Assembly (NCBI RefSeq): GCF_009741975.1
Contig: NZ_WPCF01000011.1
Span: forward strand, 1 to 38,711
DNA: 38,711 nucleotides
Reading direction: 5' to 3'
DNA from: Halobacterium sp. CBA1126
GTDB lineage: Archaea > Halobacteriota > Halobacteria > Halobacteriales > Halobacteriaceae
Part shown: positions 1 to 38,711 of the stretch, piece by piece
Position numbering within the stretch: the first letter of the stretch is position 1
How the letters are laid out: every line of letters begins with the position of its first letter
Position numbers and translations under genes: made by a program
Notes under the pieces: generated by a model
Seen by the model: only the letters and a program-made list of their open reading frames with translations
What the model was told of the DNA's origin: nothing
Database searches by the model: none

Positions 1-123
1 GTCGGCGGCCGCGACGCTCGTGGAGACGTCGCTGATGGTGGTGTTCGCGCGCTCGGAGAGGTCGGCGACGGGGCAGACCGCGGGCGCGGGGAACTCGACG
101 GTGACCCGAATCCCACCGGACAT
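1..123 (-). CDS. N-terminal fragment of a Bat-like/HTH-10 type regulator (runs off window)
   Basis: An ATG at 123 on the minus strand opens a frame of 41 codons that runs off the left edge without a stop. It starts MSGGIRVTVEF and has a Cys-Pro-Val segment at residues 17-19. This resembles the N-terminus of haloarchaeal bacterio-opsin-activator-like regulators, in which an N-terminal sensor-like domain precedes a C-terminal HTH-10 DNA-binding domain. The DNA-binding part is outside the window, so the family is inferred from a short stretch recalled from memory. It shares the strand of the next gene. Confidence 0.5.
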   Translation of the reverse strand, partial: MSGGIRVTVEFPAPAVCPVADLSERANTTISDVSTSVAAAD

Positions 124-183
124 TACCACGGCGTTGGCCGCGTCCGCACTTGAGCGTGCGGGTCCCGGGAGAAACAGCGCGGG

Positions 184-648
184 TCAGTCGTGGCGGTCGG
201 AGAGCTCGATGTGGCGGCCGCTGACGTTCTCCGCGCGGAGTTCGTACAGCTGGATGTCGAGGTCGGGCTTGGACTCGCCCCAGATCTCGAACAGCGGGCG
301 CTTGGCGTCGCCGTACTGTTCGACGTGCTCGACGGTCATCTCGTCGCGGGGAATCTCGACGAGCGTGCCGGTGACGACGACGCTGCGGTACGTGGGTTCG
401 TCCTCCTCGTAGACGACGAGGCGGGCGTCCGGGTTCGAGGAGAGGAACGCGCGCTTCTCGCTCTCGGGCGTGGAGACCAGGCGGAGGTAGAACTTCCGGT
501 CGTCGGCGTCGTAGCCGTACGAGATGGGGATGGCGTACGGGTCGTCGTCGCGGGCGAGCGAGAGCACGCCCGTCTCGTGGCGGCCGAGGAGCGCGTCCGT
601 GTCCGACCGCGTCATCTCGGTCTGCTTCTCCAGGGCCATCGTAGACAT
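184..648 (-). CDS. Pyridoxamine 5'-phosphate oxidase family flavin-binding protein
   Basis: A 154-aa protein of the FMN-binding split-barrel (PPOX-like) class. The front half reads as the typical barrel, with GVLSLARDDDPYAIPISYGY, then FYLRLVSTPESEKRAFL and a VSVTG-like strand (VVVTGTLVEI). Haloarchaea carry many such small proteins, and most have no proven substrate; flavin, F420 or heme binding are all possible. The start at 648 (MSTMAL) is preferred over the Met at 639 because the TATA-like box at 667-679 lies about 27 bases upstream of 648, as expected for a leaderless transcript. It stands alone as a monocistronic gene. Confidence 0.85.
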   Translation of the reverse strand: MSTMALEKQTEMTRSDTDALLGRHETGVLSLARDDDPYAIPISYGYDADDRKFYLRLVSTPESEKRAFLSSNPDARLVVYEEDEPTYRSVVVTGTLVEIPRDEMTVEHVEQYGDAKRPLFEIWGESKPDLDIQLYELRAENVSGRHIELSDRHD

Positions 649-666
649 GTCGGGCTTGTTCGGCAG

Positions 667-679
667 TATCTTTATACTT
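667..679 (-). promoter_or_regulatory. TATA-like box of the PPOX gene
   Basis: The minus strand reads aagtataaagata. It is AT-rich in a GC-rich setting and centred about 27 bases upstream of the ATG at 648, which is the standard archaeal promoter geometry for a leaderless mRNA. Confidence 0.6.
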
Positions 680-735
680 GCCTATCTGGCGAGCCGAAAA
701 CGGAGCGCCGTGCGAGGAGTCGCGGCCCGTGGTCG

Positions 736-894
736 TCACTCGGGGGCGTCGACGGGGGAGAACGCGTCGGTGGTGACCGAGGCCCCGCAGACGACGCACC
801 CGTTGTCCACGAGGGCGTCCCGCATCGCGGGGTTGACCGCCATCGACTCCCCGCAGCTCGGGCAGACGAAGGTGAACTCCTCACTGGCGCTCAT
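736..894 (-). CDS. Small zinc-ribbon protein, 52 aa
   Basis: A short protein starting MSASEEFTFVCPSCGESM, with two Cys pairs (CPSC and CVVC) about 20 residues apart. These make a one-knuckle zinc ribbon of the CPxCG-related type that is common in haloarchaeal small proteins. A longer frame exists upstream to 945, but the Met at 894 is the better start: an AT-rich box around 922-928 (catttac on the minus strand) lies 28 bases before it, and the extra 17 residues look non-coding. The function is unknown; possibilities are RNA or DNA binding or a protein adaptor. Confidence 0.75.
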   Translation of the reverse strand: MSASEEFTFVCPSCGESMAVNPAMRDALVDNGCVVCGASVTTDAFSPVDAPE

Positions 895-970
895 CGCTAC
901 CTGAGCGTATGCTCGCTCGGGGTAAATGAACCCCCCTGTTTCCAAACGTCTGAGAACAACTCCCGCGGGG

Positions 971-2217
971 TCAGCGGAGCCGGTCGGCGAGCCCCGAGAC
1001 GCTGCGCTTCAGCCGGGAGACGCGCTCGCCGACGACGGGAAGCGACCGCGGGAGTCACTCGAGCGCTCCGGGAGGCTCGCGCGGAGGTGGTGGCGGACGA
1101 CGACCAGCGCCGCCGCGACGACCAGCACGGGGAAGCCCGCCAGCGCGGCCAGCGACAGCGGCTCGACCGACGGCGACACCTGCACGCCGAGGCCGTACGC
1201 GACGTAGACGCAGCCGACGAGCACGGCGACGGTGGCGGCGGCGACGGCGAACCCGAGCCGCCGAGTGCGGGCGGCGAGGTGCGTGCAGAACGCTTCGACC
1301 TTCCCCGCGACGTGCGCGGCGGCGTCGCTCCGGGACTCGGTCGCACCTGCGCGCCGGACTGCGGCGGTCTGTTCGCGCGTGAACGCCGCGAGACCGGGAC
1401 GGGGTGCGACGGCGCCGTGGACGACCACGCCCGCGGCGACGGCGGTGCCGACGGCGACCGCCGCGACGCCCGCGCTGACCGGTTCCGTGAGCACGAGGCG
1501 GTCGCCGCTCGGTGGCCGGAAGACGGCGACGACGGCGAGCGTCGCGGCGAGCAGGAACGCCGCGAGGCCGAGCACGCGCCACGCCACCGCGCGCACGCCG
1601 TCGAGCGCGTCGAGGTGGGCGTCGAGGACGGTCTCCGTGCCGGTGACCGCGGGCGCGCCCGAGTCGACCGGTTCGGGGTCCGGGCGGCGGTCCCCAGGCG
1701 TCCCGCCGGGCGGCACGTCGAACGCGAGCGGGTTCTCGACGGCGTCCTCGACGAGGCGCGCGGGCGTCGTGTACTCCGCGCGGAGGTCGGCGGCGACGCC
1801 CGCCGGAAGCCGGTAGAGGGAGTCGTCGCGGCGCGCGTCGTCCATCCCCAGCGAGAGCAGGGAGACGTGGTCGAGGGCGGGCTGGACGTTCGTCAGCGTG
1901 ACGACGCCCCACTCGCCGGCCGGCGCTGCGAGGTCCGTGTAGCGGGCGACCTCGTCGCTGTCCGCGGTGGTCGCCCACACCTGTCCGACGCAGCGCAGCC
2001 CGAACTCCCGGTGGAAGAACACGTAGTCGCCGCGGTCGAGGTCGGCGAGGACGTCCGTGTCGCGGGTCGCCCACGCGTGCGTGTCGGCGAGACTCCGGAG
2101 GAGGCCCGAGACCGCGGGCGGCGCCGCGGCGGTCGCGTACCCCTCCCCGAAGGCGTCGGTGAGGTCCTCGCTGTTCAGCGAAGCGAGGTAGACGCTGTCG
2201 GCGAAGTCGGCAGGCAT
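971..2217 (-). CDS. Membrane protein with PUA/EVE-like N-terminal domain; C-terminus frameshifted
   Basis: The protein starts at the ATG at 2217 (MPADFADSVYLASLN). Residues about 1-150 hold a soluble domain with DRGDYVFFHREFGLRCVGQV, which resembles the core strand pair of PUA/EVE-like domains. This is followed by two predicted membrane hairpins (about residues 220-283 and 330-385). As read, the frame stops at 1009. One base gained between about 1045 and 1057 would continue it as RSLPVVGERVSRLKRS to a stop at 971, a basic amphipathic tail with strong GC3, so I extend the gene to 971. Function unknown. The start faces aMBF1 across a shared divergent promoter. Confidence 0.65.
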
Positions 2218-2323
2218 ACGGGAGCGCTGACGCCCCGGGTACTTAACTGTCGCCCGCGAGATTTCCCGCGCATTCGGCCGGCAAGCGGGGTATTGAAATG
2301 GTGGCACGTCCATACGGCAGGGT
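2218..2323. promoter_or_regulatory. Divergent promoter region between the membrane protein and aMBF1
   Basis: There are two AT-rich boxes in opposite orientation. The minus strand ttaagta near 2241-2247 lies about 27 bases before the ATG at 2217. The plus strand tattgaaa near 2292-2299 lies about 27 bases before the ATG at 2324. Both genes are therefore probably leaderless. Confidence 0.5.
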
Positions 2324-2818
2324 ATGCCGAAGTATTCGACCGGCGGCGGCAGCGGCGGCGGGGGCGGACAGACCTGCGAGCTCTGCGGGTCGTCCGCCGA
2401 CTCCCTCCGCACGGCGGACGTCGCGGGGGCGGAGCTGACGGTCTGCCCCGACTGCGCGAGCAGCCACGACGAGAGCCCCGACCGGAGTCCCGACGAGGAC
2501 CAGCAGCGCAAGAAGCAGGCCGCACAGAACACGGCCCGGGCGCTCGACCAGGCGACCGGCGACTCCAGCCACTGGGAGGAGAACGGGACCGACTACGACC
2601 GCGACCAGCTCCCGTACCTCGTCTCGGACTACGGCGAGCGCGTCGTCCGCGCGCGACAGGAGGCCGGCCTCCAGCGCGAGGAACTCGCCGAGGAGCTCGA
2701 CATCGAGGAGTCGGACCTGCTGGCGGTCGAACAGGGCCGCGCGACGCAGGCCAACGTCGGCGGCTCCGTGGTCGCGGCGCTGGAGGACCGCCTCGACGTG
2801 GAGCTCAGCGACGAGTAG
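2324..2818 (+). CDS. Multiprotein bridging factor 1 (aMBF1), zinc ribbon plus XRE-type HTH
   Basis: A 164-aa archaeal MBF1. A glycine-rich head is followed by a zinc ribbon (CELCG near residue 18 and CPDC near 41), an acidic linker, and a C-terminal Cro/XRE helix-turn-helix (about 100-160; RQEAGLQREELAEELDIEESD). MBF1 bridges TBP and gene regulators in eukaryotes, and archaeal versions associate with the ribosome and modulate gene expression. Length and domain order match the archaeal family. It is followed by a T-run at 2841-2846 that may end its transcript and also sits where a TATA box for the next gene would lie. Confidence 0.9.
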   Translation: MPKYSTGGGSGGGGGQTCELCGSSADSLRTADVAGAELTVCPDCASSHDESPDRSPDEDQQRKKQAAQNTARALDQATGDSSHWEENGTDYDRDQLPYLVSDYGERVVRARQEAGLQREELAEELDIEESDLLAVEQGRATQANVGGSVVAALEDRLDVELSDE

Positions 2819-2869
2819 CCGCGGCCGGGAATCAGTCATCTTTTTTCAGGCGAGACGCGAACGGGCGGT

Positions 2870-3994
2870 ATGGACCTCTCCGCCGAGCAGCGCCAGATGC
2901 GGGACGCCGTCCGGGAGTTCGCCGCCGAGGAGATTCGCCCGACGGCGGCCGACGCCGACCGCGAGCAGGAGTTCCCGGAGGCCGTCTGGGACGGCCTCGC
3001 GGAGCTCGGCGCGACCGCGATGACCGTCCCGGAGGCGTACGGCGGCCTCGACGTGGACACCCTCACGTACAGCGTCGTCAACGAGGAGGTCGCGTACGGC
3101 TCGCTGGCGGTGGCGACCGCGCTGTCCGTGCACTGCCTGGCCACCTCCTGCGTCGCGGAGTTCGGGAGCGACGACCTCAGAGAAGAGTGGCTGCCCGAGA
3201 TGGCCGACGGCCGGCCGGTGGGCGCGTTCGCGCTCTCGGAGCCCGACGCCGGCTCGAACCCCGCGCAGATGACGACCGAGGCGGTCCGGGACGGCGACGA
3301 GTACGTGCTGAACGGGAAGAAGCAGTGGATCACGAACGGCCAGCGCTCGGGCGTCGCCATCGTGTTCGCGAAGGTCGACGGCGACGACGACGAGATTACG
3401 CAGTTCCTCGTGCCCAAAGACGCGGCGGGCGTCGAGGTCGGGAAGAAGGAGGACAAGCTCGGGCTGCGCGCCAGCGACACCACGAGCCTGCTGTTCGACG
3501 ACTGCCGGATTCCCGCCGACTACCGGCTCACCGAGGAGGGGAAGGGGATGTCGGCGGCGCTGCACATCCTGAACGGCGGCCGCATCGGCATCGCGTCGCA
3601 GGCCGTCGGGCTCGCGCAGGCAGGCCTCGACGCCGCGACCGCGTACGCCGACGAGCGCGAGCAGTTCGACCGGAAGCTCTCCGAGATACAGACCATCCGC
3701 CACAAGCTCGCGGACATGGAGACGCAGACGCAGGCCGCGCGGCTGCTCGCGCGGGACGCCGCCCGGAAGGCCGACGCCGGCGAGGACCACCGCGCCGCCG
3801 CGGCGAAGGCCAAGTACTTCGCCAGCGAGGCCGCCGTCGACGTCACCAACGAGGCCGTCCAGATTCACGGCGGCTACGGCTACACCACGGAGTTCGACGT
3901 CGAGCGGTTCTACCGCGACTCGAAGATCACGACCATCTACGAGGGGACCTCCGAGATCCAGAAGGAGGTCATCGCGCGCGGGCTACTGGACTGA
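2870..3994 (+). CDS. Acyl-CoA dehydrogenase
   Basis: A 374-aa FAD-dependent acyl-CoA dehydrogenase that introduces the alpha-beta double bond in acyl-CoA during fatty-acid or branched-chain amino-acid catabolism. Full-length architecture is visible: an N-terminal helical domain, the ALSEPDAGSNP and KQWITNG signatures of the middle beta domain, and a C-terminal helical domain with QIHGGYGYT. The candidate catalytic Glu is E358 in IYEGTSEIQ. Nothing adjacent gives the chain-length preference; the IYEGTSEIQ pattern is typical of short-chain types. Confidence 0.93.
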   Translation: MDLSAEQRQMRDAVREFAAEEIRPTAADADREQEFPEAVWDGLAELGATAMTVPEAYGGLDVDTLTYSVVNEEVAYGSLAVATALSVHCLATSCVAEFGSDDLREEWLPEMADGRPVGAFALSEPDAGSNPAQMTTEAVRDGDEYVLNGKKQWITNGQRSGVAIVFAKVDGDDDEITQFLVPKDAAGVEVGKKEDKLGLRASDTTSLLFDDCRIPADYRLTEEGKGMSAALHILNGGRIGIASQAVGLAQAGLDAATAYADEREQFDRKLSEIQTIRHKLADMETQTQAARLLARDAARKADAGEDHRAAAAKAKYFASEAAVDVTNEAVQIHGGYGYTTEFDVERFYRDSKITTIYEGTSEIQKEVIARGLLD

Positions 3995-4009
3995 ACGGCC
4001 CCACGACCT

Positions 4010-4321
4010 TTGGGCGAGCGCGCCGACGCCCCGACCGTAAACGACTCCGAAGACTGGGAGCAGGACGTCGTGGAACCGGTGCTGCGGGTGCTCCACCAGG
4101 CGGGCGTCGCCGTCACCGCGGACGTCGTGGCGACGAACCTCGACGCCGTGCTCGACGACGCGCCGTCCGCCGCCGAAGTGGACGCCGCGCTCGCGGAGCT
4201 CGTCGAGGACGACCTCGTGCGGCCGTTCGCGGACGCCGACGGCTACTACGTCATCACGGACCGCGGCAGCGGCCACGTCGGCAACGAGCTCGACGAGGAG
4301 GGGTTCGGGTTCGTCGACTGA
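4010..4321 (+). CDS. Small winged-helix-like protein of unknown function
   Basis: A roughly 100-aa acidic protein with helices and a wing-like end (VVEPVLRVLHQAGVAV, then AALAELVEDDLVRPFADADGY and YVITDRG), a pattern typical of winged-helix domains. No ATG or GTG start is available near the expected N-terminus. The frame can open with TTG at 4010, 16 bases after the acyl-CoA dehydrogenase stop. A start near 4037, where GTA stands, would fit promoter spacing better, so a base error or non-canonical start is possible. The start is uncertain. The family was not recognised. Confidence 0.6.
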   Translation: MGERADAPTVNDSEDWEQDVVEPVLRVLHQAGVAVTADVVATNLDAVLDDAPSAAEVDAALAELVEDDLVRPFADADGYYVITDRGSGHVGNELDEEGFGFVD

Positions 4322-4363
4322 CCCACCGAAGTGCCTAACCGCCGGCGCGTCGAACCCGGAGGC

Positions 4364-4882
4364 GTGACTGACTACGACGCTGTCGTCTACGACCTCGACG
4401 GGACGCTCGTCCGGCTCTCGGTCGACTGGGCGGTCGTCGAGCGGGAGGTCGCCGACCGGCTCCGCGAGGCGGGCGTCGACCCCGGGCCGTACGACATGTG
4501 GGAAATGCTGGACGCCGCCGAGGACGCGGGCGTCGGCGGCGACGTCCACGAGCTCATCGCGAGCTACGAGCGCGACGGCGCGACCCGCGCGGAGCGGCTG
4601 CCCGGCGCGGACGAGCTCGCGGCCCTGGACGTGCCCGCGGCGGTCTGCTCGCTGAACTGCGAGGCCGCGTGCCGCACCGCGCTCGACCGCCACGACCTCC
4701 TCGACTCGTTTCGCGTGGTCGCGGGCCGGGACACGGTGCCGGCACGCAAGCCCGACCCGCGGGCGCTGACGTGGGTGCTGGACGAACTCGGCGTCGCGCC
4801 CGGGGACGCGCTGTTCGTCGGGGACTCCGCCTCGGACGAAGTGACCGCCGAGCGCGCCGGCGCGGCGTTCCGCTGGGCGTAG
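4364..4882 (+). CDS. HAD superfamily phosphatase
   Basis: A 172-aa haloacid-dehalogenase fold hydrolase. Motif I is DLDGT with nucleophile D10 and acid/base D12. Motif II is CSLN after AAV, motif III is the lysine in ARKPDP, and motif IV is GDSASDEVTAE. A small helical cap lies between motifs I and II. This is the phosphoglycolate-phosphatase-like branch; the substrate is unknown. GTG at 4364 is chosen because the product then begins VTDYDAVVYDLDGT as in homologues; the upstream GTG at 4331 would add 11 basic residues unlike the rest. It is convergent with the next gene, with no gap. Confidence 0.85.
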   Translation: MTDYDAVVYDLDGTLVRLSVDWAVVEREVADRLREAGVDPGPYDMWEMLDAAEDAGVGGDVHELIASYERDGATRAERLPGADELAALDVPAAVCSLNCEAACRTALDRHDLLDSFRVVAGRDTVPARKPDPRALTWVLDELGVAPGDALFVGDSASDEVTAERAGAAFRWA

Positions 4883-5146
4883 CTACTCGGCGGCGTTCCG
4901 CCGGGCGTACCAGTACGTCGCCAGCGCCGTGAGCAGCCAGACGACCGCGCCGACGCGCACCGCGAAGGAGACGCGGGACGCCCACGTCGGCAGCGCGTAG
5001 AACAGCGAGAGGGCGACCACCGCGGGCGCGCCGACGACGATGGTGAGCACGAACGTCGTCTGCATCACCCAGCCGTAGTCGACGCCCTCCGGGTCGGTCT
5101 CCTCCTGTAGCTCCGGCACACGCGAGAGCACGGCGGCCCGCGCCAT
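4883..5146 (-). CDS. Small two-TM membrane protein (DUF5822-like)
   Basis: An 87-aa protein with a short acidic N-terminus (ETDPEGVDYGWVMQ) followed by two hydrophobic helices (about residues 28-50 and 59-80) and a short charged tail. The TDPEGVDYGWVM segment matches my recollection of a haloarchaeal family labelled DUF5822; that label should be checked. Function unknown. Its stop directly abuts the stop of the HAD gene, and its start faces panB. Confidence 0.75.
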   Translation of the reverse strand: MARAAVLSRVPELQEETDPEGVDYGWVMQTTFVLTIVVGAPAVVALSLFYALPTWASRVSFAVRVGAVVWLLTALATYWYARRNAAE

Positions 5147-5210
5147 AACTTCCCCGTTGTGCGGCGCCGGTTCGCGTACGTTTATTGCGGCCGCGGCGCG
5201 ACCACGGAGT

Positions 5211-6020
5211 ATGCCGACCGTCCGAGACGTCCGTCGCGCGGGCGAGGAGCCGATTACGATGCTGACCGCGTACGACGCGCCGACCGCCGGCGTGGTCGAC
5301 GACGCGGGCGTCGACGTGATTCTCGTCGGCGACAGCGTCGGGAACGCGCGCCTCGGCTACGACACCACGCTCCCGGTGACCGTCGAGGAGATCGAGAGCG
5401 CGACCGCCGCCGTCGCCCGCGCCACCGAGGACGCGGTCGTCGTCGCGGACATGCCGTTCCTGAGCGTCGGCGTCGACGAGAGCGAGAGCGTCGAGCACTG
5501 CGGCCGGATGCTGAAGGAGGCGGACGCCGACGCCGTGAAACTGGAGTGCGGCCCCCACACCGTCGACCTCACCGAGCGCCTGTCGGACCTCGGGATTCCC
5601 GTAATGGCCCACCTCGGGCTCACGCCCCAGCACGTCAACCGGCTGGGCGGCTACTTCCGGCAGGGCACCGACCAGAGCGCCGCCGAGCGCATCCTCGACC
5701 TCGCGCGCGAGCACGAGGCCGCGGGCGCGTTCTCGCTCGTGCTCGAGCACGTCCCCGCGAACGTCGCCAGCGACGTCACCGACGCGCTCTCCATCCCCAC
5801 CATCGGCATCGGCGCGGGCCCGGACACCGACGGGCAGGTGCTCGTCGTGGACGACGTGACGGGCCTCTCCGAGCGCAGCCCGCCGTTCGCCGAGCAGTTC
5901 GGGGACGTGCGCGGGGAGATGGAGTCGGCGGTAGGGGAGTACGTCGACGCGGTCGAGAGCGGTGACTTCCCGAGCGAGGAGCACAGCCACGTCGAGGACG
6001 ACGTCGACGACCTCTACTAG
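5211..6020 (+). CDS. panB: 3-methyl-2-oxobutanoate hydroxymethyltransferase (ketopantoate hydroxymethyltransferase)
   Basis: PanB makes ketopantoate from 2-oxoisovalerate and methylene-tetrahydrofolate (or a pterin equivalent), the first step of pantothenate/CoA synthesis. The 269-aa protein has the family blocks MLTAYDAP, ILVGDSVGN, VADMPFLS, VKLECG, VMAHLGLTPQ and IGIGAGPDTDGQVLV, all of normal length. The start at 5211 is chosen over an upstream in-frame codon at 5157 because MPTVRDVRR is the conserved N-terminus and an AT-rich box (gtttattgc, 5179-5187) lies about 27 bases before it. Its 3' end overlaps the convergent hydrolase gene by four bases. Confidence 0.95.
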   Translation: MPTVRDVRRAGEEPITMLTAYDAPTAGVVDDAGVDVILVGDSVGNARLGYDTTLPVTVEEIESATAAVARATEDAVVVADMPFLSVGVDESESVEHCGRMLKEADADAVKLECGPHTVDLTERLSDLGIPVMAHLGLTPQHVNRLGGYFRQGTDQSAAERILDLAREHEAAGAFSLVLEHVPANVASDVTDALSIPTIGIGAGPDTDGQVLVVDDVTGLSERSPPFAEQFGDVRGEMESAVGEYVDAVESGDFPSEEHSHVEDDVDDLY

Positions 6021-6801
6021 CGCGCGTTCTCGTCCAGGAACTCGGTGACGGCGTCGTCGAACGCCTCGGGCGCTTCGAGCATCGAGAGGTGGGCGGCGTC
6101 GGGGACGGTCGTCCACGCCCCGTCTTGCACGTGTTCTGCGACGTACTCGTGGTACTGCGGGGGCGTGAGGCGGTCGTACTCGCCCGTGAGCGCGAACGTC
6201 GGCGCCTCGATTTCGCCGAGGCTGTCGCGGACGTCGAAGGTGTGACAGGACAGGAAGTCGCGCTCGACGACCGCCCGGCCCGCCGCGCGCATCGCCGCTT
6301 CGGAGACCTCGCGCTCGCGCTCGCCGGCGTCGTGGAAGAGCATGTCCTCGCGGTGGAGGTACTCGACGGCGCGCGCGAAGCCGCCGTGCTCGCCGGCCAG
6401 CCAGTCGCGGAGTTCGTCCAGCACGGAGAGCTTCGCCCCGGAGCCCGCGAGCACCACGCGTCGGCGTCGAAGCCGCCGAGGACGGCGCGGAGGACGACGG
6501 CGCCGCCGAGGCTGTTCCCCGCGAGCACGCTGGCGTCCACCTCGTCGGCAACCGCTCGCACGTCAGCGACGTACGCGTCGAGGGTCTCGGGGCCGGGTTC
6601 GGCGTCGACGTCGTCGCTGTCGCCGTGGCCGCTGAGGTCGACGGCCGCGACCGGGCGCTCCCCGGAGAGCCGGGCGAGCTGTGCCTTCCAGACGGCGTGC
6701 GTGCCGCCGCTGCCGTGGACGCAGAGCAGCGGCGCGCCGTCGCCCCCGCGGTCCTCGACCCGGTAGGCGGTCGCGCGGCCGTCGTGGGTGACCGTCTGCA
6801 T
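6017..6801 (-). pseudogene. Alpha/beta hydrolase with a one-base frameshift
   Basis: Two overlapping frames together make one complete alpha/beta hydrolase. The N-terminal half starts at the ATG at 6801 and has the oxyanion segment VHGSGG, the SGHGDSDD loop and the nucleophile elbow GNSLGG. The C-terminal half, in another frame, has FALTGEYDRLTPP with the acid and the catalytic His in PDAAHLSM. The switch falls between about 6452 and 6460: one missing base after the codons for FDADA would join it to VLAGSGAKL. Everything else is intact, so sequencing error or very recent mutation are both possible. The substrate is unknown (esterase/lipase-like). Confidence 0.85.
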
Positions 6802-6903
6802 GGTTCCGGCGAGGGCCACCAGCGCCAAAACACCTACGGAGGTGTGAACCGCAATTCTACCTGTCGCGCAGTCGCCGCACCGTCCCCCACCGACCGCCGA
6901 CAA

Positions 6904-6911
6904 CCTTATAA
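6904..6911 (+). promoter_or_regulatory. TATA-like box for the Hsp20-like/cdc48 operon
   Basis: The plus strand reads cttataag within a locally AT-rich leader, about 32 bases before the ATG at 6941. It is the clearest TATA element in the window and serves the two-gene operon downstream. Confidence 0.65.
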
Positions 6912-6940
6912 GTGTCCGACGATAACTTTACGTTAGTCAA

Positions 6941-7195
6941 ATGAATCCGAAATCCTTCACCGAGCAACTCGACGCGCCGGCTCGTCGGTTCGACTACGAC
7001 GACGAGACCGTCCTCGTCGCCGACCTCGGCGTCGACGACGACGCGGTCTCCGTCGACGTCGTCGACGACACCGTCATCGTGGTCGTCGAAACCGGCGACG
7101 ACGAGCCGCGCCAGCACGAGTTCGACGTGCCCGCCGGCGCAGTCTCGAAAGCGCTTATCAACAACGGCGTCGTCACCGTCGAGGTGGAACGATGA
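6941..7195 (+). CDS. Hsp20/alpha-crystallin-like small protein upstream of Cdc48
   Basis: An 84-aa acidic protein with alternating short beta strands ([24 protein letters not shown]) ending in a GVVTVEVE strand, the hallmark last strand of Hsp20/alpha-crystallin and GvpH-like domains. It is shorter than a full Hsp20 and lacks the IxI C-terminal tail. I recall related haloarchaeal proteins under the label DUF7127. Its TGA overlaps the ATG of cdc48 (ATGA), so the two are translationally coupled, which suggests a chaperone or adaptor role with the AAA unfoldase. Confidence 0.75.
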
Positions 7196-9465
7196 AACTC
7201 ACGGTCAAGCCGCTCAAGCAGAAGGACGCAGGCCGCGGATTGGCCGCCATCGACCGCGCGGCGATGGAGGAACTCGACCTCGAGAACGGCGACTACGTCG
7301 TCCTCAACAGCGACCAGGGCCGCGCCGTCGCCCGCGTCTGGCCGGGCTACCCCGAAGACGAGGGCGAGGGCATCGTCCGCATCGACGGCCGCCTCCGCCA
7401 GCAGGCCGACGTCGGCATCGACGACAGCGTCGCCGTCGAACCCGCGGATATCAAGCCCGCTAGCGCGGTCACCGTCGCGCTCCCGCAGAACCTGCGCGTG
7501 CGCGGCGACATCACGCCGATGGTCCGGGACCGCCTCAGCGGCCGCCCCGTCACCACCGGCCAGACCATCCCCATCTCCTTCGGCTTCGGCGGGATGAGCA
7601 CGGTCTCCGGTCAGCAGATCCCCGTCAAGATCGCCGACACCGACCCCGACGGCACGGTCGTCGTGAGCAACGACACCGACATCCAGGTGTCCGAGCAGCC
7701 CGCCGAGGAGATCGCCGCGGGCGCCGGCGGCGGCGAGGGCGGCGACAGCACGCCGAACGTCGCCTACGAGGACATCGGCGGCCTCGACCGCGAGCTCGAA
7801 CAGGTCCGCGAGATGATCGAGCTCCCGATGCGCCACCCCGAGCTGTTCCAGCAGCTCGGCATCGAACCGCCGAAGGGCGTGCTCCTGCACGGCCCGCCGG
7901 GCACCGGGAAGACGCTCATCGCGAAGGCCGTCGCGAACGAGATCGACGCGCACTTCCAGACCATCTCCGGCCCCGAGATCATGTCGAAGTACTACGGGGA
8001 GAGCGAGGAGAAGCTCCGCGAGGTCTTCGACGAGGCCGAGGAGAACGCGCCCGCCATCGTCTTCATCGACGAGATCGACTCCATCGCGCCCAAGCGCGGC
8101 GAGACGCAGGGTGACGTCGAGCGCCGCGTCGTCGCGCAGCTCCTGAGCCTCATGGACGGCCTCGAGGAGCGCGGCGACGTCACGGTCATCGCGGCGACGA
8201 ACCGCGTCGACGCCATCGACCCCGCGCTCCGCCGCGGCGGCCGCTTCGACCGCGAGATCGAGATCGGCGTCCCCGACAAGGACGGCCGCACGGAGATCCT
8301 GCAGGTCCACACCCGCGGCATGCCCCTCGCCGACGAGATCGACATCGACGAGTTCGCCGAATCCACGCACGGGTTCGTCGGCGCGGACATCGAGAGCCTC
8401 GCGAAGGAAGCCGCGATGAACGCGCTCCGGCGCGTCCGCCCGGACATCGACCTCGAAGCCGACGAGATCGACGCGGAGCTCCTCGAGTCCATCCGCGTCA
8501 CCGAGGACGACTTCAAGAACGCGCTGAAGGGCATCGAGCCCTCCGCGCTCCGCGAGGTCTTCGTCGAAGTCCCCGACATCACGTGGGACGACGTCGGCGG
8601 CCTCGAGGACACCAAGGAACGCCTCCGCGAGACCATCCAGTGGCCGCTCGACTACCCCGAGGTCTTCGAAGCCATGGACCTCGAATCCGCGAAGGGCGTG
8701 CTCCTCTACGGCCCGCCCGGAACCGGGAAGACGCTGATGGCGAAAGCCGTCGCCAACGAGGCCAACTCGAACTTCATCTCCGTGAAGGGCCCCGAGCTCC
8801 TCAACAAGTACGTCGGGGAGTCCGAAAAGGGCGTCCGCGAGGTCTTCGAGAAGGCCCGCTCGAACGCCCCCACGGTGGTGTTCTTCGACGAGATCGACTC
8901 CATCGCCGGCGAACGCGGCGCCAACATGGGCGACTCCGGCGTCGGCGAACGCGTCGTCAGCCAGCTGCTCACGGAGCTCGACGGCATCGAAGAGCTCGAG
9001 GACGTCGTGGTCGTCGCGACCACGAACCGCCCCGACCTCATCGACAGCGCGCTGCTCCGCCCCGGCCGGCTGGACCGCCACGTCCACGTCCCCGTGCCGG
9101 ACGAGGACGCCCGCCGCGCCATCCTCGAGGTCCACACGCGGGACAAGCCGCTGGCCGACGACGTCGACCTCGACGACATCGCCAGCGACACCGACGGCTT
9201 CGTCGGCGCCGACCTCGAAGCGCTCGTCCGCGAAGCCACCATGAACGCCACCCGCGAGTTCGTCAACTCCGTCGACCCCGAGGAAGCCGCCGAATCCGTC
9301 GGCAACGTCCGCATCACCGCCGAGCACTTCGACGAAGCGCTCTCGGACATCTCGCCGAGCGTCGACGAAGACGTCCGCGAACAGTACGACGAACTCGAGG
9401 AGAAGTTCGAGAAAGCAGCCACCCCCGACGACGAAGCAGCCCACACCCCCGGGGCGTTCCAATAG
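7192..9465 (+). CDS. Cdc48/VAT-type AAA ATPase, two AAA domains
   Basis: A 757-aa homologue of Cdc48/p97 and archaeal VAT, a hexameric unfoldase that feeds proteins to the proteasome. Residues about 1-185 are the N-domain (double-psi barrel plus four-stranded barrel). D1 has Walker A GPPGTGKT at 234-241 and Walker B FIDEID at 291-296. D2 has Walker A at 507-514 and Walker B FFDEID at 564-569. Second-region-of-homology arginines are present ([11 protein letters not shown] and [10 protein letters not shown]). The C-terminal tail is acidic and ends GAFQ, without an HbYX proteasome-docking motif. It is co-expressed with the overlapping Hsp20-like gene. Confidence 0.95.
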
Positions 9466-9469
9466 TACC

Positions 9470-9538
9470 TTTTTTGCGCTCGGGTTTCCTCGCTCGCGGC
9501 CTCCGGCCACTCGCTGCGGGAACCACTCGCGCAAAAAA
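9470..9538. terminator. Bidirectional terminator-like inverted repeat
   Basis: ttttttgcgc at 9470-9479 is perfectly complementary to gcgcaaaaaa at 9529-9538. A T-run therefore lies just after the cdc48 stop on the plus strand, and another faces the gins-priS operon on the minus strand. Placement between two converging transcripts suits a shared terminator. Archaeal termination depends mainly on the T-run, so the hairpin itself may be incidental. Confidence 0.5.
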
Positions 9539-9554
9539 TCTACGCTAAAAAAGC

Positions 9555-9600
9555 CCGCTCGCCGCAGGCGAGCGGTGAAACGCGCGGCTCCGCCGCGCGT
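9555..9600. repeat. Two adjacent perfect GC hairpins
   Basis: The first hairpin pairs 9555-9563 with 9567-9575 (9 bp, 3-nt loop). The second pairs 9580-9588 with 9592-9600 (9 bp, 3-nt loop). They fill most of the gap between the cdc48 terminator and the gins stop. Similar compact GC hairpins recur at 17129-17153 and 38587-38690. Their role is unknown; they may be dispersed intergenic palindromes. Confidence 0.55.
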
Positions 9601-9696
9601 ATGCTACTGACTAAACCCCCCCTCTTTCGCTGTTCACTTCGCGTGAGCGACTGCGGCGCTACGTGCGGTAGAATACAGTTTCGGCGCTGAGCGGCG

Positions 9697-10551
9697 TCAG
9701 TCCAGTTTCTCGGCGGCGTCTTTCTCGACGAGCGGCTTCGCGTTCTCCTCGGGCAGGGTCACGACGTCCTCGGCTTCGAGCGTGTACGGGCGTTCGTCCA
9801 CGCCGAAAATCTCGCCGACGTCGTCGGTGACGCGCACCTTCGTCCGGGACACGTCGTCCTCGGAGTCCGCGGCGTCCTGCTCGTCGTCCGCCGCGTCGTC
9901 GCCAGTGACGCGTTCGAGGTCGTCGGCGGCTGCCTCCGGCGGTTCGGGGTCGGCGGGTACTTGGTCTGACTCGGGGGCGTCCTCCGCAGCGTCCGGCTCC
10001 GGGGTCGGCTCCTCGTCCGCGTCGTCGAGCCCGCCGCCCATCGCGGCCGCCGCGGACGAATCCTCGCCGGACGGTTCCGGCGCGGGGTCCGTCGGCGTCT
10101 CGTCGGCGGTGTCGCCGAGCGGCTCGGACGCGGCGTCGTCGAGGTCGGTACTCGACGGCTCGGCGTCGCCGGAGATGACGTCGAGGACGTGGCTCTTGTT
10201 CGCCTCGATGCGCTCGACGAGGTCGCCGTAGAGCGCGCGCTCCTCCTCGGTGAGCCCCTCCACGTCGTCGGGCATCCCCGCGGCCGCGAGGCTCGCCTGC
10301 TTGACGAGCTTCCCCATGCGGCGCTCGTAGATGGCCTCCGCGACCTGCTCGGCGGTCTCGATCTTGTCCGTGAGCTCCTGGACCTCGGGGTCGCCGAACG
10401 GGTCGTCGGCGGCGCTCGCGGCGGCCTCCCGCTGCTCTTTGAGGTCCGCGATGTACGCCGCGACGTCCCCGTAGAACGAGTCCCGGAGCTCCTGGAGGCC
10501 GTCGGTCGCGCGCTCGCGGGTCTGGGCCGCGCGTAGGTCTTCGAGGTTCAT
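9697..10551 (-). CDS. GINS complex subunit (Gins51/Sld5-type)
   Basis: A 284-aa replication factor. GINS bridges the MCM helicase and GAN/Cdc45 in the replisome. The N-terminal helical A domain (MNLEDLRAAQTRERAT, then YGDVAAYIADLKEQ) spans about residues 1-130. A long acidic, low-complexity linker follows (about 130-225, rich in D, E, P and A), and a C-terminal B domain (TKVRVTDDVGEIFGVDERPY) ends the protein. The linker is longer than in non-halophiles, as is usual in haloarchaea. Its ATG overlaps the TGA of priS, the standard haloarchaeal arrangement, so the two are co-translated. Confidence 0.88.
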   Translation of the reverse strand: MNLEDLRAAQTRERATDGLQELRDSFYGDVAAYIADLKEQREAAASAADDPFGDPEVQELTDKIETAEQVAEAIYERRMGKLVKQASLAAAGMPDDVEGLTEEERALYGDLVERIEANKSHVLDVISGDAEPSSTDLDDAASEPLGDTADETPTDPAPEPSGEDSSAAAAMGGGLDDADEEPTPEPDAAEDAPESDQVPADPEPPEAAADDLERVTGDDAADDEQDAADSEDDVSRTKVRVTDDVGEIFGVDERPYTLEAEDVVTLPEENAKPLVEKDAAEKLD

Positions 10552-11723
10552 TCTTTGGCTTTCTCCGCGGTGCCGCGGGCCATCAGGAAGACGCCCGCGT
10601 ACTCTGGGACCGAGACCACGCCCGGTCGCACCGTAAGCGTTTCCCCGAGCAGCTCCAGCGTGCGCTCCTCCTGCACGTCGACGGTGATCTCGTGGCCGAC
10701 GAACGTCTCGGGGACGGCGTCGACCAGCGGGTCGAAGTCGTCCAGCTGCTCGCGGGAGAGCCGCCGCACGCGCAGCCCGCTCCCGCCGTGCAGCGTCCCG
10801 GGCAGCCGAATCAGGCGGTTCGTGTCCGTCGTCACGGGCTCGTCGATGGGCGCGTTCTCCGCCTCGACGGTCTCTTCGACGTACTTCCGCGCGACCTTCA
10901 GGAACGCCGGGTGGACGTCGACGTTCCCGCGCTTGACCGCCTCGGTGTTGTTCGCGACGGCGTTGTAGATGGCGCGCGCGGACTTCTCCCCGACGCCCTC
11001 CATCTCGGCGAGGTACTCGACGGCGTCGTCCTCGCCGCGCTCGAGCAGGTCGTCGGCGAACTCACCGAGGCGCTCGGTGACCCGGCGCCCCCAGCCGCCG
11101 TCCGCGGGCAGCACGCGCTTGTTCGTCGGGTTCTTCAGCCCGAGCCCCTCGACGGTCTCCTCGCGCACGAGCGACTCGAGGTCGAGCTCGTTCCCCCGCA
11201 CGTAGTCCACGATTTCACGGCGCTGCTCGCGCTCGAGGTCGTGGACGCCCTCGTCGCGGACGTGGACGTGGTAGCCGCGGCCGCCCGAGAACGTCACCGT
11301 CAGGTCCTCGAACCCGAAGTCCCGTTCGAGGAAGTCGAGCAGCCGGTAGAGGGCGTCCTTGCACTTCGCGAGCATCTGCGCGTACGTGTCCTCGCCGAGG
11401 GTCACGCTCGGCAGGTGGTCGGCGTCCAGGTCGAACACCAAGTCCGAGCCCTGCCAGTGCTTCTGCTCCATCGTCGACGCACCCGGCGTCTCGTAGAACC
11501 CCGCCGAGAAGTAGACGTGACGGGGGCGCTCCCGCTCGAGGAACGCCTTCGTGTTCCCAAGGTCGAGCGTGGACTTGTGCCGGACCATCGTCGTGTCCGG
11601 CCCCGACGTCCACGGGATGTACCCCCACTCGCGGTCGTCGGCGCGCGGCGGGAGCTCGACCTCCGAGCGGCGGTAGAAGTCACCGAACCGCCCCCGGAGA
11701 TACGCGCGGGTCCGTTCCTCCAT
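10548..11723 (-). CDS. priS: DNA primase small (catalytic) subunit PriS
   Basis: A 391-aa archaeal/eukaryotic-type primase catalytic subunit that synthesises RNA primers with PriL. Visible features are the catalytic aspartates in FDLDAD (D98, D100), SGGRGYHVHV for nucleotide binding, KNPTNKRVLP, and the family block TDTNRLIRLPGTLHGGSGLRV. A helix-hairpin-helix-like stretch (YLAEMEGVGEKSARAIYNAV) sits mid-protein. The start at 11723 is supported by an AT-rich box (ggttttacc on the minus strand, 11751-11759) 28 bases upstream. It is the first gene of the priS-gins operon. Confidence 0.95.
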   Translation of the reverse strand: MEERTRAYLRGRFGDFYRRSEVELPPRADDREWGYIPWTSGPDTTMVRHKSTLDLGNTKAFLERERPRHVYFSAGFYETPGASTMEQKHWQGSDLVFDLDADHLPSVTLGEDTYAQMLAKCKDALYRLLDFLERDFGFEDLTVTFSGGRGYHVHVRDEGVHDLEREQRREIVDYVRGNELDLESLVREETVEGLGLKNPTNKRVLPADGGWGRRVTERLGEFADDLLERGEDDAVEYLAEMEGVGEKSARAIYNAVANNTEAVKRGNVDVHPAFLKVARKYVEETVEAENAPIDEPVTTDTNRLIRLPGTLHGGSGLRVRRLSREQLDDFDPLVDAVPETFVGHEITVDVQEERTLELLGETLTVRPGVVSVPEYAGVFLMARGTAEKAKE

Positions 11724-11815
11724 GTCGGGAAACGGGTACGCCGACCGCGGGTAAAACCGTGTCGTCTCTCTCGTCTGTGTGGGTTGGCTCGTCCCGACAG
11801 TAGTGCACCCGACTT

Positions 11816-12197
11816 CTCGAAAGCCCCGGTGCTGTCGCGGTCGCTCGCGGACATATCTGCTCGCTACGCTCGCAGATAGTGGCCCGCGAGACGACCAAGC
11901 AAGCGCGACAGCACCGCCCCGTTCAGTCCACTCGTCACCAGTTGGGCAGCCGGTAATCGGGCGGATTGAACGGGGCGATACTCTGGACGAAGGCAGGCGA
12001 CGCAAACACCGGAAGGAGCCCAGCTACTGAGGCGCGCAGCGAGCGCGAGGCCGACCAACGGGAGGTGGTTCGAGAAACGGCAGAGCCGTTTCTCGTCATG
12101 CCGAAAACCGAGGATTTTCGAGCACCTCGAACTGCTCGAACGGGGAACGTAGTGACCCGTGAGAGCCTCCCGAGTCCAGAGTAGCGGGGCTTTCGAG
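11816..12197. ncRNA. Candidate structured RNA or cruciform element, multi-branch fold, no known family
   Basis: This non-coding stretch contains nested perfect complementarities that build one closed structure. The outer arms are 11816-11827 with 12186-12197 (12 bp). Inside, in order, come 11828-11839 with 11904-11915 (12 bp), 11916-11925 with 11967-11976 (10 bp), and 11979-11988 with 12174-12183 (10 bp). The last encloses 12059-12065 with 12166-12172, and a hairpin 12071-12080 with 12086-12095. Successive helices abut with almost no unpaired bases at the junction. No RNase P, SRP or tRNA signature was found. The strand cannot be decided. It could be a stable RNA, a long 5' leader of priS, or a degenerate non-autonomous mobile element. 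Confidence 0.55.
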
Positions 12198-12264
12198 GAG
12201 ACTTCGACGTCGCTGTCGAAGCCGTAGCTACGCGAAAAGCGGACTACACGGTCAGACGCGAGAA
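12198..12264. repeat. Hairpin and palindrome downstream of the structured element
   Basis: 12202-12208 pairs with 12215-12221 (7 bp, 6-nt loop), immediately followed by the perfect palindrome cgtagctacg at 12223-12232. These may belong to the structured element or act as a terminator for the GNAT gene that ends at 12265. With 11724-11815, which holds only the priS promoter, they complete a 541-bp stretch without a credible gene. Confidence 0.4.
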
Positions 12265-12744
12265 CTACCGGCCGCGAAGCAGTTCCGAGATGCGGTCCCG
12301 GATGCGGGCGCGGTCGCCGAGCCGGAGGTAGTACGCGCCCTCGCCGTCCTCGTAGTAGTTGTCGATTTCGCGTTCGACGCTGAACCCGAGGTGTTCGTAG
12401 AAGGATACCGCGCTCTCGTTGCTCTGGCGGGCGTGACAGGACGCCTTCCCGGCGTCCTCGGTGACGCGCGCGACGAGGCGTTCGCCGTACCCCTCGCCGC
12501 GGAACTCGGGGGCGACCGCGAGAAACAGGATGTAGCCGTCCGACCGCGCCGCCGCGAAGCCGACCACGTCGTCGCCGTCGAGGAAGCAGTAGACCGTCGA
12601 GCGCCGGTAGGCGTTCGCGAAGAACCCCCGTCGCTGCTTGAGGAGGCCTTCGTCCTCGCGGATGCGTTCCTTGAGGTCCCACGCCTCGTCGAGGTGCTCG
12701 TCGCTCCCCGGCGGGACCACCCGCTCGTCGACTGTGACGCTCAC
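12265..12744 (-). CDS. GNAT family N-acetyltransferase
   Basis: A 159-aa acetyl-CoA-dependent acetyltransferase of the RimI-like group. The acetyl-CoA-binding motif A is visible as ILFLAVAPEFRGEGYGERLV (Q/RxxGxG/A type), and motif B as SNESAVSFYEHLGFSVE. The acceptor is unknown. A frame extends upstream to an ATG at 12807, but GTG at 12744 (VSVTVDERV) is chosen: the upstream 21 residues would be read from promoter DNA, and the TATA-like box at 12769-12776 lies 27 bases before the GTG. It is transcribed divergently from the DUF502 gene. Confidence 0.85.
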   Translation of the reverse strand: MSVTVDERVVPPGSDEHLDEAWDLKERIREDEGLLKQRRGFFANAYRRSTVYCFLDGDDVVGFAAARSDGYILFLAVAPEFRGEGYGERLVARVTEDAGKASCHARQSNESAVSFYEHLGFSVEREIDNYYEDGEGAYYLRLGDRARIRDRISELLRGR

Positions 12745-12768
12745 TGCGAGACGGTAGCAGGCCAGCGA

Positions 12769-12776
12769 ATATAATT
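12769..12776 (-). promoter_or_regulatory. TATA-like box of the GNAT gene
   Basis: The minus strand reads attatatt and is centred about 27 bases before the GTG at 12744. This spacing decides the start of the acetyltransferase and indicates a leaderless mRNA. Confidence 0.6.
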
Positions 12777-12831
12777 CCACCGTCGCCGGACGCCGAAACG
12801 CTTTCACGCCTCCTCGTCGTCTCCGGGAACG

Positions 12832-13596
12832 ATGCTAGGCGGCAGCCGCCCCGACGGCGAACGGATGCAGCGAGCCAGCGAGTCCGCGTACGACCGCGTC
12901 CGGGAGGCCGCGCTCACGGGCGTCACGGTCGTCGTGCCGCTGCTCGTGACCCTCTACGTGCTCTCTATCGCGGTCGGCGTCGTCGACGACCTTCTCGACC
13001 CGCTCGCGCAGCTGCTGGCGAGCACGAACGTGGCGCCGAACGCCTCCGAGGTCATCGTCGACCTCGTCGGGGTGCTCGTCGTCGTCGCCCTCACGCTGCT
13101 CGTCGGGTTCGCGGCGTCGTTCCGGTCCGGCGAGCGCGTGCTCGCGTACTTCGACGCGGTGCTCGAACGCATCCCGGGCGTCGGCGCCGTCTACAAGAGC
13201 TTCCGGCAGATGAGCGACGTGATGGTCGAGAGCGACGCGGACAACTTCCAGTCCGTGAAGCTCGTGGAGTTCCCGCACCAGGACGCGTACACGCTCGGGT
13301 TCCTGACGACGGAGACGCCGGCGGCCGTCGAGGACGCCGCCGGCCACGAGCGGATGCTGACGCTGTTCCTGCCGCTCGCGCCGAACCCCGTGATGGGCGG
13401 CCACCTCACGCACGTCCCCGAGGACCGCGTGATGGACGTCGACATGACCGTCGAGGAGGGGATGCGCGCGGTGGTGACGATGGGCGTCGCGGTGTCCTCC
13501 GAGGACAGCGGGACGGACGGGCTCTCCCGCGAGCGCCTCGAGCGGCTGACCGGCGAGGACGTGGCGCCGCCGCAGGCGTCGGAGGGCGCGGAATGA
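12832..13596 (+). CDS. DUF502 family integral membrane protein
   Basis: A 254-aa protein of the DUF502 family. It has two membrane helices (about residues 30-50 and 80-100), then the conserved soluble part with RIPGVGAVYKSFRQ, VKLVEFPHQDAYTLGFLT and LPLAPNPVMGGHLTHVP. The biochemical role is not established. Its TGA overlaps the ATG of archease (ATGA), so the two are translationally coupled. The start at 12832 has a weak AT-rich box about 27 bases upstream; a Met at residue 12 is an alternative. Confidence 0.9.
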   Translation: MLGGSRPDGERMQRASESAYDRVREAALTGVTVVVPLLVTLYVLSIAVGVVDDLLDPLAQLLASTNVAPNASEVIVDLVGVLVVVALTLLVGFAASFRSGERVLAYFDAVLERIPGVGAVYKSFRQMSDVMVESDADNFQSVKLVEFPHQDAYTLGFLTTETPAAVEDAAGHERMLTLFLPLAPNPVMGGHLTHVPEDRVMDVDMTVEEGMRAVVTMGVAVSSEDSGTDGLSRERLERLTGEDVAPPQASEGAE

Positions 13597-14003
13597 GCTA
13601 CGAGCTCAAGGACCACACCGCCGACGTCGCCGTGGAAGCGACCGCGGACAGCCTCGGCGGCGTGTTCGCGGCAATCGCCGACGGGATGGCCGCGGCGATG
13701 ACCGAGGACGCGCCGGCCGACGGCAGCCGGTTCACGTTCGAGGAGCGCGCGGAGAGTCGGGAGGCGCTGCTGTTCGACTACCTCGACCGCCTCATCTATG
13801 AGCGCGACGTCCGGAACGTCCTCCCGGTCGACCACCGCGCGACAGTCCGCGAGGACGGCGGCGAGTGGGTCGCGGCGGCGAGCGCGCGCGCCGTCCCGCT
13901 GAACGCGGTCGACGCCCGCGACCTGAAGGCGGTCACGTACTCGGAGATGGACCTCTCCGAGCGCGACTCGGGCTGGCACGCGTACGTGGTCTTCGACGTC
14001 TGA
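13593..14003 (+). CDS. Archease, RtcB activator
   Basis: A 136-aa archease, the small metal-binding protein that accelerates guanylation and turnover of the RNA ligase RtcB. The N-terminal signature YELKDHTADVAVEA carries conserved acidic residues, and the C-terminal block KAVTYSEMDL is typical, with a final VVFDV strand. Length matches the family. It overlaps the DUF502 gene upstream; rtcB itself lies one gene downstream at 15110, so enzyme and activator are near-neighbours. Confidence 0.92.
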   Translation: MSYELKDHTADVAVEATADSLGGVFAAIADGMAAAMTEDAPADGSRFTFEERAESREALLFDYLDRLIYERDVRNVLPVDHRATVREDGGEWVAAASARAVPLNAVDARDLKAVTYSEMDLSERDSGWHAYVVFDV

Positions 14004-14041
14004 CCCCGGCGCCCGACCTTTTTGCACTCGCGGCGCGTACA

Positions 14042-15064
14042 GTGCAGTATGCTCACAGGACCCACCGGCCACGTCACTACGTCGTCGACGGCGCGCCGTC
14101 GGTGCGCGCGCTGGAGTTCCTCGCGGACGTGCTCTCGCACCCGCTGAACGCCGTCCTCCTGCTCGGTGGCGGGCTCGGGGTCCTCGCGGCCGCGGCGGCG
14201 TACCTCCGCTACCGGCCGGCCGCTGCGGACGTGCGCGCGCTCCGCAGCACGCTCGCGGAGTACCACGCGTTCCTCCCGTGGATGCTCCGGCTGGCTGTCG
14301 GCCTGCCGCTGGTCGGCGCGGGGTTCGCGGGCTACTTCTTCTCCCCGTCGGTCGCGGCGCCGACCCGCGTCTTCCAGGTCGCGGTGGGGTTCTTCCTCCT
14401 GTTCGGGCTGGCGACGCGCGCCGTCGCGCTCGTCGGCCTCGTCGCGTACGTCGCGGGGCTGGCGGTCCGCCCGGAGCTCGTGCTCGCCAGCGAGTACGTC
14501 GGCGGGTTCCTCGGCGTGCTCCTGCTGGGCGCCGGCCGCCCGAGCGCCGACCACCTGCTCCAGCAGGTCGCGGCCGCCGACGGCACCGTCTACGGCCGCT
14601 TCGACCCGCTGCACCCGCTGGTTTCGAAGTTCAACGACGTCGTCGGCCCCTACGAGCAGTACGCGCCCACGGCGATTCGACTCGGCGTCGGGTTCAACTT
14701 CGCGCTGCTGGGGTTCTGGGAGAAGCTCGCGAACCCCGGCCCGGCGCTCGCCGTCGTCGAGAAGTACGACCTCACGGCGCTCGTCCCCGTCGACCCCGGG
14801 ATGTGGGTCGTCGGCGCCGGCCTCACCGAACTCGCGGTCGGCGTGCTCCTGTTCGTCGGGCTGTTCACGCGCGCGACCGCCGCGGTCGCGTTCGTCGTAT
14901 TGACGACGACGCTGTTCGGCCTGCCCGACGACCCCGTGCTCGCGCACGTCACCCTGTTCGGGCTGTCGTCGGCGCTGTTCGTCACCGGCGGCGGCCCGCT
15001 GTCGCTGGACGACCGCCTCGCCGCCGTCGCCGAACACTCGCCGCTGGCGACGTCGACGGAGTGA
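14042..15064 (+). CDS. DoxX-like membrane protein; N-terminus probably frameshifted
   Basis: A roughly 340-aa protein with about eight hydrophobic helices in two similar halves (LPWMLRLAVGLPLVGAGFAGYF, and PTAIRLGVGFNFALLGFWEK with ELAVGVLLFVGLFTRAT), the DoxX/thiosulfate-quinone-oxidoreductase small-subunit pattern. The open frame can start only at GTG 14042. An ATG at 14049 in another frame reads MLTGPTGHVT; one base gained near 14077 would join it smoothly to YVVDGAPSVRALEF, and the promoter-like cctttttgca at 14017-14026 fits that ATG. I suspect a single missing base. Membrane electron-transfer or detoxification function is inferred only. Confidence 0.75.
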   Translation: MQYAHRTHRPRHYVVDGAPSVRALEFLADVLSHPLNAVLLLGGGLGVLAAAAAYLRYRPAAADVRALRSTLAEYHAFLPWMLRLAVGLPLVGAGFAGYFFSPSVAAPTRVFQVAVGFFLLFGLATRAVALVGLVAYVAGLAVRPELVLASEYVGGFLGVLLLGAGRPSADHLLQQVAAADGTVYGRFDPLHPLVSKFNDVVGPYEQYAPTAIRLGVGFNFALLGFWEKLANPGPALAVVEKYDLTALVPVDPGMWVVGAGLTELAVGVLLFVGLFTRATAAVAFVVLTTTLFGLPDDPVLAHVTLFGLSSALFVTGGGPLSLDDRLAAVAEHSPLATSTE

Positions 15065-15109
15065 CCGCCAGACGAAACGTATTCCCGGGTTCCGCGCCCA
15101 TCGCCGAGT

Positions 15110-16606
15110 ATGAACACGTTCGACGCCGACGGCGTCACGCTCCGAGAGGTCGAGGACGACGTCTGGGAGCTCGACGGCGACGACGAGATGCGGGTGCCCG
15201 CTCGCGTCTTCGCCAACGAGACCCTGCTCGAGGACATCCAGAACGACAAGACCCTCCAGCAGCTCCGGAACGTCGCCTGCATGCCGGGCGTGGTCGCGCC
15301 CGCGCTCTGCATGCCGGACGGCCACCAGGGGTACGGCTTCCCGGTCGGCGGCGTCGCCGCCTTCGACGCCGAGGACGGCTACATCTCGCCCGGCGCGGTG
15401 GGCTTCGACATCAACTGCGGCGTCCGCATGGTGAAGACGAACCTCACCTACGAGGACGTCCGCGGCCGCGAGGAGGAGCTCGTGGACGCGCTCTTCGACG
15501 CCGTGCCGACGGGCCTGGGCGGCGGCGGCGTCCACGACGGCAGCCACGGCGACCTCGAGGCCGCGCTCGACCGCGGCGTCGACTGGTGCGTCGAGGAGGG
15601 GTACGCGGTCCGCGAGGACCGCCTGCACTGCGAGGACGAGGGGCGGCGCCCGGACGCCGACCCCTCGGCGATATCGAAGAAGGCCAAGGACCGCGGCGCG
15701 AACCAGATGGGGTCGCTGGGCTCCGGGAACCACTTCCTCGAGGTCCAGCGCGTCACCGACGTCTTCGACGACGCCGCCGACGAGTTCGGGCTCAGCGAGG
15801 ACCAGATCGTCGTCCTCGTCCACTGCGGCTCCCGCGGGCTCGGCCACCAGGTGTGCTCTGACTACCTCCGGCGCATCGAGCAGGAGTACCCGGACTTCAC
15901 CGAGTCGCTGCCGGACAAGGACCTCGCCGCGGCGCCCGCCGGCTCGGCGCTCGCCGACGACTACTACGGCGCGATGTGCGCGGCCATCAACTTCGCGTGG
16001 GTGAACCGCCAGCTCATCACGCACGCCGTCCGGGAGACGTTCGCGGACGTCTTCGACACCGACTGGCGGGCCCTGGAGATGGACCTCCTCTACGACGTCG
16101 CGCACAACATCGCGAAGCGGGAGGCCCACGACGTCTACGAGACCGAGGACGGCTACAGCCTCGACGGCGACGGCGAGCGCGTCCAGCGCGACCTCTACGT
16201 CCACCGGAAGGGCGCGACGCGCGCGTTCCCCGCCGGCCACCCCGAGGTGCCGAACGCGTACCGCGACGTCGGCCAGCCCATCATCATCCCCGGGAGCATG
16301 GGCGCCGGCAGCTACGTCCTGAAGGGCGGGTCGAAGTCGCTGACGCGGTCGTTCGGCTCCACCGCCCACGGCGCGGGTCGCCTGATGAGCCGCACGCAGG
16401 CCAAACGCGAGTACGGCGGCGGCGAGGTGCAGGCGGACCTCCGCGAGCAGAACGAGATCTACGTGAAGGCCGCCTCCGGCGACACCATCGCCGAGGAGGC
16501 CCCCGGCGTCTACAAGGACGTCGACGAGGTGGTCGGCGTCTCCGACGCCCTCGACATCGGCGACCTCGTCGTGCGGACGTTCCCCGTCGCGAACATCAAG
16601 GGGTAG
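15110..16606 (+). CDS. rtcB: tRNA-splicing ligase RtcB
   Basis: A 498-aa RNA ligase that joins 2',3'-cyclic phosphate or 3'-phosphate ends to 5'-OH ends, as after tRNA intron cleavage. Family blocks are MPDGHQGYGFPVGG, GAVGFDINCGVR (with the metal-binding Asp and Cys at 100 and 103), GSLGSGNHFLEVQ, LVHCGSRGLGHQV, IPGSMGAGSYVL and the guanylated-His segment AHGAGRLMSR. No intein interrupts it. The start at 15110 is preceded by a TATA-like cgtattcc near 15077-15084. It is convergent with the zinc-ribbon gene, with stops adjacent. Confidence 0.96.
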   Translation: MNTFDADGVTLREVEDDVWELDGDDEMRVPARVFANETLLEDIQNDKTLQQLRNVACMPGVVAPALCMPDGHQGYGFPVGGVAAFDAEDGYISPGAVGFDINCGVRMVKTNLTYEDVRGREEELVDALFDAVPTGLGGGGVHDGSHGDLEAALDRGVDWCVEEGYAVREDRLHCEDEGRRPDADPSAISKKAKDRGANQMGSLGSGNHFLEVQRVTDVFDDAADEFGLSEDQIVVLVHCGSRGLGHQVCSDYLRRIEQEYPDFTESLPDKDLAAAPAGSALADDYYGAMCAAINFAWVNRQLITHAVRETFADVFDTDWRALEMDLLYDVAHNIAKREAHDVYETEDGYSLDGDGERVQRDLYVHRKGATRAFPAGHPEVPNAYRDVGQPIIIPGSMGAGSYVLKGGSKSLTRSFGSTAHGAGRLMSRTQAKREYGGGEVQADLREQNEIYVKAASGDTIAEEAPGVYKDVDEVVGVSDALDIGDLVVRTFPVANIKG

Positions 16607-17028
16607 CTACCGCGAGAACCCCGGGCCGTCCGGCCCCCGCGGACCGCTCGGCGCCCCTCCTTCCGCCAACTGCACGTACTCGGACTCGGGCTGCCCGCTG
16701 ACCTCCTCGCCGTCGACGCTTCGCCGTCTGCCTGAGGCGTCTTCGACGCCTCTCCGTCCTCGTAGCGCACGAAGTTCAGGTAGAACGGCTCCCCGCAGCC
16801 CGGTTCGCCGTCCTCGTCTGAGTCGGGCGGGTGCGACCAGTCGGCGTCGTCCCGCCCGCAGACGAACTTCACGCCGTCCGCCGCGTCGCTCTCGTAGTCA
16901 TCACCAGGGGAGACGTACGTCCACCCCTCCAGCGGGAACGGCGTCACGGACTTGTCCGCGAGGTAGGGGTCGCGGTCCAGCTCGGCGACGGCGCCACAGC
17001 GCGGACAGTAGTACGACACGGCGACCAT
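16607..17028 (-). pseudogene. Zinc-ribbon protein whose C-terminus is shifted by a 44-nt insertion
   Basis: The gene starts at the ATG at 17028 (MVAVSYYCPRCGAVAELDR). It has a CPRC knuckle, FVCGRDDADWSHPP, and a second Cys pair in PGCGEPFYLNFVRYEDGE. After that the frame is broken. Removing bases 16710-16753 restores EEVSGQPESEYVQLAEGG and a stop at 16607, directly abutting the rtcB stop. As sequenced, translation would instead run on to about 16510 inside the antisense of rtcB. The N-terminal domain is intact, so a protein with an altered tail may still be made. The family was not recognised beyond zinc ribbon. Confidence 0.75.
16710..16758. repeat. 44-nt insertion with hairpin and 5-bp flanking direct repeat
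   Basis: ccgtc occurs at 16710-16714 and again at 16754-16758. Deleting one copy plus the 39 nt between them repairs the zinc-ribbon reading frame. The core holds the hairpin 16734-16741 with 16745-16752 (8 bp, 3-nt loop) and the palindrome cgtcgacg at 16711-16718. The arrangement looks like a tiny palindromic insertion with a target duplication. Confidence 0.6.
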
Positions 17029-17128
17029 GCGCGGCGGTTCGCACTCCGTGGGCTTAGGCGTCTCGCCCGGGAGCGCGCCGCACGAGCGTGAAGCCGACGG
17101 CCTGGTGGACTGTGAGGGCGACAACCGA

Positions 17129-17153
17129 GCGAGCGGCGTACAGCGCCGCTCGC
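17129..17153. repeat. Perfect 10-bp intergenic hairpin
   Basis: gcgagcggcg (17129-17138) pairs with cgccgctcgc (17144-17153) around a 5-nt loop. It lies in the 181-bp gap upstream of both the zinc-ribbon gene and the eIF2B-like gene, where a terminator is not expected, so it is either regulatory or a dispersed palindrome like those at 9555-9600. Confidence 0.5.
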
Positions 17154-17209
17154 GAGGGAGGAGGGCTCACTCCGGAAGACATTAGGACGGACCCGCGGAT
17201 GCATCGGGT

Positions 17210-18061
17210 ATGATAGACGAGACTGCCGAGGAGATTCGCGAGATGCGGACCCACTCCTCCTCGGTCGTCGCCGTGAAGGCCGCTCGCGCGCTCCGGGACC
17301 TCATCGACAACGACTACCCGACCGTCGAGGAGTACGTGCGAGCGCTGGAACGGAACAGCAACGCGCTCCGGCGCGCGAACCCCTCGCACGCGTCGCTGGT
17401 GACGACCCAGCGCGAGGTCGTCGAGCGCGTGCGGGACGCCGACCCCGCCTCGGTCGCGGAGGCCAAGGAGGTGACCGCGGCGGCCATCGACGACGTCGTG
17501 GAGTCCGTCGAGAGCGCGAAACACGAGGCCGCGGCGACGCTGGCCGACCGCATCGACGACGGCCAGACGCTGCTCACCCACGACTACTCCTCGACGGTGC
17601 TGGAGGCCCTCGAGACGGCGGCGAAGAACGGCAAACACCTCGAGGTGTTCGTGACGGAGGCCCGCCCCCGCCACCTCGGCCGGAAGACCGCGCGGACGCT
17701 GGCGGCCATCGACCGCATCGAACCGACGCTCATCGTCGACGGCGCCTCCGGCTACTACCTCGGGGACTGCGACCGCGTCCTCCTCGGGATGGACTGCATC
17801 GTCGGTGACACGTACTACAACCGCGTCGGCACGTACCCGCTCGTGGCGACGGCCGCCGACGCCGGGACGCCGGTCTCCGTCGCGGGGGCGAGCGCGAAGC
17901 TCGTGGAGGAGGGGTTCCGCTTCGAGAACGACTTCCGGGACGCCAGCGAGGTCATCCGCGAGCCCCCGGAGGGCTTCGACGTGAAGAACCCCGCGTACGA
18001 CGCGACGCCGACGCGCCTGCTGGACGCCGTCGTGACCGACGAGGGAGTCCGCGAGTACTAG
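17210..18061 (+). CDS. eIF2B alpha/beta/delta-like family protein
   Basis: A 283-aa member of the eIF2B-regulatory/methylthioribose-1-phosphate isomerase/ribose-1,5-bisphosphate isomerase superfamily. The helical N-terminus (HSSSVVAVKAARALRDLI) is followed by a Rossmann-like C-terminal half (DGQTLLTHDYSSTVLEAL, EARPRHLGRK, LLGMDCIVGDTYYNRVGT). In the AMP-pathway R15P isomerase the region after TH carries a catalytic Cys; here it reads THDYSS, without Cys, while the later Asp (GMDCIV) is kept. Isomerase activity is therefore doubtful, and a regulatory or nucleotide-sensing role is possible. Confidence 0.8.
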   Translation: MIDETAEEIREMRTHSSSVVAVKAARALRDLIDNDYPTVEEYVRALERNSNALRRANPSHASLVTTQREVVERVRDADPASVAEAKEVTAAAIDDVVESVESAKHEAAATLADRIDDGQTLLTHDYSSTVLEALETAAKNGKHLEVFVTEARPRHLGRKTARTLAAIDRIEPTLIVDGASGYYLGDCDRVLLGMDCIVGDTYYNRVGTYPLVATAADAGTPVSVAGASAKLVEEGFRFENDFRDASEVIREPPEGFDVKNPAYDATPTRLLDAVVTDEGVREY

Positions 18062-18164
18062 CCGGCGGGAGAAGCACGCCCTCGGCCGAATTTTGAACCG
18101 GGTACAGCAGACGCGCCGCGCGCGTCGCCGGAACGACTAACGGCGTGGCGGCGAACGACCGCGT

Positions 18165-18650
18165 ATGTGGCGCGCCGACGCCGACCGGGTCTGGGACCAC
18201 CTCGCCGGGGACCGCCGCCCGCGGCGGCTCGTCGTGCTCTGTGCCGTCGCCCTCGTCAGCGTGGCGTCCGTCGCGTTCCTGCTCGGGCTGAACGTCAGGC
18301 TCTACGACTTCGTGGGCTGGCTCGTCGTCGTCCCCGGAATCGCCGTCGCCGGCGGGATTCTCGGTGCGGGCCTCGTACCGACTATCGGCTCGCTGTGGCT
18401 CGTCGGCGCCCGGGGGTACGTCTTCCCGCCGCTGGTCGGGTACGTCACGGGCGAATGGGCGGGCGCCGGCCGGTACACCCACCCGAGGATGCTCGGGTTC
18501 GCGTACGGCTCCGCTCGCGCCGAACTCCGCGGCGGCGTCGAGACGAGCCTCGACACCGGACTGGTGCTCGCGGTCGTCGTGGGCGTCCTCAGCTACGCTG
18601 TGGGCGTCGCCGCGAGAAAACTGGCCGCGCGCGTCGAGTCGTCGCCGTGA
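18165..18650 (+). CDS. Membrane protein of unknown function, about 4 TM
   Basis: A 161-aa protein. A short soluble N-terminus (MWRADADRVWDHLAGDRRP) is followed by two close hydrophobic helices (about 22-42 and 49-75, GWLVVVPGIAVAGGIL), a loop with GYVFPPLVGYVTGEWAGAG, and a C-terminal helix (LVLAVVVGVLSYAVGVAA). A high-GC3 reading frame and clean start support a real gene. I do not recognise the family. It converges on the TrmB gene with a 19-bp gap. Confidence 0.7.
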   Translation: MWRADADRVWDHLAGDRRPRRLVVLCAVALVSVASVAFLLGLNVRLYDFVGWLVVVPGIAVAGGILGAGLVPTIGSLWLVGARGYVFPPLVGYVTGEWAGAGRYTHPRMLGFAYGSARAELRGGVETSLDTGLVLAVVVGVLSYAVGVAARKLAARVESSP

Positions 18651-18669
18651 CTGGCGCGCCCCGAGAGCG

Positions 18670-19731
18670 CTACTCCCGCGGCGGGTGCTCGCGGGCGAGC
18701 GTGATTTCGTGGGCTTCGACGTCCTCGTAGGCGGCGACGCGGCCGCCGACGTCGACGCGCCCGGCGTCGGTCTCGAGGACGAGCGTCGCGACCTCCTCGG
18801 TCTCCTCGAACTTCGTCTCGACGACGCGGCCGCGGTCGGTGCGGGCGTCCCCGGAGAGCACGTCGCGGCCGTGGACGGTCGCGTACACGTCGCCGTCGAG
18901 CGTCTGGAGGTCCTTCACGCAGCGCCGGATGGAGGCGTACGTCCGCGGGAGTTCGACGTCGACGGTGGTCTCGCTCTCGTGGAGGGTCTCGTTGGCGGTC
19001 GACCAGATGACGGTGCCGAAGAACCCGGAGACGAGGAACCCCAGCGCCGACCGGTTGAAGATGACGCCGTACTTCTCGGGGTCGTCGCGGACCGCGCCCT
19101 GCGTCGCGTACACGGAGTACTGGCCGTCGGCGACCGCGAGGACGGGCGTCGTGACGCCGCGGCGGCCGCGCGCGGTGGTCGCGAGCTCGTCGTAGTCGAA
19201 GCTCTCGGGGCCGGGGGCGTTCCGCACGGGCGCGACCACGAGGTCGATGCTGACGCCGCGCTCGCTGGCGGCCTCGAGGTCGTCCGCGAACCGCTCCAGC
19301 AGCCCCGGCGTCAGCGAGCAGACGAGCTCGAACTCCGCGCTGTCGATGACGTCGCCGAAGTACCGCAGAATCGTCGACCGGGACTTCACCAGCGACACCG
19401 CCTCCGTCTCGCGGGCGGGCGTGGTGTACGCCTCCTCGAGGGAGGCGACCATCTCCGCGAAGCTCGTCTGGAGGTCCGCGAACGCCTCCTCGGGGTCGAT
19501 GGCGACGACCTTCATCGGGCGGGACTCCCGTAGCTCCACGAGCCCGCGGTCGCCGAGGCTTCGCACCGTGTCGTACACCCGGGGTTGGGGGATTTCGGTG
19601 CGGTCGGCGATCTCGCTCGCGGTGAGTTCCCCGTGCCGCAACACCGCGAGGTACGCCTCGATCTCGTACTCCCCGAGGTCGAACCCCGCGCCGACTCGTT
19701 CGACCGTCTCGCGGAGGTCCTCGTCGCTCAT
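18670..19731 (-). CDS. TrmB family transcriptional regulator
   Basis: A 353-aa regulator. The N-terminal winged helix ([20 protein letters not shown], then [10 protein letters not shown]) spans about residues 15-80, and a long ligand-binding region of the TrmB sugar-binding type follows ([20 protein letters not shown], then a C-terminal beta domain). TrmB proteins sense sugars or related metabolites and repress or activate transport and central-metabolism genes. The start at 19731 (MSDEDLRE) is preferred over GTG 19743 because a TATA-like gtaaaag (minus strand, about 19754-19760) lies 27 bases upstream. The effector is not identifiable. Confidence 0.88.
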
Positions 19732-19777
19732 ACGGCCACCCACGGCGACCCCGCTCTTTTACCCTGCGGTCGCGGCG

Positions 19778-20527
19778 TCACATGTACATCCGGTCGTCGG
19801 GGCGCTCGTCCTCGGCGCGCTCGACGCGCTCGCTCAGCTCCTCGTAGTGCTGGGCGACCTCCGCGGCGAACGCCTCCAGCGGCCCGGTGTCGACGGCGAG
19901 GTCGTAGACGTCGCTGACGGCGTCCACGAGCCGAATCGCGGCTTCGACGTCCGGCGCCTGCGCGTGGACGGGCGTCGTGAACACGCACGCTCGCCGCGGG
20001 CTGTCGATGCCCCGCGAGAGCAGCTCGGCGTTCACGCCGTCGAGGAAGCCGTTGCCCATCGGCGGCACGCCGGCGTCCGCGAGGCGGGCCTCGCGGTAGT
20101 CCTCGGTCGCGATGTAGAACGTGCGGTGGGCGTCCGGACCGTGGGCGACGGGGACGCCGGAGAGCACGGCGGTCTCCGCGACGCCGTTGCGGTCGAGCCA
20201 CGCGGAGAGCGCGTCGGTGAACGCGCCGGCGACGGACACCGGCACGAACAGCTCGCCGACGAGCACGGTGACGTCGACGTCGGGCTTCGAGAAGAACCGC
20301 GTGTGGTGGCGCGGCGTCCCGTTCTCGAACGGCGTGATGGCGGGGAGGCCGTCGACGGCGACGTGGCCGGTCTGTTCGAGCTCGAGGTGGTCGACGAGGA
20401 AGTCCGCGGCCGTCAGGCCGGCGAGCCCGAACTCCGAGAACCCGCAGAGGAGCGCGTCGCTGGGCTGGGCGTCGTGCGTGAACTCGAACTCGGGGCGGCG
20501 GCCGGCGGCTGGAGCGGCGTCTGCCAT
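19778..20527 (-). CDS. PAC2 family protein (proteasome assembly chaperone-like)
   Basis: A 249-aa PAC2-domain protein with SDALLCGFSEFGLAGLTAAD near the N-terminus, GELFVPVSVAGAFTDAL and PPMGNGFLDGVNAELLSRG in the middle, and an acidic helical tail. Eukaryotic PAC2 assists 20S proteasome assembly; archaeal homologues are proposed to do likewise but their role is unsettled. A TATA-like gataagg on the minus strand about 27 bases before the ATG supports the start. A 46-bp gap separates it from the TrmB start downstream. Confidence 0.88.
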   Translation of the reverse strand: MADAAPAAGRRPEFEFTHDAQPSDALLCGFSEFGLAGLTAADFLVDHLELEQTGHVAVDGLPAITPFENGTPRHHTRFFSKPDVDVTVLVGELFVPVSVAGAFTDALSAWLDRNGVAETAVLSGVPVAHGPDAHRTFYIATEDYREARLADAGVPPMGNGFLDGVNAELLSRGIDSPRRACVFTTPVHAQAPDVEAAIRLVDAVSDVYDLAVDTGPLEAFAAEVAQHYEELSERVERAEDERPDDRMYM

Positions 20528-20563
20528 ACGGGGACGACGGCGACCAACCCCTTATCGGTTCGG

Positions 20564-21913
20564 TCAGTCGTCGGCGCGGAACCTGACCCGCCCCTCGATT
20601 TCGGGGTCGATGCCGTGTTCGCGGGCGTACTCGGCGAGCACCTGGTGTTGGACGTCGAGGCGGTCGACGCGGTGGGCTTCGTCGAGCGCGGGGAACTCGT
20701 CGTCCGTGTAGAAGAGGTAGTCCGTGGTCGCGAGCGAGTACGTCGCGCCGGGGTCGACGGGCTCGCCGCCGACCCGGACGTCCAGCAGGTCGTCGCTGGC
20801 CTCGTCCCACGCGACCTCCGCGCCGGAGACGTGGGCGTGCCACCAGTCGGGTTCCGCGAACCCGAGCGACCCGCCCTTCGCGCCGCGGAACACGTCCAGC
20901 AGCTCCACGCCCGTGAGTTCGGCGACCGAGACCGGCTCCTCGAAGGGGACGACGCGTGACGAGGTCCGCGACCGTCACGTCGCCCCGCGATGGCGGGGCC
21001 GTCCCGGGACGCCGCCGGAGTTCTGGAGCGCGACGTCGGCGTCCGCGGCCCACCGGTAGGCGTCCGCGACGAAGTTCCCGATGCGGGACTCCCCGCGGAA
21101 CAGCGTCGACTCGGTTCGCTCCATCGGCTCGGCGACGTGCGCGACGGTGTCGTTCAGTCCCGTCTCGGCCATGCGCTCGCGGAGCCGGGCCGCCAGCGGC
21201 TCGTGAACGGGCGCGTCCGCGACGACGTGCCGGGTGACCTCGCCGGCCTCGAGGTCGACTTCGAGGACGACCTCGCCGCCAGAACCGGGTCGGGTGAGCA
21301 GCGTGTCGTCGAGGCGTTCGACGCGCTCGGCGGGGACGTGGCCGCCGAGCACCGCGTCCACGTCCGTCGCGGCGGCGAGCTCCTCGTCGCCCCGGCCGAG
21401 GTGCGAGAGCGCGACCACGTAGTCCGCGCCGGCCTCGCGGAGCTGTTCGCTCGCCTCACGCGTGGCCGCGACGGGGTCGGTGACCGTGAGGTCGCCCGCC
21501 ATCGGGTTCAGGGACGGCGTGGCGTCGTCGAGCACGCCGACGAAGCCGACGCGCGCGCCGCCGACTTCGAGCGTCGTCCACGGGTCGACGCCGGCGACGC
21601 GGTCGCCGTCCCGGTAGACGTTCGCGGACACCCACGTCTGCGGGGAGTCGGCGACGATGTCGCCGGTGACGTCGGCGCCGTAGTCGAAGTCGTGGTTGCC
21701 GAACGTCTCCACGTCGGGGTCGACCGCGTCGTAGAGGTCCAGCGCCTGCCGGCCCTCCGTCACCAGCGAGAGCACGCCCGGGGCCGTGTTGTCCCCGGAG
21801 CCGGCCGCGAGCGCGTCGCCGCGGCCGCGGAGCACGCTGGCGAGCCGCCCGGCCTGCTCGGGCGTGTCGTAGACGTTCTCGAGGTCGGAGTAGTGGAGAA
21901 TCCGGACCGCCAT
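20564..21913 (-). pseudogene. 5'-nucleotidase/2',3'-cyclic phosphodiesterase family, disrupted by three single-base insertions
   Basis: A metallophosphoesterase of the UshA type. The N-terminal domain starts at 21913 (MAVRILHYSDLENVYD) and keeps AGSGDNTAPG, FGNHDFDYGAD and the late His in GGHVPAERVE. The C-terminal substrate domain keeps RIGNFVADAYRW and ELLDVFRGAKGGS. Between them three extra bases (near 21005, 20982 and 20954) shift the frame and create a TGA at 20975. Removing all three restores VRDGPAIAGDVTVADLV and VVPFEEPVSV exactly along the family consensus. There is no obvious signal peptide, so a cytoplasmic location is likely. Confidence 0.85.
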
Positions 21914-22009
21914 TACCCGACCGGACGCCGGCGGCGGGGAAGAGCGCTTCGATGGCCGGGGCTCGTCGGGACGGACAGGGCTAAATGGGCCACCGGGCTA
22001 CGGGGAGGT

Positions 22010-22246
22010 ATGTTCACGGTGACGACCGACGACGGCACGTTCCACGTCGCCGACGACGAGGGCGAGCGCGGTCAGGACGGCCCGTTCTTCGTCGTCTACC
22101 GGACCGCGGACCGGGAGCGTCGGTACGGCTACTACTGCTCGAACTGCGAGTCCATCGACGTCGCCATGGACTCGATGCGCCGCATCAAGTGCAACGACTG
22201 CGGGAACTTCACGAAGCCCGACGAGTGGGACTCCGCCCACGAGTAG
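22010..22246 (+). CDS. DUF5816-like small zinc-binding protein
   Basis: A 78-aa protein with GERGQDGPFFVVYRTADRE, then YYCSNCESIDVAMDSMRRI and CNDCGNFTKPDEWDSAHE. The two CxxC pairs form a zinc ribbon. The pattern matches a haloarchaeal family I recall as DUF5816. The start at 22010 has a TATA-like ctaaatg about 27 bases upstream. Function unknown. Confidence 0.85.
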   Translation: MFTVTTDDGTFHVADDEGERGQDGPFFVVYRTADRERRYGYYCSNCESIDVAMDSMRRIKCNDCGNFTKPDEWDSAHE

Positions 22247-22356
22247 TCGACAGAACGCAGTTTTTCGCCGCTCGTTCCGGACGTTCGTCGAATTGTATCG
22301 GCAGTTCCGAGAACGGCAGGAAAGCTTATTACGGAGGCCGCCGACGGTACGATTGC

Positions 22357-22665
22357 ATGGGGACTGTTACCACCCCTCCCGACGAGCAGGCCCGGTCGAT
22401 ATTCGACGACCTCGGGTACAGCCTCGCTGGCGACGGCGCGGAGTTCTCCGCCACCCGCGACTGGAAGGAGATACGCGTGACAGCCGTCACAGACCGAGTC
22501 GAGGCCGACCACGACAGCGGCTATCGCTGTTTCGTGACGTGGGCCGAGAACACCGACGCGCTCGAGCGACAGCTGCGTCGGCTCGACCCGCCCTACGAGT
22601 GGGCGGTGATGGGCGTCGAGGAGGACGGTGACTACGAGGTAGCGCGCGCCCCGCCGGTCGCGTAG
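22357..22665 (+). CDS. Small haloarchaeal protein (DUF7116-like)
   Basis: A 102-aa protein, QARSIFDDLGYSLAGDGAEF followed by ATRDWKEIRVTAV and FVTWAENTDALERQLRRLD. It has an alpha/beta pattern, no membrane segment and no cofactor motif. I recall similar haloarchaeal proteins under the label DUF7116. An AT-rich box (gcttatta, about 22321-22328) precedes the ATG by about 32 bases. Function unknown. Confidence 0.8.
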   Translation: MGTVTTPPDEQARSIFDDLGYSLAGDGAEFSATRDWKEIRVTAVTDRVEADHDSGYRCFVTWAENTDALERQLRRLDPPYEWAVMGVEEDGDYEVARAPPVA

Positions 22666-22680
22666 GCGCGCGGCGGTCTT

Positions 22681-23865
22681 CTATCGGAGCGCTTCCCGCG
22701 TAGCGGCGACTCCGGCGGCCGCGTCCACGTCCGCGCCGAGCGCGTCGAAGGCGTCCGCGAGCGCCGCGACCACGAGCGTGACGTTCTCGGGGCGCGCGCC
22801 GTGGCCCATACAGCCGATGCGGAACACGTCGCCCGCGAGGTCGCCGAGCCCGGACGCGATTTCGAGGTCGTACTGCTCGAGCACGTAGTCGATGACCTCG
22901 CCGTCGTCGACGCCGCCGGGGACGCGGACGGCGTTCAGGCTCGGCAGCCAGTAGTCGTCCTCGGGGTTGAGGCCGAGGCCCATCGCCTCCACGCCGGCCT
23001 TCAACGCGCCCGCGACGCGCTCGTGGCGCGCCCAGCGCTGCTCGATGCCCTCCTCCGCGACGAGGCGGAGCGCCTCGCGGAGCGCGTACACGTTCGAGAC
23101 GGGCGCCGTGTGGTGGTACGCGCGCTCGTCGCCCCAGTACCCCTCCAGCAGGGAGAGGTCCAGGTACCACGACCGCGGGTCCTCGTCGCGGGAGAGCACC
23201 TTCTCCATCGCGTCGTCGTTCAGCGTCAGCGGGCTCGCGCCCGGCGGACACGACAGGCACTTCTGCGGGCCCGAGTACGCCGCGTCGATTCCCCACTCGT
23301 CGACGCGCAGCTCGACGCCCCCGAGGCTCGTCACGGTGTCCGCGAGCACGAGCGCGTCGTGCTCGTGGGCGATGTCCGTGAGCTCCGGGACGTTCGTCTG
23401 CTTCGCGCCCGTCGACGTCTCCGCGTGCACGAACCCGAAGACGTCGGGCTGGTGCTCGTCGAACGCCGCCTCGACGTCCGCGGGCCGGAGCGGCTCCCCC
23501 CACGGCGCGTCGACGCGCACGACCTCGCCGCCCGCGCGGCGCGCCATCTCCGCCATCCGGTCGCCGAAGTAGCCGTTCGTCGGCGCGAGGAACGTGTCCC
23601 CCGGCTCGGTGAGGTTGCCGATGGCGGCCTCCATCGCCGCCGACCCCGTCCCGGAGACCGGAATCGTCCACTCGTTGTCCGTCCGGAACGCGTACCGCAG
23701 CAGCTCCTGGGTCTCGTCCATGATGTCGACGAACGACGGGTCGAGGTGGCCCACGAGCGGCGTGCTCATCGCCTTCAGTACGCGCGGGTGGACCGGGCTC
23801 GGCCCCGGCCCCATGAGCGTTCGCTGCGGCGGGTTCAGCTCACCGACGGCTGGCGTCTCGGTCAT
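22681..23865 (-). CDS. Class V aminotransferase, alanine/serine-glyoxylate (pyruvate) type
   Basis: A 394-aa PLP enzyme that transfers the amino group of alanine or serine to glyoxylate or a related oxoacid. Family blocks are LMGPGPSPVHPRVL, SGTGSAAMEAAIGNL, HAETSTG, ADTVTSLGG with D176, and the Schiff-base lysine K202 in SGPQKCLSCPPG. The start at 23865 (MTETPAVGEL) is chosen over an in-frame codon at 23892, which falls in the promoter. Likely roles are glycine/serine metabolism or glyoxylate removal; specificity cannot be read from the sequence. Confidence 0.92.
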   Translation of the reverse strand: MTETPAVGELNPPQRTLMGPGPSPVHPRVLKAMSTPLVGHLDPSFVDIMDETQELLRYAFRTDNEWTIPVSGTGSAAMEAAIGNLTEPGDTFLAPTNGYFGDRMAEMARRAGGEVVRVDAPWGEPLRPADVEAAFDEHQPDVFGFVHAETSTGAKQTNVPELTDIAHEHDALVLADTVTSLGGVELRVDEWGIDAAYSGPQKCLSCPPGASPLTLNDDAMEKVLSRDEDPRSWYLDLSLLEGYWGDERAYHHTAPVSNVYALREALRLVAEEGIEQRWARHERVAGALKAGVEAMGLGLNPEDDYWLPSLNAVRVPGGVDDGEVIDYVLEQYDLEIASGLGDLAGDVFRIGCMGHGARPENVTLVVAALADAFDALGADVDAAAGVAATREALR

Positions 23866-23954
23866 GTGCGAACCCGAGACGGGCGCCAGCAAGAAGCTTC
23901 GGGAATCGGCACCGCGGCGGCAGGAGTTACGTGGCCGGCCCGTCTTGGGCCGGT

Positions 23955-24500
23955 ATGCAACCCGAGTCGCCGTCGTCGCTGTCCGACCTCCTGAACGGCA
24001 CCGTCGACCAGTTCGTCGGCAACGTCGCCGGCGCGCTCCCGCGCGTCCTCACCGGACTGGTCTTCCTCGCGCTCGCCGTCGTGTTGATTCGCGTCACCGT
24101 CGCCGCCGTCCGCGCGGTCCTCCGGCGCGTGTACGCCGACCAGCCCATCTACGTCCAGCTCGGCGGCACGCTCGTCGCGGTCGTCCTCTGGTTCGGCGCG
24201 CTGCTGGGCTTCCTCTCGGCGGTCGGCCTCCCCGAGATCGCGGCCGCGCTCGGCACCGCGTCGGGGTTCCTCGCGCTCGGCGTCTCCTACGCCCTCTCCG
24301 GGATGCTCGCGGACGCCGTCGCCGGCATCTACCTGCTCCGCGACCCCGACTTCAACCCCGGCGACACGGTCGTCGCGGGCGACGTCACCGGCGTCGTCGA
24401 CTCCATCGAGCTCCGGAAGACGCGGTTCAGCGTCGGCGAGGACACGGTCGTCCGCGCGAACGCCGAGGTCGAGAAGAAGTGGACCAAGAAGCCGGAGTGA
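23955..24500 (+). CDS. MscS-like mechanosensitive channel family protein, short form
   Basis: A 181-aa protein with three hydrophobic helices (about 26-50, 63-85 and 90-115) and then the MscS beta domain (DFNPGDTVVAGDVTGVVDSI with RKTRFSVGEDTVVRANAEV). The pore-helix region GFLALGVSYALSGMLADAVAGI resembles TM3 of MscS. It lacks the large alpha/beta C-terminal cage domain of full-length MscS and ends KKWTKKPE. It may be a minimal osmotic-release channel or a paralogue with another role. Confidence 0.8.
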   Translation: MQPESPSSLSDLLNGTVDQFVGNVAGALPRVLTGLVFLALAVVLIRVTVAAVRAVLRRVYADQPIYVQLGGTLVAVVLWFGALLGFLSAVGLPEIAAALGTASGFLALGVSYALSGMLADAVAGIYLLRDPDFNPGDTVVAGDVTGVVDSIELRKTRFSVGEDTVVRANAEVEKKWTKKPE

Positions 24501-24565
24501 GCGCCGGACGAACCCTGTTAGCAGGTCACCCGCGAGTTTATGCCGTTCGGTAGAGTAGTTCGGGT

Positions 24566-25495
24566 ATGTTCGTAGGGCACGCGACGTTCGCGTTCGGCGT
24601 CGTCGCGCTCGCCGCCGTCCGCCTCGGGGCGTCCCGCGAGCGGGCGCTCGCGCTCGGCGTCGCGGCCGGCCTGTTCGCCGCGGTCCCCGACGTCGACATG
24701 GCGTACGCCCTCGTCGGCCTCCTCACCGTCGACCCCACCAGCCCGATGGCCGTCGCGCAGTCGTTCTGGGGCGCGTCGACGGTCGTCCACCGCGCGGTCA
24801 CGCACTCGCTGGTGGTGGGGGTGCCGGCGGCCGCCGCGTTCGCGCTCGCGCCCACCCACCGCCGGCTCGCCGCCGCCGCGCTCGCCGCGCTCGTCGGCGT
24901 CGGCGTCGCCGTCTCCGGGCCGCTCCCCGCCGTCATCGTCGGGCTGTTCGCCGCCGGCGGCTGGTTCGTCGCGCACGCCGCCCACGCGTACGACGTCCGC
25001 GGCGCCACCCTGTTCGGGGTCGCGCTCGTCGGCCTCCTCACGCACCCGTTCGGCGACCTGTTCACGGGCCAACCCCCGGAGCTGTTCTACCCGCTCGACG
25101 TCGCCGTCCTCGACGGTCGCGTCGCGCTGTCCGCGGACCCGACGCTGCACCTGCTCGGCGCGTTCGGCGTCGAGCTGTTCGCCATCTGGCTCGGCGTCGC
25201 GGCCGCGCTCTGGCTGACCGGCCGCCGGTTCGCCGACCACGTGAACCCGCGGGCGGCGTCCGGCGCCGCGTACGCGCTCGCCGTGCTCGTGTTGCCGCCG
25301 CCGACCGTCGACGCCTCCTACCAGTTCGTGTTCAGCGTCGTCGCGGTCGGGTTCGTCGGCGTCGTCCCCGCGCCCCGGTTCGGCCAGCGCTCGCTGGCGC
25401 TGCCGTCGCTGCCGACCGGCCTCGTCACCGGGCTCGCCGCCGTCACGCTCGCCGGCGTCGCGTACGCCGTCGCGTACGCGACCGGCCTCGCGTAG
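24566..25495 (+). CDS. Membrane-bound metal-dependent hydrolase family (DUF457/YdjM-like)
   Basis: A 309-aa protein with about eight hydrophobic helices and the conserved polar residues of the YdjM/DUF457 group: FVGHATFAFG at the N-terminus, AAVPDVDMAY, VVHRAVTHSL and LLTHPFGDLF. These His/Asp clusters give the family its 'metal-dependent hydrolase' label, but no reaction is well established. An AT-rich box (gtttatg) lies about 27 bases before the ATG. Confidence 0.85.
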   Translation: MFVGHATFAFGVVALAAVRLGASRERALALGVAAGLFAAVPDVDMAYALVGLLTVDPTSPMAVAQSFWGASTVVHRAVTHSLVVGVPAAAAFALAPTHRRLAAAALAALVGVGVAVSGPLPAVIVGLFAAGGWFVAHAAHAYDVRGATLFGVALVGLLTHPFGDLFTGQPPELFYPLDVAVLDGRVALSADPTLHLLGAFGVELFAIWLGVAAALWLTGRRFADHVNPRAASGAAYALAVLVLPPPTVDASYQFVFSVVAVGFVGVVPAPRFGQRSLALPSLPTGLVTGLAAVTLAGVAYAVAYATGLA

Positions 25496-25564
25496 CTGCC
25501 GGCGCCGGCCGCGACCGCTCCCTAGCGAGTAATTTTATCCGGCTTCCCGGCGAACTGTCGGGCG

Positions 25565-25765
25565 ATGGTATACAAGAAGATCCGACTCATCGGGACCAGC
25601 GAGGAGAGCTTCGACGCGGCCGCCGACGAGGCGATCGACCGCGCGGAGGACACGCTGGACAACGTGAAGTGGGCGGAAGTCGTCGAACAGGGCGTCGAAA
25701 TCGCGAGCGTCGAGAACCGACAGTACCAGGTCGAGGTCGAAGTCGCCTTCGAGCTGGAGAACTAA
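25565..25765 (+). CDS. Dodecin (flavin-binding dodecamer)
   Basis: A 66-aa dodecin. It begins [19 protein letters not shown] and carries the Trp in NVKWAEVVE (W36 in this numbering) that sandwiches the flavin ring in archaeal dodecin, plus a Gln in RQYQVEVEV in the ligand-contacting strand. Dodecins form hollow dodecamers that store and protect riboflavin or FMN. Length is normal. A TATA-like box (attttatc) lies about 27 bases upstream. The stop overlaps that of the convergent Fe-S carrier gene. Confidence 0.93.
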
Positions 25766-26127
25766 GTCCGGAAGGACTCGCCGCAGCCGCACTCGCTCTC
25801 GACGTTCGGGTTCTGGACGTGGAAGCCCGCGCCCTGTAGCCCGCCCTCGAAGTCGAGCTGGCTGCCGCCGACGTAGCTCAGGCTGGACTGGTCGACGAAC
25901 AGCCGCAGTCCGTTACTCTCGAAGATCTGGTCCTCGGGCTCGGGCTCGTGCTCGAAGCGCATCCCGTAGGAGAGCCCGGCGCAGCCGCCCTGCTGGACGT
26001 ACAGCCGCAGGCCGGCCTCCGAGGCGTCCATGTCTTCGCTCTCCATGAGCTCGCGGGCCTGCTCGGCCGCGGGCTCGGTGGCCGTGACCACCGTGTCTCC
26101 CTCCCCATTCTCGACGGTCGCGCTCAT
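25762..26127 (-). CDS. A-type iron-sulfur carrier (HesB/IscA family)
   Basis: A 121-aa Fe-S cluster carrier. The three ligand cysteines are present: one in [14 protein letters not shown] and the C-terminal pair in [10 protein letters not shown]. The [18 protein letters not shown] block is typical. It would carry a [2Fe-2S] or [4Fe-4S] cluster from the SUF scaffold to apo-enzymes. A TATA-like cttatga on the minus strand about 27 bases upstream supports the start at 26127. Confidence 0.93.
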
Positions 26128-26267
26128 GTCGAATACGTTCGGGGCCCGCAGTCATAAGCGTGGTGCCGGGGACGAACGCTCGCCGCGTCTGCGGCGCGCC
26201 GGGCACGCGAGCCCCGAGTTCGCTCCCCTCGCCGGCGTCAGCGCCGCGCGAGCGCCGAGTCGCGCCG

Positions 26268-27890
26268 TCATTCGTCTACCTTCCCGTCGCGGCGGTCGGC
26301 CTCTCGCGCGTCCGCCGAGCGGTCCTCGGGGTCGCCGTGGCCGCCGCCGCCGGGCGTCCGTATCCGCACGGTCGACCCGGCGCTGACGTCGACGGACGCC
26401 TTCGACGGCACGCGCTCGCCGTCGACGAGGTTCTCGCCGGTCGCGCCGTCCTCGCCGCCGTCGACGCCCGCGGGCGCGGTGCGGCGGCGCTCGGTGAGCA
26501 GCGAGACGGTCGCGTCGGTCTGGAGCGTGACGGCGCGCTCGAGGCCGAGGCCGCCGCGGTACTCGCCGTCGCCGCCGCTGGACGGCCGGAGCGCGTACGT
26601 CTCGACGCGCATCGGGTACTCCGTCTCGAGGGCCTCGACGGGCGTGTTCAGCGTGTTCGTCATCCCGACCTGGACGCCGTCCATGCCGTCCTTGTCGGGG
26701 CGCGCGCCGAAGCCGCCAGCGATGGTCTCGTAGTACGTGAACTCGCCGTCGCGGTCGCCGACGATGAGGTTGTTCATCGTCCCCTGACTGCCGGCCGGCA
26801 CGCGGTCCGGGATGGCGTCCGCGAGCGCGGCGAGCGTGACGTCGGTCACCCGCTGGCTGGTCTCGACGTTCCCGCCGACCACCGCGGCCGGCGGCGCGGG
26901 GTTGAGCAGCGACCCCTCGGGCGCCGAGACGGACACCGGCTCGTAGCAGCCGTGGTTCGGCGGAATCTCCGGGTCCGTGACCGCGCGGACGACGAAGTAG
27001 ACCGCGCTCTTCGCGACGGACAGCGGCGCGTTGAGGTTGCCGGCGACCTGGTCGGCGGCCCCCGCGAAGTCGACGTCGAGCGCGGAGCCGTCGACGGTGA
27101 CCGTCGCCTCCACGGGGATGTCCTCGTCGGTCACACCGTCGCCCTCGAGGACGTCCCGCGCGTCGTACTCGCCGTCCGGGAGCTCCGCGATTTCGGCCTC
27201 CATGCGGTCACGCGAGTAGTCGACGACCGCGTCGAAGGCGTCCAGCAACAGCGGCCCGTGGTCGTCGAGGAGCTCCCCGACGCGTTCCTCCGCGCGCTCG
27301 TTCGCGGCGCGCTGGGCCTGCAGGTCCGCCCGCCGCTCGTCGGGCGTCCTGACGTTCGCCAGCAGCACGTCGAGGACGCCCTCGTTCAGGTCGCCGCCGT
27401 CGACGAGCCGAACCGCTGGCAGGCGGAGGCCCTCCTCGTATATCTCGCGGGCGCCCGGCGGCATGCTGCCGGGGGCGCTCCCGCCGACGTCGGCGTGGTG
27501 GGCGCGCGAGACGGCGAACCCGAGGACGTCGCCCTCGGGCGCGATGGTGGAGACCAGCGTGACGTCCGGGAGGTGGGTGCCGCCCTCGAACGGGTCGTTC
27601 ACGACGAAGACGTCCCCGGGACGGGGGTTCTCGTCGAGCACGACGTCGACGGCGTCCGGCATCGCGCCGAGGTGGACGGGGATGTGTTCGGCCTGCGCGA
27701 CCATCCGGCCGTCGGCGTCGAACAGCGCGGTCGAGCAGTCCTGTCGCTCCTTGATGTTCGGCGAGTACGCCCCCGTGATGAGGACGTGGCCCATCTCCTC
27801 GGCGACGCTCTCCAGGTGGTTCCGGAGAATCTCCAGGGTCACGGGGTCGACGTCCCCGCCGGACGCCCGCCCCGCGCGTTCGTCGGTCAC
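26268..27890 (-). CDS. hyuB: Hydantoinase B/oxoprolinase family protein (HyuB)
   Basis: A 540-aa beta subunit of an ATP-dependent hydantoinase or 5-oxoprolinase. Signatures are DPVTLEILRNHLESVAEEMG at the N-terminus, SPNIKERQDCSTALFD, RPGDVFVVNDPFEGGTHLPD, and the C-terminal GGGGHGDP. HyuA and HyuB together hydrolyse the ring amide of 5-oxoproline, N-methylhydantoin or similar compounds with ATP, or carboxylate ketones in related enzymes. It starts at a GTG that overlaps the TGA of hyuA (GTGA), so the subunits are translated together. Confidence 0.92.
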   Translation of the reverse strand: MTDERAGRASGGDVDPVTLEILRNHLESVAEEMGHVLITGAYSPNIKERQDCSTALFDADGRMVAQAEHIPVHLGAMPDAVDVVLDENPRPGDVFVVNDPFEGGTHLPDVTLVSTIAPEGDVLGFAVSRAHHADVGGSAPGSMPPGAREIYEEGLRLPAVRLVDGGDLNEGVLDVLLANVRTPDERRADLQAQRAANERAEERVGELLDDHGPLLLDAFDAVVDYSRDRMEAEIAELPDGEYDARDVLEGDGVTDEDIPVEATVTVDGSALDVDFAGAADQVAGNLNAPLSVAKSAVYFVVRAVTDPEIPPNHGCYEPVSVSAPEGSLLNPAPPAAVVGGNVETSQRVTDVTLAALADAIPDRVPAGSQGTMNNLIVGDRDGEFTYYETIAGGFGARPDKDGMDGVQVGMTNTLNTPVEALETEYPMRVETYALRPSSGGDGEYRGGLGLERAVTLQTDATVSLLTERRRTAPAGVDGGEDGATGENLVDGERVPSKASVDVSAGSTVRIRTPGGGGHGDPEDRSADAREADRRDGKVDE

Positions 27891-29896
27891 GCGTCGCCCA
27901 CCTCCGAGACGAGGGCGCCGTCCGCACGCACCGTGACGTCCCAGGCCGGCGGGACGACGACCGTGCTCTCGTCCTGTTCGATGATGGCCGGCCCGCCGAG
28001 CGTCCGCCCCGGGCGGAGGCGTTCGCGCTCGTACACCGGCGTCTCGTAGACGCCGTCCTCGAAGGTCGCGTCCCGCGTCCCCTTCAGCGGGTCGCCGGCC
28101 GCCTCGTACGCGACGTCCGGCACGGGGCGTTCGACGGTCGCGGTCACGCGGCAGTTGACCAGGTGGACCGGCTCGTCCATCCGGTAGCCGTACGCGGACT
28201 CGTGGGCGTCCTCGAACCGGTTCCGGGCGTCCCCGCGGTCGAACGAGTCGCCGACGTCGACCGAGAGCTCGAAGCTCTGCCCGGCGTACCGGAGGTCCGC
28301 CGAGTACGCGACCGTCGCTCCGTCGGGGTCGCTGACCGCCGCCAGCACCTCGTCGCGGAGGTCGGCGTAGATGCCCTCGACCGCGTCGGCGTCGACGTCG
28401 GCCAGCGGCCGCCGGTGGGTGCGGACCGCGTCCTGTTTCTCGTCGGCGGCCAGCAGGCCGTACGCCGACAGGACGCCGGACGCGCGCGGCACCACCACGC
28501 GCTCCATGTCGAGGCTCTCCGCGATGGAGACCGCGTGCATCGGCCCGGCGCCGCCGAACGCGACGAGGCCGAACGTCCGCGGGTCGTAGCCGCGCTCGAC
28601 GGTCACCGACCGGATGGCGCGGGTCATGTTCGCGTTCGCCACCCGGTAGACGCCCCGGGTGGCCTCCACGGGGTCGTCCATGCCCGCTTCCGCCGCGAGG
28701 TCGCCGATGGCGTCGTACGCCGCCTGCTCGTCCAGCGAGAGTTCGCCGCCGAGGCTCGTGCTCGACCCGATGTAGCCGAGCACGAGGTTGGCGTCCGTGA
28801 CCGTCGGCTTCGTGCCGCCGCGGCCGTAACACGCCGGCCCCGGCTCCGCGCCCGCCGACCGCGGGCCGATGCGGAGCGCGCCGCCGGCGTCCACCCACGC
28901 GATGGACCCGCCGCCCGCGCCGACCGTCTCGACGTCGACCATCGGCGTCCTTATCGGGCGGTCGTTGATTTCGCCGTCGGTCGTCCGCTCGACGTCGCCG
29001 TCGCGCACGAGGCTGACGTCGCTGGACGTCCCGCCCATGTCGAACGTGACGAACCCCGAGGTCGCGTCGCTGTCCGCGTCGTCGGTCGCCATCGCGTTCG
29101 CGCCGACGACGCCCGCGGCCGGCCCCGAGAGGACCGTCAGGACGGCGTTCCGGCGGACGGTCTCCGCGTCGGTGATGCCGCCGTTCGCCTGCATGATTCG
29201 CGGCTGCGGGAGGCCGGCGTCGGCCGCGCGCTCGGAGAGGTGGCCGACGTACCGGTCGATGGCCGGCCGCACGTACGCGTCGACGACGGTCGTGGCGGTC
29301 CGCTCGTACTCGCGGAACTCCGCGAGGACCTCGTGGGAGGTCGAGACGGGCACGTCAAGTTCCTCCCGGAGGACCGCGGCGACCCGGCGCTCGTTCTCCG
29401 GGTGGGCGTACGCGTGGAGGAGCGAGACGGCGACGGCCTCGGCGCCCGACTCGCGGATGGCGTCGGCCACCGACCGGACCTCGGCCTCGTCGACGGCGCG
29501 CTCGACGCCGTCGGTGGTCGTCCGCTCGTCGACCTCGAACCGGCGGCGCCGCGGCACCAGCGGCGTCGGCTTCTCCGCTTCGAGGTCGTACAGCGAGGGG
29601 CGGTCCTGTCGGCCGATTTCGAGGACGTCGCGGAACCCCTCGGTCGTGACGAGCGCGGTCCTCGCGCCCGACTCCTCGAGGAGCGCGTTCACCGAGACGG
29701 TCATCGCGTGCGAGAACCCCTCGAGCTGGCCGGGTTCGACGCCCGCCTCGGCGCACGCCTTCTCGATGCCCGCCATCACGCCGTCGCTCTGGTCGTCCGT
29801 GCTCGGCACCTTCGCCGTGACGAGCTCGCCGTCCGCCAGCAGCGTCACGTCCGTGAACGTCCCGCCGACGTCGACGCCCACGACGCGGTCGCTCAT
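27887..29896 (-). CDS. hyuA: Hydantoinase A/oxoprolinase family protein (HyuA)
   Basis: A 669-aa alpha subunit. It begins MSDRVVGVDVGGTFTDVTLL, the phosphate-binding loop of the actin-like ATPase fold, and also has DMGGTSSDVSLV and FGGAGPMHAV later. The C-terminal part ends PAIIEQDESTVVVPP as in the family. It pairs with HyuB downstream by a GTGA overlap, and its ATG overlaps the TGA of hisD upstream. The substrate (5-oxoproline, hydantoin or a histidine-derived ring such as an imidazolone or hydantoin) cannot be told from sequence. Confidence 0.92.
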   Translation of the reverse strand: MSDRVVGVDVGGTFTDVTLLADGELVTAKVPSTDDQSDGVMAGIEKACAEAGVEPGQLEGFSHAMTVSVNALLEESGARTALVTTEGFRDVLEIGRQDRPSLYDLEAEKPTPLVPRRRRFEVDERTTTDGVERAVDEAEVRSVADAIRESGAEAVAVSLLHAYAHPENERRVAAVLREELDVPVSTSHEVLAEFREYERTATTVVDAYVRPAIDRYVGHLSERAADAGLPQPRIMQANGGITDAETVRRNAVLTVLSGPAAGVVGANAMATDDADSDATSGFVTFDMGGTSSDVSLVRDGDVERTTDGEINDRPIRTPMVDVETVGAGGGSIAWVDAGGALRIGPRSAGAEPGPACYGRGGTKPTVTDANLVLGYIGSSTSLGGELSLDEQAAYDAIGDLAAEAGMDDPVEATRGVYRVANANMTRAIRSVTVERGYDPRTFGLVAFGGAGPMHAVSIAESLDMERVVVPRASGVLSAYGLLAADEKQDAVRTHRRPLADVDADAVEGIYADLRDEVLAAVSDPDGATVAYSADLRYAGQSFELSVDVGDSFDRGDARNRFEDAHESAYGYRMDEPVHLVNCRVTATVERPVPDVAYEAAGDPLKGTRDATFEDGVYETPVYERERLRPGRTLGGPAIIEQDESTVVVPPAWDVTVRADGALVSEVGDA

Positions 29897-31170
29897 CCGT
29901 CCTCGAAGCGCGCGTCCACGCTCGCGGCGTGGGCTTCGAGGCCCTCGGCCTCGGCGAGCGTCGTCACGGTCTCCCGGAGGTCCGCGAGCGCGCCCTCGTC
30001 GAGGCGCTGGACGGTCGTCGACCGGAGGAACGTGTCCACGGAGAGCCCGCCGGCGACCTTCGCCTTCCCGTTCGTCGGGAGCACGTGGTTCGTCCCCGTG
30101 GCGTAGTCGCCCGCGGCGACGGGCGCGTACGGCCCGAGGAACACCGACCCCGCGGAGTCGACGCGGTCCAGCAGCTCCTCGTCGTCGTCGGCCTGAATCG
30201 AGAGGTGTTCGGCGGCGTACTCCTCGGCGAACAGCACCGCCTCGCTCATCGAGCGCGCGACGAACACGCCGCTGGCGCCGCTCCCGAGGGCCTCCCGAAT
30301 CGTCTCCGCGCGCTCCCGGTCGTCGACGCCGGCCTCGACAGCCGCGCAGATTTCCCCCGCGGTCGCCTCGTCGTCGGTGACCGCGACGACGCTGGACTCG
30401 GGGTCGTGTTCGGCCTGCGCGAGCAGGTCCGCCGCGACGTACTCGGGGTCGGCGGTCTCGTCGGCGACCACCAGCAGTTCGGAGGGACCCGCGAGGAAGT
30501 CGATGTCGACGTCCCCGCGGACTTCGGCCTTCGCCGCGGTGACGAACTTGTTGCCCGGGCCGACGACCTTCTGCACGCGGTCGACGGTCTCGGTCCCGTA
30601 CGCCAGCGCCGCGACGGCCTGCGCGCCGCCGGAGGCGTACACGCGGTCCGCGCCCGCGACGTGCATCGCCGCCATCGTCACCGGGTTCAGCTCCTCGGCG
30701 GGCGGCGTCGCGACCGCCACCTGTTCGACGCCCGCGACCTTCGCGGGAACGACGCCCATCAGCACCGACGACGGGTACGCCGCGGTGCCGCCGGGCGCGT
30801 ACACGCCGACGCGCTCGATGGGGCGGAACCGCCGCCCGAGCTCCCGGCCCTCGGAGAACTCCCGGCGCCAGTCCTCCGGCAGTTGGGCCTCGTGGAACTC
30901 CCGGACGTTCGCCGCGGCGTCCTCGATGGCCGCGCGGGTCTCCTCGTCCAGTTCCTCGTAGGCGCGCTCGGCCTCGTCCGTGACGTCGACGTTCCCCAGC
31001 TCCACGTCGTCGAACTCGCTGGCGTACTGGCGGAGCGCCACGTCGCCCTCCTCGCGGACGCGCTCGACGATGTCCCGGACCGTCGACCGGACCGACTCCA
31101 CGCCCGCCGTGCGCTCGAACAGCGCGCGGCGGCGGTCCGGCCCGAGGTCCGCGACGGCTTCGTAGTCCAT
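29893..31170 (-). CDS. hisD: Histidinol dehydrogenase
   Basis: A 425-aa NAD- and zinc-dependent enzyme that oxidises L-histidinol to histidine in two steps, the last of histidine synthesis. Conserved blocks are VGVYAPGGTAAYPSSVLMG, VVGPGNKFVTAAK, FLAGPSELLVVAD, the zinc-ligand QAEHDP and the catalytic AEHLSI. Length is normal. It is the first gene of the hisD-hyuA-hyuB operon, coupled by a 4-base overlap. No other his gene is in the window. Confidence 0.94.
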   Translation of the reverse strand: MDYEAVADLGPDRRRALFERTAGVESVRSTVRDIVERVREEGDVALRQYASEFDDVELGNVDVTDEAERAYEELDEETRAAIEDAAANVREFHEAQLPEDWRREFSEGRELGRRFRPIERVGVYAPGGTAAYPSSVLMGVVPAKVAGVEQVAVATPPAEELNPVTMAAMHVAGADRVYASGGAQAVAALAYGTETVDRVQKVVGPGNKFVTAAKAEVRGDVDIDFLAGPSELLVVADETADPEYVAADLLAQAEHDPESSVVAVTDDEATAGEICAAVEAGVDDRERAETIREALGSGASGVFVARSMSEAVLFAEEYAAEHLSIQADDDEELLDRVDSAGSVFLGPYAPVAAGDYATGTNHVLPTNGKAKVAGGLSVDTFLRSTTVQRLDEGALADLRETVTTLAEAEGLEAHAASVDARFEDG

Positions 31171-31277
31171 ACGCGCCGTTGGAGCGGCCGGCGAAAAGGC
31201 GTTTCCATCCGTGGGACTGGTCGACGCCCGGGCGAGCTTTCAGAGGCGTTATCACGGACCTCCGCCGAGACGGGGAC

Positions 31278-32560
31278 ATGAGCATCGACGCGCTCGTCGA
31301 CGACGCGGCCGCCGCGTGGCAGCCGCTGACCGAGCAGTTCTTCGCAGAGTACCCCGAGCCGCTGTTCGTCGTGGACGACGACGGCCGCATCGCGCTGTGG
31401 AACGACGCCGTCGTGGAGATGACGGGCCTCCCTCGCGAGGAAGCGGTCGGCGTGGAGGCCATCGACGTGTTCGGGACGGAGGGCCAGACCGAGACGCTCG
31501 CGGACGCGGTGATGCGGTCGGGCGAGGCCGTCCGCGAGGACGCCATCCGGTCCGCGGAGATGGGCGGCCAGCAGCTCCACGCGCAGGCGTCCGCGACGCC
31601 GCTGGAGGGCCCGGACGGCGAGGTGGTCGGCGCGGTCGAAGTGCTGACGCTCGTGACCGACGTGGTCCAGCAGCGCGAGCGCGTCGAACGCGTCCAGGAG
31701 ACCCTCTCCGAGGAGGTCGAAGGCGCCGTCGACGAACTGCGGGCGGCCAGCGAGGACGTCGCGGCGTCCAGCCGGGAGATTCGCGACCTCGCGTCCGGGC
31801 AGGCGGACGACCTCGAGGAGGTCTCCGGGGAGGTCTCGACGTTCAGCGCGACCGTCGAGGAGGTCGCCGCCAGCGCCGACGAGGTCCGCGGGCGGAGCAA
31901 CGACGCCATGGAGCGCGCCCGCGAGTCCCGGGAGGCCGCCGAGCGCGTGCTCGACGCCGTCGACGCGTTCGCGGAGACCGCGGACACCGTCGAGAGGAAC
32001 ACCGACGAGCTCCGCGAGCGCCTCGAGGAGATCGACCGCGTGGTCGAGGTCATCACGGACATCGCCGACCAGACGAACCTGCTCGCGCTGAACGCGAACA
32101 TCGAGGCCGCCCGCGCGGCGAAGCCGGCAGCGGGTTCGAGGTCGTCGCCGACGAGGTCAAGGAGCTCGCCGAGCAGTCCCAGTCCGAGGTCGGGGAGATC
32201 GAGGCGCTGGTCGCCGACATCAAGGCGGACAGCCGGGAGACCGCCGAGAGCGTCGCGGAAGCCACCGACCGCGTCGCCGACGCCCGCGAGGCCGCGGAGG
32301 CGCTCGTGGAGAACCAGCGCGAGATCGAGACGCTCGTCCGCGAGACCGCCGAGGGGATGGACGAGATAGCGAACGCGACCGACGACCAGGCCGCCAGCGC
32401 CGAGGAGATCGCGACCGTCGTCGACGACGTCGCCGACCGCGCCGACCACGTCGCCGAGGAGACCGCGAGCCTCGCGGCCGCCCACGACCAGCAGACGGAG
32501 ATGCTCGCGGACATCGAGGACGCCATCGAGGACGCCGAACGCCAACTCGACGAGGAGTAG
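31278..32560 (+). pseudogene. Soluble PAS-domain methyl-accepting chemotaxis transducer with one-base frameshift
   Basis: The start at 31278 (MSIDALVDDAAAAWQ) leads to a PAS sensor (about residues 20-125; EPLFVVDDDGRIALWNDAVV) and a methyl-accepting coiled coil reaching the highly conserved hairpin tip IADQTNLLALNANIEAARA. There one G is missing (near 32116-32119). Restoring it gives GEAGSGFEVVADEVKELAEQ in the next frame, which runs to 32560. No transmembrane helix or HAMP is present, so it would be a cytoplasmic transducer signalling to CheA/CheW. The surrounding sequence is intact, so sequencing error is likely. Confidence 0.85.
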
Positions 32561-32604
32561 TCGGGGCCCGAGGCGGTCCGCCACGGGGCTCGTGACGCGC
32601 GGCG

Positions 32605-32724
32605 CTACTGTCGGTCGCCGAGCGCGACGTCGACGCCGCTGCGCGCCAAGAGGTACGCGAGGACGGCGCCCCCGGGCCCGCAGCCGACGACGACCACGTC
32701 CGCTGATTCGGTGCGCTCGCTCAC
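32605..32724 (-). pseudogene. Truncated FAD-dependent oxidoreductase, N-terminal stub
   Basis: GTG at 32724 opens a 39-aa frame that contains only the dinucleotide-binding start of a flavin monooxygenase: ADVVVVGCGPGGAVLAYLLA (GxGxxG Rossmann loop) and then GVDVALGDRQ followed at once by a stop. A working enzyme would be about 380 aa. Nothing further of the gene is seen downstream, so this is a deletion remnant. Confidence 0.7.
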
Positions 32725-32866
32725 GTGCTCGCGCCGGCCGGTCCGAGAGGCCACTCTAACACGGGCGTACAGTCGCGCCGGCAGCACCAGCTGTATTGCT
32801 GCGTTCGGCGGCGTACACCCCGAACAGTTATCTGTCAGCGTCGAATACAGTTCCGCTCGTGCAGCG

Positions 32867-34749
32867 ATGCCCTCCACGACGACGCGCCGCGGTTTCGTAG
32901 CCGGCGTCGCCGCCGGGAGCGCCGCACTCGTCGGCACCGGCAGCGCCGCGACGGCTCGCGGGTCGACGCGACCGCGAGCCGGCCAGTCCAGTCTCGCAAC
33001 GGTCGTCAGCGACGCGCTCCGGGAGGCGATGGCCGAGTACGACGCGGACGGCGCGACGGTCGGCGTCGTCGCGGACGGCGAGCCGGTCCTCACGGAGGGC
33101 GTCGGGCACGCGTACCGGAACCCCGACGCGCCCGTCGACCCCGAGGAGACGCTGTTCCGCGTCGGCTCCGTCTCGAAAGTCCCCACGTTCGTCGCGGCGA
33201 TGCGGCTCGTCGACGAGGGCGCGGTCGCCCCGGACGACCCCGTCGCACCACGCCTCGACTCCGTCACCGTCCCCGGCGGCGGGGAGCCGATTACGCTCGC
33301 CCACCTCGCCACCCACACGTCCGGGTTCGAGCAGCGGTACGTCGGCCAAGTCGCCACCAGCATCGAAGACGTCCGACCCCTCCCGGCGGTCCTCGAAGCG
33401 AACCACCCCGCTCGGGTCAACCCGCCCGGCGAACTCCCGCTCTACACGAACTACAACGCCGGACTGGCGGGCCAGTTCGTCGCGGACGTCCACGGGACGG
33501 ACTTCGAGACGGCCGTCGCCGACCTCGTCTTCGACCGGCTGGGGATGACCGACAGCACGTTCGACCCGCTCCCCGCTGCACTCGTGGGCGGCCGCGACGA
33601 CGCCGCAGACGACGTCTCGTGGTACTCGGGGATGGCGCCCGCGTCCGGGCTCTCGGCCACCGCAGCGGACGCGGTCGCGCTCCTGCAGGCGCTCGCCACC
33701 GACGGCGCGACGCCCGCAGGGAGAGTGCTGTCGCCGGCGGCCACAGCCGCCCTCCGCGACCAGTGGCACACGCCCCACGACGCGCTGGCCGGCATCGCGT
33801 TCGGCATGAAGCGCCAGCGCCGCGGCGACACGCTCGTCGTCGGGCATCAGGGGTCGGTCCGGGACTTCCGGACGGACTTCCGACTCGTCCCCGACGACGG
33901 CGCGGGCCTGTTCGTCTCCGTGCACGGCGCCGACGCGAACGACGTGCAGGCCGCGGTCACCGACGCCTTCCTCGAGGCCGTCGCGCCGGTCGAAGCGCCC
34001 GAAACCGCGGGCGACGGCGGCCTCGACGCGGCGAGCGCCGTCACGGGCGAGTACAAGCCCGTGATGGCGACCGACGCGGCCTCCCACGAGAAGCTCCTCT
34101 ACCACCTCCTCGCGAGCGAGACGACCCTCAGGACCACCGCTGACGGGCGGCTGGAGACGGTACGGGGCGGCACGACCCACCGGTGGACCGCGGTGTCGCC
34201 GCGCGTGTTCCGGCGTTCGGACGGCGCGGACGCGCTCGTCGTCGAGTCGAGGGCGGACGGCGGCCGGTACGCGTTCTACGCCAGCGACCCGTGGTCGCCG
34301 CTGGAAGCCGTCCCGTGGCACGGGCGCTCGCCTTCCACCGACTGCTCGCCGCGCTGGCCACTCTCGCCGTCCTGTCCGGGGCGCTCGGCTGGCCGCTGGC
34401 CGCCGGCCGGCGTCGGTTCCGCGGCGGCGACTCGCCGCCACCGTCGCTCTCCCGGAGTCGGTGGCTCGCGGGCGGCGCGACGGCGGCCCTGTTCGCGTTC
34501 GCAGCCGTCGCGGTGTTCGGCGTCTTCGACCGCTGGCTGTACGACCCGCCGGCCGCTCTCGACCTGCTGTTCGCGGTGCCGGCGCTCGCCGCGGTGGCGA
34601 CAGTTGCCGCCGCCGGCATCGCGCTCCGCGCGTGGTACAGGGGCGAGTGGACGCGACTTGCGCGCGTCCACACCACGCTCGTCGTCGCCGGGCTGGGCGT
34701 CCTCTGCCTGCTCTGCCGGTACTGGAACCTCCTCGAACTGCCGCTCTAA
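32867..34749 (+). pseudogene. Tat-exported serine beta-lactamase-like hydrolase with C-terminal membrane domain, one-base frameshift
   Basis: The start at 32867 gives a twin-arginine signal (TTRRGFVAGVAAGSAALVG). Beta-lactamase/class C-type motifs follow: S101xxK104 in RVGSVSKVPT, YTNYNAG for the YxN element, and GHQGSVRD for the third motif. After DPWSPLEAVPWHG the frame breaks; one G gained near 34322-34324 continues it as ALAFHRLLAALATLAVLSG with four hydrophobic helices to 34749. The whole fits a membrane-anchored extracytoplasmic peptidase or esterase. The intact flanks suggest a base error. Confidence 0.82.
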
Positions 34750-34800
34750 TGGCCGTTCAGAACGGGAGCGGCGACCGGGAGGAGCTACGTCGTCGAGACG

Positions 34801-34832
34801 TGTGCGCCCGCGACACGACCGGGCGACAATCT
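34801..34832 (+). repeat. Left direct repeat of the metal cassette
   Basis: A 32-bp unit that starts tgtgcgcccgcgacac and matches 38525-38556 at 28 of 32 positions. It contains a cgcccg/cgggcg inverted repeat with a 9-nt loop. After a spacer of different length in the two copies, a shared cagtgaaac follows. It lies between the serine hydrolase stop and the FmdE-like gene. Confidence 0.7.
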
Positions 34833-34866
34833 ACTAGCCGGCTCGGTGGCAGTGAAACCGAGCGTT

Positions 34867-35532
34867 CTATGCTGAGTGTTCGATGGTCGTCACGGTGAAC
34901 AGCGAGTCGTCGGAGAGGACACGCTGGACACGGCCGTGCCACACGTCGGCGAACAGTTCGCGCTCGTCCTCGCTCGCGGTCCCCTCGATGATCTGCTGGA
35001 GGTTGCCGAGGGCTGGGCCGCCATCCGGCACGTCGCCGACGTGGTAGGTCACCTCGACAGTTTCGTCAGTGTCGGTCCGGCGGAAGCGGAACGTCGGGAC
35101 AGCACCGTCGGCGTCGAACGCGTCGAACGTGAGCATGTTCTGGCGGTCACCGTGACCGCCGGCGAGCCCACCGAACCCGTCTTCCTGAGCGGCGCCGGTC
35201 ACGTACGAGATGAGCCGTCCCATCACGCCGTAGGTGGCGTCGTCACGCGGCCCCGCAGCGAGTACTTCGACCTCGCTTCGGACGGGGAATTCGTCGGGAT
35301 ACAGCGCGTCGAGGCCCAACTGGACGATGCGATAGGCGCCCGACGCAGTCGGACACGAGTGGCCCGCCGCCTTCACCACGTCCCTGTAGGTGACGACGAA
35401 CGGGTCGCCGGACTCGAGGACGGCGAGTGCGTCCGCGACTGGGTCGCGGATACGGATTGCTTCGACGTCGTATTCGACAGCCCAGTTCCCCTCGGTACGG
35501 CCGGTGTCGGTCGGTGTCGTGTTTTCTGCCAT
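34867..35532 (-). CDS. FmdE-like protein in a metal-transport operon
   Basis: A 221-aa protein. The block VKAAGHSCPTASGAYRIVQL (H58, C60) resembles the GHxCPGxxxGYR signature of FmdE-family proteins. It is followed by DDATYGVMGRLISYVTG and GHGDRQNMLTFDAFD, whose spacing also recalls FmdE. FmdE proteins bind a metal through the His/Cys motif; their role is poorly defined. Here it is the third gene of the HMA/P-type ATPase operon, 41 bases after the ATPase stop, which suggests a metal-binding or sensing partner. Family assignment is moderate. Confidence 0.65.
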   Translation of the reverse strand: MAENTTPTDTGRTEGNWAVEYDVEAIRIRDPVADALAVLESGDPFVVTYRDVVKAAGHSCPTASGAYRIVQLGLDALYPDEFPVRSEVEVLAAGPRDDATYGVMGRLISYVTGAAQEDGFGGLAGGHGDRQNMLTFDAFDADGAVPTFRFRRTDTDETVEVTYHVGDVPDGGPALGNLQQIIEGTASEDERELFADVWHGRVQRVLSDDSLFTVTTIEHSA

Positions 35533-35573
35533 TATGAGTGGGTCGTGATCGCTCGTTCGTGGTTCGACGCTGT

Positions 35574-37499
35574 TCAGTACCGCAGCAGTCGCATGCCGTT
35601 GCCGATGACGGCGAGGACGCTGGCCTCGTGGACGAGCATTCCGAGCGCGAGCGTGACGTAGCTCGTCAGGACGCCCGCCAGCAGGAGCGTCACCGTCAGC
35701 ACCGCAAGCCCGACGTTCTCGTAGATGTTCCACCGGGTGGCCTTGCTGAGTGTCACCGCGTAGGGGATGCGGTCGAGGTCGTCCGCCATCAGCGCCATAT
35801 CCGCCGTCTCGATGGCGGTGTCCGTCCCGGCGGCGCCCATGGCGATGCCCACGTCGGCGGTCGCTAGCGACGGCGCGTCGTTGATGCCGTCGCCGACCAT
35901 CGCCACGACGTGGCCGTCCTCGCGGAACGCCTCGATGACCGCCTGCTTGTCTTCGGGGAGCAGTTCCGCGCGGTAGTCGTCGATGCCGACTTCCTCGGCG
36001 ACGGCACGGGCGGTGTGCTCGTTGTCTCCGGTGAGCATCACCGTCTCGATACCGGCGTCCTGGAGCTCCTGGACGACGCCGGGCGCCGCCTCGCGGAGCT
36101 CGTCGCACATAGCGACGGCGCCGACGACGACGCCGTCACGCACTACGTGGACGACAGTCTCGCCGCGCTCCTCGCGTTCGCGGACGTAGTCGCCGACTTC
36201 CTCGGCGACCTCGATATCGCGTTCGGCGAGCAACGAGCGGTTCCCGACGACGATCTCGCGGCCGTCGTAGAGGGCGACCACGCCCTTGCCAGCGATCACC
36301 TCGAAGCTCTCGGGGTCGGGGACCGGGCGTGCTTCCCCGGGTGCTGATTCGGTGTCTGCCTGGACGGCTTCCGTCCCGCCATCGGTGACTGCGGCCGGGC
36401 GGTCCTGCGCCGCTTCGAGGATGGCGTCACCGAGGTGGTGTTCGCTCTTCTTCTCGGCGACCGCCGCGAGTTCCAGCACCTCGTCGGCCTCGGCGTCGAA
36501 CCCTGCGACGTCGGCCACAGTCGTTTCGCCCTTGGTGAGCGTGCCGGTCTTGTCGAAGGCGACGAGGTCGATTTTGCCGGCCTGTTCGAGATGCTCGCCG
36601 CCCTTCATGAGGACGCCCGAACGTGCGGCGTTGCCGATAGCCGAGACGATGCTGACCGGCGGCCCGATCACCAGCGCGCCCGGACACCCGATGACGAGCA
36701 GCGTCAGTGACAGAATCGCGTTCTGTGTGGCTGCGTAGGCGCCGGCGGAGAGCGCCAGCACACCGGGCGTGTAGTACTTGGCGAAGCGGTCGATTAGGCT
36801 CTCGGTCGGTGACTGGGCCTCCTGGGCCGCCTCGACGCGCCGGATAATCCGCTGGAGCGTGGTATCGGTGCCGGAGCCGGTCGTCTCGACCTCCAGCGAG
36901 CCCTCCTGATTGATCGTCCCGGCGTAGACTTCGTCGCCGTCGGCTTTGTGGACGGGCGCGCTCTCGCCGGTCACCGGCGCCTGGTTGACGGCGCTCTCGC
37001 CCTCGACGACGTCGCCGTCCACGGGAATCTTCTCGCCGGGTTTGACGATCACGACCTCGCCCGCTTCGACCTCGCGGGCGGGGACCGCTCGTTGTTCGCC
37101 GTCGCGGCGCACGGTGGCCGTGTCCGGCGTCATCTCCAGCAGTTCTTCGAGGGCGTTGCGCGTCTTGCGCATCGTCCGCCCTTCGAGGTACGAGCCCAGC
37201 GTGAACAGGAAGACCACTGCGGCGGCCTCCCAGTACGACCCGATAGCGATCGCGCCGACGGCGGCCAGCGTCACGAGCGTCTTGATGCCGAGCGTCCGGT
37301 TTTCGACCTCGTGGTAGGCGGTTTTAGCGATGTCGTAGCCGCCGACGATAGCTGCGAGGACCAGGATCGCAGCGCTCGCCGTGTCGACGGTCGAAACGTA
37401 ACCGAGGGTCCATCCACCGGCATAGAGGATGCCGCTCACCGCGACGATGATGGCTTTCCGGTGTTTGCGGTAGTGCTGTTTGACTGATCGAGTATCCAT
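35574..37499 (-). CDS. P1B-type heavy-metal translocating ATPase with CPG motif
   Basis: A 641-aa metal-pumping P-type ATPase. Motifs include the actuator loop TGES (177-180), phosphorylated D316 in DKTGTLT, MLTGDN and VGDGINDAP. The membrane metal motif reads CPG at 272-274 where CPC, CPH, SPC or TPC is usual. The nucleotide-domain HP signature reads SEHHLG (352-357) rather than SEHPL. There is no fused N-terminal metal-binding domain; a separate HMA protein is encoded 11 bases upstream. The C-terminus has HEASVLAVIGNG in the last helix. The metal (Cu, Zn, Cd, Co or other) cannot be assigned safely. Confidence 0.9.
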   Translation of the reverse strand: MDTRSVKQHYRKHRKAIIVAVSGILYAGGWTLGYVSTVDTASAAILVLAAIVGGYDIAKTAYHEVENRTLGIKTLVTLAAVGAIAIGSYWEAAAVVFLFTLGSYLEGRTMRKTRNALEELLEMTPDTATVRRDGEQRAVPAREVEAGEVVIVKPGEKIPVDGDVVEGESAVNQAPVTGESAPVHKADGDEVYAGTINQEGSLEVETTGSGTDTTLQRIIRRVEAAQEAQSPTESLIDRFAKYYTPGVLALSAGAYAATQNAILSLTLLVIGCPGALVIGPPVSIVSAIGNAARSGVLMKGGEHLEQAGKIDLVAFDKTGTLTKGETTVADVAGFDAEADEVLELAAVAEKKSEHHLGDAILEAAQDRPAAVTDGGTEAVQADTESAPGEARPVPDPESFEVIAGKGVVALYDGREIVVGNRSLLAERDIEVAEEVGDYVREREERGETVVHVVRDGVVVGAVAMCDELREAAPGVVQELQDAGIETVMLTGDNEHTARAVAEEVGIDDYRAELLPEDKQAVIEAFREDGHVVAMVGDGINDAPSLATADVGIAMGAAGTDTAIETADMALMADDLDRIPYAVTLSKATRWNIYENVGLAVLTVTLLLAGVLTSYVTLALGMLVHEASVLAVIGNGMRLLRY

Positions 37500-37510
37500 A
37501 GCTCGTCTCC

Positions 37511-37723
37511 TCAGGCGGGCTGGGGCGTGTACCCCTGGTTCTCGATGGTCTGTTCGAACGTGGAGGGGTCGGCGACCGAATCGTCGTAGTCGATCTCGAC
37601 GCGGCCGGTCGAGTAGTGTACCTCGACGTCTTCGACGCCCTCCTGATTCGAGAGGGCGCGTTCGACGGTGCTCGCACAGCTCGGGCAGTCGAAGTCCATC
37701 ACGCGGAGTTGGGTTTCGCTCAT
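37511..37723 (-). CDS. HMA-domain metallochaperone (CopZ-like)
   Basis: A 70-aa ferredoxin-like HMA domain: SETQLRVMDFDCPSCASTVE, with metal-binding C13 and C16 in CPSC, then EGVEDVEVHYSTGRVEIDYD. It replaces the N-terminal domain missing from the ATPase encoded just downstream and would deliver metal to it. The start at 37723 (MSETQ) is preferred over 37747, which would place the N-terminus in the promoter. Confidence 0.88.
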   Translation of the reverse strand: MSETQLRVMDFDCPSCASTVERALSNQEGVEDVEVHYSTGRVEIDYDDSVADPSTFEQTIENQGYTPQPA

Positions 37724-37909
37724 TACAGTTCCACGTAGCACCCGCACCCCCTAAAGTATTTTTTATATGATATGTTTGAATCCCTATACGGGGTGTTTGA
37801 GCGGACAAACGGGTCGTCTAGAGCTTCCACTGAATCGCCGGTGGAGGCGTCAAACAGGCCCCATACAACGGTCGTTACTACTTAAGGTGCACGCGGCGTC
37901 GGTTCACAT
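37724..37909. promoter_or_regulatory. Divergent, AT-rich promoter/operator of the metal cassette
   Basis: An AT-rich block at 37752-37774 (tttttatatgatat) can serve as TATA for the HMA-ATPase operon on the minus strand. acttaag near 37878-37884 lies about 28 bases before the ArsR-like ATG at 37910. Between them gtttga occurs at 37774-37779 and 37795-37800 (21 bp apart, two helical turns), and its complement tcaaac at 37850-37855. These are good operator candidates for the regulator. Confidence 0.55.
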
Positions 37910-38443
37910 ATGAGCACGCCCGATGCCGGGAACGACCTCGACGACATCGCCGTTCGGGACACCCGAGTGTCCGACGCCATCGACGAACCGATGCGGGCGA
38001 TGATTCTCGACATACTCGCTGACGAGACGCTGACAGCGAGCGGGGTCCACGACCGGCTCGCCGACAGAGGCATCCACCGGACGGAGAACACGGTGCGCCA
38101 CCACATCAACGAACTTCGGGACGCCGGCCTCGTCGACGTCGTCCGGTTCGAAGAGGGGCGTGGCGGGACGACAAAGTACTACGGGGCGAACACGACCATC
38201 CTCTCGTACTCGATTCCGGAGTCGGCCGACCCGGCCATCCAGGAGATGGTCGGTGCCGTCCAATCACAGGTCGAGGCAGCGCTCGCCACGCTGACCGACG
38301 AGTACGGCGACGTTATCGACGATATCACGGCAGAGATGGAGCCCTGTGAGCACTGCCGCACGCAGAAATACGAGACGTACGTGATGTTGACGGTCCTCCG
38401 ACGAGCGTTCGTCCGAGCACAGCAAGACCGGGAGTCCGCCTAA
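37910..38443 (+). CDS. ArsR-like winged-helix metal-responsive regulator
   Basis: A 177-aa DNA-binding protein. The winged helix spans about residues 20-95 (MRAMILDILADETLTASGVH, recognition helix near RTENTVRHHINELRDAGLVD, wing GRGGTTKYYG). A C-terminal helical region follows, with a CxxC pair (C146, C149) in EPCEHCRTQKYE, a likely metal or redox ligand site. Transcribed divergently from the HMA-ATPase-FmdE-like operon, it most likely represses or activates it in response to metal. The leaderless start is supported by the AT-rich box 28 bases upstream. Confidence 0.88.
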   Translation: MSTPDAGNDLDDIAVRDTRVSDAIDEPMRAMILDILADETLTASGVHDRLADRGIHRTENTVRHHINELRDAGLVDVVRFEEGRGGTTKYYGANTTILSYSIPESADPAIQEMVGAVQSQVEAALATLTDEYGDVIDDITAEMEPCEHCRTQKYETYVMLTVLRRAFVRAQQDRESA

Positions 38444-38524
38444 CCAACGATAATCATTGGAACACAGCTGGAGAGCGGGCTGTTACGGGAATCCGAGTCC
38501 CCACCAAAGAGGCCACCGTTAGAG

Positions 38525-38556
38525 TGTGCGCCCGCGACACTATCGGGCGACCATCT
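38525..38556 (+). repeat. Right direct repeat of the metal cassette
   Basis: The second copy of the 34801-34832 repeat, 28 of 32 bases identical and in the same orientation, again followed by cagtgaaac. It lies in non-coding DNA about 80 bases after the regulator's stop. Just after that stop, ccaacgataatcattgg (38444-38460) is a near-perfect 17-bp palindrome with one mismatch. Confidence 0.7.
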
Positions 38557-38586
38557 GCGCCCAGTGAAACGAACGCAGTCCAGCAT

Positions 38587-38711
38587 CCGGCGACCGAGTG
38601 GTCCGAAGGACCCGGAGGGTCGCCGGTTCGCTGCGAGAGCGAACGAAGTGAGCGAGCGCGGGCCGACGAGCGACTAAGCGCCGAAGGCGCGCTGGAGTGA
38701 GGAGTGCTTTT
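38587..38711. repeat. Hairpin-rich intergenic tail ending in a T-run
   Basis: Consecutive perfect stems are 38587-38595 with 38618-38626 (9 bp, enclosing 38600-38604 with 38608-38612), 38626-38632 with 38638-38644 (7 bp), and 38678-38682 with 38686-38690 (5 bp). The window ends in gtgctttt. The purine-rich gagcgaacgaagtgagcgag style text is common in haloarchaeal non-coding DNA as I recall it. No gene is seen in this 268-bp end region (38444-38711). Confidence 0.5.

Follow-up and report, generated by a model that had tools for sequence, protein, structure and literature searches.

A family of palindromic repeats in haloarchaea

The 382-nt segment beside priS in Halobacterium sp. CBA1126 belongs to a family of dispersed, palindromic, intergenic DNA repeats that extends across the haloarchaea. 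The initial annotation of the window (the whole 38,711-nt stretch of DNA that was analysed) had offered three readings of this segment: an undescribed stable RNA, a regulatory leader of the primase operon and a folded non-autonomous mobile element. The last of these is the best supported, as the element is multi-copy, has no ORF, is polymorphic in its presence and ends in inverted repeats; the stable RNA and a leader specific to primase did not hold up. We therefore lean towards the view that these non-coding dispersed elements are probably non-autonomous mobile elements, similar to REP/REPIN/BIME sequences or to MITEs.

The element (11816..12197) is flanked by priS, the coding region of the small primase subunit, which reads away from it (10548..11723, - strand), and by a GNAT acetyltransferase-like ORF, which reads toward it (12265..12807, - strand; the name is that of the initial annotation and the family is putative). 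In the distance survey, a flank or 'leader' of 95 bp (11724..11818) connects the outer end with the priS start codon, and the flank at the other outer end (12198..12264) reaches to the GNAT stop codon. All four perfect long-range helices reported at the outset could be read directly off the sequence: an outer helix (11816-11827, CTCGAAAGCCCC, with 12186-12197, GGGGCTTTCGAG), a second (11828-11839, GGTGCTGTCGCG, with 11904-11915, CGCGACAGCACC), a third (11916-11925, GCCCCGTTCA, with 11967-11976, TGAACGGGGC) and a fourth (11979-11988, TACTCTGGAC, with 12174-12183, GTCCAGAGTA). They are nested as had been described, and the minimum-energy fold contains all of them. Folding was far better than that of dinucleotide-shuffled controls on both strands (z about -11). 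The minimum free energy of the + strand was -209.9 kcal/mol, whereas shuffled sequences averaged -150.3 (z -10.9; 0/100 shuffles as good), and that of the opposite strand was -218.1 kcal/mol (z -11.1). That the two strands fold equally well is suggestive of palindromic DNA and not of an RNA confined to one strand. As the initial annotation had stated, the element has no coding potential, with no coding region or ORF of note inside it. Rfam returned 0 families at the gathering score anywhere in the window, this segment included, and at the E-value threshold it gave only low-scoring matches in the segment.

Extraction and alignment of 60 copies revealed a unit of about 110 nt with the organization GAAAGCCCC-[stem]-GCCCCTTTCAGTCC and an interior of type A or type B; the second stem strand S', complementary to S, lies between the interior and GCCCCTTTCAGTCC. 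The fold of each unit is a hairpin in which the stem varies and the internal loops are conserved. Some units stand alone, and others form inverted pairs across a short linker hairpin. Such a pair, unit A followed by unit B, makes up the window copy; it forms a cruciform-like four-way junction and has perfect terminal inverted repeats of 12 bp. Its type-A unit (11819..11933, + strand), placed by the alignment and a covariance model match of 126.7 bits, follows the formula GAAAGCCCC - stem S - CGCGGTCGCTCGC..CATATC..GATA..GACGACC.. - S' - GCCCC(G)TTCAGTCC, and its stem S/S' (GGTGCTGTCGCG / CGCGACAGCACC) occupies, together with the interior hairpin, 11828..11915 of the + strand in the fold. In the minimum-energy fold, a central stem (11916..11976) links both units and includes the linker hairpin with CCAGTTGGGCAGCCGGTAA. 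The type-B unit (11963..12195, - strand), inverted with respect to unit A, was delimited from homologous B units in other copies. Its hairpin carries extra DNA (approximately 12047..12162) compared with a 260-bp short form (1-231 then 348-382), and a nested double-hairpin insertion in it, GAGAAACGGCAGAGCCGTTTCTC-GTCATG-CCGAAAACCGAGGATTTTCGAG (about 12066..12124), is missing from copies L126, L135 and L171.

The search for further copies that had been proposed was productive: by DNA search, we detected 16 matches to the element in its own genome and matches in 44 of 98 relatives. With the type-A covariance model (R1), the family was detected in 159 of 292 genomes of the class, which represent 58 of its 77 genera; numbers of copies per genome in this survey are 'at least' values, as no more than 12 candidates were scored in each genome. 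Halobacterium genomes contain 2-27 copies of a 14-mer box, GCCCCTTTCARTCC, versus 0 of the reversed control. In nearly all pairs two such boxes face each other 45-48 nt apart, and the central stem of the window copy has this same spacing, as in doublets of other genomes. Internal-loop motifs, such as CGCGGTCGCTCAGCGACATATC...GATAGGGGTCGCTGAGACGAC, are retained in copies from several families. No units were detected in H. salinarum DSM 3754. Type-A-like units are present on four haloarchaeal plasmids and no phage record matches, and a phage or plasmid element was rejected as an explanation. The 342-kb plasmid NZ_CP099994.1 of Halorussus salilacus carries a unit. The motif was not found in the literature searched, which comprised open-licence PMC papers, and the repeats are apparently undescribed before and apparently new as a family.

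Near-identical recent copies were not found in the genome of the window. In one genome (G132), copies L272-L274, L299 and L300 have nearly identical stems and unrelated flanks, which suggests recent spread or gene conversion within that genome. In some other families, the sequence upstream contains tandem repeats of the unit's first part, at periods of 48, 51, 54 or 57. Tandem copies of the unit 5' part, with a locus-specific stem and a period that is a multiple of 3, were observed in L262, L263, L264, L286-L289, L291 and L293; those of L289 are exact triplicates.

Changes at orthologous sites

Presence of the element at a given site is polymorphic. The nearest relatives of priS come from Halobacterium, which places the genome in that genus. 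At the priS site, only a remnant is found in KA-4, the closest named priS relative, and a decayed copy in H. bonnevillei, whereas genome G009 has a full copy (L126) in the orientation opposite to that of the window. A regulatory leader of the primase operon is thus not a specific description of the element, which in close relatives is missing from the region upstream of priS or survives there as a remnant, and which stands upstream of many unrelated genes. Three sites traced through up to nine genomes were filled, empty or collapsed: copy L310 is reduced to its inverted-repeat ends, a hairpin is deleted in L306, and L314-L316 are empty promoter intervals. Pairs were also flipped at the same site (the window versus L126, and L128 versus L140), and type A was switched for type B in place (L141 versus L151/L173). 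No consistent target-site duplication was seen in 36 doublets, and orthologous sites were too diverged to provide a clean empty site. At orthologous places many copies have been retained with the sequence around them saturated, and this persistence suggests selection in place and not a purely selfish element.

It is possible to envisage how such an element would behave. A folded single strand or cruciform would be recognized via the conserved ends and internal loops by an enzyme, either of the host or of a mobile element, that acts in trans. Copies would survive by virtue of their position outside the core promoter and the gene 3' end, their arms might later be exchanged by recombination, and they would decay when replication deletes a hairpin. 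The family may also reveal a new enzyme acting on folded DNA.

Placement relative to genes

Copies have a fixed placement beside gene boundaries. When genes were placed with a simple acidic-protein/GC3 ORF caller, used without curated annotation, the outer end preceded the start codon by 84-108 bp in about 60% of the 83 cases in which the gene reads away; in most of the 43 cases in which a gene reads toward the element, 40-60 bp separated the outer end from the stop codon. The window copy, with its outer end 95 bp from the priS start, fits the start-proximal class. Copies occur in tandem, divergent and convergent gene contexts; in the tandem ones, single units are antisense to the genes by 21 to 8 (a count that includes orthologous copies). 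Outside Halobacterium, the distances between elements and genes are broader.

These observations raise another possibility, that the element is kept by the host as a cis-acting gene-boundary element (an insulator, a terminator or upstream regulatory DNA). The recurrent distances from starts and stops and the antisense excess of tandem single units support it, as do flanks at orthologous sites, whose length is the same to the nucleotide or differs by 3 in saturated sequence. However, presence at the same gene pair differs among species, and the element is found alike in tandem, divergent and convergent contexts, with no fixed gene set. On balance, we consider this explanation possible but not probable, and attach the same tentative weight to its proposal that folded DNA, or a transcript of the element, separates a gene from its upstream neighbor. 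Placement approximately 95 bp upstream of start codons, together with length-conserved, triplet-periodic flanks, raises the question of how gene boundaries are recognized in archaea.

The flanks have a rhythm of their own. After removal of similar flanks, a 3-nt periodicity phase-locked to the outer end was observed; in Halobacterium its power was 9.3, where phase shuffling reached no more than 2.6 (p at most 0.0005), and in other genera p was 0.0025. The tetranucleotide CTAG is rare overall (0.35 per kb). Of 119 flanks, 35 have it 40-55 nt outside the outer end, versus 2 in the control zone, and its distance from the outer end is 3n+1 in most. An outward translated peptide, which the periodicity and in-frame CTAG had suggested, was rejected: orthologous flanks have stops in every frame, the depletion of stops shows no frame specificity, and the lengths of the units are not divisible by 3. 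The left and right flanks of a pair were also compared, and they are not complementary beyond about 10-14 nt. The element could be a DNA-structure gene-boundary module, in which a fixed distance, counted in 3-nt steps, would separate the folded cruciform or single strand from the core promoter or stop codon, the flank sequence being nearly free and its length and 3-nt rhythm constrained. We regard this as quite unlikely; if true, it would imply a new archaeal protein, for instance one forming a filament with steps of 3 nt, that positions the element or makes use of it.

In this survey of the flanks of about 120 copies, CTAG marks the junction 40-55 nt outside the element (e.g., L134, L187, L220 and L222). 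Where the neighboring gene is directed toward the element, this CTAG is often the stop codon of that gene.

Pairing at the DNA level

Compensatory changes in homologues, which the initial annotation had named as a point to check, were found throughout the type-A structure. In an alignment of 92 matches, which was fitted to the structure but agrees with stems paired without the model, 95.8% of cells were paired and 37 of 39 pairs had changed on both sides. The covariation score was 0.421 versus 0.04-0.05 for slid alignments, and shuffled and slid controls were far lower.

This covariation is of a DNA type. Among 93 distinct outer stems, G:T and A:C mismatches were about equally rare (13 versus 15). 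In the whole type-A structure, 45 G:T and 38 A:C were counted, with 31 of the 45 G:T in one end pair; the G:U excess is confined to a single column, pair 29/176, and A:C is in excess without that pair. The SRP RNA of 13 Halobacterium genomes, analyzed as a control with an RNAalifold consensus that itself favors G-U, showed 54 G:T versus 10 A:C. With SRP RNA as the reference, the clear excess of G-U over A-C on the transcribed strand that marks a functional structured RNA was not observed. The similar numbers of G:T and A:C, unlike those in SRP RNA, argue for a DNA palindrome, and it is mainly as DNA that the pairing is kept, whether through selection on a folded strand or cruciform or through templated palindrome repair.

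It is still necessary to consider a structured non-coding RNA family (a small RNA or a 5'/3' UTR element), since covariation is very strong across genera and asymmetric internal loops are conserved across them. However, the wobble preference so clear in SRP RNA is missing on the + strand, the two strands fold equally well, units form inverted pairs and face either way with respect to genes, whether the context is tandem, divergent or convergent, and Rfam has no match. The wobble test, the equal folding of two strands and the two orientations led us to reject the stable RNA of the initial annotation as the best reading, and an RNA family of any of these kinds appears very unlikely; the surplus of G:U at pair 29/176, and of A:C once this pair is set aside, gives an RNA role some scope. 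It should be noted that covariation-based searches for non-coding RNA in haloarchaea can pick up DNA palindromes, and that the variable yet complementary stems of this class-wide family provide a natural data set for separating DNA-level from RNA-level conservation of structure.

Relation to known elements

REP/REPIN and MITE-type elements are well studied in bacteria, and comparable archaeal families are little described. In organization, the family resembles REP/BIME sequences and the transposase-free repeats of Haloquadratum, fully matching none of the groups considered here. As in REP/BIME/REPIN families, its units are intergenic, palindromic and multi-copy, and occur as singles and as inverted pairs at near-fixed spacing. 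However, the haloarchaeal unit is about 110 nt long and branched, with two swappable interiors, whereas a REP is a 20-40 bp hairpin; its foot is GAAAGCCCC/GCCCCTTTC and not GTAG/CGTC; and its stem sequence varies from copy to copy. MITEs are likewise short, non-coding and dispersed and have terminal inverted repeats, which in our family are perfect over 12 bp in the window and shared by doublets elsewhere; in contrast to MITEs, single units lack an inverted-repeat partner, and neither a partner transposon nor a clear target-site duplication was found. Integron attC sites are recognized as folded strands, their stem sequence being variable and their structure and ends conserved. The same combination of variable stem with conserved structure and ends makes the haloarchaeal units similar to attC by analogy only; no integrase, cassette array or R box was seen.

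Haloquadratum has transposase-free MITEs, PATEs and SMRs, and small repeats insert into palindromes there (PMC3119063). Both features are shared by our family. PATEs derive from IS200/605 elements, and their subterminal palindromes are related to IS605 ends. They are devoid of terminal inverted repeats, and members of an SMR type differ little from one another, with identity commonly over 95% (PMC3119063), whereas the haloarchaeal doublets have such repeats and their stems are highly variable; for the SMRs (HqIRS40-43/55) this comparison was made by description.

IS200-type Y1 transposases (PF01797), the kind to which RAYT/TnpA-REP belongs, gave no match in six carrier genomes (G000, G003, G005, G006, G008 and G012), which include that of the window, and are present in the unit-free H. 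salinarum (G007); dependence on them is thus unsupported. An autonomous element with a gene between two units was rejected for four candidate regions, L186-L189 (2-5 kb spacing), in which a comparison limited to ORFs revealed no shared transposase-sized gene and no consistent genes between facing units. Together, the Y1 search of the six carriers and the inspection of ORFs between facing units yielded no mobilizing protein. A degenerate, PATE-like IS200/IS605-type element, reduced to terminal palindromes and served by TnpA in trans, is most improbable: palindromic units near the termini, a non-coding length of several hundred bp and insertion of additional small repeats, for which Haloquadratum PATEs and SMRs offer a parallel (PMC3119063), would suit it, but inverted pairs carry the terminal inverted repeats that PATEs lack, Y1 presence does not follow unit presence, and no IS200/605 with unit ends was seen in a coarse comparison of the Y1 locus ends.

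Smaller repeats were observed within the units. Small hairpin-TCATG/TATGA-hairpin repeats are inserted in B hairpins of the window (12066-12124) and L126, as well as in L174-L177, and are found at unrelated intergenic positions in haloarchaea as well. Another small double-hairpin repeat, CGGAAGACTCACTGCGTTCGTCTTCCGACCCTCGCGAACG...CGTTCGCTCAGTCC, is located inside the CAGTCC tail in L129, L142, L150, L302, L312 and L319; with CAGTCC on both sides, it looks like a target-specific insertion with duplication.

Follow-up and report, generated by a model that had tools for sequence, protein, structure and literature searches.

The block of four metal-handling genes near the right end of the stretch of DNA that was analysed (38,711 nucleotides of Halobacterium sp. 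CBA1126, hereafter the window) is, judging from sequence comparisons, most probably one cassette of a haloarchaeal array built by a trans-acting site-specific recombinase at an H/ACA gene. Such a recombinase would attach small cassettes, each with an att-like element of about 60 bp, at an H/ACA guide-RNA gene that is usually single-copy, either directly at its 3' end or at elements already present there. A crossover in a shared ACACTA core would leave the stem and the ACA box of the RNA gene intact, new elements would each receive the left core of their host, and the direct-repeat arrays would lengthen. By this route the array would have captured the metal unit, made up of an FmdE-like protein, a P1B exporter, an HMA chaperone and a regulator.

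A four-gene metal unit between direct repeats

The direct repeats at positions 34800-34832 and 38524-38556 are located on the same strand, are identical at 30 positions of a 33-bp alignment, and are both followed by cagtgaaac. A search of the window allowing three mismatches led to these two copies only (0 expected, 100 shuffles), while the best 33-mer match in shuffled repeat flanks was 18-20/33. The near-identity and common orientation reported in the initial annotation therefore hold, but not the length of 32 bp, since the whole element is about 60 bp long. The features of this region are the following.

34797..34860, + strand: array element 1, full copy of about 60 bp, left core TGTGCGCCCGCGACAC, right arm CGGGCGACAATCTACTAGCCGGCTCGG
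34867..35532, - strand: cassette gene, FmdE-like protein of 221 aa (weak match to Pfam FmdE, E 0.027)
35574..37499, - strand: cassette gene, P1B-type heavy-metal ATPase of 641 aa (TIGR01525, 571 bits, cut-off 346)
37511..37723, - strand: cassette gene, HMA metallochaperone of 70 aa with a CPSC motif (PF00403)
37910..38443, + strand: cassette gene, HTH putative metal sensor of 177 aa with a CEHC motif (PF12840)
38520..38573, + strand: array element 2, right arm shorter than in the consensus
38523..38711, + strand: start of a non-coding mini-cassette, intact in relatives, which runs past the contig end and resumes with the first part of reversed contig C171

Profile matches agreed with the four genes that the repeats had been said to enclose (FmdE-like, P1B ATPase, HMA and a regulator with CEHC), and the ATPase passed the curated cut-off of TIGR01525 (571 vs 346 bits). 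Pfam FmdE was matched by all 18 relatives scanned (best 6.7e-5), and a search of solved structures with the FmdE-like protein gave insignificant matches only. The metal role of the unit is a putative one. The block had also been described as less GC-rich at third positions, and the GC3 of its four genes is indeed 0.82-0.87 when the mean of the other called genes of the window is 0.927 (sd 0.069), a weak signal that stays within about 1.6 sd. The transmembrane metal motif of the ATPase is CPG (CPGALVIGPP, window 36660-36705) instead of the usual CPC, and the HMA domain is on a separate protein; the copies of genomes G008 and G297 have this feature as well.

The four genes are widespread in haloarchaea in identical order (52 loci fetched, a few with a partial set). 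The element is present at only one of the 52 fetched loci that hold the operon or its FmdE-like gene, that of Halolamina pelagica (L016); the other 51 are without it, and the metal operon therefore has no need of these repeats. The window does not hold a stand-alone metal cassette with private repeats, the element being that of a haloarchaea-wide array system with mostly unrelated genes. A chance or regulatory repeat (terminator-like and intergenic) around a conserved operon would agree with the short inverted repeat of the element and with its intergenic position, but not with the lack of chance matches, the 51 of 52 loci without an element or the anchored arrays found across families. This explanation is contradicted by the evidence of cassette exchange given below, and we give it practically no weight.

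The window unit in other genomes

Three other genomes, those of G008, Halolamina pelagica and G297, contain DNA with 86-90% identity to the window unit. The homology begins in the element (in its core, at 34801, in G008 and G297) and stops at the 3' end of the regulator gene (38428-38439), while the left flanks are unrelated in a base-by-base comparison of the window and G008. The block thus behaves as the discrete module that had been proposed, with homology starting at the repeat and copies elsewhere between unrelated flanks. The metal unit is located at the anchored array in G008 and Halolamina, whereas in G297 it has only one element and lies elsewhere than at the anchor. It is suggested that the G297 cassette is carried on an integrated mobile element; at this locus (L194, G297:C1:448702), two tyrosine-recombinase genes lie about 9 and 13 kb either side of the metal cassette. 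The right end of the unit varies between genomes, and in G008 no element directly follows the regulator gene. There a further 4 kb or so precedes the next element (L091:8926-12693), with genes that were assigned by eye as membrane, HTH, reductase and ApbE-like, possibly a fused cassette.

An extra copy of the element lies at the end of contig C171 of the same genome, and comparison with a relative puts this contig directly after the window end. The mini-cassette into which the window runs after element 2 is intact in G015; the last part of the window and the first part of reversed C171 align with neighbouring portions of it. The array of the window genome would most likely read metal unit, mini-unit, 7-kb unit and RNA gene; the 7-kb unit has permease-like and potassium-uptake-like genes (named by eye from sequence). 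A non-coding mini-cassette of about 210-360 bp, in which no gene was recognised, recurs in arrays of several families (window 38523-38711; L088:10499-10748; L091:12773-13133; L135; L144; L147).

Sequence and distribution of the element

The consensus of 50 copies of the element is GAAATGTACGCCCGCGACACTACCGGGCGANAATCTACTAGTAGGCTCGGTGGAAGTGAAAT. A model built from these copies was searched in 392 haloarchaeal genomes (one per species) and matched 118 of them before a stricter cut-off, E<1e-8, which was intended to drop anchor-only matches and at which the element was found in at least 79 of the 392 genomes, from 26 genera and seven families. The repeat is present across haloarchaea and is not specific to the metal cassette. 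Copies in genomes of the same genus are clustered on the same strand, often 0.5-1 kb apart, and elements of any one genome resemble each other and are directly oriented. Searches of PLSDB, INPHARED and IMG/VR with the element gave nothing or chance matches only, tRNA scans were negative, and an Rfam search with the cassette returned no family.

Inverted arms (TGTNCGCCCG and CGGGCGACA) flank a 9-bp centre in the element and look like a tyrosine-recombinase core site. Among the 50 elements, the inverted repeat showed no compensatory change and no pair with both sides changed, one pair of the hairpin is broken in 19, the paired cells equal those of shuffles, and DNA folding is not notably more stable than that of shuffles (z from -0.3 to -1.6). 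Arms bound by a protein are therefore preferred over a folded site, because the inverted repeat lacks compensatory change.

Units, each measured from one element to the next, have a median length of 911 bp (82 units) and mostly range from 0.2 to 2.5 kb. The arrays are mostly of the same orientation, with one gene or one toxin-antitoxin pair per unit; typical toxin-antitoxin-like contents are DUF433+DUF5615, UPF0175+DUF3368, and an HTH protein paired with a small partner. The genes of the units are found in both orientations (33 and 45). A classical integron or an integron remnant (IntI and attC) could be considered when the cassette sizes, the direct-repeat array and the toxin-antitoxin content are compared with those of chromosomal integrons, and other archaea do have integrons (PMC9668308). 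However, IntI was found above the curated cut-off (TIGR02249) in 0 of 30 genomes, none of the 50 elements had a GTTRRRY box, nor did any have both boxes (RYYYAAC/GTTRRRY), and the broken hairpin and the two gene orientations also speak against it. The IntI, attC-box and folded-structure tests contradict an integron, of which only the cassette array with direct sites was found, and we consider it very improbable.

The arrays are anchored at an H/ACA guide-RNA gene

The inspected anchored arrays each end against a partial copy of the element which continues into a conserved non-coding region of about 200-450 nt. Plain blastn detected this anchor region, usually once, in 138 genomes out of 194 and in 48 genera out of 65. 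Covariation analysis showed that its opposite strand folds into two hairpins with an ACA after each, 23 of the 58 consensus pairs having changes on both sides. The anchor thus has the hairpins with an internal pocket and the 3' ACA box of an H/ACA RNA, while an Rfam search with it matched no family. An H/ACA guide RNA made up of HP1, a long spacer and HP2 was predicted in Haloferax volcanii and other haloarchaea, with 23S rRNA as its predicted pseudouridylation target (PMC2584109), and the layout of the anchor agrees with it. The length of the spacer between the hairpins is highly variable, and further covarying hairpins are present within it (alignment A2, columns ~200-476; e.g. L088:10790-10960).

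The left core of every element corresponds to the 3' end of the RNA gene (about 20 bp), that is, to the 3' strand of its last stem and the ACA box. In the 29 anchored loci inspected, all 78 full elements, counted by hand, are on the strand of the anchor copy and on the 3' side of the anchor. The arrays, their anchor and polarity, the sharing of cassettes and the position of the junction are seen in the sequences themselves. One and the same neighbour, a D-2-hydroxyacid dehydrogenase gene, adjoins the array and the RNA gene in the family of the window and in some other families. Repeats that are ends of IS200/IS605-type or palindrome-associated transposable elements (PATEs), flanking genes by accident, would be plausible in haloarchaea, where such elements, with palindromes near their termini, abound (PMC3119063), were the elements not mostly at one anchor with a fixed polarity, half of each element not the terminus of an RNA gene that is conserved, and the units not different in content and shared as whole units. 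This origin is contradicted by the failure to find dispersed insertions, there being mostly one anchored locus per genome, and is highly unlikely.

Exchange of cassettes and position of the junction

An all-against-all comparison showed that whole units are common to different genera and families, at different positions of the arrays and between unrelated flanks. The units of G048 and G084, which belong to different families, align over 754 of 760 bp with 97% identity, whereas the 60 nt on their left are 23% identical; their left cores differ, and each matches the RNA gene of its own host. The variable dinucleotide of the core is that of the host RNA gene in 65 of 76 elements from 29 arrays; over 5000 permutations the mean was 28.9 and the highest count 53, and these counts ignore relatedness among genomes. 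The crossover is located within ACACTA because the base to the right of it is an A in the anchor and usually a C in the element. The core-host match is a prediction of conservative site-specific recombination into an att site of the RNA gene, which it supports, and selection for a functional RNA may further contribute to host-type cores. No exact empty site was found in any strain pair, the comparisons being between species, and genus-mates without elements carry other insertions at the site.

Host homologous recombination between the elements of about 60 bp could also shuffle the units, the core match being then due to gene conversion or to selection on the RNA. The likeness and direct orientation of the elements of one genome and the lack of a linked recombinase are in line with it, and host-type cores would likewise be enriched by selection that keeps the 3' end of the RNA working. 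However, it accounts poorly for cassettes that arrive across families with just 20-60 bp of shared sequence, for a junction confined to one 6-bp stretch and for elements far from the anchor which retain the host core when they no longer serve the RNA, and it leaves the uniform polarity towards one RNA gene unexplained. We regard it as unlikely and retain site-specific recombination in trans.

Candidate recombinase

The initial annotation correctly noted that no integrase lies inside the block, which would thus need a trans-acting enzyme or host recombination. No recombinase gene was found in any anchored array examined (PF00589, among the matches listed), and when recombinases of these genomes served as tblastn queries, none was found within such arrays. 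We infer the type of recombinase, a circular intermediate and present activity from the sequences. Among five array genomes with few recombinases, four clearly have one Xer-like family in common, and the fifth also has a member of it. This family, from which our candidate enzyme comes, occurs in 388 of 392 genomes, nearly always as a single copy, and its presence is therefore uninformative on a link with the arrays. Its proteins match the XerA, XerC and XerD models below their cut-offs. They have GD before the catalytic tyrosine (L216:904-1935 and orthologues), where Xer proteins usually have GH.

In Xer-dependent pdif modules, short modules lie between recombination sites and a chromosomal Xer-like enzyme acts in trans. 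The haloarchaeal cassettes would work alike if the Xer-like enzyme serves them, although the RNA-gene anchor has no counterpart there and the Xer link is a putative one in haloarchaea. A class-wide and independently evolved analogue of the integron, in which this housekeeping recombinase (388/392) captures and reorders cassettes in trans at the H/ACA gene, is a possibility that we put forward tentatively.

Comparison with known systems

The haloarchaeal arrays would work like an integron yet are not integrons. As in integrons (PMC9668308), small cassettes rich in toxin-antitoxin genes form a direct-repeat array at one chromosomal site, whole cassettes are traded between lineages, and off-array single-site copies are occasional; unlike in integrons, there is no IntI, attC box or conserved fold, genes are in both orientations, and an RNA gene takes the place of attI as the anchor. 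Elements that tyrosine recombinases integrate into tRNA genes (PMC8371274) also have as their target a small gene for a structured RNA, the 3' end of which is restored on insertion, and give direct repeats by repeated insertion, but here the target is an H/ACA guide RNA, and the units are mostly 0.2-2.5 kb with no integrase. The attB of such RNA-gene-targeting elements, at the 3' end of a small RNA, was thus found, and an integrase of their own was not, among the matches listed. PATEs and IS605 elements (PMC3119063) are likewise transposase-free, palindromic and haloarchaeal, whereas the array elements are non-dispersed, of fixed polarity and with an RNA-gene core.

Archaeal integrons have so far been found by IntI and attC criteria (PMC9668308, the text of which contains no word starting with Halobacter or halophil), and the targets reported for archaeal tyrosine recombinases are tRNA, intergenic and coding (PMC8371274). 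No description of these arrays was found in the open-access literature, subscription papers being outside the search. If our reading is right, haloarchaea possess a standing gene-capture platform at a guide-RNA gene, independent of integrons, by which toxin-antitoxin pairs, transporters and metal-handling genes are swapped between families, and which provides a mechanism for part of their heavy gene exchange. It would also offer a clear assay (att core and candidate recombinase) and a rule to locate mobile small genes in many genomes.

A few elements are located away from the anchor (G015, G297 and G180). In G015, two of them (L193; G015:C1:277729 and 285112), far from the anchor, enclose a 7.4-kb block with phytoene-synthase-like, RND-type transporter and regulator genes, possibly a second array or secondary sites.
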